64,000 nucleotides of DNA from Polaromonas sp. C04. Its GTDB lineage: Bacteria; Pseudomonadota; Gammaproteobacteria; Burkholderiales; Burkholderiaceae_C. Position numbers and translations under genes: made by a program. The stretch lies in assembly GCF_002002705.1 (NCBI RefSeq), contig NZ_MUNS01000023.1, positions 1 through 64,000 on the forward strand, given 5' to 3'. Positions 1 to 64,000 of this stretch are shown in pieces. The notes under the pieces were generated by a model. It did not search any database. It worked only from the letters and a program-made list of their open reading frames with translations, and had not been told where the DNA came from. The first letter of the stretch is position 1. Each line of letters starts with the position of its first letter.

Positions 1-211
1 CCTGTGCTGAGATTCGAGCTCGGGCTCGCAGGAGACCCAGGCTGCGCGTTGGCGAGTCAACCCGCTCGGCAATCAAGGCGCTCACCGCCTTGACTACTGA
101 AGTTTGAACTATTTGAAAGATATAAGGGGACGCTGTTCAACTGACATTCGATGTTTAGTTCATGATCTAACCCGCCCCGAGCTGGCTTTTTTACGCATGT
201 CGATGCGCAGG
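1..211. other. Left-edge non-coding stretch
   Basis: No reading frame, RNA gene or convincing terminator is visible here. It lies downstream of the minus-strand toxin-antitoxin pair and is cut by the window edge, so a larger feature to the left cannot be excluded. Confidence 0.4.
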
Positions 212-577
212 TCAAGTCAGCGCGGCCAGCGGCACACCTAATGCGGCCGCAAGTTTCTTGAGCGTCCCCACGCTGCCCTCACGCTTGCCGCCCTCGATCT
301 GGCTGATGAATGGTTTGCTGACGCCCGCCGCTACAGCCAGGGCGTCTTGCGTCATGCCGCGATGCTCGCGCCAGGCCCGTATCGCGTGCATGCCCTCTGC
401 CATCGCGTGCGCCACTTCGGCCGGATAGCGGGCGCCATCATCATTCGCCATCGCCCGGTCGTAGGCCGCCACGTCGTCCAGGTCTTCCACCTTGCTGCGG
501 ACCTTTTCCCAAAGGGCCGCCGGCAGCACGTAGAACGCCGGCTTGCCGCCCTGCTCGATCACCTGAATTTCGCTCAT
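212..577 (-). CDS. XRE-family antitoxin of a RelE/HigB-type module
   Basis: A 121-residue protein with a C-terminal helix-turn-helix of the Cro/C1 (XRE) type at about residues 68-118 (MTQDALAVAAGVSKPFISQIE). The N-terminal half carries a short segment typical of antitoxins that cover their toxin. The ATG overlaps the toxin stop codon by four bases, so the two are translationally coupled in toxin-first order, as in higBA modules. The antitoxin should neutralise the toxin and repress the shared promoter. The fold and gene order are clear. The exact family name (HigA-like versus another XRE antitoxin) is inference. Confidence 0.85.
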   Translation of the reverse strand: MSEIQVIEQGGKPAFYVLPAALWEKVRSKVEDLDDVAAYDRAMANDDGARYPAEVAHAMAEGMHAIRAWREHRGMTQDALAVAAGVSKPFISQIEGGKREGSVGTLKKLAAALGVPLAALT

Positions 578-834
578 TTGTAGACTCCACCCCTCGCGCC
601 GATTTCCAGCACGAGGATGACCAACCGCCCGGCATCCAGCGTGTAGATCACGCGCCAGCTGCCCACACGAAGCCGATAGCCCGGGCGGCCTACCAGCTTC
701 TTGACGTTGACCGCGCCCGTGGGGTTCGCTGCCAGCGTCTGGACCTTCGATTTCACCCACTCCCGTGTGTTGGCCGGCATGGACGCCAGCGCCTTCACGG
801 CCTGCTTGGTGTATTCAATCGAATGGATGGACAA
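574..834 (-). CDS. RelE/HigB-type mRNA interferase toxin
   Basis: An 86-residue basic protein with the RelE/ParE-superfamily pattern: an N-terminal strand (IEYTKQA), a helical hairpin, then KKLVGRPGYRLRVG followed by WRVIYTL near the C-terminus, where the family keeps its basic catalytic residues. It is first in a two-gene operon with the XRE antitoxin. The only full-length start is a TTG at 834, because an in-frame stop lies two codons upstream. No Shine-Dalgarno is visible, and the best promoter would start transcription slightly inside the gene. An internal ATG (codon 19) would give a 68-residue product lacking the conserved first strand. RNA cleavage is inferred from the family. Confidence 0.8.
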   Translation of the reverse strand: MSIHSIEYTKQAVKALASMPANTREWVKSKVQTLAANPTGAVNVKKLVGRPGYRLRVGSWRVIYTLDAGRLVILVLEIGARGGVYK

Positions 835-863
835 ATATTAGCATTGAGCTAACATTATTGCAA
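835..863 (-). promoter_or_regulatory. Promoter and palindromic operator of the toxin-antitoxin operon
   Basis: Reading the minus strand, TTGCAA (863-858) and TAATAT (840-835) are separated by exactly 17 bases. An inverted repeat TTAGC-N5-GCTAA (838-852) covers the -10 side of the spacer. This is the expected layout of an autoregulated toxin-antitoxin promoter. Activity and repressor binding are inferred. Confidence 0.55.
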
Positions 864-1013
864 ACTATTTCTGGCGCCCCTGGGCGGCTTTTGGATGCCC
901 GCGTGGCGGAAGCGCTAAATCACAGCGTGGTGATTCAGCAGCCAACGGCCCCGGACCATCTCCACTGCGCCGGATCTCGATTGATGGATGGGATGATGGG
1001 CTTAAAAGGAAAA

Positions 1014-1036
1014 CGGGGCGCTAGGCCCCGTGTTTG
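1014..1036. terminator. GC-rich hairpin next to the left att site
   Basis: CGGGGC (1014-1019) and GCCCCG (1025-1030) form a 6-bp stem with a 5-base loop, followed by TGTTT and preceded by AAA. It could be a weak intrinsic terminator just outside the integrated element. The T-run is short, so strength is uncertain. Confidence 0.4.
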
Positions 1037-1044
1037 CTTGTTCC

Positions 1045-1059
1045 CTGGCGGAGCAGGCG
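1045..1059. other. attL, left copy of the 15-bp core
   Basis: The sequence CTGGCGGAGCAGGCG is identical to the end of the tRNA-Ser gene at 6498-6512. It is followed by 145 bp of AT-richer DNA before the integrase gene, where arm-type integrase sites would be expected. Confidence 0.8.
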
Positions 1060-1204
1060 TCCGTTTTACCTTCAATCCTGGTTTGTCTCATGTTGGCTTA
1101 AAAAACAAGCTGAATCAACCACTTAGAAAATAACGTCTGTCTTGCACAGTCCCGGATAGTCCCCTACAATCTAACTTTCCAACGTGGGTAGAAAGGCGGG
1201 TGAT

Positions 1205-2443
1205 ATGGGACGAAAAGTAGAGAGATTGAACGCCCTGCAGGTGGCAAAGCTGACCAAGCCGGGCTATTACTGCGACGGGGCCGGGCTGTACCTTCAAGTG
1301 AGCCCCACGGGCTCTAAAAGCTGGATATTGCGCTACGTCCTGGCCGGCAAGCCGCGAGAGATGGGCCTAGGTTCGTTCGTGACGTTCACCCTGGCCGATG
1401 CCCGACAACGTGCCAGAGAAAAGCGCCAGCTACTGGCAGACGGGGTTGACCCTATCGAGGCGCGCCGCACGGTCATTCTGCAAAAGCGCATGGCTGATGC
1501 CAGCATCATCACGTTCGACAAAGCCGCCGCCGCCTTCATTGAAGGCAATAGCCCCGGATGGCGCAACGCGAAACACGGCGAACAGTGGCGCAGCACACTT
1601 GCGACCTACGCGAGTCCAGTGATCGGCAATCTGCCCGTGTCTGAGGTCAACACCGCCCTGGTGCTGCGCATCCTGCAGCCGATCTGGTCAACCAAGAATG
1701 AGACAGCAACCCGCGTGCGCGGCCGCATCGAAAAGATTCTCGACTGGGCAAAGGTGCAACGGTTCCGCGCTGGCGACAATCCCGCCGCATGGCGTGGGCA
1801 CTTGTCCGAAGTGCTGCCCAAGCCGTCCAAGGTGGCAAAGGCCGGGCACCATGCCGCGCTGCCGTGGGCAGACGTGGGCGCATTCATGCAGGAGCTGCGG
1901 GCCATGCAAGGCGCGGGCGCGCTGGCGATGGAGCTAATCATCCTGACCGCGACTCGCACAAGCGAAGTGCTGAACGCGACGTGGGCAGAGTTTGACCTTG
2001 ATGCGGGCGTGTGGACTATCCCGCCGCAACGCATGAAAGGGTTCCGGGAGCATCGCGTCCCCTTGTCGGCTGCTGCGCTGGCCGCGCTGGAAAAGGCCAA
2101 AGCAGAATCGAATGGATCTGAATTTGTTTTCCCCGGCAAGCCGGGCCGCGCCGTGTCCAACATGATCTGCCTTGCGACCTTGAAGCGCATGGACAGGGCA
2201 GACCTGACGGTCCACGGGTTCCGCTCGACGTTCCGCGATTGGTGCGCAGAGTCCACGGCATACCCGCGCGACGTGGCAGAGATGGCGCTGGCCCATGCGG
2301 TAGAAGACAAGTCCGAAGCCGCGTACCGGCGCGGCGATCTGCTGGAAAAGCGCCGGGCACTCATGAGCGACTGGGCAGAGTTTTGCGGCAAGGTTCGCAC
2401 TGGTGGCGACGTGGTGGCGATTCGTTCAAAGGTGGCCGCATGA
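1205..2443 (+). CDS. int: P4-type tyrosine integrase
   Basis: A 412-residue site-specific recombinase. The N-terminus has the arm-binding domain of P4-like integrases (YCDGAGLYLQV, then SWILRY). The catalytic set is complete: Arg251 in TATRTSEVL, His337 and Arg340 in HGFRS, His364 in MALAHA, and nucleophile Tyr374. It should integrate and excise the surrounding element at the tRNA-Ser 3' end. The ATG at 1205 is preferred because AAAGG lies nine bases upstream; an in-frame GTG at 1184 is an alternative. The stop overlaps the next ATG. The gene reads inward from the left end, distal to the tRNA, which is less common than tRNA-proximal placement but equivalent in the circular form. Confidence 0.95.
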   Translation: MGRKVERLNALQVAKLTKPGYYCDGAGLYLQVSPTGSKSWILRYVLAGKPREMGLGSFVTFTLADARQRAREKRQLLADGVDPIEARRTVILQKRMADASIITFDKAAAAFIEGNSPGWRNAKHGEQWRSTLATYASPVIGNLPVSEVNTALVLRILQPIWSTKNETATRVRGRIEKILDWAKVQRFRAGDNPAAWRGHLSEVLPKPSKVAKAGHHAALPWADVGAFMQELRAMQGAGALAMELIILTATRTSEVLNATWAEFDLDAGVWTIPPQRMKGFREHRVPLSAAALAALEKAKAESNGSEFVFPGKPGRAVSNMICLATLKRMDRADLTVHGFRSTFRDWCAESTAYPRDVAEMALAHAVEDKSEAAYRRGDLLEKRRALMSDWAEFCGKVRTGGDVVAIRSKVAA

Positions 2444-2883
2444 CCAAGCCAGAACCCGCGTTTTCAGAGGTTCAAGCCGCGCTTGACGCATCCAAGGATG
2501 GCGACGCATGGCCGTACTTGATACTCCAATTCAATGCAGGCAACAAGGCACCGCTCGCGGCTGCTATTCGGGCTTTTGGAGTGGAGCCACACAGCGCCAG
2601 CGCGCTATTCATTGCTGACATGCTTGAGGGTAAATTTAAGAGAACGCGCCACCATGAGAATGTGAGCAGGCAACACGAAGTTTTGGCATTGGTGCACCGC
2701 TACTCTTTGTGGGTCGATTGGACAAAAGCGAACCGTGGGCAACGTCACGTCAACATGCGCGCGGGCGATGCTGACATGCGGAACTTGCAAAACGTGTACG
2801 AGCGCGTAGCGACCGAGCTTTTTATGACGCCCGACGCTGTTGAAAAGGCCGTCAAACGGGACAAGCGGCGCAAGCGTTTGTAG
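2440..2883 (+). CDS. Hypothetical protein coupled to the integrase
   Basis: A 147-residue protein of unknown function. Its ATG overlaps the integrase stop by four bases, so it is probably co-translated. It has no signal peptide or membrane segment. The C-terminus is strongly basic (KAVKRDKRRKRL), which fits nucleic-acid binding, and the central part is predicted helical. I do not recognise a family. Linkage to int suggests a recombination accessory role, but this is a guess. Confidence 0.75.
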   Translation: MTKPEPAFSEVQAALDASKDGDAWPYLILQFNAGNKAPLAAAIRAFGVEPHSASALFIADMLEGKFKRTRHHENVSRQHEVLALVHRYSLWVDWTKANRGQRHVNMRAGDADMRNLQNVYERVATELFMTPDAVEKAVKRDKRRKRL

Positions 2884-2889
2884 CGCGGG

Positions 2890-2933
2890 GGGACAAATCA
2901 GGGCATCCGTTGTCCCGTGACGTAAGGCGTCAC
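2890..2933. promoter_or_regulatory. Two short inverted repeats upstream of the AlpA-like gene
   Basis: GGGACAA (2890-2896) pairs with TTGTCCC (2910-2916), and GTGACG (2917-2922) pairs with CGTCAC (2928-2933). They sit between the integrase pair and the regulator operon, where an operator would be expected. Neither is followed by a T-run, so they are unlikely to be plus-strand terminators. Confidence 0.35.
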
Positions 2934-2942
2934 AAAAAAGAC

Positions 2943-2974
2943 CATTGGGCCTTCAATCCTGAAAGGCCCCAATG
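2943..2974 (+). promoter_or_regulatory. Hairpin covering the RBS and start codon of the AlpA-like gene
   Basis: Bases 2943-2953 (CATTGGGCCTT) pair with 2963-2974 (AAGGCCCCAATG), giving an 11-bp stem with one bulged C and a 9-base loop. The 3' arm contains most of the Shine-Dalgarno-like AAAGG and the ATG of the next gene. In RNA this would hide the ribosome site. The pairing is directly visible; a regulatory role is inferred. Confidence 0.55.
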
Positions 2975-3187
2975 AAGACCGATGTAAGCCACTTCGACCA
3001 ATTGCCCGATGCGGCATTGGTTCCCGTCAAAGCGTTTAGCGCCGTCATGGATGCCGGCGATTCCACGATCTGGCGACGTGCGAAAACCGAGCCCGATTTT
3101 CCCCAGCCGATTCGCCTGGGCACCAAGTGCACGCGCTGGAAAGTGGGCGACATTCGCGCCTTCATTGCTGCGAGGGCTGCAGCATGA
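2972..3187 (+). CDS. AlpA-family regulator / excisionase-like protein
   Basis: A 71-residue winged-helix DNA-binding protein of the AlpA/MerR-like type used by P4-type elements. It shows the usual pattern: a helix-turn-helix around STIWRRAKTEPDFPQPIRLG followed by RWKVGDIRAFIAARAAA. Such proteins activate int and act as directionality factors for excision. It is the first gene of a chain with ATGA overlaps. Its start codon lies inside a stable hairpin (2943-2974), so translation may be conditional. Family assignment is confident; the excision role here is inferred. Confidence 0.88.
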   Translation: MKTDVSHFDQLPDAALVPVKAFSAVMDAGDSTIWRRAKTEPDFPQPIRLGTKCTRWKVGDIRAFIAARAAA

Positions 3188-3381
3188 TTGACAGCGAAGC
3201 CGAACAGCGCCGCACCGACCGGGCGATTAAAGCCATGATTGCCCGATTCGACGTGGCCGGGCATCTTGTCCGCCGTGGCCCAGCGGGCGACTTCATGGTG
3301 TTCCGCATGGGCGTGCGCCAGTATTGCCGCGACTTCGAGGCGCTTCAAGCCCACGCCCGCGAATGCGAGGTGACGGAATGA
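3184..3381 (+). CDS. Hypothetical small protein
   Basis: A 65-residue protein with no recognised domain. The ATG at 3184 overlaps the stop of the AlpA-like gene, and its own stop overlaps the next start, so it belongs to the same translationally coupled operon. The sequence is charged and probably helical, with an N-terminal run of acidic and basic residues. No function can be assigned. Confidence 0.65.
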   Translation: MIDSEAEQRRTDRAIKAMIARFDVAGHLVRRGPAGDFMVFRMGVRQYCRDFEALQAHARECEVTE

Positions 3382-3713
3382 CCGCCGCCAATGACAAAGG
3401 GCCTGGACGGCAATCCAAGCCCTTCGATAAAAACACTACCACCGCCCGCAAGTTTAGCGCGAAGTCCACCGCGACGGAAGCGCAATACGAACGCATCGTT
3501 CGCATGTTGCGCATCGGCGAACGTTCAACCTTTGATTTTCGCAAGGCCGGGATTATGGCCCCGGCTGCACGCATCAAGGAATTGAACGACAAGCACGGGT
3601 TCTACATCCCCACGGTGGCGCTGCGCGATCTCTGGGACGAAGAAGGTTTCTGCCATCCCCGCGTGGCCGTCTATTCCCTGGTTGATGAGCCTGCCAATGG
3701 CGAACGGACGTAA
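3378..3713 (+). CDS. Helix-turn-helix domain protein
   Basis: A 111-residue protein. The first 35 residues are polar and disordered. Residues about 36-105 look like a winged helix of the type found in phage and satellite replication or regulation genes: a helical segment (YERIVRMLRIG), a helix-turn-helix around IMAPAARIKELNDK, then a strand ending in VAVYSLV. It overlaps its upstream and downstream neighbours. A DNA-binding role is likely; the target is unknown. Confidence 0.7.
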   Translation: MTAANDKGPGRQSKPFDKNTTTARKFSAKSTATEAQYERIVRMLRIGERSTFDFRKAGIMAPAARIKELNDKHGFYIPTVALRDLWDEEGFCHPRVAVYSLVDEPANGERT

Positions 3714-4395
3714 TCGCGGCAAAGGCGATTCTGGGCGCGATTCGGGCGGGTTTGTAGCTCTGCCCTGGTCGGTGCTCGATTGCCCCGCCTACGCCCGTTT
3801 ATCCATGCACGCGCGGGCTTTGCTGCTGGAGGTGGCTCGCCAGTTCGTGCGCGACAACAACGGGCGCATGTTGCTGTCGCGTGCCTACATGGCAACACGG
3901 GGCTGGAAGTCGGCTGACATGCTTGCCAAAGCAAAGCGCGAACTGATCGAAGGCGGGTTCATATTCGAGACCGTGAAAGGCCATCGGCCCAACAAGGCCA
4001 GTTGGTACGCCTGCACCTGGCGAACCCTCGACAGGTTGCCCGGCTATGACATCGGCGCGGCTGAGAGTTTCGAGCGTGGCGCGTACCAAAAAGCCGCACC
4101 ACTGAAAAACGCAAGCCTTATACCGCCCCACGGTACAGAGAGGCCGTCTATTGCACCGCCCCACGGTACAGAGACACCGCCCACTGTACCGCCCCACGGT
4201 GCTATCAGGCCTGTTTTGGGGGGTCTCTCTGTACCGCCCCACGGACACCATCTAGAGAAGCCATCTGCTGGTGTTCGGAGCCCGGCTATTCCTGACTCAC
4301 TGAGCCCGGAAACAAAAGCGGCATTTTTGGGGAAAACCCAAAAGCGGCCATCAGCAAAAACGAGCGCAACGGAGTCATGTTCCGCCAATGCGTGA
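3697..4395 (+). CDS. Probable replication initiator (winged-helix) with internal repeat tract
   Basis: A 232-residue protein. Residues about 20-115 form a conserved helical, winged-helix-like domain (ALPWSVLDCPAYARLS, then LLSRAYMATRGWKS, then GHRPNKASWYACTW). I recall this arrangement from small integrative elements of proteobacteria, where it is placed at the replication-gene position. The C-terminal 90 residues are low-complexity and contain four PPHG units encoded by near-identical DNA with dyad symmetry (4122-4244). That resembles an origin embedded in its initiator gene. The ATG at 3697 overlaps the upstream gene. The replication role is inferred from position and repeats and has not been shown by homology search. 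Confidence 0.6.
   Translation: MANGRNRGKGDSGRDSGGFVALPWSVLDCPAYARLSMHARALLLEVARQFVRDNNGRMLLSRAYMATRGWKSADMLAKAKRELIEGGFIFETVKGHRPNKASWYACTWRTLDRLPGYDIGAAESFERGAYQKAAPLKNASLIPPHGTERPSIAPPHGTETPPTVPPHGAIRPVLGGLSVPPHGHHLEKPSAGVRSPAIPDSLSPETKAAFLGKTQKRPSAKTSATESCSANA
4122..4244 (+). repeat. Four iteron-like 12-mers ACCGCCCCACGG
   Basis: Exact copies of ACCGCCCCACGG start at 4122, 4155, 4188 and 4233 (spacings 33, 33 and 45 bp, about three to four helical turns). Three copies are followed by T, so those have symmetrical ACCG/CGGT ends. The second ends of copies 1 and 2 share the longer context CGGTACAGAG. All lie in frame inside the putative initiator gene and encode PPHG. They could be origin iterons or only a peptide repeat. 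Confidence 0.7.
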
Positions 4396-4449
4396 GTCAA
4401 AAACGACCGCGCGGCCAATTTACCCACATATCAACCCACACCATCAATC

Positions 4450-4605
4450 ATGAAAAACACACTACGCGCCCGAATCTGGCAAAGGCTCACCCGGCCATAC
4501 CGCACCAAGCAAAAACGCCGCCTGGAGGCTGTGCTTGCCGCCCACGGCATCGGGCGCAAGCAGGCCGGCGCAATTGCAAACCAATTTTTCTCAACCAACC
4601 GCTGA
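4450..4605 (+). CDS. Small basic hypothetical protein
   Basis: A 51-residue reading frame from ATG at 4450 to TGA at 4605, lying in the gap between the putative initiator and the next gene. It is very basic (14 Arg/Lys in the first 40 residues, including KQKRR) and ends in a helix-like segment IGRKQAGAIANQFF. No family is recognised. It is supported by its position in the operon, orientation and codon use, but its small size leaves doubt. Confidence 0.5.
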   Translation: MKNTLRARIWQRLTRPYRTKQKRRLEAVLAAHGIGRKQAGAIANQFFSTNR

Positions 4606-4616
4606 AAGGCAAAACC

Positions 4617-5417
4617 ATGACCTACATTGATCCCCGTCTCCAAGCAATCGTAAAAATTACCAACCCGGACCCGACCGGCAAACCCCTTATCGCGGGAGCC
4701 TGGCGCGGCCAGAAAGCCGGCCCGCTTCATGGCGTCTTGTCCGAGACCGTGCGCACCAGCGAGGCCATGCTGCGATCCGCTCACGACATTCGCCAGAGCC
4801 GGCACTATGGCCCGGCTGAGATGGGTCAACGCCTGCGCGAAGTCGCTGGGCCGACCCTGGTAGCACTCAACGCCGCGACTGCAAAGTTGAAGGCGCAAAA
4901 AGAGTCTGTCCGCGCTCAGGTCTCAATGTTGAACCCCGTGAAAAATTACAAAGACTGCGGCCACTGGCAAGCGACCCATGATTTACGCCTGATCGACTGG
5001 CTTGCCGCGCTGCCGGCGGGCAAGCGTGCCGGCGTCCTTCACGAAATGCGCGAGATGCCGCTGGTGCGGCTGGAATTGGCCGAGGCGTTGCTGCGCGTGC
5101 CGCGTGAAATTTGCGGCATCCCCGACGACCTGCGCGCAGAAATCAAGCTTGGGCTCATCAAGGCGCAAAAACCCGCTGAGTTCGAGATGCTCGATACGCA
5201 ACTGGACCAACTCAAAACGACTGAGCGGGCGCTGCGCCTGGCCGTCGATGCGACGCGGGAAACCGTCGGCCTGTCAGACATCCACACACTCGCGCCCGAT
5301 GCACTGGCATTCAGCATGGCCGCTGAAGATCCCGTGGCCTGGCTGGAGCCCAAACCGCGTCAGGATGTGAACTTCACGCCAGCGTCAGCCCCTGCACCGG
5401 CACCCGCTGGCGAGTAA
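4617..5417 (+). CDS. Hypothetical element protein, 266 residues
   Basis: The largest cargo-type protein of the element. It is soluble, without signal peptide or membrane segments, and is largely helical. Residues about 85-105 and 195-225 look like coiled coils (TAKLKAQKESVRAQ; DTQLDQLKTTERALRL). The C-terminus ends in a Pro/Ala-rich tail. The ATG at 4617 has GAAAGG upstream; longer in-frame extension would cross the 51-residue gene. I do not recognise a family, and no enzymatic motif is visible. A structural or DNA-transaction role is possible but unsupported. Confidence 0.75.
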   Translation: MTYIDPRLQAIVKITNPDPTGKPLIAGAWRGQKAGPLHGVLSETVRTSEAMLRSAHDIRQSRHYGPAEMGQRLREVAGPTLVALNAATAKLKAQKESVRAQVSMLNPVKNYKDCGHWQATHDLRLIDWLAALPAGKRAGVLHEMREMPLVRLELAEALLRVPREICGIPDDLRAEIKLGLIKAQKPAEFEMLDTQLDQLKTTERALRLAVDATRETVGLSDIHTLAPDALAFSMAAEDPVAWLEPKPRQDVNFTPASAPAPAPAGE

Positions 5418-5484
5418 CCAACGGCATACCAATTCGGGCGCGTGGTGGCAACGCTGCGCGCCCGTACCGGCACTGAAAGGCATC

Positions 5485-5730
5485 ATGAAAAAACCTGCAA
5501 CCCGCACCAAACCAACCGATGCACCGACACCCCCCGTCCGGCTGCGTCTCAAGTTATCGAGCGCCGAAGATGTACGCCGCGAGCTGGCGCGCATCTACAG
5601 AGAGGGCAAGACGGGCGCGCGTGACGTGTCGGACGTGTCCCGCCTGGCGAACGTGCTGCAAATCCTGGCCCGCTGTATCGAGACGGGCGACCTTGAAAGA
5701 CGCATCGAAGCATTGGAGGCCAGCAAGTGA
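5485..5730 (+). CDS. Hypothetical protein, 81 residues
   Basis: A small charged protein with a Pro/Thr-rich N-terminus and a helical remainder (SAEDVRRELARIYREGKTG), ending in DLERRIEALEASK. It has an ATG with GAAAGG eight bases upstream. The stop overlaps the GTG of the next gene. The terminal RRIEALE resembles the start of the two following proteins (RRLQALE, RRLKVLE). Function unknown; such small proteins precede packaging or structural genes in some phages, but none follow here. Confidence 0.65.
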   Translation: MKKPATRTKPTDAPTPPVRLRLKLSSAEDVRRELARIYREGKTGARDVSDVSRLANVLQILARCIETGDLERRIEALEASK

Positions 5731-5903
5731 GCGCGGCCATCAAACGCCGCCTTCAGGCGCTGGAGGTTCCGCCACAAGACGGTGACGGCAAGCAACTGCC
5801 CGACGTGGTGCCCGACGAAACGACAGACCGCGAACTAGATCGCCTGCGCCGTGGTGGCCGCGAGGTGTTCCGCTTTTCTGAATTTGTGGATGCTTGCATA
5901 TGA
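5727..5903 (+). CDS. Hypothetical small protein, 58 residues
   Basis: Starts with GTG at 5727, overlapping the upstream stop, and ends by overlapping the next ATG. The N-terminus MSAAIKRRLQALE is very similar to that of the next gene (MSAAIDRRLKVLE), so the pair probably arose by duplication with divergence of the C-terminal halves. The rest is acidic. No domain is recognised. Confidence 0.55.
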   Translation: MSAAIKRRLQALEVPPQDGDGKQLPDVVPDETTDRELDRLRRGGREVFRFSEFVDACI

Positions 5904-6151
5904 GCGCCGCGATTGACCGCCGATTGAAGGTGCTGGAAACCCGCGCAAGTGCCGAGGCAGACGGGCCGCGCCTGATTTTGATTGGCCGTGTGGATAAACC
6001 CGACGGCGACATTGTCGGCATTCGCGCCTCTGGCCCGCGCCTGTCGCAAGACGTGGTGCGCCTGGCTGGCGAGAGTATCGAGGCATTGCAGGCCCGAGCG
6101 ACCGCACTAGTGCAAGGTGCCGGGCCGCTGGCCGTGCTGTGCCACTACTGA
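5900..6151 (+). CDS. Hypothetical small protein, 83 residues
   Basis: The last gene of the element operon. The ATG at 5900 overlaps the previous stop. The N-terminal helix MSAAIDRRLKVLE is shared with the upstream protein. The remainder contains a strand-like segment LILIGRVDKPDGDIVGIR and a helical region. A strong intrinsic terminator follows 21 bp after the stop. No function can be assigned. Confidence 0.65.
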   Translation: MSAAIDRRLKVLETRASAEADGPRLILIGRVDKPDGDIVGIRASGPRLSQDVVRLAGESIEALQARATALVQGAGPLAVLCHY

Positions 6152-6171
6152 GCCCCTTGCGAGACCCCTGC

Positions 6172-6195
6172 AAGCCCCTTCGATGGGGCTTTTTT
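6172..6195 (+). terminator. Intrinsic terminator of the element operon
   Basis: AAGCCCC (6172-6178) pairs with GGGGCTT (6185-6191) across a 6-base loop, and the stem runs into six T residues. It lies 21 bp after the last element gene. Confidence 0.85.
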
Positions 6196-6227
6196 GCGTC
6201 CGGCAACGCACCTGTTACGCCACCTGC

Positions 6228-6256
6228 AACGGACGTTCAACGGACGTTCAACGGAC
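6228..6256. repeat. Tandem 11-bp repeat AACGGACGTTC near attR
   Basis: Two complete copies (6228-6238, 6239-6249) and a partial third (6250-6256) are arranged head to tail with an 11-bp period, one helical turn. AACGGACGTT is close to a self-complementary AACG..CGTT motif. The position, 250 bp from the attachment core, suits accessory protein or integrase binding, but this is inference. Confidence 0.6.
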
Positions 6257-6379
6257 CCGCAACGCGAACAGGCAATTTCAGGTAACGCACAGCGAACGGC
6301 AATAGTGCAACGCTCGCACTCGCCATCAGCTGCTCGCAAGTGCTGCGCAGCCGAAACCCAGTGGGTTACGTCGCCGGCA

Positions 6380-6420
6380 ACGGTTCGTGCACGGTTCGTG
6401 CACGGTTCGTGCACGGTTCA
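6380..6420. repeat. Tandem 11-bp repeat ACGGTTCGTGC near attR
   Basis: Three complete copies (6380-6390, 6391-6401, 6402-6412) and eight bases of a fourth (6413-6420) form a perfect tandem array with helical periodicity. It lies 78 bp from the attR core in a stretch without genes (6196-6497). Likely candidates are arm-type integrase or AlpA/Xis binding sites. Confidence 0.65.
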
Positions 6421-6497
6421 CCTTGAGCCCTGCGGCATGGGCTAAAACGTGGGTAGATTCGCTTGATGGGCTGGGAACCCGCATGAATGCTATGTAT

Positions 6498-6512
6498 CTG
6501 GCGGAGCAGGCG
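6498..6512. other. attR, right copy of the 15-bp core within tRNA-Ser
   Basis: CTGGCGGAGCAGGCG covers the encoded CCA end and part of the acceptor and T-arm of tRNA-Ser, and is identical to 1045-1059. The tRNA stays intact on this side. Confidence 0.82.
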
Positions 6513-6588
6513 GGATTCGAACCCGCGGAGGGTTTTACCCCTCACACGCTTTCCAGGCGTGCGACTTAAACCACTCATCCACCGCTCC
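6499..6588 (-). tRNA. tRNA-Ser (anticodon GGA)
   Basis: A 90-base type II tRNA. On the minus strand the acceptor GGAGCGG pairs with CTGCTCC, followed by discriminator G and encoded CCA. The D-arm is GGATGAGTGGTTTAAGTC. The anticodon loop CTGGAAA gives GGA (6554-6552). There is a long variable arm (GTGAGGGGTAAAACCCTCC region) and a T-loop GGTTCGAATCC. It reads serine UCC/UCU codons. Its 3' end is the integration site of the adjacent element. Confidence 0.96.
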
Positions 6589-6651
6589 AGTGGGCGTGAT
6601 TGTATCAGCGCGGGGCGGCTTTCTTTGGGCAATGGCCGGGTCGCCTGCGGC

Positions 6652-7566
6652 CTACTGCGCCTTCTGCGTCTGGATCATTTTCATGGCTGAGGTAATCAAA
6701 GCCGAAACCTCGGTCATGTTGCTGGGAACGATCAGCGTGGTGCTGGACTCTGCCGCTACCTTGCTGTAGGCGTCCACCGCGCGTTCCGCCACCTTCAACT
6801 GCACGGCCTGCTCGCCGCCGGGCTGGCGGATGGCGTTCGCCACCACCTCGATGGCCCTGGCGGTGGCTTCGGCCACGGCGGTGATGGCGCCGGCTTCGCC
6901 CTGCGCGTTGTTGATGGCGGCCTGCTTTTCGCCCTCCGAGCGCGCGATGAAGGCTTCGCGCTCGCCGGTGGCGATATTGATCTGCTCCTGCCGGCGGCCT
7001 TCGGAGGCGGCAATCAGGGCGCGCTTTTCACGCTCCGCGGTGATCTGCTGCTGCATCGCATGCAGAATTTCTTTCGGCGGTGTCAGATCCTTGATTTCGT
7101 AGCGCAGCACCTTCACACCCCAGTTCAGCGCGGCCTCGTCGATGGCCTGCACCACCTGGGCGTTGATGATGTTGCGCTCCTCGAAGGTCTTGTCCAGTTC
7201 GAGCTTGCCGATCACGGAGCGCAGCGAGGTTTGCGCCAGCTGCGAGATGGCCAGGATGTAGTTGGACGAGCCGTAGCTGGCGCGCATGGCGTCGGTCACC
7301 TGGAAGTACAGGATGCCATCCACCTGCAGCTGCGTGTTGTCGCGCGTGATGCAGATCTGGCTTGCAATATCCAGCGGGATTTCCTTCAGCACGTGCTTGT
7401 AGGCCACCCGGTCGACAAAAGGCACCAGGAAGTTCAGGCCTGGCGTGAGCGTGCCGTGGTATTTGCCCAGCCGCTCAATCACCCAGGCGTGCTGTTGCGG
7501 CACGACCTTGATCGAGCGCGTGATGAAGATGACGGCGATGACAAAGATAACGATGGCGATTTCCAT
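6652..7566 (-). CDS. SPFH/Band-7 paraslipin (QmcA-like)
   Basis: A 304-residue membrane-anchored scaffold protein. An N-terminal hydrophobic segment (residues 1-16) is followed by the Band-7/SPFH domain (about 20-185; VVPQQHAWVIERLGKYHGTL is diagnostic). A long alanine/glutamate-rich coiled coil follows (about 185-265), which drives oligomerisation. Such proteins organise membrane microdomains and protease complexes. The NfeD-type partner lies 98 bp upstream in the same orientation, the usual pairing. Length is normal for QmcA/YbbK. A specific client in this organism is unknown. Confidence 0.93.
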   Translation of the reverse strand: MEIAIVIFVIAVIFITRSIKVVPQQHAWVIERLGKYHGTLTPGLNFLVPFVDRVAYKHVLKEIPLDIASQICITRDNTQLQVDGILYFQVTDAMRASYGSSNYILAISQLAQTSLRSVIGKLELDKTFEERNIINAQVVQAIDEAALNWGVKVLRYEIKDLTPPKEILHAMQQQITAEREKRALIAASEGRRQEQINIATGEREAFIARSEGEKQAAINNAQGEAGAITAVAEATARAIEVVANAIRQPGGEQAVQLKVAERAVDAYSKVAAESSTTLIVPSNMTEVSALITSAMKMIQTQKAQ

Positions 7567-7664
7567 ATTTTCCCTTGATGAGTTGGTTGTTGGTTGTTGG
7601 TTGATGGATGGATGCGCTCAGAGCAGGGCCTGCCGCGACGCAGCAAGCCCGGCTCCACAGAGGC

Positions 7665-8090
7665 TCAGATTTTGTCGACTAGCAGGCGGCTGCCAATCAC
7701 TTCGGCCACGCGGTGCGGCCCGCTGGAGGGCGGATTGCCGGGGCGATGCATGACGGTCCAGTTGGCGCCGCGGTATTTCACCGTGGCCGTGCCGTCGGGA
7801 TTCCAGGATTCGACGTTGACCGTTTCGCCGATGTCCAGATTGACATCGCGGTTGGTGCTGGCGGACGCGGCGGCGGGGTGCCGGCCCCGAATGAAATACC
7901 AGGCCACGACGGCGCCACCGCCGACCACGGCGGCCACCAGCAGTTGCGTGACCGTGCTGGCGCCCAGTTGCGCCGCCACAGCGGCCGCGGCCAGCCCTAT
8001 GGCGAGCATCAGCAGGTAAAAGGTGCCCGTCGTCAGCTCCACGACGATTGCAATGCCCGCGAGCAGCCACCAAATGGTTGATTCAGCCAT
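7665..8090 (-). CDS. NfeD-family membrane protein (short, YbbJ-like)
   Basis: A 141-residue protein with two or three N-terminal membrane helices (about residues 5-70) and a C-terminal OB-fold of the NfeD type (about 80-140; GETVNVESWNPDGTATVKYRGANW). It is the partner of the downstream paraslipin and is expected to form a complex with it in the inner membrane. This is the short form lacking the N-terminal serine protease. ATG at 8090 is chosen because the membrane domain begins there. The gene is divergent from the decarboxylase gene at 8230. Confidence 0.9.
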   Translation of the reverse strand: MAESTIWWLLAGIAIVVELTTGTFYLLMLAIGLAAAAVAAQLGASTVTQLLVAAVVGGGAVVAWYFIRGRHPAAASASTNRDVNLDIGETVNVESWNPDGTATVKYRGANWTVMHRPGNPPSSGPHRVAEVIGSRLLVDKI

Positions 8091-8229
8091 GTTTCCCGCT
8101 TCTCCATTGTGTTGCCTGAGACACATTTTGAGGCAAAAGGGGGCTTCGCAAGAGCGCGGACACTTTAATTCCTTACACTTCGCGCTGGCTGGTTTTTTCT
8201 GTTTCCCATTCACTGGCGCCGAGGCCTGC

Positions 8230-10506
8230 ATGAAATTTCGCTTTCCCATTGTCATCATCGACGAAGACTTCCGCTCCGAGAACACTTCGGGTCTGGGCAT
8301 TCGCGCCCTGGCACAAGCCATCGAGAGCGAGGGCTTCGAGGTGCTTGGGGTGACCGGCTACGGCGACCTGAGCCAGTTTGCCCAGCAGCAAAGCCGCGCC
8401 AGTGCGTTCATTTTGTCGATTGACGATGAAGAGTTCACGCCCGGTCCGGACCTGGACCCGGCGGTGCTGAACCTGCGCTCGTTCATCGAGGAGGTGCGGC
8501 GCAAGAATCTCGACGTGCCGATTTACGTGTACGGCGAGACCAAAACCTCGCGCCACATCCCCAACGACATCCTGCGTGAGCTGCACGGCTTCATCCACAT
8601 GTTCGAGGACACGCCCGAGTTCGTGGCGCGCCACATCATCCGCGAGGCCAAGAGTTACCTGGAGGGCGTGCAGCCGCCGTTCTTCAAGGCGCTGCTCGAC
8701 TACGCCGAGGATGGCTCCTACTCCTGGCATTGCCCGGGGCACTCGGGGGGCGTCGCCTTCCTGAAAAGCCCGGTGGGGCAGATGTACCACCAGTTTTATG
8801 GCGAGAACATGCTGCGCGCCGATGTCTGCAACGCGGTCGAGGAGCTGGGCCAGTTGCTGGACCACGACGGCGCGATTGGCGAGAGCGAGCGCAATGCCGC
8901 GCGCATCTTCAACGCCGATCACTGCTTCTTCGTGACCAACGGCACCAGCACCTCGAACAAGATGGTGTGGCACCACACCGTGGCGCCCGGCGACGTGGTG
9001 GTAGTGGACCGCAACTGCCACAAATCCATCCTGCACGCCATCATCATGACCGGCGCGATCCCCGTGTTCATGAAGCCCACGCGCAACCACTTCGGCATCA
9101 TCGGCCCGATTCCGCAAAGCGAGTTCGAACCGGCCTCGATCCGCGCCAAGATCCGCGCCAATCCGCTGCTCGCGGGCGTCGATGCGAGCAAGATCAAGCC
9201 ACGTGTGCTGGCCCTGACGCAATCGACCTACGACGGTGTGCTCTACAACACCGAGACCATCAAGAAGATGCTCGATGGCTACGTGGAGAACCTGCACTTC
9301 GACGAAGCCTGGCTGCCGCATGCGGCGTTTCACCCGTTCTACGGCACCTACCACGCCATGGGCAAGAAGCGGGCGCGGCCGAAGAACTCGGTGGTGTATG
9401 CCACCCAGTCGATTCACAAGCTGCTGGCGGGCATCAGCCAGGCCAGCCAGGTGCTGGTGCAGGATTCGCAGAACGTCAAGCTGGACCGGCATCTGTTCAA
9501 CGAGGCGTACCTGATGCATACCTCGACCTCGCCGCAGTACAGCATCATCGCCAGCTGCGACGTGGCCGCCGCCATGATGGAGCCCCCCGGCGGCACGGCG
9601 CTGGTGGAGGAGAGCATTGCCGAGGCACTGGACTTTCGCCGCGCCATGCGCAAGATTGCCGAAGAGTACGGCGGCGACTGGTGGTTCAAGGTCTGGGGGC
9701 CCGACAAGCTGGTGGAAGAAGGCATCGGCCGCGCCGACGACTGGATCATCAAGGGCGAGTCGAAGAAGGCCAAGGCCGGCGTCAACTGGCACGGCTTTGG
9801 CAAGATGGCCACGGGCTTCAACATGCTGGACCCGATCAAGTCCACCATCGTCACGCCCGGAATGGACCTGAACGGCAAGTTTGCCAAGACCGGCATTCCG
9901 GCCAGCGTCGTGACCAAGTTCCTCGCCGAGCACGGCGTGGTGGTCGAGAAGACGGGGCTCTACAGCTTCTTCATCATGTTCACGATCGGCATCACCAAGG
10001 GCCGCTGGAACAGCATGCTGACCGCGCTGCAGCAGTTCAAGGACGACTACGACAAGAACCAGCCGATGTGGCGCATCCTGCCGGAGTTCTGCCAGAAGTA
10101 CCCGAAATACGAAAAAATGGGCCTGGCCAACCTGTGCCAGCATTTGCACGCGCTGTATGCCCGCTACGACATTGCGCGGCTCACCACCGACATGTATCTG
10201 AGCGACCTGACGCCGGCCATGAAGCCCAGCGACGCCTATGCCCACATCGCGCTGCGCAAGACCGAACGCGTGGAGATCGACCAGCTGGAAGGGCGCATCA
10301 CCGTCGGCCTGGTGACGCCGTACCCGCCGGGCATCCCGCTGTTGATCCCGGGCGAGGTCTTCAACAGGAAGATCGTGGACTACCTGAAGTTCTCACGCGA
10401 ATTCAACGCGCAATGTCCGGGCTTCGAGACCGATATTCACGGCCTGGTCGAAGAAGAGGATGCCGACGGCAAGAAGCACTACTTCGCCGACTGCGTGCAG
10501 GAATAA
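8230..10506 (+). CDS. Orn/Lys/Arg decarboxylase (class III, PLP-dependent)
   Basis: A 758-residue enzyme with the three-part layout of inducible basic amino-acid decarboxylases: an N-terminal receiver-like wing domain (1-130), a fold-type I PLP core (about 150-450) with PLP lysine Lys397 in ATQSIHKLLAG, and a C-terminal domain ending near GLVTPYPPGIPLLIPGE. It should remove CO2 from arginine, lysine or ornithine, yielding agmatine, cadaverine or putrescine in the cytoplasm. The length is closest to AdiA-type arginine decarboxylase, but substrate cannot be fixed from sequence alone. It stands alone, without an adjacent antiporter, so acid resistance is less certain than polyamine synthesis. 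Confidence 0.92.
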   Translation: MKFRFPIVIIDEDFRSENTSGLGIRALAQAIESEGFEVLGVTGYGDLSQFAQQQSRASAFILSIDDEEFTPGPDLDPAVLNLRSFIEEVRRKNLDVPIYVYGETKTSRHIPNDILRELHGFIHMFEDTPEFVARHIIREAKSYLEGVQPPFFKALLDYAEDGSYSWHCPGHSGGVAFLKSPVGQMYHQFYGENMLRADVCNAVEELGQLLDHDGAIGESERNAARIFNADHCFFVTNGTSTSNKMVWHHTVAPGDVVVVDRNCHKSILHAIIMTGAIPVFMKPTRNHFGIIGPIPQSEFEPASIRAKIRANPLLAGVDASKIKPRVLALTQSTYDGVLYNTETIKKMLDGYVENLHFDEAWLPHAAFHPFYGTYHAMGKKRARPKNSVVYATQSIHKLLAGISQASQVLVQDSQNVKLDRHLFNEAYLMHTSTSPQYSIIASCDVAAAMMEPPGGTALVEESIAEALDFRRAMRKIAEEYGGDWWFKVWGPDKLVEEGIGRADDWIIKGESKKAKAGVNWHGFGKMATGFNMLDPIKSTIVTPGMDLNGKFAKTGIPASVVTKFLAEHGVVVEKTGLYSFFIMFTIGITKGRWNSMLTALQQFKDDYDKNQPMWRILPEFCQKYPKYEKMGLANLCQHLHALYARYDIARLTTDMYLSDLTPAMKPSDAYAHIALRKTERVEIDQLEGRITVGLVTPYPPGIPLLIPGEVFNRKIVDYLKFSREFNAQCPGFETDIHGLVEEEDADGKKHYFADCVQE

Positions 10507-10530
10507 CCCGGCGGCAAGCGCCAACCTGCC

Positions 10531-11400
10531 TCAGGACGGCATGTCCTCGCGCACGCGCATGAAGCTGGCGAAGCGGGGAAGGCCGCTGTCGTTCAGCCCC
10601 CTGAAGCGGTAAGTCACCCAGCTGCCCAGCGCGGGCGGGTTCCTGCGCTGTTCGTCGCTGAACCCCGTGCCCAGCTTGAAGCGCAGGCCCGGTTGGCCTG
10701 CTGCATCCGGCATTTGCACCAGCAGCGCGCCCAGCAGGCCCGCGTACTTGCCCTTGCCGGGGATGTGCGCGATGACCCGGGCCTCGGCGTCCTCATGGGT
10801 TTTGACCTTGAGCAGATCGTCGTTGCGCTGCGCCCGGTACAGCGATGCGCCGCGGTGCAGCATCAAGCCTTCGCCACCCAGCCTGACGGTTTTGGCCAGC
10901 AGCGCCTGTAACGTCTGGTGGCTGGCGACACGGCTTTGCGCGACCGGCTGGACCCAGGGCACCGCCATCGTAGCGAGCAGCTGGTTCAGCACCGGAATGC
11001 GCTCGGTGAACGGGCCGCCCTGCGCCGGCAGGTCGAACACCATGAAGCGCATGCCGCGCCAGGCGGCATCAATGGGTATTTGCTGGCGCACCGTGGAGAC
11101 TGCCTTGGTGAATTGCCCGCGGCCGGCCCACAGCTCGCCGTCGAGCGGGGTGGCCGGCCAACCCGCGGTGAACCACGCCGGTGCATTGACGCGCTCGCCG
11201 CCCCGCGTCAGCAGTTGTTGGCCATCCCAGTAACCGCGCACGCCGTCATACTTCTCGCTCACCCAATAGTCCGCCAGCGGCACACCGGGGTGGTAGACGT
11301 TGGCCAGCATCAACGGCGAGTTGACCCCGGCGGTGGCCCAGGTCAATGGGCTGCCCGCGGCGCCCACTGCCAGCAGCGCGAGCAGGTGTCTGCGGCGCAT
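10531..11400 (-). CDS. Periplasmic ATP-dependent DNA ligase (LigE-type)
   Basis: A 289-residue minimal ligase with a signal peptide (MRRRHLLALLAVGAAGSPLTWA). The nucleotidyltransferase motifs are in order: motif I SEKYDGVRG with adenylated Lys50, motif III FMVFDLP, motif IV GGEGLMLH, motif V LLKVK. A C-terminal OB-fold follows (VTYRFRGLNDSGLPRFASF). It lacks a zinc finger or BRCT domain, as expected for LigE. It seals nicks with ATP. Known LigE proteins are exported and have been linked to DNA uptake or extracellular DNA; the role here is inferred. It is downstream of and convergent with the decarboxylase gene. Confidence 0.88.
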   Translation of the reverse strand: MRRRHLLALLAVGAAGSPLTWATAGVNSPLMLANVYHPGVPLADYWVSEKYDGVRGYWDGQQLLTRGGERVNAPAWFTAGWPATPLDGELWAGRGQFTKAVSTVRQQIPIDAAWRGMRFMVFDLPAQGGPFTERIPVLNQLLATMAVPWVQPVAQSRVASHQTLQALLAKTVRLGGEGLMLHRGASLYRAQRNDDLLKVKTHEDAEARVIAHIPGKGKYAGLLGALLVQMPDAAGQPGLRFKLGTGFSDEQRRNPPALGSWVTYRFRGLNDSGLPRFASFMRVREDMPS

Positions 11401-11487
11401 GCTTACGTCAGGCGGTTGCTACCAAAATGGGAGCTGACAGCCAATATTGGATAGGGGCTGCAGCACGATTTCATCGTCAACCCGGTG

Positions 11488-12276
11488 TCAGACGTTGTCG
11501 CGCGAGATACCCGCGGTGTGGCTGAAGCCGCCGTCCACATAGGTGATCTCCGCGGTGACGCCGCTGGCCAGATCGCTGAGCAGGAAGGCCGCGACATTGC
11601 CCACGTCCTCGATGGTGACGTTGCGGCGCAGCGGCGAGGCCGACGCGACCATGCCCAGCAGCTTGCCGAAGTCCTTGATGCCGCTGGCCGCCAGCGTCTT
11701 GATCGGGCCGGCGCTGATGCCGTTGACGCGCATGCCGCGCGGACCGAACGACTCGGCCAGATAGCGCACTGAAGCCTCCAGACTGGCCTTGGCCAGGCCC
11801 ATGGTGTTGTAGTTGGGCACCGCGCGCATCGCGCCAAGGTAGGTCATGGTCAGCAGGGCCGACTTGTCGTTGAGGTAGGGCAGGGCTGCCTTGGCCATCG
11901 CGGGGAAGCTATAGGCGCTGATGTCGTGGGCGATCCTGAAGGATTCGCGGTTCAGGCCCTCGAGGAAGTCGCCGGCAATGGCCTCGCGCGGCGCGAACCC
12001 GATGCTGTGCACAAAGCCGTCGAATTTGGGCCAGGTTTGCGCCAGGTCAGCGAACAGCTTGTCAATTTGCGCATCGTCGCCGACGTCGCAGTCGAAGACC
12101 AGCTTCGAGTCGAAGTCGCCAGCGAATTCGGTGATGCGGTCCTTGAAACGCTCGCCCACATAGCTGAAGGCCAGCTCGGCTCCCTGCGCGTGGCAGGCCT
12201 TGGCGACGCCGTAGGCGATCGAGCGATTCGACAACACGCCGGTGATCAGCAATTTCTTGCCCGTGAGAAAACCCAT
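11488..12276 (-). CDS. fabI: Enoyl-[acyl-carrier-protein] reductase (NADH) FabI
   Basis: A 262-residue short-chain dehydrogenase catalysing the last reduction of each fatty-acid elongation cycle. The Rossmann start [14 protein letters not shown] is the FabI variant of the glycine motif. Tyr146, Tyr156 and Lys163 (YNTMGLAKA) match the E. coli FabI catalytic residues in both spacing and numbering. The ATG at 12276 begins MGFLTGKK; upstream in-frame codons are not conserved. The gene is divergent from yejA, with 34 bp between the starts, so the promoters must overlap. Confidence 0.97.
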
Positions 12277-12310
12277 GATGCGTAACTCCTTGTTCGTGCA
12301 GAATTGTCGC

Positions 12311-14134
12311 ATGCGAGGTCTGTTGTTTTGTGGCTTGATCTGGGTTTGTGCGCCGTGCTGGGCCGCGCATGCCTACGCCCAGTTTGGCGACATCAAGTAC
12401 CCGGCCGGCTTTGATCACTTCGACTACGTCAATGCACAGGCGCCCAAGGGCGGCGAAATCACGCTGGTGCCGCCCACGCGCCTGTCCAACTTCGACAAGT
12501 ACAACCCGTTCACCCTCAAAGGCAGTGCGCCACCGGGCCTCAACGGCCTGGTGTTCGAAACGCTGCTGACGGGCACGCTCGACGAGCCGACGACGGCGTA
12601 CGGCCTGCTCGCCGAGGACGTGTCGGTGGCGCCCGACAAGCTGTCCGTGGTGTTCCGCCTGAACCCGAAGGCCCGCTTCGACAACGGCGACCCGGTGCTG
12701 GCAGCGGATGTGAAGTACTCGTTCGACAAGATCACCAGCAAGGAAGCCGCGCCGCAATTTCGCACCCTTTTTGGCGAGGTCAAGGGTGCCACCGTGCTGG
12801 ACGCGCGCAGTGTGCGCTTCGACTTCAAGCGGGCCAATGCCGAGCTGCCGCTGATCGTGGGCGGCCTGCCGGTGTTCAGCCCCAAGTGGGGGCAGGGAAA
12901 ATCGCTGGACCAGATCATCGCCGATCTGCCCATCGGCACCGGGCCGTACAAGATCGGCAAGGTGAATTTCGGCAAGGACATCAGCTACGAACGCGACCCG
13001 AACTACTGGGCGCGCGATGTCAACGTGCGCCGCGGCATGTTCAATTTTCAGCGTATCACCTACAAGATCTACCAGGACAACACGGCCCAGCTGGAAGCCT
13101 TCAAGGCCGGCGAGTTCGACTACATCCAGTCCTTCATTGCGCGCGAATGGGCGCGCGCCTTCACGGGACGGCAGTTCGACTCGGGCCGGCTCATCAAGAA
13201 GGAGCTCAGGAACGGCAACGCCGGAGACTTCCAGGGCTTTCTGTTCAACACGCGGCGCGACAAGTTCAAGGACGTGCGCGTGCGCCAGGCGATCGGGCTG
13301 GCCATGGATTTTGAATGGCTCAATCGCCAGCTGTTCTACAACGCCTACACCCGCGTGCGCGGCTACTTCGTGGCCAGCGACTTCGAGGCCAAAGGCATGC
13401 CCGGCGCGGACGAGCTGGCGCTGCTGGAGCCGCTCAGGGGCAAGCTGCCGCCCGAAGTGTTCACGCAACCCGTGCCGCTGCCACCGGTGACCAGCCTCGA
13501 TCCCCGCTCCGGCATGACGTTGCGCGACAACCTGCGCCGCGCCAAGGCCCTGCTGATGGAGGCCGGCTGGACCTACCGCGACGGGGCCTTGCGCAACGCC
13601 AAAGGGGAGGCTTTCAGCATCGAGTTTCTCGACAACTCCGGCTCCATGGGACGCGTGGTCACGCCGTACGCGCAGAACCTCGAAAAGCTCGGCATCGCAG
13701 TGAGCTACCGTGTGATCGACTTCGCCATCCTGCAAAAGCGCATGGATGTGTTCGACTTCGACATCATCAGCAACCGCGTGGTCGGCAGCGAGGCGCCGGG
13801 CAGCGAACTGCTCGATCGCTTCGGCTCGAAGGCGGCCGACACCGAGGGCTCGGGCAATTTCATCGGCGTCAAAAGTCCCGCGGTGGACGCGCTGCTGGAC
13901 AAGGTGACGTCATCGCACACCCGGCCCGAACTGATCGCCAGCGTGCGCGCGCTGGACCGCGTGCTGCGCTTTGGCCACTACGTGGTGCCGCACTGGTACA
14001 GCAGTGTGTTCCGGGTGGCCTACCGCGCCGGCCGCTTCGAGCAGCCGGCGATTACGCCGCGCTACTACCAGCCCGACAGCTGGGTCACCTCGGTCTGGTG
14101 GGCGTCCGCGGCGAATCTGCGGGACCAGCCCTGA
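12311..14134 (+). CDS. yejA: Peptide ABC transporter periplasmic binding protein YejA
   Basis: A 607-residue solute-binding protein of the extracellular family 5 (oligopeptide type) with a signal peptide ending near AHAYA at residue 22. The mature start [24 protein letters not shown] is characteristic of YejA. It delivers oligopeptides, and in enterobacteria microcin C, to YejBEF. First gene of yejABEF; the next start lies 13 bp after the stop. Length matches the family. Confidence 0.95.
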
Positions 14135-14147
14135 GCGGTATCAACCC

Positions 14148-15182
14148 ATGTTCTCCTACGTCCTCAAACGGCTGCTGCTCATGATTCCCACCTTGCTGGG
14201 GGTGCTGCTGGTGACCTTCGTCGTGATCCAGTTCGTGCCGGGCGGCCCGGTGGAGCAGATGGTGGCGCAACTGCAGGGGCGCAACACGGGCGGGGAAGGG
14301 CCTGCGGCGTCGGGGGCTGGCTACCGCGGGCGCCAGGGTGTGGATGCGGCGCGCATCGCCGAGATCCGCCAGCTCTACGGCTTCGACAGGCCGGCTCCCG
14401 AGCGCTTTTTACGCATGCTCGGGCAGTTCGCGCGCTTTGACCTCGGCAAGAGCTTTTACTATCCCAAGGATGTGTGGCAGCTGGTGAAGGAGAAGCTGCC
14501 GGTGTCGATCAGCCTCGGGCTGTGGACCTTTCTGGTGAGCTACCTCATCTCGGTGCCGCTGGGCATTGCCAAGGCGGTGCGCGCCGGCTCGCGCTTCGAC
14601 ACCCTGAGCAGCCTGGTCGTGCTGGTGGGCTATGCCATTCCCGGCTTCGTGCTCGGCGTGGCGATGCTCGTAATTTTCGGCGGTCAGCTGCAGTGGTTTC
14701 CGCTGCGCGGGCTGACCTCGAGCAACTGGGATGCCCTGAGCTGGGGCGCCAGGATCACGGACTACCTGTGGCACATCACGCTGCCCGTCATCGCCAGTGT
14801 GGTCGGCGCGTTCGCTGTCATCACGATGCTGACCAAGAACGTGTTTCTCGAGGAAATCCGCAAGCAATACGTGCTGACGGCGCGCGCCAAGGGGCTGTCC
14901 GAGCGCCGCGTGCTGTGGAAGCACGTGCTGCGCAATGCGCTGATTCCGCTGGTCACCGGTTTTCCGGCCGCCTTCGTCGGCGCGTTCTTCACCAGCTCGC
15001 TGCTGATCGAAACGCTGTTCTCGCTCGACGGGCTGGGCCTGCTGTCGTACGAGTCCGTGATCCGCCGCGACTATCCGGTGGTACTGGGAACGCTGTACTT
15101 CTTCACACTGATCGGGCTGGTGACCAAGCTCATCAGCGACCTCTGCTACGTCTGGGTGGACCCGCGTGTCAGGTTTGACTGA
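14148..15182 (+). CDS. yejB: Peptide ABC transporter permease YejB
   Basis: A 344-residue inner-membrane permease of the OppB type. It has a first membrane helix (YVLKRLLLMIPTLLGVLLVT), a periplasmic insertion, then five more helices and the EAA coupling motif region near YVLTARAKGLSERRVLWKHVLRNAL. It pairs with YejE to form the channel. The insertion at residues about 35-75 contains a Gly-rich linker (GRNTGGEGPAASGAG). Its stop overlaps the yejE start region. Confidence 0.95.
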   Translation: MFSYVLKRLLLMIPTLLGVLLVTFVVIQFVPGGPVEQMVAQLQGRNTGGEGPAASGAGYRGRQGVDAARIAEIRQLYGFDRPAPERFLRMLGQFARFDLGKSFYYPKDVWQLVKEKLPVSISLGLWTFLVSYLISVPLGIAKAVRAGSRFDTLSSLVVLVGYAIPGFVLGVAMLVIFGGQLQWFPLRGLTSSNWDALSWGARITDYLWHITLPVIASVVGAFAVITMLTKNVFLEEIRKQYVLTARAKGLSERRVLWKHVLRNALIPLVTGFPAAFVGAFFTSSLLIETLFSLDGLGLLSYESVIRRDYPVVLGTLYFFTLIGLVTKLISDLCYVWVDPRVRFD

Positions 15183-16305
15183 CCCCCCCGAAGCGACCTC
15201 CGCTCGCCTCCCCTCCAGGGAGGCGCCACCAGCGGCCGGGCAAAGCCCGTTCCGCGCTGGCCTGGCGAAAGAGGCTGGTTTGCCGGCCTCGCCGGGGCGT
15301 CGCGCGTGGCTGCGCTTCAAGCGCAACCGGCTGGGTTTCTGGAGCCTGGCCGTGTTCAGCGCGCTGCTGGTGCTGAGCCTGGGCGCCGAACTGCTGTCCA
15401 ACGACAAGCCGCTGCTGGCCCGCTACGACGGACACTGGTACCTGCCCATCCTGAAGAATGTGCCCGAGACCACGTTCGGCGGCGACTTCCAGACGCCGAC
15501 CGACTACCTCGACCCCTTCATCCAGCAGCAGTTTGCCAGGCCCGGCAACTTTGCCCTGTACCCGCCGAACCGTTACTACTACAGCACCATCAACTACTTC
15601 GCCAAAGAGCCGAATCCGGCGCCTCCTTCGCGCGACAACTGGCTGGGTACCGACGACCGGGGCCGTGATGTGCTGGCGCGGCTGATTTACGGCTTTCGCA
15701 TCTCGGTGCTGTTCGGGCTCGCACTGACGGTGGTCGGCGTAGTGCTGGGCGTCGTGACCGGCGCGGTCCAGGGTTTCTTCGGTGGCAAGACCGATCTGGC
15801 GTTCCAGCGCCTGATCGAGATCTGGAGTTCGATGCCCGAGCTGTACCTGCTGATCATCTTTGCCGCGGTGTTCGAGCCCAGCATTGCGCTGTTGCTGGTG
15901 CTGCTGAGCCTGTTTGGCTGGATGGGCCTGTCGGACTACGTGCGCGCCGAGTTCCTGCGCAACCGCCAGCTCGACTACGTGCGTGCCGCGCGCGCGCTGG
16001 GCCTGTCCAGTTGGCAGATCATCACGCGCCACGTGCTGCCCAACAGCCTGACGCCGGTGGTCACGTTCCTGCCGTTTCGCGTGAGCGCCGCCATCCTGGC
16101 CCTGACCTCGCTGGACTTTCTCGGGCTGGGCGTGCCGCCCGGCACGCCGTCGCTGGGCGAGTTGCTGGCGCAGGGCAAGGAAAATATCGATGCGTGGTGG
16201 ATTTCTCTCTCCACCTTTGCGGTGCTGGTGATCACCCTGCTGCTGCTGACCTTCATGGGCGATGCCCTGCGTGATGCCCTGGATCCGCGAAAGGCAGACA
16301 GATGA
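15166..16305 (+). CDS. yejE: Peptide ABC transporter permease YejE
   Basis: A 379-residue permease of the OppC type. The conserved part begins near residue 45 (RRAWLRFKRNRLGFWSLAVF), followed by a periplasmic domain with EPNPAPPSRDNWLGTDDRGRDV and five further helices. The EAA region is VRAARALGLSSWQIITRHVLPNS. GTG at 15166 overlaps the yejB stop by 17 bases. The first 40 or so residues are longer than in E. coli and are encoded by a REP-like double hairpin (15205-15249), so the N-terminus looks like co-opted repeat DNA. The actual start could be later. Confidence 0.93.
   Translation: MSGLTDPPEATSARLPSREAPPAAGQSPFRAGLAKEAGLPASPGRRAWLRFKRNRLGFWSLAVFSALLVLSLGAELLSNDKPLLARYDGHWYLPILKNVPETTFGGDFQTPTDYLDPFIQQQFARPGNFALYPPNRYYYSTINYFAKEPNPAPPSRDNWLGTDDRGRDVLARLIYGFRISVLFGLALTVVGVVLGVVTGAVQGFFGGKTDLAFQRLIEIWSSMPELYLLIIFAAVFEPSIALLLVLLSLFGWMGLSDYVRAEFLRNRQLDYVRAARALGLSSWQIITRHVLPNSLTPVVTFLPFRVSAAILALTSLDFLGLGVPPGTPSLGELLAQGKENIDAWWISLSTFAVLVITLLLLTFMGDALRDALDPRKADR
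15205..15249. repeat. REP-like double hairpin inside the 5' end of yejE
   Basis: CGCCTCCC (15205-15212) pairs with GGGAGGCG (15218-15225), and CGGGC (15237-15241) pairs with GCCCG (15245-15249). This arrangement, followed by GTTCCGCG, matches a short intergenic repeat I recall as abundant in Comamonadaceae. Here it is read in frame as the YejE N-terminus. The hairpins are seen; the family link is from memory. Confidence 0.55.
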
Positions 16306-17903
16306 AGACTCTACTGCAGGTGAAAAACCTGCGCGTGGCCTTTGGCGGCAAGGAGGTCGTCTGCGGCATCGATTTTTCCATCCGGCCGGGCGAAAAGCTG
16401 GCCCTCGTGGGGGAGTCCGGATCGGGCAAGACCGTGTCCGCGCTGAGCCTGCTGCGGCTTGCGCACGACGCCGATGTCACCGGGCAGGCGCTGTTCGACG
16501 CGCCCGCCGGTCCGTGCGACTTGCTGTCCATTTCGCTGCACCGGCTGCGCGGGATTCGCGGCCAGGACATTGCCATGATCTTCCAGGAGCCCATGACGGC
16601 GCTGAACCCGCTGTTTACCGTGGGCGACCAGATTGCCGAGGTTCTTGAGCTAAAACAAGGTGTAGCCCGCAAGGAGTCTGCGCAAGTAGCTATCAAGTTA
16701 CTAGCAACCACGGGCATCACCGAGCCTCGACGCCGCGCGGGAGCCTATCCGCACCAGCTCTCGGGCGGGCAGCGCCAGCGCGCCATGATCGCGATGGCGC
16801 TGGCCTGCAAGCCCAAATTGCTGCTGGCCGACGAGCCCACCACCGCGCTCGACGTGACCGTGCGCGGCCAGATCCTGGATTTGCTCTCCGAGCTGCAAAA
16901 GGAATATGGCATGGCGGTGCTGATGATCACGCACGACCTGAACCTGGTGCGCCGATTTGCCGACCGCGTGGCGGTGATGGAGGCCGGCCATATCGTGGAG
17001 CACGGCTCTGTCGCCGACGTTTTTGCCAACCCGCGCCATGCCTACACCCGCAGGCTGATCGACAGCCGGCCCACGCGCGATGTGGCCGAGGTGCCGCCGG
17101 ACCCGGCGCGCCCGCCCGTGATGCGGGCGTCTGGTCTGCGGGTCAGCTATCCCGTGCCGCTGCCGGGGCTGCGAGGCTGGTTCAAAAAGGGCGAATTCGT
17201 GGCGGTCAGGGGCGCTGATTTCAGCGTTCCGGCGGGGCAAACGCTGGGTGTGGTGGGGGAGTCCGGTTCAGGCAAATCCACGCTGGCGCTGGCAGCGCTG
17301 GGCCTGCTGCCGCACCAGGGTCAGCTGCAGGCGGCGGGCCAGGCCTGGAGCCGCGATGCGGCGCGCAACAAGGCCATGCGCCGGGCCGTGCAGGTGGTGT
17401 TTCAGGATCCGTTTTCGTCGCTCTCGCCGCGCTTGACGGTCGAGGAAATCGTGGGCGAAGGCCTGCTCGTGCATGCGCCCGAGCTGGACGCGAACGGGCG
17501 CCGGCTGCGCGTGGCCCGGGCTCTGGCCGAAATCGGCATGAGTGCAGACCAGTTTCCCGGCCTGCCGCAGCGCTATCCGCATGAGTTTTCGGGCGGGCAG
17601 CGTCAGCGCCTGGCGATTGCGCGCGCCCTGATCATCGGGCCGCAGTTGCTGGTGCTCGACGAGCCCACCAGCGCGCTGGACGTGACCATCCAGAAGCAGG
17701 TGCTGCAGCTGCTGCAGCGCCTGCAGCGCGAGCACGCCCTGAGCTACCTGCTGATCACCCACGATGTGGACGTGATCCGCGCCATGGCGCACCGGGTGAT
17801 CGTCATGAAGGACGGTGAGATCGTCGAATCCGGCACGGTCGAACAGGTTCTTGCTGCGCCGCAGCATGACTACACCCGGATTTTGGTCGCTGCAGCCACC
17901 TGA
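16302..17903 (+). CDS. yejF: Peptide ABC transporter ATPase YejF (two fused domains)
   Basis: A 533-residue protein with two ABC ATPase domains in tandem. Domain 1 has Walker A GESGSGKT (about residue 37), signature LSGGQRQR and Walker B LLLADEPTTALD. Domain 2 has GESGSGKS (about residue 319), FSGGQRQR and LLVLDEPTSALD. Each is followed by the oligopeptide-type C-terminal segment. It energises YejBE. The ATG overlaps the yejE stop. A low-GC tract (16644-16706) between Walker A and signature of domain 1 matches a repeat also found in truB, yet the protein length stays normal. Confidence 0.96.
   Translation: MKTLLQVKNLRVAFGGKEVVCGIDFSIRPGEKLALVGESGSGKTVSALSLLRLAHDADVTGQALFDAPAGPCDLLSISLHRLRGIRGQDIAMIFQEPMTALNPLFTVGDQIAEVLELKQGVARKESAQVAIKLLATTGITEPRRRAGAYPHQLSGGQRQRAMIAMALACKPKLLLADEPTTALDVTVRGQILDLLSELQKEYGMAVLMITHDLNLVRRFADRVAVMEAGHIVEHGSVADVFANPRHAYTRRLIDSRPTRDVAEVPPDPARPPVMRASGLRVSYPVPLPGLRGWFKKGEFVAVRGADFSVPAGQTLGVVGESGSGKSTLALAALGLLPHQGQLQAAGQAWSRDAARNKAMRRAVQVVFQDPFSSLSPRLTVEEIVGEGLLVHAPELDANGRRLRVARALAEIGMSADQFPGLPQRYPHEFSGGQRQRLAIARALIIGPQLLVLDEPTSALDVTIQKQVLQLLQRLQREHALSYLLITHDVDVIRAMAHRVIVMKDGEIVESGTVEQVLAAPQHDYTRILVAAAT
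16644..16706. repeat. In-frame 63-bp interspersed repeat copy in yejF
   Basis: This AT-rich tract (TTGAGCTAAAACAAGG ... GTAGCTATCAAG) aligns without gaps to 24108-24170 in truB: 39 of 63 positions agree by my count, including TTGAGCTAAA, TAGCCC and GCTAT. It contains CGCA...TGCG dyad symmetry. Rare A/T-ending codons cluster here (CTA, GTA, TTA, CTA). Both copies are in the same reading frame. Confidence 0.5.
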
Positions 17904-17951
17904 GCCGGGGCGAAGCCCTTACAAATCAAAGCACTTGCACTGGTTTTGCGC

Positions 17952-17957
17952 TACAAT
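17952..17957 (+). promoter_or_regulatory. Possible -10 element upstream of rimP
   Basis: TACAAT at 17952-17957 is a good -10 hexamer, but no clear -35 lies 16-18 bp upstream. Transcription would start near 17964, just before a strong terminator. Confidence 0.35.
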
Positions 17958-17974
17958 GCAAGGCTCACGACCAA

Positions 17975-18004
17975 ACGGGCGGGTACCAACCGCCCGTTTT
18001 TTTT
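17975..18004 (+). terminator. Strong intrinsic terminator in the rimP-nusA leader
   Basis: ACGGGCGG (17975-17982) and CCGCCCGT (17990-17997) form an 8-bp stem with a 7-base loop, followed by eight T residues counting the last stem base. It lies 71 bp after the yejF stop and 45 bp before the rimP start, so it either ends yejABEF or acts as an attenuator for the nusA operon. Confidence 0.9.
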
Positions 18005-18049
18005 GGGCGACTGTTTTTGGTATGGTTTTAGGGAAGCAACAGAGGCGAC

Positions 18050-18649
18050 GTGGCGTTACAGGAAATCGTTGAACAAACCGTGACCGGTTTCGGTTACGAG
18101 CTGGTGGAGATCGAGCGCTCCGCAGGGGGCTTGCTGCGCATCACGATTGACTTCCCGTGGAAGCCGGGTGCAGGTCAGCAGTTCATCAACGTCGAAGACT
18201 GCGAGAAAGTCACGCGCCAGTTGCACTTTGCATTCGAAGTCGATGCGGTGGAATACAGGCGGCTGGAGGTGTCCTCGCCCGGTATCGACCGCCCCTTGAA
18301 GCGTGAGCAGGATTTTGAGCGGTTTGCCGGCGAGGTGATCGATATCACCCTGAAGGCGCCCATCGGCAAGGACGTGGGCGCTGCAGCCGCCAACCCGGTC
18401 CATGCGAGCCGGAAAAGGTTTCGCGGCACGCTGGAGCGGGCCCCAGCGGGCGGCGTGGCGGGCTGGCAAATCGTCTGGCGCGACGAGCCGGCGCTCAAGC
18501 CCGGGCAAAAGGTCAGCAAGAAGAGGGTGCCTGCGCCGCTGCAGGCCTTGGGTTTTACGCTGGACGAATTGCGCGAAGCGCGTCTGGCACCGATTGTTGA
18601 TTTCAAGGGCCGCAAGGCCAGGGCCACCGCTGCCGGTGGCGAGATTTAA
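18050..18649 (+). CDS. rimP: Ribosome maturation factor RimP
   Basis: A 199-residue cytoplasmic factor needed for 30S subunit maturation. The N-terminal alpha/beta domain begins [20 protein letters not shown] and contains the conserved [13 protein letters not shown]-type segment ([21 protein letters not shown]). The C-terminal Sm-like domain carries a longer central insertion (about 105-150) than in E. coli, common in Burkholderiales. The start is GTG at 18050 with AGAGG upstream. First gene of rimP-nusA-infB-rbfA-truB. Confidence 0.95.
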
Positions 18650-18672
18650 GTTCAAGACAGGAGATTCGTGAC

Positions 18673-20160
18673 ATGAATCGCGAAATGTTGATGCTGGTGG
18701 ATGCCATCTCGCGCGAGAAGAACGTCGAGCGCGATGTGGTGTTTGGCGCGGTCGAAGCGGCCCTGGCGCAAGCCACCAAGAAGATTTATGCCGGCGCCGA
18801 AGTCGATATCCGCGTCTCGGTGGACCGCGACAGCGGCGACTATGAGACCTTTCGCCGCTGGCACGTCGTGCCCGACGAGGCGGGCCTGCAGCTGCCCGAC
18901 GCGGAAATCCTGCTGTTCGAGGCCAAGGAGCAGATCCCGGACATCGAGGTCGACGACTACATCGAGGAGCCGGTCGAGTCGGTGCCCATCGGCCGCATTG
19001 GCGCCATGGCGGCCAAGCAGGTCATTCTGCAAAAAATCCGCGATGCCGAGCGCGAAATGCTGCTCAACGACTTCATGTCGCGTGGCGACAAGATTTTTGT
19101 CGGCACCGTCAAGCGCATGGACAAGGGCGACATCATCGTCGAGAGCGGGCGCGTCGAAGGCCGCCTGCGCCGCAGCGAGATGATCCCCAAAGAAAACCTG
19201 CGCTCGGGCGACCGGGTGCGCGCCATGATCATGGAAGTGGACCTGACCTTGCGCGGCGCGCCCATCATCCTGTCGCGCTCGGCCCCCGAGTTCATGATCG
19301 AACTGTTCCGCCAGGAAGTGCCCGAGATCGAGCAGGGTCTGCTGGAGATCAAGTCCTGCGCCCGCGACCCCGGCTCGCGCGCCAAGATCGCCGTGCTGTC
19401 GCACGACAAGCGGGTCGACCCGATCGGCACCTGTGTCGGCGTGCGCGGCACCCGCGTGAACGGCGTCACCAATGAGCTGGCCGGCGAGCGCGTCGACATC
19501 GTGCTGTGGAGCGAGGACCCGGCGCAGTTCGTGATTGGCGCGCTGGCCCCGGCCAATGTCTCGTCCATTGTGGTCGACGAAGAGCGCCACGCCATGGATG
19601 TGGTGGTGGACGAAGAAAACCTCGCGATTGCGATCGGCCGCGGCGGCCAGAACGTGCGCCTGGCGTCCGACCTGACCGGCTGGAAGATCAATATCATGGA
19701 TGCGGCCGAATCGGCCCAGAAGCAGGCCAGCGAGACCGATACCAGCCGCAAGCTGTTCATGGAAAAACTCGATGTCGACGAAGAAATCGCCGACATCCTG
19801 ATCCACGAAGGATTTACCAGCCTCGAAGAAGTGGCCTATGTGCCGCTGCAGGAGATGCTGGAAATCGAAAGCTTCGACGAAGATACCGTGACCGAACTGC
19901 GCACGCGCGCCAAGGATGCGCTGCTCACGATGGAAATCGCCAAGGAAGAAAACGATGGGGCCGTCTCGCAGGATCTGCAGGACCTCGAAGGCCTCACTCC
20001 CGAGCTGATCACCAGGCTGACCGAGGCCGGCGTCCATACCCGTGACGACCTGGCCGACCTCGCCGTCGATGAGCTCACCGATATCACCGGCCAGTCCGAG
20101 GACGAAGCCAAAACGTTGATCATGAAGGCGCGCGAGCATTGGTTCGCGGGCCAAGAGTAA
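18673..20160 (+). CDS. nusA: Transcription termination/antitermination factor NusA
   Basis: A 495-residue RNA polymerase-associated factor controlling pausing, termination and antitermination. Domain order is standard: N-terminal RNAP-binding domain (1-125), S1 domain (about 135-200, [17 protein letters not shown]), two KH domains (about 200-345, with the [10 protein letters not shown] and [10 protein letters not shown] loops), and two C-terminal acidic helix-hairpin-helix repeats (about 365-495). The presence of both acidic repeats is the proteobacterial form. It lies 23 bp after rimP. Confidence 0.98.
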
Positions 20161-20184
20161 TGGTCATGGAGGCACGAACCAAAT

Positions 20185-23079
<2,895 letters not shown>

Positions 23080-23098
23080 TGGCGCTGGAGCAGTCACG

Positions 23099-23467
23099 GT
23101 GAAAAAGCAAGCCAGCAAGCCCAATCGCGGATTTCAGGTGGCCGATCAGATCCAGCGCGATCTGACGGAGCTGATCGCGCGCGAGCTGAAAGACCCGCGT
23201 GTCGGCATGGTGACGATCCAGGCCGTGGAGGTCACGCCCGACTACGCGCACGCCAAGGTGTTTTTCAGCGTGTTGCAGGGCGACCCGAAAGAGTGCGAGG
23301 AAGGCTTGAACCAGGCCGCCGGCTTTTTGCGCGCCGGCCTGTTCAAGCGCCTGCACATCCATACCGTGCCAACGCTGCATTTCCTGTTCGACCGCACCAC
23401 CGAGCATGCGGCCGACATGAACGCGCTGATTGCGCAGGCCGTCGCCTCGCGTTCCAAAGAGGAATAG
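23099..23467 (+). CDS. rbfA: 30S ribosome-binding factor RbfA
   Basis: A 122-residue KH-fold protein that binds the 30S subunit during late maturation and cold adaptation. Conserved features are [22 protein letters not shown], the central [14 protein letters not shown] strand and the C-terminal [15 protein letters not shown]. The GTG at 23099 has CTGGAG nine bases upstream. The reading frame could be extended upstream, but that segment overlaps infB and is not conserved. Confidence 0.95.
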
Positions 23468-23468
23468 C

Positions 23469-24596
23469 GTGAACACCGCCGGGCCGCCCCAAGGTGCGAA
23501 GGCCCCCTTGGGGGGCAGCGATTTACACGAAGTGAAAGAGCGTGGGGGCTGCATTCGCACCGCCGGGCCGCCCCAAGGTGCGAAGGCCCCCTTGGGGGGC
23601 AGCGATTTACACGAAGTGAAAGAGCGTGGGGGCTACATCCGTGCGCCTCGTGCACGGGTTGCCAGGCGCCCCGTGCACGGGGTGCTGCTGCTCGACAAGC
23701 CCCTGGGCCTGTCGAGCAACGACGCGCTGCAAAAAGCCAAATGGTTGTTGCGCGCGGAAAAAGCCGGCCACACCGGCACGCTCGATCCGCTGGCCACGGG
23801 TGTGCTGCCGCTGTGCTTTGGCGCGGCGACCAAGTTCAGCCAGCTGCATCTCGATGCCGACAAGACTTATGAGGCGGTGGCGCTGCTGGGCATCAAGACC
23901 AGCACCGGCGACGCCGAAGGAGAGGTGATTGCACAGCGCCCCGTGAACGTCACGGAAGCGCAGATTGCGGAAGTCACGCGCCGGTTCACCGGCCGTCTGC
24001 GGCAGGTGCCGCCGATGCACAGTGCGCTCAAGAAGGACGGCAAGGCTTTGTACGAATACGCCCGCGCCGGTATCGAAGTGGAGCGGGCACCGCGAGACGT
24101 CGAGATATTTGAGCTAAATGTGGCTCTAGCCCATATGGTGCATGGGAATACTGCTATTAATATAAGAGCAAGATGCAGCAAGGGCACCTACATCCGCACG
24201 CTGGGTGAAGACATTGGCGAAGCACTCGGTTGCGGCGCCCACCTGACAGCCCTGCGCCGCACGGCGACGGGCAACTTCGATCTCGCGCGCTGCGTGACGC
24301 TGGAGGCGCTGGAAGCCATGACGGAGCCCGAGCGCCTGGCCTGCCTTCTGCCCGTGGAATCGCTGCTGCCGGACCACATCCGCGTTACGCTGGATGCCGA
24401 CAATGCGGGGCGCTTCCTCAGCGGTGTGCGCCGGCGCGGCCACTGGCCCGACGCCGAGCAGGTCGCGGTCTATGGCGAAGCGCCGCACGCCCTGCTGGGC
24501 AGCGCGCACATCAAGGCCGGCGAACTGATCCCGGGGCGACTGCTCAGCCCCCCTGAAATACAACAAATCCTCGAATATCCAGAAAGCAAACCATGA
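23469..24596 (+). CDS. truB: tRNA pseudouridine(55) synthase TruB with REP-derived N-terminus
   Basis: Makes pseudouridine 55 in the T-loop of tRNAs. The conserved protein begins at HGVLLLDKPLGLSSNDALQK; the catalytic aspartate is in GTLDPLATGVLPL, and CSKGTYIRTLGEDIG and a C-terminal PUA-like part follow. GTG at 23469 has AAAGAGGAA five bases upstream, right behind the rbfA stop, and gives 375 residues. The first 60 or more codons come from two tandem copies of an 84-bp repeat read in frame, so the enzyme carries an unusual duplicated leader (AGPPQGAKAPLGGSDLHEV twice). A start at GTG 23673 would remove it but lacks a good RBS. Codons 214-234 lie in a low-GC repeat. Confidence 0.95.
   Translation: MNTAGPPQGAKAPLGGSDLHEVKERGGCIRTAGPPQGAKAPLGGSDLHEVKERGGYIRAPRARVARRPVHGVLLLDKPLGLSSNDALQKAKWLLRAEKAGHTGTLDPLATGVLPLCFGAATKFSQLHLDADKTYEAVALLGIKTSTGDAEGEVIAQRPVNVTEAQIAEVTRRFTGRLRQVPPMHSALKKDGKALYEYARAGIEVERAPRDVEIFELNVALAHMVHGNTAINIRARCSKGTYIRTLGEDIGEALGCGAHLTALRRTATGNFDLARCVTLEALEAMTEPERLACLLPVESLLPDHIRVTLDADNAGRFLSGVRRRGHWPDAEQVAVYGEAPHALLGSAHIKAGELIPGRLLSPPEIQQILEYPESKP
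23475..23634. repeat. Tandem 84-bp repeat with REP-like hairpin
   Basis: Two copies of 76 identical bases (23475-23550 and 23559-23634) are separated by 8 bp, period 84 = 28 codons. Each contains a hairpin CCCCAAG/CTTGGGG (first copy 23487-23493 with 23507-23513). The unit resembles an intergenic repeat I recall in Comamonadaceae. Because 84 is divisible by three, the truB frame stays open through both copies. Confidence 0.85.
24108..24170. repeat. In-frame 63-bp interspersed repeat copy in truB
   Basis: A low-GC tract (TTTGAGCTAAATGTGG ... CTGCTATTAATATAAG) in an otherwise GC-rich gene, aligning without gaps to 16644-16706 of yejF in the same reading frame. It contains CCCAT...ATGGG dyad symmetry. 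The encoded segment is about four residues longer than the equivalent loop of E. coli TruB as I recall it. Confidence 0.5.
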
Positions 24597-26425
24597 GCAA
24601 CAAACAAATCCGCAACATCGCCATCATCGCCCACGTGGACCATGGCAAGACCACCATGGTCGATCAGCTGCTGCGTCAGTCCGGCACCTTTGCCGAGCAC
24701 GAAAAGGTGGTCGACACCGTGATGGACAACAACGCCATCGAGCGCGAGCGCGGCATCACCATCCTGGCCAAGAACTGCGCCGTGAGCTGGAAGGGCACGC
24801 ACATCAACATCGTCGACACGCCCGGCCACGCCGACTTCGGCGGCGAAGTGGAGCGCGCCCTGTCCATGGTAGACGGCGTGGTGCTGCTGATCGACGCGCA
24901 GGAAGGCCCGATGCCGCAAACGCGCTTCGTGACCAAGAAGGCGCTCGCGCTGGGCCTGCGCCCGATCCTGGTGGTGAACAAGGTCGACAAGCCGGGCGCG
25001 CGCCCGCAATACGTCGTCGACGCGGCGTTCGATCTGTTCGACAAGCTTGGCGCCACCGACGAGCAACTGGACTTTCCCGTCGTCTACGCCTCGGGCATCA
25101 ACGGCTGGAGCTCGATGGAAGAGGGCGGCCAGGGAGAGCAGTGGGGGCCCGACATGTCGGCCCTGTTCGACACCATTCTGGCCCACGTTCCGCCGCATGA
25201 GGGCGAGGCGGACGCGCCGCTGCAGTTGCAGATTTCGGCGATCGACTTCTCGACCTTCGTGGGCCGCATCGGCGTCGGGCGTGTCAACGCCGGCACCGTC
25301 AAGCCCGGCATGGACGTGCTCGTGATGGAAGGGCCCGATGGCGCGTCATACAAGGGACGCATCAACCAGGTGCTGACGTTCCAGGGCCTGGAGCGCGTGC
25401 AGGTAACGCAAGCCGGCCCCGGGGACATTGTGCTGATTAACGGCATCGCCGATATCAGCATCGGCGTCACGGTCACGGACCCGCTGCAACCCGCGCCGCT
25501 GCCGATGCTCAAGGTCGACGAGCCGACGCTGACCATGAACTTCTGCGTGAATACGAGCCCGCTGGCCGGGCGCGAAGGCAAGTACGTCACCAGCCGGCAG
25601 ATCTGGGACCGGCTGCAGAAGGAGCTGCAGCACAACGTGGCCCTGCGCGTGCGCGAAACCGACGAGGAGGGCGTGTTCGAGGTCATGGGCCGCGGCGAAC
25701 TGCACCTGACCATCCTGCTGGAGAACATGCGCCGCGAAGGCTATGAGATGGCCGTGTCCAAGCCGCGTGTGGTGTTCCGGGACGTGGGCGGCGAACGCCA
25801 CGAGCCGATCGAGCTGGTCACGGCCGACATCGAGGAGCAGCACCAGGGCGGTGTGATGCAGGCCCTGGGCGAGCGCCGGGGCGACCTGGTCAACATGGAG
25901 CCGGACGGGCGCGGGCGTGTGCGGCTGGAATACCGCATCCCGGCACGCGGGCTGATCGGCTTCACCAATGAATTCCTGAACCTGACGCGCGGCTCGGGCC
26001 TGATCTCCAACATCTTCGACAGCTACGAGCCGTACAAGGGCGAGATCGCCGGCCGCAAGAACGGCGTGCTGATTTCCATGGACGACGGCGAGATCTTCAA
26101 CTACGCACTGGGCAAGCTCGATGACCGCGGCCGCATGTTCGTGCGTGCCAACGATCCGGTGTACGAGGGCATGATCGTCGGCATCCACTCGCGCGACAAC
26201 GACCTCGTGGTCAACGCAACGCGCACCAAGCAGCTGACCAACTTTCGCGTCAGCGGCAAGGAAGACGCGATCAAGATCACGCCGCCCATCACGCTCACGC
26301 TGGAGTATGGCGTGGAGTTCGTCGAGGACGACGAACTGGTCGAGATCACGCCCAAATCGATCCGCCTGCGCAAGCGCTTCCTGAAAGAGCACGAGCGCAA
26401 GCGGGCCGGCCGCGACACCGCATAA
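24593..26425 (+). CDS. typA: Ribosome-associated GTPase TypA/BipA
   Basis: A 610-residue translational GTPase involved in 50S assembly and stress growth. The G domain has [10 protein letters not shown] (about residue 13), the switch region [16 protein letters not shown] and [13 protein letters not shown]-like domains III and V and the BipA-specific C-terminal domain follow (to about 605). The ATG overlaps the truB stop. Length is normal for the family. Confidence 0.97.
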
Positions 26426-26474
26426 ACCGGGCAGAAGGAGAGCCGGGCAGGAAGCTGCCCGTGAATGAGGCGCA

Positions 26475-27395
26475 ATGAAACTCACCCATACCAAAGCCGT
26501 GTTCATGATGGTGGCGGTGACCCTGATGTGGTCGGTCGCCGGCGTGGTGACGCGGCATCTGCAAAACGCGCACAGCTTCGAGGTCACGTTCTGGCGCAGC
26601 TTCTTCACCACGGTGTCGCTGCTGGTGATCCTGCCCGCATGGCAGGGGCGCGGCGTGTTTCGCGCCATGCAGTGGACCAGCCCGGCGTTCTGGATATCGG
26701 GCGTGTGCTGGAGTGTCATGTTCACTGCCTACATGGTGGCGCTCACGCTCACCTCGGTGGGCAATGTGCTGGTCACCATGTCGATCGGCCCCTTGCTGAC
26801 CGCCTTGCTCGCGCGCGTCTTCATCGGCCATCGCATTGCGCCGCGCACCTGGGGTGCCATTGCGCTGGCGGGTCTGGGCATCGCCTACATGTTCGGCTCC
26901 CAGGTGAACGTTGCCGCTGGCAATGATGGCGCGCTGCTGGGATCCCTGGTCGCGCTGTGCGTGCCGATGGCGGCCGCAGTCAACTGGACCGTGGTGCAGC
27001 GCAGCCAGGCCCACGGTGAAAAAATCGATCTGGTCCCCAGCTTGCTGGTCGGCGCCGTGCTCTCGACCCTGCTGACCTTGCCGCTGGCCTATCCCTTCGT
27101 GGCCACAGGCCCCGATTTGCGTCTGCTGGCCTTTCTCGGGCTGGTTCAACTGGCGATTCCCTGCATTTTTTCGGTCATCAGCGCGCGTGTGCTGAAAGCG
27201 CCCGAGGTGGCTCTGCTCGCCCTGCTCGAGGTGATTTTCGGCATTCTCTGGGCCTGGCTGGGGGCCAACGAAGTCCCTTCCGCGGAAGTTTTGATCGGCG
27301 GCGCACTGGTGATTGGTGCGCTGGTCGGCAACGAGGTGCTGGGTTGGCGCTTGCGCACGACTTTAGAAATAGAACTACGTGTGCAGCGCCGTTAG
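26475..27395 (+). CDS. EamA/DMT-family membrane transporter
   Basis: A 306-residue inner-membrane protein with ten predicted helices in two EamA repeats (about 8-140 and 155-290). The drug/metabolite transporter superfamily exports metabolites and amino acids. The ATG at 26475 has GAGG eight bases upstream. The last ten residues (RTTLEIELRVQRR) are encoded by AT-richer DNA. The substrate cannot be predicted. Its end overlaps the convergent chimeric pseudogene by four bases, which marks the border with the catabolic island. Confidence 0.9.
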   Translation: MKLTHTKAVFMMVAVTLMWSVAGVVTRHLQNAHSFEVTFWRSFFTTVSLLVILPAWQGRGVFRAMQWTSPAFWISGVCWSVMFTAYMVALTLTSVGNVLVTMSIGPLLTALLARVFIGHRIAPRTWGAIALAGLGIAYMFGSQVNVAAGNDGALLGSLVALCVPMAAAVNWTVVQRSQAHGEKIDLVPSLLVGAVLSTLLTLPLAYPFVATGPDLRLLAFLGLVQLAIPCIFSVISARVLKAPEVALLALLEVIFGILWAWLGANEVPSAEVLIGGALVIGALVGNEVLGWRLRTTLEIELRVQRR

Positions 27396-27943
27396 TCAAC
27401 CAGCCCGCGCATTTTGGCGTTGCGCCGGCGCAGGGCCTCCAGTGTCAGCAACATCCCCACCGAGATCAGCACCAGCACTACGGCTGCGGCCAGGATGGTC
27501 GGGCTCAGCTGCTCGCGCAGGTCGGTCCACATCTGACGCGGGATGGTGCGTTGCTCGACGCCGCCGAGGAACAGTACCACCACGACTTCGTCAAAAGAGG
27601 TGGCAAACGCAAACAGCGCGCCCGAAAACACGCCAGGCCAGATGATGGGCAGCGTGATGCGGCGAAAAGCCGTCGTGGGCGAGGCCCCAAGGCTGCGTGC
27701 GGCGCGGAACAGGCCCTGGTCGAAGCCTGCAAGCGTGGCCGTTACCGTGATCACGAGAAGATTCTTGGGGCAATTCATGGGACACGACATACCAGTGTCT
27801 CCCAATATGCATTGGCCGCACATCCGGCAGTCGAAGAGCAAACCCTTGACTGCCCGCTCCAGGGTCGCCACCGGCTTTTCCACTCGCACATTACCGACCC
27901 GGGCCCATAGGGGGCGCAGGGCGGTCATGACCTTCTCGAGCAC
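27392..27943 (-). pseudogene. Chimeric remnant: MTHFR C-terminal-type domain fused to ABC-permease tail
   Basis: The open frame of 183 codons joins two unrelated pieces. Residues 1-61 (CRMCGQCILGDTGMSCPMNC) match the cysteine-rich protein known as the methylenetetrahydrofolate reductase C-terminal domain. From about residue 62 (LVITVTATLAGF) it is the last third of an ABC permease of the spermidine/putrescine type, with EAA loop AARSLGASPTTAFRR and two or three helices. The N-terminal permease helices and the rest of the MTHFR piece are missing. The junction is near 27761. A deletion between two minus-strand genes best explains it. The start is a GTG at 27943. A functional product is unlikely. 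Confidence 0.8.
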
Positions 27944-28074
27944 CCGGTAAACGGTCTGAAGCCCGCGGGCATGACGTACGGACTATCGGCGCATTGCGTA
28001 CATTGTCACTCCCCTTCTTCATGAGGCTGCACTGGAGTCGCCCCTGCACGCACCGACCGCCTCCCGCCACTCAT

Positions 28075-29451
28075 TCATTCATCTTTCAGCGCACCCCACG
28101 CCGTCTCCCGACTGGCGAGCATGGCGACCAGCGCGACCACCGCGGCGGCAACGAGAAACCAGGCCGGCGCCAGCTTGCTGCCCGTCACGCTGATCAGCCA
28201 CGTTGCAATGAGCGGTGCGGTGCCGCCGAACAGCGCATTGGCGGAATTGAAGGTGAACGCAAACCCGCTGTACCTGACCTTGGTTGGAAAGATCTCGGAG
28301 AGAAAGCAGGGAAGGGTACCGTCGTTCATGGTCAGCAAGGCGCCGAATGCGACCTGGATCGCGACGATCCCGACGAAGCCCACCGTGCCGAGGGCCTTGA
28401 ACAGCGGGACCGTCAGCGCAATGAACAGCACCGACGCGGCAATCAGCATGGTCTTTCGACCGAAGCGGTCCGACAGCGTGCCCATGAAGAATATGAAGAA
28501 GATGTACGCCACCAGGGAGATGGTCGTGGCCAGGAACGACTCGGTTTCGCCGACACCCATCTCCGTCGAAAGGTAGGTCGGCATGTAGCTCAGGATGATG
28601 TAGAAGGCCACGGCATTCAGGCAGGTGACGCCGAACGCGATAATCATGGCCCGCTTATGTGTTCCCAGCAGTTCCGTGACTGGTGCCTTGGCAACGTGGT
28701 GCGTCTTCTCCAACTGCTTGAACTTCGGCGTGTCTTCCAGGCGCACGCGAATGTAGCGACCGATCAGGCCGAACGGGGCGGCCAGCAGGAACGGCAGCCT
28801 CCAGCCCCAGGATTGCAATTGCTCAGTTGTCAATACGGCGTGCATGAGCGCCACCAGCAGCGAGCCGAACAGCAGGCCTGCGGCGGTGCTGGCGGGGACG
28901 ATGCTGGTGTAGAAGCCGCGCTTGCGTTCGGGCGCGTACTCCGCCAGAAACAACGACGCGCCTGCGTATTCCCCGGACGCCGAAAAACCCTGGACAATCC
29001 GAACCAGCAAAAGCAGTACTGGAGCCCATAATCCGACCTGTTCGTAAGTCGGAAGAAAGGCAACCAGGAAAGTCGCGGCCGACATGATGAGGATTGAAAG
29101 CGAGAGCGCCGTTCGGCGCCCGATCTTGTCGCCGAAGTGACCCCACACGATTCCGCCAATGGGGCGGACAATGAATGAGACCGCAAACACGCCGAACGTC
29201 GCGAGCAGTGCATTGGTCGGGGAAGTCTGCGGAAAAAACACGACGGCGATGACCGTCGCAAGATAGCCGTAAGACGCGTAGTCGAACCACTCCACAAAAT
29301 TGCCGATAAAGCTGGCTGCGGCAGCCTTTTTCAGCAAGCCGCTGCTCACCGGCCCATTCGCGTCAAGCGCGGGCGTTGCCCGCGCCGAATCATGCCGCGT
29401 AGCAGGGCCGCGGATCTTTTTATTCACCTCTAAAGGCTTGCTCGTACTCAT
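28075..29451 (-). CDS. MFS metabolite:H+ symporter (MHS family), possibly for creatine
   Basis: A 458-residue inner-membrane carrier with twelve helices and MHS signatures: GNFVEWFDYASYG in the first helix, GHFGDKIGRRTAL in loop 2-3, and a long C-terminal half. Relatives carry alpha-ketoglutarate, shikimate, proline or betaine. It lies 64 bp downstream of creatinase on the same strand, so co-transcription is likely and creatine or a related guanidino or methylamine compound is the natural guess. The substrate is inference from context only. The N-terminal 35 residues are polar and variable. Confidence 0.9.
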   Translation of the reverse strand: MSTSKPLEVNKKIRGPATRHDSARATPALDANGPVSSGLLKKAAAASFIGNFVEWFDYASYGYLATVIAVVFFPQTSPTNALLATFGVFAVSFIVRPIGGIVWGHFGDKIGRRTALSLSILIMSAATFLVAFLPTYEQVGLWAPVLLLLVRIVQGFSASGEYAGASLFLAEYAPERKRGFYTSIVPASTAAGLLFGSLLVALMHAVLTTEQLQSWGWRLPFLLAAPFGLIGRYIRVRLEDTPKFKQLEKTHHVAKAPVTELLGTHKRAMIIAFGVTCLNAVAFYIILSYMPTYLSTEMGVGETESFLATTISLVAYIFFIFFMGTLSDRFGRKTMLIAASVLFIALTVPLFKALGTVGFVGIVAIQVAFGALLTMNDGTLPCFLSEIFPTKVRYSGFAFTFNSANALFGGTAPLIATWLISVTGSKLAPAWFLVAAAVVALVAMLASRETAWGALKDE

Positions 29452-29515
29452 ACTCGTGTCTCCTCATGTGAATGGCCGGGCTGGCGGTAAATCGGAACCC
29501 GGCCTGGCGTGTCAT

Positions 29516-30727
29516 TCAAGCCTTGATGATGTTGTGCTGAGGTCCGTAGGGGAAGGCGGTGAGGTTGCGGTTACCGTCCTTGGTGATCACCAGGATGTCG
29601 TGCTCGCGGTAGCCGCCCGCGCCTGGCATGCCCTCGGGCAGCATGATCATCGGCTCCATCGAGATCACCATATCGGGCTCCAGGACGGTGTCGATGTCCT
29701 CGCGCAGCTCCAGCCCGGCTTCGCGGCCGTAGTAGTGACTCAAGGTGCCGAACGAGTGGCCGTAGCCGAAGGTGCGGTATTGCAGCAGGTCGTGCTCGGC
29801 GAAGATCTTGTTGAGCTCCAGGGCGATATCGCTGCACCTGGCGCCCGGCACGAGCAGCTTCTTGCCTTCGTCGTGCACCTTGCAATTGACCTCCCACAGG
29901 CGCAAATGCGCGTCCGAGGCGTGGTCCAGGAACAGCGTGCGCTCCAGCGCCGTGTAGTAGCCCGAGATCATCGAGAAGCAGTTCAGGCTCAGGATGTCGC
30001 CCTTTTGCACCTTGCGCGTGGTCACCGGGTTGTGCGCGCCATCGGTGTTGATGCCGCTCTGGAACCAGGTCCAGGTGTCCATCAGTTCGGTGTGCGGGTA
30101 GCGTTTGGCGATCTCGCGCACCATGGCTTGCGTGGAGGCCAGCGCGACCTCATGCTCGGGCACGCATTCCTTGACGGCGGCCACCAGCGCCGCGCCGCCG
30201 ATGTCGCACACCTGCGCGCCGTTGGCGATGAACTCGATCTCCTCGGCCGTCTTGACCATGCGCATCTTCATGCACGCCGCGGCGATGTCGACGAATTCCA
30301 CATTCGGCAGCGCGGCCTTGAGCATGTTCAGCCGCTCGATGGGCAGATGGTCGAACTCGATGCCGACACGTCCCTTGTTGGGGATGCAGGCCTGCACCGC
30401 GCGGAAATAGTTGCCGCGCTGCCAGTCGGTGTAGGTCAGCATGTCGTCGGCCACGCCCTTGCGCCAGGGCTGGGCCCCGTCGATGTTGGCGGCGATGATC
30501 GTGGTCTTGTCGTGGGTGACGGCCAGGCCGTAGAAGCGCCCGAACGAGCAGTACAGGAAATCGCTGTAGAAGTTGATGTTGTGGTACGACGTGAACAACA
30601 CCGCGTCGATGTTGCTCTCGGCCATGTGCTTGCGAACCTTGGCCATGCGGGTGGCGTACTCTTTCGCGGAGAAGGTGTTCTGGACTTTCTCGCCGTTGCG
30701 CAGGCGGATCAGGTCGGGCATGTTCAT
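29516..30727 (-). CDS. Creatinase (creatine amidinohydrolase)
   Basis: Hydrolyses creatine to sarcosine and urea (EC 3.5.3.3) in the cytoplasm. The 403-residue protein matches Pseudomonas putida creatinase closely as I recall it. It belongs to the pita-bread (M24) fold. The catalytic His232 (NTDGAHNP), Glu262 (GYYTALERTL) and Glu358 (ISMEPM) fall at the same numbers as in the known enzyme. Other strong matches are FTSYHNINFYSDFLYCSFGR and YGHSFGTLSHYYGREAGLE. ATG 30727 gives MNMPDLIRLRNG; ATG 30730 just before it has GGAG nine bases upstream and is equally possible. The product sarcosine feeds the soxBDAG operon 19 kb away. Confidence 0.95.
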   Translation of the reverse strand: MNMPDLIRLRNGEKVQNTFSAKEYATRMAKVRKHMAESNIDAVLFTSYHNINFYSDFLYCSFGRFYGLAVTHDKTTIIAANIDGAQPWRKGVADDMLTYTDWQRGNYFRAVQACIPNKGRVGIEFDHLPIERLNMLKAALPNVEFVDIAAACMKMRMVKTAEEIEFIANGAQVCDIGGAALVAAVKECVPEHEVALASTQAMVREIAKRYPHTELMDTWTWFQSGINTDGAHNPVTTRKVQKGDILSLNCFSMISGYYTALERTLFLDHASDAHLRLWEVNCKVHDEGKKLLVPGARCSDIALELNKIFAEHDLLQYRTFGYGHSFGTLSHYYGREAGLELREDIDTVLEPDMVISMEPMIMLPEGMPGAGGYREHDILVITKDGNRNLTAFPYGPQHNIIKA

Positions 30728-30767
30728 CATTTCAGTGGGCTCCATCGGTGGTTGATCAATGGAGCGA

Positions 30768-30802
30768 ACTGTAGATAGCTTGGCCTTTGCCTGAGCTACA
30801 GT
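30768..30802. promoter_or_regulatory. Inverted repeat upstream of creatinase
   Basis: ACTGTAG (30768-30774) and CTACAGT (30796-30802) form a perfect 7-bp inverted repeat, centres 28 bp apart, ending 38 bp before the creatinase start codons. It is a candidate operator for one of the AraC-type regulators nearby. Confidence 0.4.
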
Positions 30803-30919
30803 TGCGACACCGAATATCCTGATTACGGAACACAGGGTCGGTGCAGCCGGTGACGTCATCAATTTACAAGGGTTAACCCTTGAATTACGGTGACGGTCAG
30901 ATCACCATTGGCCTGAAGG

Positions 30920-31924
30920 TCAGTTCGAGGCGGAGTGTTCTGCCCGCGAGAGGGCAAGTCGTTCGGCCATCGGGGTGTTGCCATAGACCTCGCGGTAGCG
31001 TGCGATGAAATGCGCCGGTGCCGCGAAACCGCACGACAGGGCGATCTCATCGATGCGCCGGGTTGTGCGCAGCACCGACAGGCGTGCGTGCGCGAGCCGG
31101 ATTTCAAGGTATTTGCGGGACGGCGAAGTGTGTACGTATTGCTCGAACAGGCGTTCGAGCTGGCGGCGCGACACCTTGAGGTAATCGGCGATCTCGACCG
31201 GACTCAGCGGCTCCTCGACATTGCTCTCCATCATCTCGAGCGCATCGAGCAATACCTCGGGCATGTTGCCGTAGCGGTAACGCATGGGCAGTGCCTGGTT
31301 TTCATCCTGGCTGCGCTGGTGCGACACGAGCAGGTCGGACACCTGCTGCGCCAGCTCGCGGCCTCCCGGCGGGCGCCGCAGCACAAAGGTCATGAGATCG
31401 AGCGGGCTCACGCCTCCCGAACAGGTGTAGCGATCGCGATCGATTTCGAACAGGCGGCTGGATACAAAGACTTCGGGGAATTCTTCGACCAGGGTTTCGC
31501 GGTCTTCCCAGTGGATGGTGCAGCGGTAACCGTTGAGCAGCCCGGCTTTGGCGAGGTAGTAGCTTCCGGTATCGATGCCGCCCAGCGTGACGCCCTGGGC
31601 TGCGAGTTGACGCAGCCAGCGGGTGGTGTCGCCATAGCCGTGCTTGGGCAGCGGATTGGGCCCGATCACGAACACGGTATCAAACCGGCTGCTCTCGCCC
31701 ATCACCTGGTCCGGCAGCACGCGGATACCGCCGCTCGACAGAACGGGCTCGTCGCGCAGTCCGACCGTGACCCATTCGAACGCTTTTCTCCCCAGCGCCA
31801 TATTGGCCAGCCGCAAAGGATCAACGGCCGAGCTCAGCGCAATCAGCGAAAAAGCAGGGATCAGCAGAAAACCAAAGCGCTGTACGCTGGCGGCGTTGTG
31901 CGAAGCGGGAGTGTCGGTAGACAT
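30920..31924 (-). CDS. GlxA-family AraC transcriptional regulator 1
   Basis: A 334-residue regulator with an N-terminal DJ-1/PfpI-like sensory domain (about 12-185) and a C-terminal AraC helix-turn-helix pair (about 225-320; LKVSRRQLERLFEQYVHTSPSRKY). This architecture is shared with regulators of betaine, carnitine and sarcosine catabolism (GbdR, CdhR, SouR type). The PfpI nucleophile position holds GIDTGSYYLA, without cysteine, so it senses a ligand rather than catalyses. It sits just upstream of creatinase on the same strand and divergent from pabBC. ATG 31924 is chosen; a GTG at 31990 is possible. Control of creatine genes is inferred. Confidence 0.88.
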   Translation of the reverse strand: MSTDTPASHNAASVQRFGFLLIPAFSLIALSSAVDPLRLANMALGRKAFEWVTVGLRDEPVLSSGGIRVLPDQVMGESSRFDTVFVIGPNPLPKHGYGDTTRWLRQLAAQGVTLGGIDTGSYYLAKAGLLNGYRCTIHWEDRETLVEEFPEVFVSSRLFEIDRDRYTCSGGVSPLDLMTFVLRRPPGGRELAQQVSDLLVSHQRSQDENQALPMRYRYGNMPEVLLDALEMMESNVEEPLSPVEIADYLKVSRRQLERLFEQYVHTSPSRKYLEIRLAHARLSVLRTTRRIDEIALSCGFAAPAHFIARYREVYGNTPMAERLALSRAEHSASN

Positions 31925-32103
31925 GGTGCAATTATGGTCACACGCGCAACCCGTGTGCGCCGGGACGGAATTGCCTCTGGCAAGAGACACAATAGGGCAA
32001 TTTGTTGGACTGCCTTTTTTGGGATGATGAGAATAGCCCTTGATATTTACCTCTGCGCGCCTGTATTGACGCGTGGTGCCTCAGGACAGGATACAGGCAC
32101 GCC

Positions 32104-33876
32104 GTGCAAACCCTGATCGACTTTGCCAACCCCCGGGGCGATCAGGGCGCGCCGCTGCGTGTCGCATTTGGGGCACCGCGCGAGGTGCTGCTGGCACACA
32201 CCTTAGCCCAGGTACGACCGGTGCTGCAGGCGGTGGATGCCATGGCCCGGCAGGGGCGCTGGTGCGTCGGGTACCTGCGCTACGAGGCCGCCCCTGCGTT
32301 CGACACGGCGCTTGCGGTGCATCGCGGCAGCGACGGTCCGCTGGCGTGGTTCGGGGTGCACGATGCCGCGCAGCCGTGGCCGCCAATAGGCACGGACGTC
32401 GCCGCAGCCGACGCCGTGTGGCATAGCGACCTGCCGCGCGCCACGTTCGAGCGGCGCATGGCGGACATTCACCAGGCCATCGCCGCAGGCGATCTGTACC
32501 AGGTCAACTACACCGCGCCGCTGCGCGCCGAGTTCCGCGGCGATGCGCGGGCCTGGTTCATGGCGCTGCGCCGGGCGCAGCCCCATGGCTATGCCGCGTT
32601 CATCGACAGCGGAGCGGAGCAGCTGTTGTCGGTGTCGCCGGAGCTGTTTTTCGACTGGCTCGATGACCGCATCCTGGCTCGCCCCATGAAGGGCACGGCG
32701 CCGCGCGGCGCCACCGCGGCGGACGACGAAGCACTGGCGGCAGGCCTCGCCGCCTCGCCGAAGGAGCGCGCCGAGAATGTCATGATTGTTGACCTGATCC
32801 GCAACGACCTGTCACGCATTGCCAAGCCTTTTTCCGTGCGCGTGCCCCGGCTGTTCCACCTCGAAGCGCTGCCCACCGTGTGGCAGATGACCTCCGATGT
32901 TGAGGCGCTCACCCGGGCCGGGATCACACTGGCCGACGTGTTCACGGCCTTGTTCCCTTGCGGTTCGATCACCGGTGCACCCAAGGTGCAGGCCATGCGG
33001 ATGATCTGCGATCTGGAGCCGCAGGCCCGCGGCGTGTATTGCGGCGCGGTGGGTGTTGTCCGACCGGGCGGGCATGCGACGTTCAACGTGGCGATCCGCA
33101 CCGTGACCCTGCGCGGCACGGCGGCGAGCTGCGGCATCGGCAGCGGCATTACGGCCGATGCGCAGGCCGAGGGCGAATGGCAGGAATGGCGCCACAAGCG
33201 TGCCTTTCTCGAACGCGCAAGCCAGCCGTTCGAATTGCTCGAAACCCTGGCGCTGGAAGATGGTGCCCTGCGCGACGTGCCGGCCCATCTGGCGCGCATG
33301 GCGGATGCGGCCGCGCATTTTGCCTATCCATGGGCCTCAGGGCGTGTTGCGGACTGCTTGCGGCAACTGGTCGATGCGCACCTTCGGGGGCACTGGCGGG
33401 TGCGCCTGCGGCTCGATGCCCGCGGACAGGTTCAGGCCGAAGCCTACCCGCTGGACCTGACGCCGACCCCAGTTCGCTTAAGACTGGCCACGAGCGCGCT
33501 CGAAGAAGCGGACAGTGAGTTCGTGCGCTTCAAGACCACGCGGCGTGCGCATTACGACGCTTTCACCCCCAGCGAACCCGGCGTCTTCGACACCCTGCTG
33601 TGGAACCGGCGCGGAGAGCTCACCGAGTGCACCCGCGGCAATGTGGCCCTGCTGCTGGACGGGCGCTGGGTCACGCCGGCGCTGCACTGCGGCCTGCTGG
33701 GCGGGATCGGGCGGGCCCGCTGGCTGCGCGAAAGACGGGTGACGGAAGCCGTGGTGCGGGTAGACGAGTTGCCCCGGGTGCAGGCGCTGGCCTTCATGAA
33801 CAGCCTGCGCGGTTGGCTGGAGGCCGTGCTCGATGAATGCACGCCGCCCGGTCCTGACTCGAAAGCTGCCCACTAG
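32104..33876 (+). CDS. pabBC: Aminodeoxychorismate synthase component I fused to aminodeoxychorismate lyase (PabB-PabC)
   Basis: A 590-residue bifunctional protein for p-aminobenzoate, the folate precursor. Residues about 1-375 are the chorismate-binding enzyme (MKGTAPRGA, IVDLIRNDLSRIAKPFSV, FPCGSITGAPKVQAM, CGIGSGI). Residues about 385-580 are a fold-type IV PLP enzyme (FDTLLWNRRGELTECTRGN) replacing a separate PabC. It uses ammonia from PabA, not seen here. GTG at 32104 is the likely start. Its position between the two GlxA-type regulators, inside a sarcosine/C1 island, suggests extra folate supply for tetrahydrofolate-dependent demethylation. That link is inference; pabBC is also a normal housekeeping gene. 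Confidence 0.93.
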   Translation: MQTLIDFANPRGDQGAPLRVAFGAPREVLLAHTLAQVRPVLQAVDAMARQGRWCVGYLRYEAAPAFDTALAVHRGSDGPLAWFGVHDAAQPWPPIGTDVAAADAVWHSDLPRATFERRMADIHQAIAAGDLYQVNYTAPLRAEFRGDARAWFMALRRAQPHGYAAFIDSGAEQLLSVSPELFFDWLDDRILARPMKGTAPRGATAADDEALAAGLAASPKERAENVMIVDLIRNDLSRIAKPFSVRVPRLFHLEALPTVWQMTSDVEALTRAGITLADVFTALFPCGSITGAPKVQAMRMICDLEPQARGVYCGAVGVVRPGGHATFNVAIRTVTLRGTAASCGIGSGITADAQAEGEWQEWRHKRAFLERASQPFELLETLALEDGALRDVPAHLARMADAAAHFAYPWASGRVADCLRQLVDAHLRGHWRVRLRLDARGQVQAEAYPLDLTPTPVRLRLATSALEEADSEFVRFKTTRRAHYDAFTPSEPGVFDTLLWNRRGELTECTRGNVALLLDGRWVTPALHCGLLGGIGRARWLRERRVTEAVVRVDELPRVQALAFMNSLRGWLEAVLDECTPPGPDSKAAH

Positions 33877-33940
33877 CGCTATCGCACGGAGCATGCGCTA
33901 TGCGTAAAATAAAAAACTTTCCAAGGCATATTCTGCGCCC

Positions 33941-35008
33941 ATGAGCCAGCGACGAACCACATCCCAACCGCGCCGTGGCGCGGTGAGTGCCGATGAACAG
34001 GTCGCCCCATTGCTGCGGGTCGGTTTCTTGCTGACGCCGCGCTTCACGCTGACCGCCTTTGCCGGCTTTGTCGATGCACTGCGACTGGCCGCAGACGAGG
34101 GAGACCGCAGCCGCCCCAGGCTGTGTCGATGGGATATTCTTGGCGCCGCGGGAACGACACATCTATCCAGTTGCGGCGCGAGTGTCACCCCGACCGCGCC
34201 GATGGACTCGCCCGAAGCCTATGACTACCTGGTCGTTGTTGGCGGCCTGCTGCATGGCGGGCAGCAGGTGCCGGAGGCCACGTATGCCTTCCTGCAGGAA
34301 GCGGCGGCCAGGGGTGTCAAGCTCATCGGCCTGTGCACGGGATCTTTCGTACTCGCGCGCGCCGGGCTGCTGGATGGTCATCTCACCTGCGTGAGCTGGT
34401 TTCATCGCGAGGCGTTTGTGACCGAGTTTGCACATCTGCGCGTCGTGTCGAACCAGATGTTCGTGGTCGACCGCAATCGCCTCACCTGCGCCGGCGGTAC
34501 CAGCGTGGTTCACCTGGCCGCCTACGTTATTGAAAAGATAATAGGACGCGCCAGCGCCGTGAAGGCCCTGCGCATCATGATTGAAGAGCAGCCGCTTCCT
34601 TCGAGGACGCTGCAACCCGAGGAAGTGTTGTCGGAGCGCTCCACCGACACCGTGGTTCGCAAGGCGATGCTGCTGCTGGAGCAGCAACTGCACACGTCGC
34701 TGCCAATCGAGCAACTGTGTGAGCCGCTGGGCATTGGCCGGCGCCAGCTTGAGCGGCGATTCCAGCGCGATGTCGGTCTGAGCCCGGCGGGGTATCGCCA
34801 GAGCCTGCGCGTGGAGCGTGCGCGCTGGTTGTTGCAGCACACCGACCTCGAAGTTACCGAAGTCGCGTTCGAGTGCGGGTTCCAGAACAGCACGCACTTC
34901 GCCCGCGTGGTCAGGCAATCGCTCGGGGCCAGCCCGCGCGAGGTGCGCGCTGCCGGGAAATCGGCCACTGGCACGGTGCCAGGCAAGCAGGCCACTATTG
35001 ACGCCTGA
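33941..35008 (+). CDS. GlxA-family AraC transcriptional regulator 2
   Basis: A 355-residue regulator: a DJ-1/PfpI-like domain (about 25-215) and two AraC helix-turn-helices (about 240-340; LGIGRRQLERRFQRDVGLSPAGYRQ). The PfpI loop here keeps a cysteine (LIGLCTGSFVLARAG). The short leader (33877-33940) is AT-rich with AAAATAAAAAA but no clear promoter. It is convergent with the ABC transporter operon. By family it could respond to a methylamine or guanidino compound and activate the transporter or the sarcosine genes; no target is proven. Confidence 0.88.
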   Translation: MSQRRTTSQPRRGAVSADEQVAPLLRVGFLLTPRFTLTAFAGFVDALRLAADEGDRSRPRLCRWDILGAAGTTHLSSCGASVTPTAPMDSPEAYDYLVVVGGLLHGGQQVPEATYAFLQEAAARGVKLIGLCTGSFVLARAGLLDGHLTCVSWFHREAFVTEFAHLRVVSNQMFVVDRNRLTCAGGTSVVHLAAYVIEKIIGRASAVKALRIMIEEQPLPSRTLQPEEVLSERSTDTVVRKAMLLLEQQLHTSLPIEQLCEPLGIGRRQLERRFQRDVGLSPAGYRQSLRVERARWLLQHTDLEVTEVAFECGFQNSTHFARVVRQSLGASPREVRAAGKSATGTVPGKQATIDA

Positions 35009-35071
35009 TCGCTGCAGAGATTCCTGGGTGCGGGAACTCTCATCACGGGCGGCTGTCGGCGAGCGCCGGCT

Positions 35072-36124
35072 CTACGCGAGTGCGAAACAGTCCTCAGCAC
35101 GCCAGCTCAGGTGCAAGCGCTGTCCCGGCTCCGGGCGTGAGACAGCTTGTGCCGAAGCCGACGAGACAACAAGCCGGTCGCCCGCAGCCGTCACCACCTC
35201 GTGCTCGATCACCGGACCAAGGTAAGTGGCCGACTTCAAGGTCACCTCCAGTGCATTGACGTCGGTGGATTCGGCGCTGGCGAGACGTGCATTCTCGGGA
35301 CGAAAGCACAGTGCCGAAGCACTTCCAGGCGCAGTAGCATTGCTGAAGCGCAACCGACGACCATCGCGCGATTCGAAGCAACCTGGGGCAGTGGCGCGCC
35401 CCTCGATCAGGTTACATTTTCCGATGAAGGTTGCGACGAAGCGCGACGCCGGCCGCTGGTACAAGTCTTCCGCCGAGCCGAGTTGCTCGAGCTGACCCTG
35501 ATTCATGACGCCGATGCGGTCGGCGATGGCCATCGCCTCTTCCTGGTCGTGCGTGACAAACACTGACGTAATGCCAGCCTGTTGCTGGAACTCGCGAATC
35601 TCGGTACGCATTTGCGTGCGCAGCTTGGCATCGAGCGCCGAGAAGGGTTCATCGAGCAGCAGCACCTCGGGCTGCGCTGCCATGGCACGCGCCAGCGCGA
35701 CACGTTGCTGCTGTCCGCCTGACAGCGCCTTTGGGTATCGGTCGGCATGCTTGTCGAGTTGCACCCAACGCAGCATTTCATCCACACGTTTAGCCATGCG
35801 CGCCTTGTCCCAGCGGCGCAGACGCGGGCCAAACTCGACATTCTGTGCGACGGTCAAGTGCGGAAACAGCGCATAACCCTGGAACACCATCCCGACGTTT
35901 CGCTTGTGCACCGGCAGGCGCGTGACATCGCGCGCGCCTATGTGCATCGTGCCCGATGTCGGCGCGATGAAACCGGCGATCATGCGCAGCGTCGTTGTCT
36001 TGCCGCAGCCGCTGGGGCCAAGCAGCGCGAGCAGTTCGCCTTCTCGAATGTCCAGGGAGGTTTCTTCGACGGCGCAAAATTCGCCGTATGTTTTTCGGAT
36101 CTTCGAGAGTGTGACGCCAGCCAT
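35072..36124 (-). CDS. ABC transporter ATPase (PotA-type)
   Basis: A 350-residue cytoplasmic ATPase. It has Walker A GPSGCGKTT (about residue 40), signature LSGGQQQRVALARA, Walker B LLLDEPFSALD, and a C-terminal TOBE regulatory domain (about 270-345). It belongs to the polyamine/iron/opine importer group. Last gene of a four-gene operon (binding protein, two permeases, ATPase). The ATG at 36124 follows the upstream stop by one base, suggesting coupling. The substrate is set by the binding protein and remains unknown. Confidence 0.93.
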   Translation of the reverse strand: MAGVTLSKIRKTYGEFCAVEETSLDIREGELLALLGPSGCGKTTTLRMIAGFIAPTSGTMHIGARDVTRLPVHKRNVGMVFQGYALFPHLTVAQNVEFGPRLRRWDKARMAKRVDEMLRWVQLDKHADRYPKALSGGQQQRVALARAMAAQPEVLLLDEPFSALDAKLRTQMRTEIREFQQQAGITSVFVTHDQEEAMAIADRIGVMNQGQLEQLGSAEDLYQRPASRFVATFIGKCNLIEGRATAPGCFESRDGRRLRFSNATAPGSASALCFRPENARLASAESTDVNALEVTLKSATYLGPVIEHEVVTAAGDRLVVSSASAQAVSRPEPGQRLHLSWRAEDCFALA

Positions 36125-36125
36125 G

Positions 36126-36935
36126 TCAAAAGGCCTTTCCAAGGTTGACAAAACGATCCGATATCAGGAGCGCCGCGCCGATGATCGCAATCTGCACCGT
36201 TGCGACGGCGGCGATGGTCGAATCGAGATTCCATTCAAGGTAATTGAGGATCGAGATCGGCAAGGTGGTTACGCCGGGCCCGACAAGGAACAACGACTTT
36301 TCGAGGTCCGAAAACGAGGCGATGAACGCAAACATCGCCGCTGCGATCATGCCGGGCCGAATCGTCGGCAGCGTGACGAGGAAGAAGGTCTGCAGCGCAT
36401 TTGCGCCCAGGCTTCGCGCCGCTTCTTCAGGCACGGCGTTGGCAGTCATCAAAGAAGCGCACACCAGCCGCATCGTCCACGGCAGCGCCACCAGCGTATG
36501 TGCGATGACCAAGCCGTGGAACGTGGCAGCAAACTGAACGCCCGATAGGATTTCGATCTGAACGAAGTAGATATAGACCGCCGCTCCCGCCACGATGGCC
36601 GGGACGTACATGGGTGACAGCAGCAGGTGGCGCACGGTCTCGCGACCAGGGAACGGAAAGCGCTCGATCGCCAGCGCAGCTGGCACGCCGAGCAGCAGCG
36701 AACCTAACGTCGCGCAGACACCGACCTCAAGGCTGGTGGTGAAACCCGAGGCGAAATCCTGCAGAGCCCACGCCCGCGCGAACCAGCTCAGCGTATAGCC
36801 GCTTGGAGGAAAGGTGAGGATACGGTCGGAAAAGAAGCTGGCCCATACGATGACCAGCAACGGCGCGATGATGAAGGCGAAGATCAGCGTCACAAAAGTC
36901 AGGTATACGAATCGGCCAATCGAAACACGCTCCAT
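36126..36935 (-). CDS. ABC transporter permease (PotC-type)
   Basis: A 269-residue inner-membrane permease with six helices and the EAA loop EEAARSLGANALQTFFLVTLPTI. It begins MERVSIGRFVYLTFVTLIFAF, typical of the second permease of polyamine-type importers. It overlaps neither neighbour but is only two bases from the upstream permease gene, so the operon is tight. Confidence 0.92.
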   Translation of the reverse strand: MERVSIGRFVYLTFVTLIFAFIIAPLLVIVWASFFSDRILTFPPSGYTLSWFARAWALQDFASGFTTSLEVGVCATLGSLLLGVPAALAIERFPFPGRETVRHLLLSPMYVPAIVAGAAVYIYFVQIEILSGVQFAATFHGLVIAHTLVALPWTMRLVCASLMTANAVPEEAARSLGANALQTFFLVTLPTIRPGMIAAAMFAFIASFSDLEKSLFLVGPGVTTLPISILNYLEWNLDSTIAAVATVQIAIIGAALLISDRFVNLGKAF

Positions 36936-36937
36936 GA

Positions 36938-37858
36938 TTAAAAGTACTTTCTACTTAGGAATCGGGTGGACACAATAGTGAGCAGCAAGGTGGTCAACAT
37001 CAGGATGCATGCCAGAGTCGAGCCGAACGGCCAGTTCTGGACCTTGGCGATCTGCTCATAGACGACCGGACCCATCATTTGCATACTCGGCCCTCCGATC
37101 AGTACCGGTGTGGCATAGGCGTTCATCGTCAACGCGAAGCAGATCGCTGCGGCGGCGACCAGACCTGGCATCGACAGCGGAAGCACGACACTGAACACCG
37201 CGCCCAGCGGCGACTGGCCGAGCGACATCGCTGCTTCCTCGATGCTGGTCGGAATCGAGTCGAGCACGCTTTGCATCGTGATGATGGCGAACGGCAGCAG
37301 CACCGAGACGAGAGCAATCACGACCGCTGTCGGCGTGTACAGGATGGCGATCGGCTGCGCCGTGAGTCCGAGGGCGATGAAGACCGTGTTGGCCACGCCC
37401 TTGGTACCCATCACGATCATCCAGGCTGCGGAGCGGACGGCGTTTCCGAGCAGGAGTGGCAACACTGTAATGATGATCAGCCAGCTGCGCCGCTTCTCGG
37501 AACGCGTACGCGAGATGCAGTACGCAGCCGGAAACGCCAACACCACGACAATCACAGTCGATAGCCCCGCGATGCGCGCGGTCACGCCTAGCACCTTCTG
37601 ATAGAACGGATCGGCGAAGGCACGCACGTAGTTGTCGAGGCTGAACACGCCCAGCATCAACTTCGCCGGGTCGTACAGGTCAAAACTGTAGCGAACGATG
37701 AGCGCCAGCGGCGCAAGCAGGAACACCACGACCAGTAGCAGTGCCGGCACGACCAGTGCCGACGCCGGACGTGCCGTCCGCGCGACGGCGGCCGCGCTAT
37801 CCGCCGCCACACCGCCAGCGGTGGCGCTCGCAACCGCCGCGCTCACCGGGTTCTCCAT
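36938..37858 (-). CDS. ABC transporter permease (PotB-type)
   Basis: A 306-residue permease with six helices after an unusually Ala-rich N-terminal extension of about 40 residues (SAAVASATAGGVAADSAAAV). The EAA motif reads EEAAMSLGQSPLGAVFSVVLPL. It forms a heterodimer with the PotC-type neighbour. The ATG at 37858 is chosen because upstream sequence is low-complexity and non-conserved. It starts 34 bp after the binding-protein gene. Confidence 0.92.
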   Translation of the reverse strand: MENPVSAAVASATAGGVAADSAAAVARTARPASALVVPALLLVVVFLLAPLALIVRYSFDLYDPAKLMLGVFSLDNYVRAFADPFYQKVLGVTARIAGLSTVIVVVLAFPAAYCISRTRSEKRRSWLIIITVLPLLLGNAVRSAAWMIVMGTKGVANTVFIALGLTAQPIAILYTPTAVVIALVSVLLPFAIITMQSVLDSIPTSIEEAAMSLGQSPLGAVFSVVLPLSMPGLVAAAAICFALTMNAYATPVLIGGPSMQMMGPVVYEQIAKVQNWPFGSTLACILMLTTLLLTIVSTRFLSRKYF

Positions 37859-37892
37859 ATTCGCATCGCTTCGGGGCGGCGGCGCAACGAAC

Positions 37893-38957
37893 TCATCCCT
37901 TGAATTCCTTGTTCCACCACTCCTGCCACTTTGCGATGTTCTTCGACTGGTATCCATAATCGGGGTTCTGCAGAGTGGCGTGCTGTGCGGGTGTGAAGTC
38001 GATCGCTGCGCGCACCTCGTCGGACAGCTGTGCGTTGTTCGTTGCCGGCGCATACATCGATGCCGTTGCGTACCCGCCAAGCCCCTTTGGATCGAGTAGC
38101 GCATTAAGGTACAGGTAAGCTGCGTCCTTGTTGCGCGCGCGTTTCGGCATCGTTGCACCGAACACGATCGTCACCGCGCCTTCCTTCGGGTAGGACGAAC
38201 GCACCGACACGCCGTCCTTGGCCCACTGCGCGATGCGCGCCGAGTAGTTGGCCGAGATCCAAACGTCTTCGCTGGCGAAGGCCGCGGCGAGTTGCTGGTG
38301 CGTCGGATAGATCTTGGGCTGCATGGTCCGCTTCATTTCCACCAGCTTCGCGAAGCCGGGCTCGACCTGGTTCATCTTGCCGCCGCCGGCAAGAGCCGCC
38401 ATGTAGATCCAGTTGTAGTAGCTCTGATCCAGCACGCCAAGTTTACCGGCGTACTTCGGATTCCACAGCTCGGCCAGCGATGTTGGCGGTTCCTTGATGA
38501 ACTTCGGGTTGTAGGCGAGCGTGACACCGCCGAACACCCAGGGCACGAAGTACGGGGCGCGCAGGCCGGGGCGCACGCTGGCGTAGTTGGGAATCTTCTT
38601 CAGGTCAAGTTGTTCGAGCACGTCCTGCTCGTTCAGGTCGAAGGCGTCGCCCGCGCTGAAATGCGCAACGTCGATGCTGCCGCGCGGCAGGCCGCGCTCG
38701 GCAAGCAGCTTGGTCTTGCGCTCGGGCTCCATGTTGAGCGCGCGCACGATCTTGATGCCCCGGCTTTCGACCAGCGGCGCTTCAATGAAACGCACCGTGC
38801 GGTCGTTCCAGTCACCGCCCCAGTTGCTCACGACGAGTTCACCGGATTGGGCCCATACGGGCTGGCCGGCTGCGGCCAACGCGCTAGCCGCGCCAACCCC
38901 GAGCAGTATTTCGCGCCGGCGCGCATTGGGACTGGGGAAGCTGTTTTTATCAAACAT
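37893..38957 (-). CDS. ABC transporter substrate-binding protein (PotD-type)
   Basis: A 354-residue periplasmic protein with a leader containing NARRREILLGVGAASALAAA, possibly a Tat signal, cleaved near PVWA. The mature protein (GELVVSNWGGDW) belongs to the extracellular family 1/8 polyamine-opine group, with the usual FVPWVFGGVTLAYN and WISANYSARIAQWA segments. First gene of the operon. In this setting creatine, creatinine, N-methylhydantoin or a polyamine are possible ligands; none can be chosen from sequence. Confidence 0.92.
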   Translation of the reverse strand: MFDKNSFPSPNARRREILLGVGAASALAAAGQPVWAQSGELVVSNWGGDWNDRTVRFIEAPLVESRGIKIVRALNMEPERKTKLLAERGLPRGSIDVAHFSAGDAFDLNEQDVLEQLDLKKIPNYASVRPGLRAPYFVPWVFGGVTLAYNPKFIKEPPTSLAELWNPKYAGKLGVLDQSYYNWIYMAALAGGGKMNQVEPGFAKLVEMKRTMQPKIYPTHQQLAAAFASEDVWISANYSARIAQWAKDGVSVRSSYPKEGAVTIVFGATMPKRARNKDAAYLYLNALLDPKGLGGYATASMYAPATNNAQLSDEVRAAIDFTPAQHATLQNPDYGYQSKNIAKWQEWWNKEFKG

Positions 38958-39126
38958 GAGACACCTCAACGTGTAAATAATTTTCACTTTGCGGCGAACT
39001 TGTTGGCCGCCGCATCGCGCATCCGCCTATCAATGGTGCAGGTCTTAAGCACCAACCTTAGACACGTCATTTGCAAGCAAGACGCATGCCATTTTTCTGG
39101 AGATTTCCTTGTGGTCAATTCAATTG

Positions 39127-40620
39127 TCAGATGGAGACGGTGATCGCCATCCGCGCCACACGTCGCCGCTCCTTCGCCATCAGCGGCAGGTACACCACGA
39201 CGGACAAGAACACACCGACGAACCAGGCGTAGTTGTAGATTTCCTTGAAAACGCCAGACACATTGCCGAAGCTGCTGGGAAAGGCCGTTGCCAGGAAGCC
39301 GGGCACGTTGGGCGCGACGGCGACTACAAATGCGACCAGCGCGGCCGGGTTCCAGCCATTGTGGTAGGCGTACGGGCCGTCGAGGTCGTAGAGCTCCTGG
39401 ATATCGACGCGCGTGCGGCGAATCAGCCAGTAGTCGGCGATCATGATCCCCAGCACGGGCCCGAGCAGGGCGCCATAGCCACCCAGCCAGGTGAAGATGT
39501 AGCCACCGGAGGACTCGATCATCTTCCACGGCATCATCAGCACGCCCAGAACGGCGGTGATGTAACCGCCGCGGGCAAAGTTGACGTGGCGCGGAAAAAT
39601 GGCCGCGAAGTCGTAAGCCGGGCCCACCACGTTGGCGGCCAGATTCACACACAGGGTGTCGATGGTGATGATGGCGAGGCCGATCGCAACGGCAATGCCT
39701 TCCATGCGGCTGGCCAGATCGACCGGATCCCAGATTGCCTTGCCGTAGATCGTCACGGTGGCAGACGTCACCGCAACACCGACGAACGCCAACAGGCCCA
39801 TCGGAATGGGCAGCCCAATGGTTTGACCGATGATTTGATCTTTCTGGCTGCGCGCAAAGCGCGTGAAGTCAGGGATATTCATCGCCAGTGTCGACCAGAA
39901 GCCGACCATCGCGGTGAACGAGGGCCAGAACAGCGCCCAGAACTGTCCGGCCTTCTTGCCGCCCTCCGCGAACTGCGATGGCGCGTGCATCATCTCGCCG
40001 AATCCATGGGCCCGTGTATAGGCCCAACCGAGCAGGGCCAGCACGATCACGACCTTGATCGGCGCAGTGATGCTCTCGATCCAGCGTATCGACTCCGGCC
40101 CATGCGCAATGAAGTAAAGATGCAGTGCCCAGAACACAAAGAAGCACACGAGCTGTCCGGCGTCAATGCCGATCCAGCCCATCTTGACGCCGACCAGTCC
40201 GCCACCGGTCACGATGTTGGCGACTGCGTAGATGGCGCTGCCACCGACCCAGCACTGGATACCGAACCAGCCGCAGGCGACCACAGCGCGCATGAAGGCG
40301 GGCAGTTTGGCCCCTTTGACGCCGAAGGACGTGCGCACCAGAACGGCAAACGGTATCCTGAGCTTGGCGCCCGCATGACCGTTGAGCAGCATCGGAATCA
40401 GCACGACGGCATTGCCCGCCAGCACCATGCCGGCCGCCTGCCACGCCGAGAAGCCCTGGTCGACCAGCCCCGCGGCGAGCATGTAACAGGGGATGCACAT
40501 GACCATGCCGATCCACAGCGCGGCGTAGTGGTAGGCGGTCCAGGTGCGGTGGCTGGGGTCGGTGGGAGCGAGGTCCTCGTTCCAAAGCTCGGACGAGCTG
40601 TTGTTGAATCTGATAGCCAT
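39127..40620 (-). CDS. NCS1-family permease, likely for N-methylhydantoin or related
   Basis: A 497-residue sodium- or proton-coupled nucleobase/hydantoin transporter with about twelve helices. The N-terminal LWNEDLAPTDPSHRTWTAYHYAALWIGM is the NCS1 signature region as in hydantoin and allantoin permeases (Mhp1, PucI). It is the last gene of the minus-strand hydantoinase operon, 130 bp after hyuB. N-methylhydantoin, or creatinine, is the expected cargo given the enzymes upstream. Family is confident; the substrate is inference. Confidence 0.9.
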   Translation of the reverse strand: MAIRFNNSSSELWNEDLAPTDPSHRTWTAYHYAALWIGMVMCIPCYMLAAGLVDQGFSAWQAAGMVLAGNAVVLIPMLLNGHAGAKLRIPFAVLVRTSFGVKGAKLPAFMRAVVACGWFGIQCWVGGSAIYAVANIVTGGGLVGVKMGWIGIDAGQLVCFFVFWALHLYFIAHGPESIRWIESITAPIKVVIVLALLGWAYTRAHGFGEMMHAPSQFAEGGKKAGQFWALFWPSFTAMVGFWSTLAMNIPDFTRFARSQKDQIIGQTIGLPIPMGLLAFVGVAVTSATVTIYGKAIWDPVDLASRMEGIAVAIGLAIITIDTLCVNLAANVVGPAYDFAAIFPRHVNFARGGYITAVLGVLMMPWKMIESSGGYIFTWLGGYGALLGPVLGIMIADYWLIRRTRVDIQELYDLDGPYAYHNGWNPAALVAFVVAVAPNVPGFLATAFPSSFGNVSGVFKEIYNYAWFVGVFLSVVVYLPLMAKERRRVARMAITVSI

Positions 40621-40750
40621 GGATTGTCTCCTTCAGGGTAATGCCCACTGTTCTGGCGAACGGATGGCGGGGTTCATATGCTTTGAGTCTTCAGCGCGCC
40701 GCCATGGTTCGGGTCAGCGCGCCGGCCGCAGTGCCTGCGGCCTCGAACAA

Positions 40751-42574
40751 CTACGACATTGGCTCCAGCACCTTCTCGCTCTTTGGCGAGTGCGGCGCGC
40801 TTGTGGAATGTGCGCGCAACTCGGCGCGGCGCCGTTCGGTCGCCACACTATCGAGTTGGAGCGCAGCGTCAATGACGACACCGTAGACTTCGAACGCGCG
40901 CTCACGCGTGCAGAAGTCGTCAAGCACGTCATCGAGCACTTTTTGCGCCGGCCGCTTCAGCGGGTCACCGTAGCCGCCGCCACAAGGCGCGTAGTAGCTC
41001 ATGCCGCCACCGGCCTGAACCGCCAGGTTCGAGAACTTTGCGTAGGTCTGTTCGACATGGCCGTCGGCGTCGAAGATCTCGACCTTGCCGACCGTTCCTT
41101 GCGTACCGCCGAACGCACCCCAGGGCACATCGTGATGACGCTCGGATTCATGCGTGATGAAGCCGTCGGTCAACAGCCGCTGCGATTTGACGACACCGAT
41201 GCCGCCGCGGTACTGGCCGGCGCCGGGCATCACGTCGTCACGCAGCTCGTAGCGCTCGCAGATCATCGGCAGGTGCATGCCGAGATCCTCGATCGGGTTG
41301 TTGCGCGTGTTGGCCATCAGGTTGTCGATCGAGTCGGGGCCATCCGAGCCTGGCCGGCCGCCGTAGGCACCTTCATTGACCTCGAGGAACACCCAATAAT
41401 CGCCTTCAGGTTTCAGTCCCGAATAGGCCGCGAACGACAGCGTCGCCGAGTTGCCGGCGGTCGTGCGCAACGGCAACACCGGCGATAGCGCACGGATGAT
41501 CAGGTCAATCATGCGGTTGCACTGCGTGAAGCGCGCCTCGGCCGCGGCCGGGTAGATCGGGTTAAAGATCGAACCCTTCGGCGCCGTCACCTTGATGGGG
41601 CGGAAGGACCCTTCGTTGGGGGGCATCTTCACGTCCATCATTGCGGTGTCTGTCAGCATCGCGCGAAAGGCGCAATAGCACGCCGGCTTGGTCGAGCCCT
41701 CGAACGGCACATTGAAGCCGGTCTGAACCTGATCCGCCGAACCGGTGAGATCGACCTCGATGCTGTCGCCGGTCACTCGCACGCAGACCTTGATAGGCAG
41801 GCGTTTGTCGCGATTGCGGCCGTCGTCGTCAAGAAAACCCTCCGCGAAATATTCACCATCGGGAATTTCACGGATGCGGCTGCGCATCATCGACTCGGTG
41901 TAGTCCATCAACTGGGCCGAAGCGCCAAACACGGTTTCCTTGCCGTAGGTATCGAGCAGCTCCTGGAAGCGGCGCGCACCGAGCTGGGCCGAGGCGATCT
42001 GTGCGTCGATGTCGTCCTTGGTCTGCTTGGCAGTGCGGCTGTTGTGGGAGATGAACTGCCACAGGCCTTCGTTGCGCCGACCCTGCTCGTAGAGCTTGAT
42101 GCCGGCGAACAACATGCCTTCGGCAAACACGTCAGGCACGTCGATGATCAGGCCGGGTGTCGCCGCGCCGATGTCGACATGGTGCGCAGTGTTGCCGGCG
42201 AACGCGACGAGTTCGCCGCGCCAGAAGATCGGCACCACGATGCACAGGTCGGGACTGTGGCTGGCGCCGTAATATGGGTGGTTGTGGATCACCACATCGC
42301 CTTCGTGCCACTGCCCGCCCTGCAGGCACTGTGCGATGCCGCGCAGGTAGCCGGGGATTGAGCCGATGTGCAGCGGTGAGCCTTCCGACTCGGTCATGGT
42401 GTTGAAGTCCAGGTCGAACAGGCCCGCACCAATATCCTGCGACTCGCGGATGATCGACGAGAACGACATGCGGTACAGCACATGCGCCATCTCCTCGGCA
42501 ATGGTGTGCAGCGCGCCGCTCATCACCTGCAGCGTGATCGGGTCGACCTTGGTCGTGTTTTGAATAGCTTGCAT
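40751..42574 (-). CDS. hyuB: N-methylhydantoinase subunit B (HyuB)
   Basis: A 607-residue HyuB-family protein (ITLQVMSGALHTIAEEMA ... FSSIIRESQDIGAGLFD ... HIGSIPGYLRG). It is the partner of HyuA in ATP-dependent hydantoinase and 5-oxoprolinase enzymes. With N-carbamoylsarcosine amidohydrolase in the same operon, the likely reaction is N-methylhydantoin + ATP + H2O to N-carbamoylsarcosine (EC 3.5.2.14). Its ATG is 11 bp after the hyuA stop. 5-oxoproline or plain hydantoin are less likely alternatives given the neighbours. Confidence 0.92.
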   Translation of the reverse strand: MQAIQNTTKVDPITLQVMSGALHTIAEEMAHVLYRMSFSSIIRESQDIGAGLFDLDFNTMTESEGSPLHIGSIPGYLRGIAQCLQGGQWHEGDVVIHNHPYYGASHSPDLCIVVPIFWRGELVAFAGNTAHHVDIGAATPGLIIDVPDVFAEGMLFAGIKLYEQGRRNEGLWQFISHNSRTAKQTKDDIDAQIASAQLGARRFQELLDTYGKETVFGASAQLMDYTESMMRSRIREIPDGEYFAEGFLDDDGRNRDKRLPIKVCVRVTGDSIEVDLTGSADQVQTGFNVPFEGSTKPACYCAFRAMLTDTAMMDVKMPPNEGSFRPIKVTAPKGSIFNPIYPAAAEARFTQCNRMIDLIIRALSPVLPLRTTAGNSATLSFAAYSGLKPEGDYWVFLEVNEGAYGGRPGSDGPDSIDNLMANTRNNPIEDLGMHLPMICERYELRDDVMPGAGQYRGGIGVVKSQRLLTDGFITHESERHHDVPWGAFGGTQGTVGKVEIFDADGHVEQTYAKFSNLAVQAGGGMSYYAPCGGGYGDPLKRPAQKVLDDVLDDFCTRERAFEVYGVVIDAALQLDSVATERRRAELRAHSTSAPHSPKSEKVLEPMS

Positions 42575-42585
42575 CAGAGTCTCCT

Positions 42586-44682
42586 TCAGGCGACGAGCCG
42601 GTTGATGTGCAAAGTGCCGCTGCCGCCGACACGGGCGATATAGGCCGGCGGCACCAGCGTGGTCGAGTCGTGCTGAACGATGATCGCCGGGCCCGGCACC
42701 TCGTGGCCGGCCTTCAACTTCGGGCGGTGGTAGCGCGGTGTCGCATAGGTCTTGCCATCGTCAAATATCGTCGGGCGTTCATACATCAGCGCCGGCGCGA
42801 TGGCGCTGCCATTGGCCGCCTCCAGTTCGGGCCAGATCAGCCGCGGGGTCTTCGCAACGCCAATGATGCGCACCGTGACGATCTCGACGTCGACGTCGTC
42901 GAAGGCCCAGCCGTAGTCGCGCCGGTGCTGGGCGTGGAAGTTTTGCTTCACCGCATCGATGTTCGCCAGCGTCAGCGGGCCTTCAGGAATCCCGGCGCGC
43001 AACTCGAAGCCCTGGCCGTGGTAGCGGCATTCGGCGATCCGTATGTAGCTCTGTTTGTCGGCCGGCACCTCATCGGCATCAAGGCTGTCGCGGCATTGGC
43101 GCGTCAGCTCGTCGATTGCCTGGTTGATGCGGTCCAGCGCGGCCTGCTGAGCGTTGTCGAGCACCATCAGCACCGAGCGCGCGAACTCATATTGCATGTC
43201 GGTCTCGAGCAGCCCGATCGCCGCGGTGATACCGGGGGCCGGCGGCACGATCACCTCCATGGCGGAGACTGCTTCAGCCAGTGCCACGCCGTTCAACGGT
43301 CCCGCGCCGCCGTAGGGTGCAAGCGCGAATTGGCGCGGATCGTAGCCCTTGGCGACCGAGTTCGCACGGATCGTCAGCGACATGTTCGAGTTCAGAATGC
43401 GAATGATGCCGAGCGCAGCCTGCTCGACTGTCATGTTCAGCGGGTCGGCGATCTTCGTCTTGATCGCTTGATGGGCCAGCCCGGCGTCGATCTTCAGGTC
43501 GCCGCCGAGGAAGTGGTCGGGATCGAGCCGACCGAGCACCACCTGCGCGTCGGTCACGGTCGGTTCAGTACCGCCCTTGCCGTAGCAGGCCGGGCCGGGG
43601 TCGGCGCCGGCCGAACGTGGGCCGACGCGGAACAAGCCGCCTTCGTCGATATAGGCAATCGAGCCGCCGCCGGCGCCCATGGTGGCCACGTCGATCATCG
43701 GGGACAGCACGGGGTAGGCGCCAACATAGGTGTCGCGCGGGTTCATCACTTTCACCTGACCGTCGGGAATGGTGCTGAAGTCGGCCGATGTGCCGCCAAT
43801 ATCGACGGTGATAATGTTCTTGGTGCCCGAGATCTCGCCCAGCCAGCGCCCACCCATCACGCCGCCGGCCAGACCCGACATCAGGATCGTGACGGCTTCG
43901 CGCGAGCATTTATCGACGGTGGAGACACCGCCATTGCTCTGCATGATGCGCAGGTGCGGGCTCAAACCCGCCTCTTTCAGTTTGCGCTCGAGGTTCTTCA
44001 GGTAACGCGAGGTCTTCGGGCCGACGAAGGCGTTCATCGCCGTCGTCGAGAAGCGCTCGTACTCGCGCATGACATTGGCGATCTCCGATGAACAGGATAC
44101 GTAGGCGTCGGGCATGACTTCGCGCACGATGGCCTTGGCGCGCTGCTCGTGCACGTCATTCAGGAACGAGTAGAGAAAGCAGATGATGACCGACTCGATG
44201 CCGCGAGACTTCAGCAACTCGGCCGCGGCCCGCACCTCATCGTCAGCGAGCGGCACCGAGACGCGACCGGTAGGGGGCAGCAGGCGTTCGGTGATCGGGA
44301 TGCGGTTGCGCCGCTTCACCAGCGGCTTCGATTGCCAGGGTACGTCGAACTGTAGCGAGAAGTTGTGCAGCCGCTTATGACGGCCGATGTGCAGGATGTC
44401 GCGGAAGCCACGCGTCGTCAGCATGCCGACCTCGGCGCCGTTGTGTTCGATGGTGATGTTGGTCGCGACGGTGGTGCCGTGCACGATCATGCGTACATCA
44501 ACGGGCGAAATGTCCGCGATGCGGCAAATCTCCAGAACGCCCTTCAACACCCCCACGGACTGGTCCGCAGGGGTGCTGGCCACTTTGTGCAGGAAGACTC
44601 TTTGGGGTCCCCCACCTTCGCCCTCGGTTTCGAGGACCAGGTCGGTGAACGTGCCACCGACGTCAACGCCAATTCTTGCCAT
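42586..44682 (-). CDS. hyuA: N-methylhydantoinase subunit A (HyuA)
   Basis: A 698-residue ATP-binding subunit of the hydantoinase/oxoprolinase family. The ASKHA ATPase start RIGVDVGGTFTDLVLE is clear, as are the internal DIGGTSADFS (about residue 300) and MGAGGGSIAY. It hydrolyses ATP to open the hydantoin ring together with HyuB. It is preceded by the amidohydrolase gene (64 bp) and followed by hyuB (11 bp). Confidence 0.93.
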   Translation of the reverse strand: MARIGVDVGGTFTDLVLETEGEGGGPQRVFLHKVASTPADQSVGVLKGVLEICRIADISPVDVRMIVHGTTVATNITIEHNGAEVGMLTTRGFRDILHIGRHKRLHNFSLQFDVPWQSKPLVKRRNRIPITERLLPPTGRVSVPLADDEVRAAAELLKSRGIESVIICFLYSFLNDVHEQRAKAIVREVMPDAYVSCSSEIANVMREYERFSTTAMNAFVGPKTSRYLKNLERKLKEAGLSPHLRIMQSNGGVSTVDKCSREAVTILMSGLAGGVMGGRWLGEISGTKNIITVDIGGTSADFSTIPDGQVKVMNPRDTYVGAYPVLSPMIDVATMGAGGGSIAYIDEGGLFRVGPRSAGADPGPACYGKGGTEPTVTDAQVVLGRLDPDHFLGGDLKIDAGLAHQAIKTKIADPLNMTVEQAALGIIRILNSNMSLTIRANSVAKGYDPRQFALAPYGGAGPLNGVALAEAVSAMEVIVPPAPGITAAIGLLETDMQYEFARSVLMVLDNAQQAALDRINQAIDELTRQCRDSLDADEVPADKQSYIRIAECRYHGQGFELRAGIPEGPLTLANIDAVKQNFHAQHRRDYGWAFDDVDVEIVTVRIIGVAKTPRLIWPELEAANGSAIAPALMYERPTIFDDGKTYATPRYHRPKLKAGHEVPGPAIIVQHDSTTLVPPAYIARVGGSGTLHINRLVA

Positions 44683-44746
44683 GTCTCTTCCTTTGATATG
44701 TGAGCGGGAGCGGCCGGCAGGCCGCTCCGTACTGCTAGGCGTTGTC

Positions 44747-45463
44747 TCAGGCGGCGAGCTTTTCGCTGGCCAGCTTGGCCTGGCCGATGCGGTCCAGGTA
44801 TTTCAGGCAGGTCTCGGTGGTCTCGACGTCGCCGAACTTGGCGTCGATGTCGAACAGGTTCCACAGCACCGCACCCGGCACGCGGTCGCCGATGGCCTCT
44901 TTCACTGCAATCGTGCGGAACCCGTCGGCGAGGCCGTCACAAATCGTCTCACGCACGCAGGCCGAGGCGGTGACACCGGTAACCAGGATGGTGTCGACAC
45001 CCGCGGCGCGCAGGTAGCCGGCCAGATAGGTACCGTGGAACGAACTGGCGCGCTTCTTGATCAGCAACTGCTCGCCTTCAATCGGGGCAATGCGCGAGTC
45101 GATCGCCCAAAGCTCCGGGTTGCTCTGGGCCACCACGTCGACCGGAATCTTGTCGTGCCACAGGCCCATGTCGGTGTTCGAGTTCTTGCGGTCCGTGATC
45201 TGGTAGCAGGTGGTCACGTGCACCACCGGAAAGTCGTACTTGCGAAAGCTCTTGAGTAGCGCCTGCATCGAAGGGATGATCTGGTCGTCGACATGCTCGC
45301 AGGTAAAGGGATTGCCGGGACGTGTCCAGGCGTTGGCGAGGTCGACGCTGATCAACGCGGGCTTGCTGCCGAATCCGATACGGCGTTGAAAGCCACGCTC
45401 CTTGTAGCGGCGCGTGGCCTCGGCGAAGGCGGCTTCGAGGGCTTGTTCGAGGGCGTCTGACAT
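44747..45463 (-). CDS. N-carbamoylsarcosine amidohydrolase
   Basis: A 238-residue cysteine hydrolase of the isochorismatase-like superfamily. It converts N-carbamoylsarcosine to sarcosine, CO2 and ammonia (EC 3.5.1.59). The catalytic triad is visible as Asp41 (ISVDLANAW), a lysine at 136/137 (LLIKKRAS) and Cys169 (GVTASACVRET), with spacing close to the known Arthrobacter enzyme. The N-terminal TRRYKERGFQRRIGFG is also typical. First gene of the minus-strand operon with hyuA, hyuB and the NCS1 permease, divergent from a LysR regulator. It links the hydantoin branch to the sarcosine oxidase operon. Confidence 0.9.
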   Translation of the reverse strand: MSDALEQALEAAFAEATRRYKERGFQRRIGFGSKPALISVDLANAWTRPGNPFTCEHVDDQIIPSMQALLKSFRKYDFPVVHVTTCYQITDRKNSNTDMGLWHDKIPVDVVAQSNPELWAIDSRIAPIEGEQLLIKKRASSFHGTYLAGYLRAAGVDTILVTGVTASACVRETICDGLADGFRTIAVKEAIGDRVPGAVLWNLFDIDAKFGDVETTETCLKYLDRIGQAKLASEKLAA

Positions 45464-45561
45464 GGGTTACTCCTTGGTTAGTCAGGCTCGGCTGCGATCC
45501 GGGTGGCGGTCGCATTGAAGGGCCGATGAAGTGAATATAATTTGCGGAAAGCATCGTTTGA

Positions 45562-45596
45562 TACCAATAACGCTACGATTAATGCATTTTTTGGTA
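45562..45596. promoter_or_regulatory. Inverted repeat in the divergent LysR/amidohydrolase promoter region
   Basis: TACCAA (45562-45567) and TTGGTA (45591-45596) form an inverted repeat with centres 29 bp apart, immediately before the LysR start codon and 100 bp upstream of the amidohydrolase start. A TATAAT lies at 45536-45541 on the plus strand. The place is right for a LysR operator; the arms are not a canonical T-N11-A box. Confidence 0.45.
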
Positions 45597-45601
45597 ACGC
45601 C

Positions 45602-46558
45602 ATGAGCGAGATATCTACAGGCACCCTGCGTTTGCCTAAATTCGACGTGCGCCAGGTTCGCGCCTTCCTGGTGGTCGCCGGGGAGCTGCACTTCGGGCGG
45701 GCTGCAGAGCGCCTGTTCACCAGTCAGCCCGCGCTGAGTCGCACCATCCATGCGCTCGAAGATGCGGTGGGCGTGTCGCTCTTCGAACGCTCGACGCGGC
45801 GCGTACGCCTGACATCGGCCGGCGAGGCCTTTGCCGCTGAATGCAGCCTGGCGCTGGGGCACCTCGAACGCGCGAGCACCGCGGCCCTCGAAGCGGCCGA
45901 CGGCCGCGCCGGCCGATTGCGGGTTGGCTACATGGACTTTGCGATCAACGGGCGCCTGCCCTCCCTGCTGCAGGGCTTCCGTGCCGGGTTTCCGAGAGCG
46001 GTGCTCGACCTCGAATACAACCCGAGTTCGAAGCAGCGCGTTGCGCTGCTAGAGGGCCGTATCGACGTCGGCTTCGTGATCGGAGAATTCGAGAGCCAGA
46101 AGGTGCTGAACGTGCTCGTCGATCAGAACGACTATGTCGCGCTGCTCCCCGACACGCACCCGCTGGCGTCGCGCCGCACGCTGCGCCTGGCCGACCTGGC
46201 CGAAGAACCCTTTGTAATGGGTACCGAAGACGCATTCAGCACCTTTCGCCGGCTGTTTTTTCCCGTGTGTCACACCGCCGGCTTCTTCCCGAACATCGTG
46301 CAGCTGGCGTCGAACACCAGCGGCATCTTCGGCATGGTGGCCGCGGGGGTCGGTGTAAGTGTCTACGCCGGCTGCGCGCGCAACATCGGGCGTGTCGGCG
46401 TTGTCGTCAAACCACTGGTTGACGTGAGCGACGTGATCCCCACATTTGCCGTGTGGGTGGCCGACAACCCGTCAGAGGTGTTGCACGGATTCAGGGACTT
46501 CCTCGTCGCGAATGCACGCCTGCGCATGGCCGCCACGCACGCCCCCCGCTCACCATAA
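45602..46558 (+). CDS. LysR-family transcriptional regulator
   Basis: A 318-residue regulator with an N-terminal winged helix-turn-helix (about 13-72; FLVVAGELHFGRAAERLFTSQPALSRTIHALE) and a type 2 periplasmic-binding effector domain (about 100-300). It is divergent from the N-carbamoylsarcosine amidohydrolase/hyuAB/NCS1 operon across a 138-bp gap holding an inverted repeat, the classical layout of a LysR activator and its target. Effector is likely a pathway intermediate such as N-methylhydantoin or N-carbamoylsarcosine. ATG 45602 is chosen; an upstream in-frame ATG at 45542 would run through the operator. Confidence 0.92.
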   Translation: MSEISTGTLRLPKFDVRQVRAFLVVAGELHFGRAAERLFTSQPALSRTIHALEDAVGVSLFERSTRRVRLTSAGEAFAAECSLALGHLERASTAALEAADGRAGRLRVGYMDFAINGRLPSLLQGFRAGFPRAVLDLEYNPSSKQRVALLEGRIDVGFVIGEFESQKVLNVLVDQNDYVALLPDTHPLASRRTLRLADLAEEPFVMGTEDAFSTFRRLFFPVCHTAGFFPNIVQLASNTSGIFGMVAAGVGVSVYAGCARNIGRVGVVVKPLVDVSDVIPTFAVWVADNPSEVLHGFRDFLVANARLRMAATHAPRSP

Positions 46559-46620
46559 AACTCCAACTCGGAGCGCGCCGATGATGCAGGGGCGTCGCAG
46601 GGAAAACCCGCATCCTCGCA

Positions 46621-46650
46621 TGTCGCAATTTGCACATCTTCTGACGCAAT
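46621..46650 (+). promoter_or_regulatory. Direct repeat upstream of glyA, possible AraC half-sites
   Basis: TGTCGCAAT (46621-46629) and TGACGCAAT (46642-46650) are direct repeats 21 bp apart, two helical turns, as AraC-family half-sites often are. They lie 77-106 bp before the glyA start. A related TGTCGCAAC occurs on the minus strand upstream of creatinase (30809-30801). Confidence 0.4.
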
Positions 46651-46726
46651 CGGCATTGCATGGTCAGCTGTTGGCGACGAAGATTCGCTTCACATCGAAT
46701 CCTCCGATCCCTACAGGACCCACACC

Positions 46727-47986
46727 ATGTTCAGCTACAGCAAGCAGACCCTTCAAGCCGTCGACCCCGATCTGTGGGCCGTGATCCAGCATGAGCACCA
46801 ACGCCAGGAGCAGCACATCGAGCTGATCGCGAGCGAGAACTACACCTCCCCGGCGGTGATGACGGCGCAGGGCAGCCAGCTCACCAACAAGTATGCCGAA
46901 GGCTATCCGGGCCGGCGCTATTACGGCGGCTGCGAATTCGTCGACCAGGCCGAACAGCTTGCCATCGACCGGGTCAAGCAACTCTTCGGTGCCGACCGCC
47001 ATGGCTGGGCCGCCAACGTGCAGGCGCACTCGGGCGCGCAGGCCAACGAAGCCGTGTTCATGGCCTTCATGAAGCCGGGCGACACCTTCATGGGCATGAA
47101 CCTGGCCGAAGGCGGCCATCTCTCGCACGGCATGGCGCTGAACATGAGCGGCAAGTGGTTCAATGTGGTGAGCTACGGCCTGAACGAGAAGGAAGAAATC
47201 GACTACGACGCGATGGAGCGCAAGGCGCACGAGAGTCGGCCGAAAATCATCATCGCCGGCGCCTCGGCCTATGCGCTGCGCATCGACTTCGAGCGCTTCG
47301 CAAAGGTGGCAAAGGACGTCGGGGCGCTGCTGATGGTAGACATGGCGCACTATGCCGGCCTGATCGCGGCCGGCCAGTACCCCAACCCCATCCCGCACGC
47401 CGACATCGTCACCAGCACCACGCACAAGAGCCTGCGCGGCCCGCGCGGTGGCATCATCCTGATGCGCCCCGAGCACGAAAAGGCGATCAACAGCGCGATT
47501 TTTCCCGGCCTGCAGGGCGGCCCGCTGATGCACGTCATTGCCGCCAAGGCGGTAGCCTTCAAGGAGGCGCTGGCGCCCGAATTCAAAACCTACCAGCAGC
47601 AGGTGGTGAAAAATGCCGCAACGCTGGCCGAGACGCTGGTGCAGCGCGGCCTGCGCATCGTGTCGGGCCGCACCGAAAGCCATGTGATGCTGGTGGACCT
47701 GCGCGCCAAGGGCATGACCGGCAAGGCCGCCGAAGCCTTGCTCGGCCGCGCCCACATCACCGTCAACAAGAACGCCATTCCCAACGACCCCGAAAAACCG
47801 ATGGTGACCAGCGGGGTGCGCCTGGGCTCCCCAGCCATGACCACGCGCGGCTTCAAGGAGGCCGAGGCACGCCAGGTCGGACACCTGATTGCCGACCTGC
47901 TCGACCATCCGGACAACGAAGCGGAAATGGACAAGGTACGCGCCGAAGTGGCCAAGCTGACCGCTGCCTTCCCGGTGTACGGCTGA
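46727..47986 (+). CDS. glyA: Serine hydroxymethyltransferase
   Basis: A 419-residue PLP enzyme interconverting glycine plus 5,10-methylene-THF with serine plus THF. Signatures are [32 protein letters not shown], and PLP lysine Lys234 in [13 protein letters not shown]. First gene of the eight-gene operon glyA-sdaA-soxBDAG-folB-purU. Its job here is to combine both products of sarcosine oxidase, glycine and methylene-THF, into serine. It is probably a second, pathway-specific copy, which the window cannot show. Confidence 0.97.
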
Positions 47987-48003
47987 ACAGCGAGACCCAC
48001 CCC

Positions 48004-49380
48004 ATGTCACTCAGTACTTTCGATCTGTTCAAGATCGGTATCGGGCCGAGCAGCTCGCACACCGTCGGGCCGATGCGTGCGGCCCGCCTGTTCGCGGTGG
48101 CGCTGCGACAGAGTGCCTGGTTGAAGGCCGTGCACCGCGTTCGCTGCGAACTCTATGGTTCGCTCGGCGCCACCGGCAAGGGCCACGGCAGCGACAAGGC
48201 CGTGTTGCTGGGCCTGGAGGGCGAAGAGCCCGACCTCGTCGAGCCGGACGCTATCGCGCCGCGACTGCAGCGCCTGCGCGAGTCGCAGATCCTGAACCTG
48301 CTTGGAGTACATCTGGTCGCGTTCAACGAACGCGAAGACCTTGTGTTCCTGCGCAAGACGCTGCCTTTCCACCCCAACGGCATGCGTCTGTATGCCTTCG
48401 ATGCGAGCGGCGCGACCCTGCTCGAGAAAACCTACTATTCGGTCGGTGGCGGCTTCGTCATCAGCCAGGATGCACAGGGCCAGCCGGCACTGGTGCCCGA
48501 CCCGCAACCGCTGCCTTACCCGTTCTCGAGCGGCGACGAACTGCTGCTGCGCTGCGGCGAAAGCGGCCTGTCCATCGCGCAGCTGATGTGGCACAACGAA
48601 CTGGCATGGCGCGACGCCGAGGCGGTGCGCGCCGGCCTGCTGCGTATCTGGAACGTCATGCAGGCCTGCGTGCAGCGCGGCATCGCCACCGAGGGCGTTT
48701 TGCCTGGCGGCTTCAAGATCAAGCGTCGCGCCGCCGAGTTGCACCGCGACCTGACGGCGCACCCCGAGGCGGCGCTGAAGGATCCGCTGCAAATGATGGA
48801 CTGGATCAACCTTTATGCGCTGGCCGTCAACGAGGAAAACGCCGCCGGTGGCCGCGTCGTCACAGCGCCCACCAACGGGGCGGCGGGCATTGTGCCGGCC
48901 GTGATGCACTACTACACACGCTTCGTCCCCGGCGCGAACGAGCAGGGCGTAATCGATTTCCTGCTGACCGCCGCCGCCATTGGCATCCTGTACAAGGAAA
49001 ACGCCTCCATCTCCGGTGCCGAGGTCGGTTGCCAGGGAGAGGTTGGTGTGGCCTGCTCGATGGCTGCCGGCGCGCTGGCGCAGGTCATGGGCGGCACGCC
49101 GGAGCAGGTCGAGAACGCCGCCGAGATCGGCATGGAGCACAACCTTGGGCTCACCTGCGACCCGGTCGGGGGACTGGTGCAGATCCCGTGTATCGAGCGC
49201 AACGCGATGGGATCGGTCAAGGCGATCAACGCCGCGCGCATGGCGCTGCGCGGCGACGGCAAGCATTTCGTCTCGCTCGACAAGGTCATCAAGACCATGC
49301 GCGAGACCGGCGCCGACATGAAGACCAAGTACAAGGAAACCTCGCGCGGCGGACTGGCCGTGAATATCGTCGAGTGCTGA
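48004..49380 (+). CDS. sdaA: L-serine ammonia-lyase (serine dehydratase, iron-sulfur type)
   Basis: A 458-residue single-chain enzyme that deaminates serine to pyruvate and ammonia. It has an N-terminal beta domain ([25 protein letters not shown]) and a C-terminal alpha domain with the 4Fe-4S cysteines in [19 protein letters not shown] and [18 protein letters not shown]. It lies 17 bp after glyA and lets carbon from sarcosine enter central metabolism. The pairing with glyA and sox genes is known from Pseudomonas. Confidence 0.96.
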
Positions 49381-49395
49381 GTCAAGGAACACACC

Positions 49396-50640
49396 ATGCA
49401 AAAATTTTCAATCTGGTCGCTGCTGCGCAACAGCATGTCCTACCACGAGGGCTGGCAAAAGCAGTGGCGCTCGCCCGAACCGAAGCGCGAGTACGACGTG
49501 GTGATCATCGGCGCCGGGGGCCACGGCCTGGCCACGGCCTACTACCTGGCCAAGGAGCACGGCGTGCGCAACATCGCAGTCGTGGAGCGCGGCTACCTGG
49601 GAGGCGGCAACACGGCACGCAACACCACCATCGTTCGCTCCAACTATCTGTGGGATGAATCCACGGCGCTGTACGAGAAGTCGATGAAACTGTGGGAAGG
49701 CCTGTCGCAGGACATCAACTACAACGTGATGTTCAGCCAGCGCGGGGTGCTGAATCTGGGCCACAGCCTGCAGGAGATGCGCGACATCGAGCGCCGGGTC
49801 ACCGCGAACCGGCTCAACGGGGTTGACGGCGAGGTTGTCACGCCGGCGCAGATCAAGGAGATGGTCCCGTTCATCAACCTGAACACGCGCTACCCGGTGC
49901 TCGGGGCCTCGCTGCAGCGCCGCGGCGGCGTGGCACGCCACGACGCAGTCGCCTGGGGCTTCGCACGCGCCGCCGACGCGCATGGCGTGGACATCATCCA
50001 GAACTGCGAGGTCACTGGCATTCGCCGCGATAACGGCGCGGTGGTGGGCGTCGAGACCGCCCAAGGCTTCATCAAGGCCAAAAAAGTGGCGATCGTGGCA
50101 GCCGGCCACTCCAGCGTGATCGCCAGCATGGCCGACATCCGCCTGCCGATCGAGAGCCGGCCGCTGCAGGCCCTCGTGTCCGAGCCTCTCAAGCCGATCT
50201 TTCCGAACGTGGTGATGAGCAACGCGATCCACGCCTACATCAGCCAGTCCGACAAGGGCGATCTGGTCATAGGGGCCGGCGTCGACCAGTACAACGGCTA
50301 CGGCCAGCGCGGCAGCTACCACACCATCGAGCACACGCTGCAGGCGATTGTCGAGATGTTCCCGTTGTTTTCGCGCGTACGCATGAACCGGCAATGGGGC
50401 GGCATCGTCGATGTCTCGCCCGATGCCTGCCCCATCATCGGCTTGACACCGGTCAAGGGCCTGTACATCAATTGCGGCTGGGGCACCGGCGGCTTCAAGG
50501 CCACGCCCGGCTCGGGCTGGGTGATGGCGCACACCGTCGCGCAAGACCGGCCGCATGCGCTCAATGAAGCGCTGTGCCTGGATCGCTTCTACAACGGCCA
50601 CCTGATCGATGAGCACGGCGCGGCCGGCGTCGCACACTGA
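49396..50640 (+). CDS. soxB: Sarcosine oxidase subunit beta
   Basis: A 414-residue flavoprotein of the DAO family, catalytic subunit of heterotetrameric sarcosine oxidase. The FAD fold begins [23 protein letters not shown] (about residue 33). The histidine in [12 protein letters not shown] (about residue 182) corresponds to the covalent FMN attachment region. It oxidises sarcosine, passing electrons to oxygen as H2O2 and the methyl to folate via subunit alpha. It starts 15 bp after sdaA. Confidence 0.96.
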
Positions 50641-50649
50641 GGAAAAACC

Positions 50650-50958
50650 ATGTTGCAAATCAACTGTCCCTGGTGCGGCCCCCGCGCCGAGACCGAATTC
50701 ACCTGCGGCGGCGAAGGCGGCATCGTCCGGCCCACCGCCACTGAAACCATGACCGACGCGCAGTGGGGCGACTACGTCTTCATGCGCGAGAACCCCAAAG
50801 GCCTGCACTACGAACAGTGGCGCCACTCGAGTGGCTGCGGGCGCTGGTTCAATGCGCTGCGCGACACGGTGAGCTACCGCTTCGATGCCATCTGGAAGAT
50901 CGGCGAGCCGGTGCCCGCCGCCGCGGCTGCCCATGTTCACGTCGGGGGTGCGAAATGA
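50650..50958 (+). CDS. soxD: Sarcosine oxidase subunit delta
   Basis: A 102-residue subunit that binds zinc. The cysteine pattern CPWCGPR at residues 5-11, TCGG near residue 18 and the later SSGCGRWFN are as expected. It stabilises the complex. It lies between soxB and soxA, its usual position. Its stop overlaps the soxA ATG. Confidence 0.95.
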   Translation: MLQINCPWCGPRAETEFTCGGEGGIVRPTATETMTDAQWGDYVFMRENPKGLHYEQWRHSSGCGRWFNALRDTVSYRFDAIWKIGEPVPAAAAAHVHVGGAK

Positions 50959-53948
50959 ACGCACGCCTGTCTTCGGGTGGCCGGATCGACCGCCGGCGCG
51001 TCGTGAACTTCAAGTTCAACGGCCGTGCCTACCAGGGCTTCGAGGGAGATACCCTGGCGTCAGCGCTGCTGGCCAACGGCGTCTCGCTGGTCGCACGCAG
51101 CTGGAAGTACCACCGCCCGCGCGGCATCCTGTCCGCCGGCGTCGAGGAGCCGAACGCGCTGGTGCAGCTGTTCGACGGTGCGCGCACCGTGCCCAATGCG
51201 CGTATGACCGAAGTCGCTTTGGTCGAAGGCCTGAACGCACGCTCGATCCATGCCAGCCCGAGCATCGAGTTCGACGCCAAGGCAGTCAACGGCTGGTTCT
51301 CACGCCTGATACCGGCCGGTTTCTACTACAAGACCTTCATGGCTTCACAGTCGGCCTGGCATTTCTTCGAGAAACACATCCGTGCCTCAAGCGGCCTGGG
51401 CTCTTCGCCCACCGAGAGCGATCCCGACCGCTACGACAAGCGTTACGCGCACTGCGACGTGCTGGTGGTCGGCGCCGGTATCGCGGGCCTGACGGCAGCA
51501 CTCGCGGCGGGCCGCTCCGGCGCCCGCGTCATGCTGTGCGACGAACAGGCCGAACCGGGGGGCTGGCTACTGTCCAGTGACGAGACGATCGACCAGTTGC
51601 CGGCCACGCAGTGGGTGGCGCGCGCGCTCGCCGAGCTGGCCGCGATGCCTGAGGTGACCCTGTTGCCACGCACCACGGCCTTTGGTTACCTGGACCACGA
51701 TCTGGTGGCGCTGGCCGAGCGCCGCGCCGACCACCTACCGACCGGACAAGCGCCGGTGTTTCGCGAGCGGTTGTGGCGGGTGCGCGCCAAACAGGTGGTG
51801 CTGGCCACCGGCGCGCACGAACGCCCGCTGGTGTTCGGCAACAACGATCTGCCGGGCGTGATGCTGGCGGGCGCCGTTTCCACCTACGTGCGCCGCTATG
51901 CCGTGCTGGCAGGGCGCCAGGCCGTGGTTTTCACCAACAACGACGCCGGCTACGACGCCGCGCTGGCCCTCAAGGGTGCCGGCGCCGCTGTCCAGGTGGT
52001 CGACGCACGCACCACGCCGCGCGGCTCGCTAAGCCAGCGCGCCAGGGGCGCCGGCATTGAAATCCTCGCTGGCCATGTGATCACGGAAGCGCGCGGCGGC
52101 AAGCGTGTCAGCGCCGTCGTGGTCCAGGGCATCGACGCGCAAGACCGGCTGACGGGTGCGGCGCGCACGCTGGCCTGCGATCTGGTGGCGCTGTCGGGCG
52201 GCTTCAGCCCGGTGATCCACCTGCATTGCCAGGCCGGCAGCAAGGCCGTCTGGGACGATGCGCGGGCGGCCTTCCTGCCAGGCAAACCAGCCCAGGCCGA
52301 GCGCTCGGCCGGGGCCTGCCGGGGCCTGCTGTCACTGCATGAGTGCGCCCGGGATGGCTTGGCCGCGGGCATCGCCGCGGTCCAGACACTCGGTCTCAAG
52401 GCCGTGGAAACGGCGGCCCCCAGCGTCGCCGCGAGCGACGCCGGCGACCTGCGGGCGCTGTGGCTGGTGCCGCACGCACGCGGGGTCAGCCGTGCGCCCA
52501 AGCAGTTCGTCGATCTGCAGAACGACGTGGCCGCCTCCGATATCCACCTTGCCATCCGGGAAGGCTTTGAGTCGATCGAACACGTCAAGCGCTATACCGC
52601 GATGGGTTTTGGCACCGACCAGGGCAAGACCGGCAATATCAACGGCATGGGCATCGCCGCGCAGGCACTCGGCAAGACGATTCCACAGGTCGGCACCACC
52701 ACCTTCCGCCCTAACTACACGCCCGTGACCTTCGGCGCGGTGGCGGGGCTTGAGCTCGGCGACGCGTTCGATCCGATCCGCACCACCGCCATGCACGACT
52801 GGCACGTCAAGCAAGGCGCGCTGTTCGAGGACGTCGGGCAATGGAAGCGCCCCTGGTACTACCCGAAGAATGGTGAAGATTTGCATGCGGCCGTGAAGCG
52901 CGAGGTGCTGGCGGTACGCAACGGCGTCGGCACGCTCGATGGCTCGACGCTGGGCAAGATCGACATCCAGGGGCCGGACGCCACCACGCTGCTGAACTGG
53001 ATGTACAGCAACGCCTGGTCCAAGCTCGAAATGGGCAAGTGCCGCTATGGCCTGATGCTGGACGAGAACGGCATGGTGTTCGACGATGGTGTGACCGTGC
53101 GCCTGGGCGAAAACCACTACCTGATGCACACCACGACCGGTGGCGCAGCGCGCGTGCTGGCCTGGATGGAGCGCTGGCTGCAGACCGAATGGCCGCACCT
53201 GAAGGTCTACCTGACCAGTGCCACCGACCACTGGGCCACCTCGATTGTGGCGGGTCCCAAGAGCCGTACCGTGCTGAAGAAGATCTGCCAGGATGTCGAT
53301 TTCGACGATGCGGCCTTCCCGTTCATGTCGTACCGCGAGGGCACGGTGGCCGGCATCAGGGCCCGCATCATGCGCATCAGCTTTTCGGGCGAGCGCTGCT
53401 ATGAGGTCAACGTGGCGTCCGGCGACGGGCTGCGCGCCTGGGAGGCCATTCACGCCGCGGGGGCGGAGTTCGGCATCACGCCGTACGGCACTGAAACGAT
53501 GCACGTGCTGCGCGCCGAAAAGGGCTACATCATCATTGGTCAGGACACCGATGGCTCGGTCAGCCCGTTCGATCTCGGCATGGGCGGCCTGGTGACCAAG
53601 ACCAAGGACTGCCTGGGCAAGCGTTCGCTGGCGCGCGCCGACACCCAGCGCTCCGATCGCAAGCAACTTGTCGGGCTGCTGCCAGACGACCCGCAGTTTG
53701 TGTTGCCCGAGGGAGCACAGATTCTGAACGACGTGCCGCTCAAAATCCCGGCGCCGATGGTCGGTCACGTCACCTCCAGCTACATGAGCCCGACACTCGA
53801 TCGCTCGATCGCGATGGCGCTCGTGAAGGGCGGCGCGAGCCGCATGGGTGAGCGCGTGCATGTCTCGATGCGCGATGGCCGCACCACCACAGCCATCATC
53901 GCCAACCCGGTCTTCTTCGACCCCAAAGCGGAGCGTCAAAATGCTTGA
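50955..53948 (+). CDS. soxA: Sarcosine oxidase subunit alpha
   Basis: A 997-residue subunit. An N-terminal 2Fe-2S-ferredoxin-like domain without cluster (about 15-100; GRAYQGFEGDTLASALLANG) precedes an NAD-binding disulfide-reductase fold (about 168-480; VLVVGAGIAGLTAALAAGRSG). A C-terminal folate-binding aminomethyltransferase (GcvT-like) domain follows (about 610-990; GTLDGSTLGKIDIQGPDA). It channels the iminium/formaldehyde unit onto tetrahydrofolate to make 5,10-methylene-THF. ATG 50955 overlaps the soxD stop; longer in-frame readings overlap soxD and are not conserved. Confidence 0.96.
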   Translation: MNARLSSGGRIDRRRVVNFKFNGRAYQGFEGDTLASALLANGVSLVARSWKYHRPRGILSAGVEEPNALVQLFDGARTVPNARMTEVALVEGLNARSIHASPSIEFDAKAVNGWFSRLIPAGFYYKTFMASQSAWHFFEKHIRASSGLGSSPTESDPDRYDKRYAHCDVLVVGAGIAGLTAALAAGRSGARVMLCDEQAEPGGWLLSSDETIDQLPATQWVARALAELAAMPEVTLLPRTTAFGYLDHDLVALAERRADHLPTGQAPVFRERLWRVRAKQVVLATGAHERPLVFGNNDLPGVMLAGAVSTYVRRYAVLAGRQAVVFTNNDAGYDAALALKGAGAAVQVVDARTTPRGSLSQRARGAGIEILAGHVITEARGGKRVSAVVVQGIDAQDRLTGAARTLACDLVALSGGFSPVIHLHCQAGSKAVWDDARAAFLPGKPAQAERSAGACRGLLSLHECARDGLAAGIAAVQTLGLKAVETAAPSVAASDAGDLRALWLVPHARGVSRAPKQFVDLQNDVAASDIHLAIREGFESIEHVKRYTAMGFGTDQGKTGNINGMGIAAQALGKTIPQVGTTTFRPNYTPVTFGAVAGLELGDAFDPIRTTAMHDWHVKQGALFEDVGQWKRPWYYPKNGEDLHAAVKREVLAVRNGVGTLDGSTLGKIDIQGPDATTLLNWMYSNAWSKLEMGKCRYGLMLDENGMVFDDGVTVRLGENHYLMHTTTGGAARVLAWMERWLQTEWPHLKVYLTSATDHWATSIVAGPKSRTVLKKICQDVDFDDAAFPFMSYREGTVAGIRARIMRISFSGERCYEVNVASGDGLRAWEAIHAAGAEFGITPYGTETMHVLRAEKGYIIIGQDTDGSVSPFDLGMGGLVTKTKDCLGKRSLARADTQRSDRKQLVGLLPDDPQFVLPEGAQILNDVPLKIPAPMVGHVTSSYMSPTLDRSIAMALVKGGASRMGERVHVSMRDGRTTTAIIANPVFFDPKAERQNA

Positions 53949-54549
53949 ACCTCTACAGCGCACTGCTTTACCCGGCGGCCGTGCGCCCGCCACCACCACA
54001 GCCCTCTCCGATCGGGCCCTGCTGGCCGGATGGCGCACGGGACTGGCGATCGTCAACCTGCGTGGAAACGCAGAAGACCCGGCGTTTCGGGAGGCGGTGT
54101 CGCGCGCACTCAACCTGGAGCTGCCGGTTCGGCCCTGTTCGAGCATTGCCGACGCCGTGCACCGCCTGGTCTGGATCGGGCCTGACGACTGGTTTGTCAT
54201 CGGCCCCAAGGGCCAGGCCAGCGTGATCGAGGCGAAGCTGCGCGCAGCACTGGCCGGCATGCATCATGCGGTCACCGACGTCAGCGGCGGCTATACCGTT
54301 CTGCACCTCAGCGGCACACCCGTGCGCGAAGTGTTGGCCCAGGGCTGCCCGCTGGATCTGCACCCGCGCGTGTTCGGGCCCGGCTCGAGCGCCGGCTCGC
54401 TCTTCTTCAAAGCTTCGATATGGCTGTGGCAGACCGACGAGGCACCCATCTACGAGGTGCTGGTGCGCAGCAGCTTTATGGGCTACTTCTGGCTAATGCT
54501 GGAGCGCAGCACGCAGGAGTGCGGCCTGGTCACGCGCCGCTTCCAATGA
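53941..54549 (+). CDS. soxG: Sarcosine oxidase subunit gamma
   Basis: A 202-residue subunit with GcvT-like fold similarity (WIGPDDWFVIGP, DVSGGYTVLHLSG). It completes the alpha-beta-gamma-delta oxidase. It overlaps soxA by eight bases and its stop overlaps the folB-like ATG. Length is normal. Confidence 0.94.
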   Translation: MLEPLQRTALPGGRAPATTTALSDRALLAGWRTGLAIVNLRGNAEDPAFREAVSRALNLELPVRPCSSIADAVHRLVWIGPDDWFVIGPKGQASVIEAKLRAALAGMHHAVTDVSGGYTVLHLSGTPVREVLAQGCPLDLHPRVFGPGSSAGSLFFKASIWLWQTDEAPIYEVLVRSSFMGYFWLMLERSTQECGLVTRRFQ

Positions 54550-55004
54550 ACACCACCTGGACCATCAGGATCGAGCGGATGGAAATCCTCCTGCCGGTGG
54601 GCATTTACGCCTACGAACTGGAGCCGCAGCCGGTGTGGGTCAGCCTGACGGCCAGCGGTGCGGCCAGTGCGTCGCCGAGCGCACTCGACCAGTGTTTCGA
54701 TTATGAGCCCCTGTGCCACTGGCTGACGCAGGTATGGCCGCGCACGCCGCACACGCCCTTGCTCGAGACGCGCATCAACCAGTTGCTCGACTTTGTGTTT
54801 GGCCTGGATGAGCGGGTGCAGGATGTGTGGGTTGGCCTTTACAAACAGCGCATGAGCCAGCAGGCCGTGGCGGTCGGGATCGAGCGGTGTACGACCCGGG
54901 TCGAGTTCGAAGCACAGCAGTGCACCGCCGGTATGGCTGTGGCACGGCTCGTTGCCAATCCGATCAACCATGAAAGGGAACCGTATGCAGCCCTCACACC
55001 CTGA
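54546..55004 (+). CDS. Dihydroneopterin aldolase-like protein (FolB)
   Basis: A 152-residue protein with a T-fold of the FolB type (IRIERMEILLPVGIYAYELEPQPV at the start, then a strand-helix pattern to VGLYKQ). Canonical FolB cleaves dihydroneopterin in folate synthesis. The gene is embedded in the sarcosine operon, overlapping soxG at its start and purU at its end, so a role in supplying or salvaging folate for the oxidase is likely. The C-terminal 30 residues (TTRVEFEAQQC...) extend beyond standard FolB. A divergent function cannot be excluded. Confidence 0.8.
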   Translation: MNTTWTIRIERMEILLPVGIYAYELEPQPVWVSLTASGAASASPSALDQCFDYEPLCHWLTQVWPRTPHTPLLETRINQLLDFVFGLDERVQDVWVGLYKQRMSQQAVAVGIERCTTRVEFEAQQCTAGMAVARLVANPINHEREPYAALTP

Positions 55005-55863
55005 CTCTGCGCGCTATGTCTTGACCCTCGCCGTCGCCAGTGCGCGCGGTCAGGTGGCAGCGCTTACTGCCCTGCTCGAACGACACGGGGCCTACATCGA
55101 GGAGTTCACCGTATTCGACGATGTGCTCGTGTCGCGCTTTTACGTGCGCACGGTGTTTCGACTCGACGCCACCGGGCCGACCGAACTCGGTGTCCTGCGC
55201 GAGGCATACGCAAAACTCGTGGCCAGCTTCGACCAGGCCGAAGGTGCCGTGCACGAACTGAGCCACCCGACCCGGGTGCTGATCATGGTCTCGAAGGCCG
55301 ATCATTGCCTGCGCGATCTGCTGGACCAGTGGCGCCGCCGCGAGTTGAACATGAATATAGTGGCCGTGGTCTCAAATCACGCCGATCTGGGGCCGATCGT
55401 GCAAGCCGAAGGCCTGCCTTTCCATCATCTGCCCATCACGGCCGATACCAAGCCGCAGCAAGAAGCGGCGCTGCTGCGCTGCATCGAGCAATACGACGCC
55501 GAGCTGGTCGTGCTGGCGCGTTACATGCAGGTGCTGTCTGAAGACCTGTGCCGCACGCTGGCCGGGCGCGTCATCAACATTCATCATTCGTTCCTGCCCG
55601 GTTTCAAGGGTGCGCGCCCCTATGAGCAGGCACACGCGCGAGGCGTCAAGCTGATTGGTGCCACGGCACACTTTGCAACAAGCGATCTCGATGAAGGACC
55701 CATCATCGAGCAGGCGCTGGAACGCGTGGACCATGCCTTCAGCCCCGAACAGTTGCTCAGTACCGGGCGCAATGTCGAATGCCTTGCCTTGAGCCGCGCG
55801 TTGCGATACGTCCTGGAGCACCGTGTCTTTATCAACGGGATGCGCACGGTAGTTTTAAGGTAG
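54985..55863 (+). CDS. purU: Formyltetrahydrofolate deformylase
   Basis: A 292-residue enzyme hydrolysing 10-formyl-THF to formate and THF. It has an N-terminal ACT domain (about 8-85; VLTLAVASARGQVAALTALL) and a formyltransferase-type catalytic domain with NIVAVVSNHADL, HHLPI, the Asn-His-Asp region INIHHSFLPGFKGARPY and GATAHFATSDLDEGPII. It ends the sarcosine operon, as in Pseudomonas, and drains surplus C1 units. ATG 54985 has AAAGGGAA seven bases upstream. No formate dehydrogenase follows here. Confidence 0.95.
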   Translation: MQPSHPDSARYVLTLAVASARGQVAALTALLERHGAYIEEFTVFDDVLVSRFYVRTVFRLDATGPTELGVLREAYAKLVASFDQAEGAVHELSHPTRVLIMVSKADHCLRDLLDQWRRRELNMNIVAVVSNHADLGPIVQAEGLPFHHLPITADTKPQQEAALLRCIEQYDAELVVLARYMQVLSEDLCRTLAGRVINIHHSFLPGFKGARPYEQAHARGVKLIGATAHFATSDLDEGPIIEQALERVDHAFSPEQLLSTGRNVECLALSRALRYVLEHRVFINGMRTVVLR

Positions 55864-55879
55864 CGATCGAATCCGGCAG

Positions 55880-55930
55880 CATACAGGCAGAGCAATGGAG
55901 TGCTACCAGATTAATAGCTGAAAGTGACCA
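55880..55930. repeat. Possible degenerate repeat fragment after purU
   Basis: GTGCTACCAGATTAATAGCTG (within this AT-rich patch) resembles the GCTAT...AATAGCTG end of the interspersed repeat seen in truB and yejF. The intergenic stretch 55864-56019 holds no gene and no clear terminator. Confidence 0.25.
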
Positions 55931-56019
55931 CCTTGTGGGGACTACAGGCCGAATTGATCCTTATTCTTGCTGCCCACCGTGCAGCACATGACTGATTCGA
56001 CGCCTATCTCGACGGCCCC

Positions 56020-56904
56020 TCAGCGGGCCGGCTCAAGCTGCTGGTAGACCGCGTCGGCCAGTTTCATCAGACTTTCGCGCGGCAGCTGGCCTGCCAGCGC
56101 ATAGCCAAAGCCCTGGTCGATCCAGTAAAAGCGAGGCACCGGGCCATCGGTCGAGAAGCGAAATGCGGTTTCACCGCGCCCGTTGCCAGGCTCTCCTGTG
56201 GCGTGTGCGTTGGTCGCGTCGTGCGTCACGGCCCCCAGGTACAAGGTCACGCGCTCGCCGCTCGTGTTCTGGAACATGAACTGGGCGCGTGCGCCGTCGT
56301 CGCCGGGCAGCAGTCGTCCGCCCACCAGCGCATAGCCCTGCGCCGACAGGTCGGGGATCTTCAAGGGCTTGCCCAGGCGTTTGGACAGCCATTGCACCAA
56401 ATGCTCCTGCTGCGCCGCCGTGACTTCGACAGGGTGGCGCACCTCGGGCGCATAAACGGCATGGGCCACGGCGGCCTGATGCGCAAATTCCTGGCCGGCC
56501 CGGGCCTTGTCCAGCGCTTGCACCACTCCGGGCCGCAGCGCCTGGGCATGGTCGTAGCCGCCATGCGCCAGCCAGCCCACGCCAAATGCGAGCACGACGC
56601 CGGCGGCGACGCCACTCAGGCGCCACCAGTGATCGAGTTGGTCCCATGCACCGGCGGCGCGTTGCGCGGCCGCCAGCAAGGTGGGCGGTATGGCCTCGTC
56701 GCGCAACGATCCGTGCAGGCTGCGCAGAGCCTCGCGCTGGGCGCGCCAGGCCACCAGGGTGGCGTGGGCGGCGGAATCCTGTGCCAGCCGCTCCTGCAGC
56801 GCGGCCTGCTCGGCCCCGGTGAGCTGCCCATCCAGCAGGGCATGCAGCTCGTCCTCGGTGACCGGGGTGAAATTTGGGGTATCCATGGGGTGGTCCGGGG
56901 GCAT
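56020..56904 (-). CDS. Transmembrane anti-sigma factor
   Basis: A 294-residue protein with a short N-terminal cytoplasmic anti-sigma part (about 10-85; DELHALLDGQLTGAEQAALQERL), one membrane helix (about 95-115; VAAGVVLAFGVGWLAHGG) and a periplasmic domain. It should hold the ECF sigma factor encoded immediately upstream. The ATG at 56904 overlaps the sigma stop by one base; ATG 56886 is a possible alternative. The inducing signal is unknown. Confidence 0.88.
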   Translation of the reverse strand: MPPDHPMDTPNFTPVTEDELHALLDGQLTGAEQAALQERLAQDSAAHATLVAWRAQREALRSLHGSLRDEAIPPTLLAAAQRAAGAWDQLDHWWRLSGVAAGVVLAFGVGWLAHGGYDHAQALRPGVVQALDKARAGQEFAHQAAVAHAVYAPEVRHPVEVTAAQQEHLVQWLSKRLGKPLKIPDLSAQGYALVGGRLLPGDDGARAQFMFQNTSGERVTLYLGAVTHDATNAHATGEPGNGRGETAFRFSTDGPVPRFYWIDQGFGYALAGQLPRESLMKLADAVYQQLEPAR

Positions 56905-57428
56905 TATTTGAGCCGGCGCAGCACAGGTGGATGGCTGGCTTTGTCGGGCCGGCCCTCCATCAATTCGCGCAGGCGGCTGCGCGCGCGCGACAGGCGTGAC
57001 ATCACGGTGCCCAGGGGCACGCCGGTGATGCGGGCGACTTCGTCGTAGCGCAGATCCTCTACGCTGACCAGCAACAGCACCACACGCTGTTCTTCAGGCA
57101 GGCGCAGCAGGCAGCGCTCGATGTCCAGCGTCAGGTCTGTTGCCGCACCGCTGGCCTGCAGTTCGTGGCCCGCATCGTCCACATCGACCCGGACTCCCGC
57201 GGCCGATTGCCGCGCGCTGCGCCGCACCTGGCTGACAAACTGGTTGTGCATCAGGGTAAACAGCCAGGCCCGCAGATTCGAGCCTGCCGTCCACAGACGC
57301 CACTTGCTGCAGGCGCGCTCCAGCGTGTCCTGTACCAGGTCGTCGGCAGCCCAGGCATCGCCGGTCAGCACACGCGCGTAGCGCCGCAGGCCGGGGATCT
57401 GGGCAACCAGTTCGGAGCGGTGATCCAT
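56904..57428 (-). CDS. ECF RNA polymerase sigma factor
   Basis: A 174-residue group 4 sigma factor. Region 2 is at about 10-75 (AWAADDLVQDTLERACSKWRLW, LRAWLFTLMHNQFVSQVRR) and region 4 at about 110-160 (LPEEQRVVLLLVSVEDLRYDEVARITGVPLGTVMSRLSRAR). It is translationally coupled to the membrane anti-sigma and lies 24 bp after a lipoprotein gene. Likely controls its own operon and an envelope response. Confidence 0.95.
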   Translation of the reverse strand: MDHRSELVAQIPGLRRYARVLTGDAWAADDLVQDTLERACSKWRLWTAGSNLRAWLFTLMHNQFVSQVRRSARQSAAGVRVDVDDAGHELQASGAATDLTLDIERCLLRLPEEQRVVLLLVSVEDLRYDEVARITGVPLGTVMSRLSRARSRLRELMEGRPDKASHPPVLRRLK

Positions 57429-57452
57429 GGACTGTGGCTGTCGCGCCGACTC

Positions 57453-57827
57453 TTACGGCTTGGCGGCGTGCCACAGCTTCAGAAAACCGTCGCCGCCTTT
57501 GTCGCCGGGCTTGGCGTCCTTGGACCAGTAATACAGCGGCTTGCCCTTGACGGCCCATTGCATCTTGCCATCTTCACGGGTGATCATCGTGTAGTCGCCC
57601 GAGGCCTTGTCGCTGCTGCTGGCCACGAACGGCGGCCAGTTGGTCGCACAGCCTCCATTGCAGGCGGACTTGCCCGAGCCCGCCATGTCCTTGTCAAAGG
57701 TGTAGAGCGTCATGTCGTTGGGGCCGACCAGCACGCCGTCGGCCACCTTGGCGGGCGTTTGGGCGTACATGGAAGCACAGCCTGCGAGCAGGGTGGCGGC
57801 GAGGGCGGCGGCGGGTATCAGTTTCAT
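57453..57827 (-). CDS. Secreted-repeat lipoprotein (COG4315 type)
   Basis: A 124-residue protein with a lipoprotein signal (LIPAAALAATLLAGC, lipobox LAGC at residues 14-17) and two short repeats of the kind described as secreted repeat of unknown function (MTLYTFDKDMAGSGKSACNG; KGKPLYYWSKDAKPGDKGGDG). The repeats share Leu-Tyr-hydrophobic and Cys/Trp features. First gene of an operon with the sigma and anti-sigma, hence a likely target or signal source. ATG 57827 has GGAG six bases upstream. Function unknown. Confidence 0.88.
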   Translation of the reverse strand: MKLIPAAALAATLLAGCASMYAQTPAKVADGVLVGPNDMTLYTFDKDMAGSGKSACNGGCATNWPPFVASSSDKASGDYTMITREDGKMQWAVKGKPLYYWSKDAKPGDKGGDGFLKLWHAAKP

Positions 57828-57931
57828 GAAGTTCTCCATTGGGTTGCGGGGGCAGAAAAAGGTCTGCACCCGCATCAACGCCGAGGCATGCGTCTATATT
57901 CCATGGGCGCCGGATTTATTTCCGCGTTACA

Positions 57932-58417
57932 TCAACGATGGCGCACCTTCATGGCGCGTTCAACCTCGCGCTTGCCCTCGCGGTCCTTGATGGTGTCGCG
58001 CTTGTCGTGCTCGGCCTTGCCCTTGGCCAGCGCAATTTCGCATTTGACCTTGCCGGCCTTCCAGTGCAGGTTGAGCGGCACCAGGGTGTAGCCCTTTTGC
58101 TCCACCTTGCCAATCAGCCGCTTGATCTCTTCCTTGTGCATCAGCAGCTTCTTGGTGCGCACCTTGTCGGGGTTGATGTGGGTGGAGGCACTGCCCAGCG
58201 GATTGATCTGGCAGCCAATCACATACAGCTCGCCGTCGCGGATCACCACGTAGCCATCGGTCAGTTGCACCTTGCCCTCGCGCAGCGACTTCACCTCCCA
58301 GCCTTCCAGCACCATGCCGGCCTCGAAACGCTCCTCGAAGAAGTAGTTGTATGCAGCTTTCTTGTTGTCGGCAATCCGGGTCGGTTTTTGTGCAGCGGTA
58401 TCGGGTTTCTTGGCCAT
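57932..58417 (-). CDS. smpB: SsrA-binding protein SmpB
   Basis: A 161-residue protein that binds tmRNA for rescue of stalled ribosomes. It has an OB-fold core ([35 protein letters not shown]), the [16 protein letters not shown] segment, and a basic C-terminal tail ([19 protein letters not shown]). It is divergent from ratA, the conserved order in beta- and gammaproteobacteria. Confidence 0.97.
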
Positions 58418-58496
58418 GGGGTCCAGATGGGGTTGAAAAGCGGGCTTGTAAGAGGGCGCGCAAGGCTTGTCTACAATTCCGCGAGCCTTACATTCT

Positions 58497-58937
58497 ATGA
58501 AAACCGTCCACAAGTCCGTCCTGATCTGGTACAGCCCCGAAGAAATGTTCGCCCTGGTCACGGATGTGGCGCGCTATCCGCAGTTCCTGCCCTGGTGCGA
58601 CCACGCCGCTGTGGTCGAGGTCGATGCCGCGGGCATGACGGCCGAAGTTGGCATCTCGTTCGGCGGCATCCGCCAGGTCTTTATCACCCGCAATGACCAT
58701 GTGGCGGGACGCCAGGTGGGCATGAGACTGGTCAAGGGGCCGTTTTCCCGGCTGGACGGGCAGTGGAACTTCGTGCCGCTGGGGGAAGGCGGCGAGCGCG
58801 CCTGCCGGGTTGAGCTCACACTCAACTACGGCTTCGACAATGCGGCGCTGGCGACGTTGGTGGGGCCGGTGTTCGACAAGATCGCCGGCAGCCTGGTGGA
58901 TGCCTTCGTCAAGCGGGCCGGACAGGTTTACGGGTAA
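58497..58937 (+). CDS. ratA: RatA-like START-domain protein (coenzyme Q-binding)
   Basis: A 146-residue protein of the polyketide-cyclase/START family ([31 protein letters not shown]). Relatives have been described as a ribosome-association toxin and as Coq10-like ubiquinone chaperones; I regard the second as the more likely core role. It is divergent from smpB and followed by rnfH, its standard partner, 4 bp downstream. TACAAT at 58472-58477 may be its -10 box. Confidence 0.93.
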
Positions 58938-58941
58938 GGCC

Positions 58942-59277
58942 ATGACGATCCGCGTCAGCATTGTCTATTCCAGCGGGCCGCGCCACACCCATGAGCAATG
59001 GGTCACGCTGGAGGATGGCGCCAGCGTCCTGCAGGCCTTGCAGATCAGTGGTGTGCTGCAGGCATTTCCCGGGATTGGCCTGGCGCATGCGAGTGTCGGG
59101 GTCTGGAGTCGCAAGGCCGGCCTGAACCAACTGCTGCGCGAGCATGATCGGGTCGAAGTCTACCGGCCGCTCACGGTGGACCCCAAGGTGGCGCGGCGCG
59201 AGCGCTTTCGCAAGCAGGGTGCCAAGGCGGCCGGGCTGTTTGCCAAGAAGCGCTCGGGCGCCAAAGCCGGCTATTGA
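58942..59277 (+). CDS. rnfH: RnfH-family protein (UPF0125, RatB)
   Basis: A 111-residue ubiquitin-like beta-grasp protein (IRVSIVYSSGPRHTHEQWVTLEDGASVLQALQ ... VGVWSRKAGLNQLLREHDRVEVYRPLTVDPK). The C-terminus is basic (KKRSGAKAGY). It follows ratA by 4 bp. The biochemical role of the family is poorly defined. Confidence 0.93.
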   Translation: MTIRVSIVYSSGPRHTHEQWVTLEDGASVLQALQISGVLQAFPGIGLAHASVGVWSRKAGLNQLLREHDRVEVYRPLTVDPKVARRERFRKQGAKAAGLFAKKRSGAKAGY

Positions 59278-59304
59278 GCCAGCGGCCGTGCAGGAATGGC
59301 CGGC

Positions 59305-59823
59305 CTAATTGCAGTCGGCATTGATGATGGACTGAACGCGCTGAGTCTCAGCGGCCCGCGCGGCGTCGTCCATGATCACGCGCTCGCCCTTGTCATTGGT
59401 GCTGGCAATGCGCACGCCGGAGTCCAGGCCGGCCTTCGATTGCCTGGCGCGGGCGCAGTTGTCGGCTTTGGCCTGGGCTATCTTTTGCTCCTCGGCCTTT
59501 TTCTTGGCCGCTTGCGCGTCTTCGGCCTGTTTTTTCTTCTCTTCGAGTTCCTTGTCCTTGCCGCTGAGCTTGGGCGCCATGCCTTCCACTTTGGCGCTCG
59601 AAGTGCCCGCGTCGGTACCGGGTGCGGTCGCAGCGGCCGGCAAAATGACGGCTGGGCTGCGCCCGGCGGGCTGCTTCAGGATATTTTTTTCCGGTGTGTC
59701 GGCGGGCGGAGCACGATCACTGAACACCTTGCGGCCATCCTTATCGATCCATTGCCACTGCGCCATGGCCGACATCGACATCAGGCAGGCCACGCCGAAC
59801 AGGAAAACTCTAGACAAATTCAT
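59305..59823 (-). CDS. DUF4124-domain periplasmic protein
   Basis: A 172-residue exported protein: signal peptide (to about residue 21, MSMSAMAQ), a DUF4124 module (QWQWIDKDGRKVFSDRAPP), a flexible segment, then a long Lys/Glu/Ala coiled coil (about 88-122). The C-terminus contains two cysteines (DNCARARQSK and NADCN). Common in betaproteobacteria next to guaB, function unknown. It is divergent from guaB. Confidence 0.88.
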   Translation of the reverse strand: MNLSRVFLFGVACLMSMSAMAQWQWIDKDGRKVFSDRAPPADTPEKNILKQPAGRSPAVILPAAATAPGTDAGTSSAKVEGMAPKLSGKDKELEEKKKQAEDAQAAKKKAEEQKIAQAKADNCARARQSKAGLDSGVRIASTNDKGERVIMDDAARAAETQRVQSIINADCN

Positions 59824-59974
59824 GCGGGGTAGTTTAGCGCCGGCATCGCGAATTTTGTGTTGCATTCCTTCCACTGGCATCGTGCTGGGCGGCAGTTTGT
59901 CAACTTTTGCCGGCCATCGCCCTTCAGGGTAAACACCAGAGGCGCGGGTACAATCTGTTTTTTGGAGCCATCTC

Positions 59975-61444
59975 ATGCGCCTATTAGGAAAAGCGCTCAC
60001 CTTCGACGATGTGTTGCTGGTGCCAGCGTTCTCCCAGGTCCTGCCCAAGGACACTTCTCTCGCGACCCGTTTCTCCCGCAACATTTCCCTGAACCTGCCC
60101 CTGGTGTCCGCCGCCATGGACACGGTCACGGAAGCCCGCCTGGCAATCGCCATCGCGCAGGAAGGCGGCATGGGCATCGTGCACAAGAACTTCACCGCGC
60201 AGGAACAGGCCGCCCAGGTGGCCAAGGTCAAGCGCTACGAGTCGGGCGTGCTGCGCGACCCGGTGGTGATCACGCCCAACCACACGGTGCGCCAGGTCAT
60301 GGACCTGTCGGAGCAGCTCGGTGTCTCGGGCTTTCCGGTCTGCGATGCCGGCAAGGTGGTGGGCATCGTCACCAGCCGCGATTTGCTCTTCGAGACCCGC
60401 TACGACGTGCCCGTGCGCGAGATCATGACGCCGCGCGAGAAGCTGGTCACGGTCAAGGAAGGCGTGACCTCCGCCGAAGCGCGTGCGCTGCTGAACAAAT
60501 ACAAGCTGGAGCGGCTGCTGATGGTGAACGACGCGTTCGAGCTCAAGGGTTTGATCACCGTCAAGGACATCACCAAGCAGACCAGCTTTCCGAATGCCGC
60601 ACGTGACTCGCATGGCAAGCTACGGGTGGGCGCGGCGGTCGGGGTGGGCGAGGGCACGGAAGAGCGGGTGGAGGCGCTGGTCAAGGCCGGCGTCGATGCC
60701 ATCGTGGTGGACACCGCGCACGGCCACAGCCAGGGCGTGATCGAACGCGTGCGCTGGGTCAAGCGCAACTACCCGCAGGTGGATGTGATCGGCGGCAACA
60801 TCGCCACCGGCGCGGCGGCGCTGGCGCTGGTCGAGGCCGGCGCCGATGCGGTCAAGGTCGGCATCGGCCCCGGCAGCATCTGCACCACGCGCATCGTGGC
60901 CGGCGTGGGCGTGCCGCAAATCATGGCGATCGACAGCGTGGCAACAGCCCTGCAGGGCAGCGGCGTGCCTTTGATCGCCGATGGCGGCATCCGCTATTCG
61001 GGGGACATTGCCAAGGCGATTGCCGCCGGCGCCAGCACCGTGATGATGGGCGGCATGTTCGCCGGCACCGAAGAGGCGCCTGGCGAGGTGATCCTGTTCC
61101 AGGGCCGCAGTTACAAGAGCTATCGCGGCATGGGCTCCATTGGCGCCATGCAGCAGGGCAGCGCCGACCGCTACTTCCAGGAGGCTACCACCGGCAACCC
61201 GAATGCCGACAAGCTGGTGCCCGAGGGCATTGAAGGCCGCGTGCCGTACAAGGGATCGATGGTCTCCATCGTGTACCAGATGGCGGGCGGCGTGCGCGCC
61301 AGCATGGGTTACTGCGGTTGCGCCACGATCGAGGACATGAAAAACAGGGCCGAGTTCGTGGAAATCACCACCGCCGGCATTCGTGAGAGCCATGTCCACG
61401 ACGTGCAGATCACCAAAGAAGCCCCCAACTACCGCGCCGACTGA
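59975..61444 (+). CDS. guaB: IMP dehydrogenase
   Basis: A 489-residue enzyme making XMP from IMP with NAD, the first step to GMP. Barrel start [20 protein letters not shown], two CBS domains (about 95-205), the catalytic loop [11 protein letters not shown] with the nucleophilic cysteine, and the flap region [13 protein letters not shown] are present. Together with guaA, 11 bp downstream, it forms the guaBA operon. TTGGAG lies 10 bases before the ATG. Confidence 0.98.
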
Positions 61445-61455
61445 TTTTCTTTTTC

Positions 61456-63075
61456 ATGCAGCACCAAAAAATCCTCATCCTCGATTTCGGCTCGCAGGTC
61501 ACCCAGCTCATTGCGCGGCGTGTGCGCGATGCCCACGTTTTTTGTGAAGTTCACCCCTGCGACGTGACCAACGAGTGGGTGCACGAGTATGCGAAGGACG
61601 GCCGGCTTAAAGGCGTGATCCTGTCCGGCAGCCACGCCAGCATCTACGAGGAGACCACCGACAAGGCGCCGCAGGCCGTATTCGATCTGGGCGTGCCGGT
61701 GCTGGGCATTTGCTACGGCATGCAGGCCATGGCGCACCAGCTGGGCGGCGTCGTGCAAAGCGGGCACAAGCGAGAGTTCGGCCCTGCCGATGTGCGGGCG
61801 CATGGCCACGCCCAGCTCCTCGAGGGCATCCAGGACTACACCACCCCGATGGGCCACGGCATGTTGCAGGTGTGGATGAGCCATGGCGACAAGGTCACCG
61901 AGTTGCCACCCGGGTTCAGGCTCATGGCGTCCACCGACAGCTGCCCGATTGCCGGCATGGCCGACGAAGAGCGCCGGTTTTACGGTGTGCAGTTCCACCC
62001 TGAAGTCACGCACACCAAGCGCGGCGCGGCCATTCTGGAGCGCTTTGTGCTGGACATCTGTGGCACTCGCGCCGACTGGATCATGGGCGACTACATCGGC
62101 GAGGCGGTCGAGAAAATCCGCGCGCAGGTCGGCAGCGATGAAGTCATTCTGGGCCTGTCCGGCGGCGTCGATTCCTCCGTGGCGGCCGCGCTGATCCACC
62201 GCGCCATCGGCGACCAGCTCACCTGCGTGTTCGTCGATCACGGACTGCTGCGCCTGAACGAGGGCGACATGGTGATGGACATGTTTGTCGGCAAGCTGCA
62301 CGCCAAGGTCATCCGGGTGGATGCAGCGACGCAGTTTCTCGGGCACCTGGCGGGCGTGAGCGAGCCGGAGGCCAAGCGCAAGATCATCGGGCGCGAGTTT
62401 GTCGAGGTATTCAAGGCGCAAGCCCAGAAGCTGCGGGCATCAGATGCTACAAAAAATGGAGCGAAATGGCTGGCTCAGGGCACCATCTATCCCGACGTGA
62501 TCGAGTCCGGCGGCGGTAAAGCCAAGAAGGCCGTGACGATCAAGAGCCACCACAACGTCGGCGGGCTGCCCGAACAATTGGGCCTGAAGCTGCTGGAGCC
62601 GCTGCGCGAGTTGTTCAAGGACGAAGTGCGCGAACTCGGCGTCGCGCTGGGCTTGCCGTACGACATGGTGTACCGCCATCCCTTCCCCGGCCCGGGCCTG
62701 GGTGTGCGCATCCTGGGCGAAGTCAAAAAGGACTACGCCGACCTGCTGCGCCGCGCCGACGCCATCTTCATCGAGGAGTTGCGCAATTTCAAGGACGAGG
62801 CGAGCGGCAAAAGCTGGTACGACCTGACCAGCCAGGCCTTCGCCGTGTTCCTGCCGGTCAAGAGCGTGGGCGTGATGGGGGACGGGCGCACCTACGATTA
62901 CGTGGTTGCGCTGCGTGCCGTGCAGACCAGCGACTTCATGACCGCCGACTGGGCCGAGCTGCCCTATGCGCTGCTCAAAAAGGTGTCCAGCCGCATCATC
63001 AACGAGGTGCGAGGCATCAACCGCGTGACCTACGACGTCAGTAGCAAGCCGCCGGCAACGATCGAGTGGGAGTAG
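61456..63075 (+). CDS. guaA: GMP synthase (glutamine-hydrolysing)
   Basis: A 539-residue enzyme converting XMP to GMP. It has a glutaminase domain with Cys86 (GICYGMQ) and the His/Glu pair in FHPEVTHT, an ATP-pyrophosphatase domain with [11 protein letters not shown], and a C-terminal dimerisation domain ending [15 protein letters not shown]. Residues 328-336 (ASDATKNGA) are about seven longer than in E. coli as I recall it and are encoded by an AT-rich patch (62437-62463), possibly a remnant of an inserted repeat. The fold should tolerate it because it lies before the conserved [11 protein letters not shown]. Confidence 0.98.
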
Positions 63076-63096
63076 GGGGAGGCGCGGGGTTTCGCT

Positions 63097-63702
63097 GTGT
63101 CCAGACAAATTCCCGGCGTGCCCGGGCAGCTTTCGTTACCCGGGTTCGATGCTCCGTCGCAGCCGACGGACAGGTTGTTCTTCGCTATCTTTCCAGGCGC
63201 GACTGCCGCGGCGCGTATCGCGCAGCTTGCACAGCATCTGCGCGGTGAACATGGGTTGAAGGGCAGACCGCTCGCGACGGAGCGCTTTCACATCACGCTG
63301 CATCACCTCGGTGACTACGTCGGGCTGCCGCAGAGCGTGGTCGCTGCTGCGGGCGACGCTGCGGCAGCCGTCGTGATGTCGCCTTTCGAGGTCGCGTTCG
63401 ACCGCGCGGGGAGTTTCTCCGGACGGCCGCGCAACCGGCCGTTCGTGCTGCGCGCAGGCGATGGCGTCGCCGCACTGAGGGCATTTCAGCAGACGCTGGG
63501 CGAGGCGATGAAGAAGACCGGGCTCGGGCGCTGGGTGGAGCCGCAGTACACGCCCCACGTGACACTGCTGTACGACGACCGCCACGTCGCCGAACAGGCC
63601 ATCGAGACGATCGGATGGCGCGTCCACGAGTTCGTTCTCGTGCACAGCCTGCTCGGGCAGGGACTGCATGTGCCACTGGCGCGCTGGCCGCTGCGCGTCT
63701 GA
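63097..63702 (+). CDS. thpR: RNA 2',3'-cyclic phosphodiesterase (2'-5' RNA ligase family)
   Basis: A 201-residue 2H phosphoesterase with both H-x-T motifs, HITLHHLG (about residue 65) and HVTLLYDD (about residue 154). The family hydrolyses 2',3'-cyclic phosphates and ligates tRNA halves in vitro. The first 25 residues (to QPTDRLFFAIFPG) are a non-conserved lead. GTG at 63097 is the apparent start, 21 bp after guaA; no better codon is visible. Confidence 0.9.
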   Translation: MSRQIPGVPGQLSLPGFDAPSQPTDRLFFAIFPGATAAARIAQLAQHLRGEHGLKGRPLATERFHITLHHLGDYVGLPQSVVAAAGDAAAAVVMSPFEVAFDRAGSFSGRPRNRPFVLRAGDGVAALRAFQQTLGEAMKKTGLGRWVEPQYTPHVTLLYDDRHVAEQAIETIGWRVHEFVLVHSLLGQGLHVPLARWPLRV

Positions 63703-63742
63703 TCGGGTGAGCCGGCCTGGCATGGGCTAAAGTAAGCACACC

Positions 63743-64000
63743 ATGTACATGCCTCCCCAATTCAACGCCAAAGACCGGGCCCATGCGCTGACGCTCATGC
63801 GCAGCCACCCCTTTGCCAGCCTGATCAGCAACGACGACAGCGGTCTGCCGTATGTGACGCACCTGCCGCTGCATCTGGTGGAGCGCGGCGAGCAGCTCGT
63901 GCTGCTGGGCCACGTCGCAAAACCCAACCACCATTGGCGCTACCTGCAGGCGCGCCCGACCGCGGTGGTCACGTTCCTCGGCCCGCATGCCTACATGTCG
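63743..64000 (+). CDS. FMN-binding negative transcriptional regulator (PaiB-like), partial
   Basis: The first 86 residues of a PaiB-type flavin-binding protein: MYMPPQFNAKDRAHALTLM, SHPFASLISNDDSGLPYVTHLP, LVLLGHVAKPNHHWRYL. This is the split-barrel FMN domain seen in PaiB and related oxidoreductase-like regulators. The gene runs past the window end with no stop. Regulatory function is family-based and not certain. Confidence 0.88.
   Translation, partial: MYMPPQFNAKDRAHALTLMRSHPFASLISNDDSGLPYVTHLPLHLVERGEQLVLLGHVAKPNHHWRYLQARPTAVVTFLGPHAYMS

Follow-up and report, generated by a model that had tools for sequence, protein, structure and literature searches.

Four phased dyad repeats at the end of a winged-helix gene as the probable replication origin of a Polaromonas integrative element

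Initiator genes which contain their own origin of replication are already known. The available portions of the published accounts describe the N-terminal domain of pSK41 Rep as binding four boxes located centrally in rep, where the origin codes for a linker (PMC5703833). In phage lambda they likewise place four iterons, each an inverted repeat occupied by an O dimer, in the gene of the initiator O, with an AT-rich region adjoining (PMC6022878, PMC7466680). PLE, a phage satellite of Vibrio cholerae, is described as having a RepA_N-like initiator and semi-palindromic iterons (PMC7145576, PMC8263062). In the part of their report available, Netter et al. state that the DNA-binding domain of PLE RepA covaries with the origin and that the phage nuclease Odn cuts only with the iterons (PMC8263062).

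The window analyzed here is a stretch of 64,000 nucleotides from Polaromonas sp. C04 (contig NZ_MUNS01000023.1). It carries an array of repeats which, with a probability of about 0.8, represents the four iterons of a replication origin situated inside and just behind its own initiator gene on a 5.5-kb integrative element.

The integrated element and its repeats

The element is integrated at a tRNA-Ser gene and is bounded by a 15-bp direct repeat, CTGGCGGAGCAGGCG (Table 1). Homology to the right flank begins at 6495-6498 in four congeners and at 6485 in a fifth; the left side of the congeners did not match the left flank of the window, though the right flank is common, and no empty site was seen. 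The size of 5.5 kb, the integration at a tRNA gene, the integrase and the weak AlpA match are consistent with a PICI/PICMI/PLE-like phage satellite, which the element possibly is, as is the occurrence of relatives in 43 of 399 genomes but in one of 50,697 phage records. No helicase, loader or primase was recognized among the nine element ORFs scanned. A role as a defense system was rejected, with no PADLOC match at E 0.1 for the eight element proteins scanned, as was a role of the array as attachment or excisionase sites, the array lying more than 2 kb from both att cores.

Several further features were observed at the element ends. A 12-bp direct repeat, AACGTGGGTAGA, is present inside both ends near the att cores (1181-1192 and 6446-6457) and may represent arm-type integrase sites. 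Short tandem repeats, ACGGACGTTCA and CGGTTCGTGCA, occur near the right end at 6227-6262 and 6380-6420. Just outside the element, on the minus strand at 212-834, two overlapping small ORFs have translations that are similar to a toxin of the RelE/HigB type and to an HTH antitoxin.

Table 1. Coordinates of features of the integrated element and its repeat array in the window
Feature	Position	Strand	Remarks
Left attachment core CTGGCGGAGCAGGCG	1045..1059	.	15-bp direct repeat of 6498-6512
Tyrosine integrase	1205..2443	+	Pfam: Arm-DNA-bind_3, Phage_int_M, Phage_integrase
AlpA/excisionase-like small protein	2972..3187	+	Weak match, under Pfam cut-off
Winged-helix HTH_39 protein	3378..3713	+	Overlaps initiator gene; cluster members in 11/26 loci compared
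Putative replication initiator, 232 aa	3697..4395	+	Winged-helix domain residues 1-135 and unconserved tail
Codons of predicted recognition helix, residues 73-85	3913..3951	+	AlphaFold model; residues 73-78 associated with half-site
Iteron 1	4118..4138	+	Dyad, strong half right
Iteron 2	4151..4171	+	Dyad, strong half right
Iteron 3	4184..4204	+	Dyad, strong half left
TTTT in iteron 3-iteron 4 spacer	4214..4217	+	
Iteron 4	4229..4249	+	Strong half left, right half degenerate
Conserved box ACACCATCTAGAGAAGCCATCT	4245..4266	+	Candidate opening or loading site
266-aa protein, no assigned function	4617..5417	+	Downstream of array
Right attachment core	6498..6512	.	At 3' end of tRNA-Ser(GGA) 6499-6588

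As reported by a first-pass annotation, four exact copies of ACCGCCCCACGG are found on the plus strand (4122-4133, 4155-4166, 4188-4199 and 4233-4244), spaced by 33/33/45 bp and in frame within ORF 3697-4395; the ACCG/CGGT symmetry which it ascribed to three of the repeats is correct for copies 1-3. In the genome (4.17 Mb, both strands) the 12-mer has five exact copies, four of them in the array, and the reversed pattern occurs once. With up to two mismatches allowed, the 14 matches in the window are at chance level (14.8 expected), and it is therefore the exactness and clustering of the 12-mer that count. The full repeat unit is a 21-bp dyad, CTGTACCG-CCCCA-CGGTACAG, of which the 12-mer forms just the core. 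Every copy of the dyad in the window has one perfect and one weaker half-site, with the right half perfect and the left half at 6/8 in copies 1 and 2, and the left half perfect and the right half at 5/8 and 3/8 in copies 3 and 4, respectively.

The box behind iteron 4 is the sole copy within two mismatches in its own genome. The AT content behind iteron 4 is 0.52 (31 nt) vs. 0.39 for the element, and no strongly AT-rich stretch was found there in the window.

Conservation of the array among relatives

Relatives were found in 43 of 399 related genomes, at 21 loci in a species-genome collection and at 39 loci in viral contigs, and many loci come from metagenome assemblies. Matches to profile A1 were obtained in 49/399 genomes from the family, 34/399 from the order and 23/369 from the class (the sets overlap). 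Three queries each matched a single one of 50,697 phage records, in all cases Pseudomonas phage vB_Pae_U1, whose initiator gene is annotated as replication protein O; plasmid records were matched once with one query and twice with another. Phage vB_Pae_U1 (PP003913.1, L056) is only 16.2 kb and no structural gene is named among the 18 of its 26 features shown, which suggests that it is a satellite. A phage capsid gene (L040:6341-7588) and a PriCT_2/AAA_25 primase-helicase gene (L051:2277-4484) were each observed at a locus with this replicon, which may therefore occupy more than one element type. At a Variovorax locus the initiator domain is present twice (L053:4989-5441 and 7748-8128), the second time without recognizable iterons or box.

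The search gave 147 domain hits, of which 146, representing 141 loci, had enough flanking sequence. In 106 of these 146 hits the repeat family scored above all 438 shuffles, which preserve base composition only, as do the box shuffles, and 40 were at or under the shuffle maximum. Twenty of these 40 (domain score of at least 120) were viewed by eye, and the box was kept in 16, often with recognizable sites; it was not seen in L018, L024, L026.0 and L053.1. As many loci are related, neither these nor the following counts of loci and pairs are independent, and simple null models were used.

Comparison of homologues, which the first-pass annotation had proposed as a check, gave an answer in favor of DNA. 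Among 105 loci (score above 10, at least three copies), four had no identifiable last repeat; in 49 of the remaining 101 the entire last repeat is located behind the stop codon, in 51 it is contained in the ORF and in a single locus it spans the stop. In 56/105 loci one or more of the detected copies lie partly or fully outside the ORF, a count which spurious extra copies may inflate. In L047, L004 and L053 the ORF departs from the PPHG frame and terminates, and the DNA repeats remain at 33/33/45. The encoded peptide also varies with the half-site (PPHG, PSHG, PSPG, TSPV). As homologues retain the DNA array while the peptide changes, shifts frame or lies past the stop, the array is regarded as a feature of the DNA.

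Codon positions were compared in 61 close pairs from 35 loci which are coding throughout. Differences at positions 1/2/3 amounted to 0.168/0.107/0.475 for the domain and 0.183/0.220/0.180 for the repeats; the linkers that separate the repeats gave 0.414/0.429/0.498. These figures indicate ordinary protein selection on the domain, hardly any on the linkers, and maintenance of the repeats at the level of DNA. The window has its four dyads inside ORF 3697-4395, and this nearly flat pattern of the intervening segments agrees with the RepA_N type, in which several boxes in the rep gene code for a linker.

Selection on a PPHG peptide, with the DNA repeat secondary, would fit the in-frame position of the copies in the window; in addition, of the 49 loci with every detected copy coding, 39 have only spacings divisible by three. 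However, third codon positions in the repeats vary as little as the first and second, copies survive out of frame or past the stop, the peptide shifts with the half-site, and the dyad symmetry has no peptide reason. Peptide-level selection was therefore rejected and is almost certainly not the explanation, and the earlier suggestion that the PPHG repeats are a by-product is supported.

Half-sites of the main group read CT[AG]xyzCG, where xyz is TAC, CAC, TTC, GTC, CTA, GAC or others. Repeat sequence varies between loci but is mostly common to the copies within a locus, with an identity in xyz of 0.78 between copies of one locus vs. 0.51 between loci, and the copies are dyads whose complementary arms vary together. 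Such concerted change of the arms would also be expected of hairpins, whether as an RNA attenuator or in single-stranded DNA, rather than of protein sites. Pairing, however, does not need an arm sequence common to the copies of a locus, and it explains neither the helical phasing nor the association with a protein helix (see below). Hairpin formation was rejected as a sufficient function on the basis of the shared arm sequence, and hairpins in place of protein sites are considered highly improbable.

Among 46 loci spaced 33/33/45, the numbers with the outer CT[AG] in the left/right half were 2/37 for copy 1, 1/45 for copy 2, 41/0 for copy 3 and 43/0 for copy 4, so that the strong half-sites point to the middle of the array. 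The helical phasing claimed by the first-pass annotation is loose within the window alone, 33 and 45 bp being 3.1 and 4.3 turns of 10.5 bp, but is clear across divergent relatives. Spacings in divergent arrays (domain score below 175, a set which includes two fragments of the main group, L054 and L055) have a period of 10.4-10.5 bp with R 0.77 (176 spacings), vs. at most 0.27 in 2000 draws from a uniform null. Typical sets are 32/33/44, 32/43/44, 22/43/44, 22/53/44 and 23/74/34.

The last iteron is followed in 49 main-group loci by a box, ACCATCTAGAgAtgCCATCT, of which 15 of 20 positions are conserved at 80-97%. Conservation of the ungapped columns is far lower in 52 divergent loci (acctt..ta.a..t.cc, at most 69% at any position), partly because parts of the box shift by 1-2 bases. 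A regular expression for the box matched at a fixed distance behind a detected iteron in 77/105 loci; this expression is permissive, matching 105/146 regions but also 38/146 when reversed and about 15 in shuffles. TTTT was found in the iteron 3-iteron 4 spacer of 62/101 loci, vs. 13/166 other spacers, and AAAA in 8 and 17 of the same spacers, respectively. The AT content of the 20 nt from the iteron-4 center is 0.53 vs. a mean of 0.45 (101 loci), and the box is only mildly AT-rich.

The encoded protein and its recognition helix

The protein from the window has no Pfam match at E 0.1, and its PHROG matches, to replication initiation proteins, are weak (E 0.0027 and 0.057, the latter to the O-like phrog_678). 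Among 123 aligned members of the family, matches at E 0.001 were obtained to PHROGs 270 (30 members) and 428 (17), both replication initiation proteins, to PHROG 186, a DnaD-like helicase loader (16), and to phrog_678 (15). The PHROG matches of members are thus mostly initiators, O-like proteins and DnaD-like loaders. At E 0.01 the 123 members gave no Pfam O-protein match, and RepA_N (PF06970) is absent from the 13 Pfam families listed for them; the family is therefore set apart from RepA_N. MarR and MarR_2 profiles were matched by six members each and GntR by three.

When the family profile was compared with the PDB, RepA N-domains were the top four sequence matches (4pta at E 1.7e-5; 5kbj, 4pql and 4pt7 near 0.002). 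The domain is predicted with a pLDDT of 92.3, and RepA entries were also the top three of 1000 re-aligned folds, with Z scores of 8.1, 7.9 and 7.2 for 4pql, 4pt7 and 5kbj; other winged helices score about 7, and a Z of 8.1 falls inside the range reached by common winged-helix folds. Foldseek gave no PDB match under 0.001. The tail of the initiator is unconserved and is missing in some homologues. Confidence in the full-length AlphaFold model is low over its whole length (mean 58; parts of the domain are also poor with 26 rows), and for this reason the model is only weak evidence for an unstructured tail.

Association between the protein and the xyz triplet was examined in 60 loci and in 48 close loci. 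The 60-locus set, in which dyads were centered on their arms only and hits with a family score below 9 were not entered, omits L068, L022, L133 and L074 (domain score of at least 140), which failed the dyad rules, although L022 has visible repeats. In the close set, for which column p-values are descriptive, residues 73-78 (five testable columns) had a mean z of 4.6 with the triplet vs. 0.70 for other columns, and the top four columns were 75, 77, 76 and 65, the last being outside the helix. In the 60-locus set column 73 came first and columns 48, 65, 103 and 28 scored too; in the identity-stratified list of the same loci, columns 48, 103 and 28 are ahead of 77. These near-invariant columns are provisionally taken as deep-clade effects in the wider set. 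Leave-one-out prediction of the triplet from the nearest neighbor succeeded at 0.53 with helix 73-85, 0.42 with residues 60-68 and 0.34 with the rest, vs. 0.32 for the majority triplet; with neighbors below 70% identity the values were 0.46 for the helix vs. 0.25 for the rest of the domain.

Glutamine at position 77 is found in 6/60 loci, all with TTC, and TTC in 7/60, the seventh locus having D77. On a tree built without residues 60-86, six changes are needed for Q77 and seven for TTC. This tree is poorly resolved, with only three starred branches; no more than one or two supported pairs were therefore available for an independent-pairs test, which has no power and did not reach significance. 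Exceptions to the correspondence are VITR with GCC (L063), TITR with GTC (L113) and VVTR with TAC (L065). The proteins of L013 and L014 are near-identical outside the helix region, and the DNA differences between the two loci cluster at codons 61-80 and within the array of repeats, the 3' end behind iteron 4 as far as the stop being the same. The half-sites of L014 are a mixture of CACCG and CTACG, and this locus looks like a half-changed intermediate.

Which half-site a locus carries is thus associated, though with exceptions, with the recognition helix of its winged-helix protein. This covariation indicates the encoded protein as the binder of the array, and on sequence grounds it is well supported that the array would be bound by its own protein. 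The joint change of the repeats and the DNA-reading helix among relatives gives the repeats the appearance of a site where replication starts, not of a motif of the protein.

A repressor would predict the same covariation and dyads, and the array could then be an operator through which the winged-helix protein controls downstream genes or its own mRNA, with the box as part of a promoter. The MarR, MarR_2 and GntR matches and the position of the array before the next gene agree with this. Four phased sites at the end of a protein's own gene would nevertheless be unusual for an operator, initiators come first among the profile and fold neighbors, and the precedents of pSK41, lambda and PLE are origins, so that regulation is judged unlikely. 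Winged-helix proteins on iteron arrays are also known in plasmid partition, in the TubR/tubC system, and the array might accordingly be a centromere-like mark to which the protein binds for partition or packaging. However, initiator matches predominate and no partner NTPase was recognized in the element of the window, and a mark of this kind appears quite improbable.

The candidate origin and its known counterparts

The array instead probably acts as a replication origin, a reading which is favored because the protein is RepA/O-like and because of the pSK41, lambda and PLE precedents. In the mechanism that we infer, the winged-helix protein would occupy every 21-bp dyad as a dimer, through helix 73-85, and the four phased dimers, on dyads whose strong half-sites are turned inward, would together form a nucleoprotein complex in the manner of lambda O or pSK41 Rep. 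This complex would open the DNA at or beside the conserved box after iteron 4 and bring in a helicase of the host or of a helper phage. The PPHG peptide would be the translated iterons and a linker at most.

A broader proposal is offered tentatively and is somewhat more likely to fail than to stand. The locus would belong to a mostly unrecognized replicon family, found mainly on proteobacterial integrative elements and satellites, with an initiator consisting of little more than the DNA-binding domain and a mirror-symmetric, helically phased four-dyad origin in or behind its own gene. The identity of the origin would switch when as many as eight half-sites change jointly with one recognition helix, yielding compatible replicons, and the box (ACCATCTAGAgAtgCCATCT in the group of the window) would be read by a host or helper factor. 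Nucleases which target origins in the manner of Odn may be drivers, and it is possible that attack by such a nuclease drives the half-site switching seen here.

Among the matches listed in the literature searched, no paper was recognized on this proteobacterial family, on the inward-facing phased array, on the box or on the helix/half-site correspondence. If the reading is true, the family provides dozens of naturally occurring origin/initiator pairs which form a series differing in a few helix residues and one triplet, and the joint specificity change of an initiator and four to eight half-sites, with replication retained, therefore becomes directly testable. Phased dyads together with the box would be a signature for locating the origins of small integrative elements, and an origin could run through a coding region with the protein paying little.

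In the available text on PICI and PICMI (PMC6092414, PMC10803314), the PICI origin lies directly 3' of rep, and PICMI, with an integrase, AlpA and 6.1 kb, also resembles the element described here. PICIs differ in having two iteron sets around an AT-rich region and Pri-Rep, and PICMI in carrying a primase, whereas neither Pri-Rep nor a primase was recognized in the element of the window. PLE differs in that, in the portions of the accounts available, its iterons are noncoding and the C-terminal domain is conserved among PLEs (PMC7145576, PMC8263062). As in lambda O, four dyad iterons lie inside the gene, and some members match O-like PHROGs; the spacing of 33/33/45, the only mildly AT-rich box and the fact that a P-like partner was not recognized in the window are differences. 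RepA_N replicons are unlike this one in that most are plasmids of Gram-positive bacteria and in that their C-terminal domain is a separate one, whereas in the family of the window the tail is unconserved or absent and the array may extend past the gene. In the part of the description available, however, the RepA_N replicons pSK41 and pTZ2162 share with it a winged-helix N-domain of about 120 residues and four in-gene boxes which code only for linker (PMC5703833).
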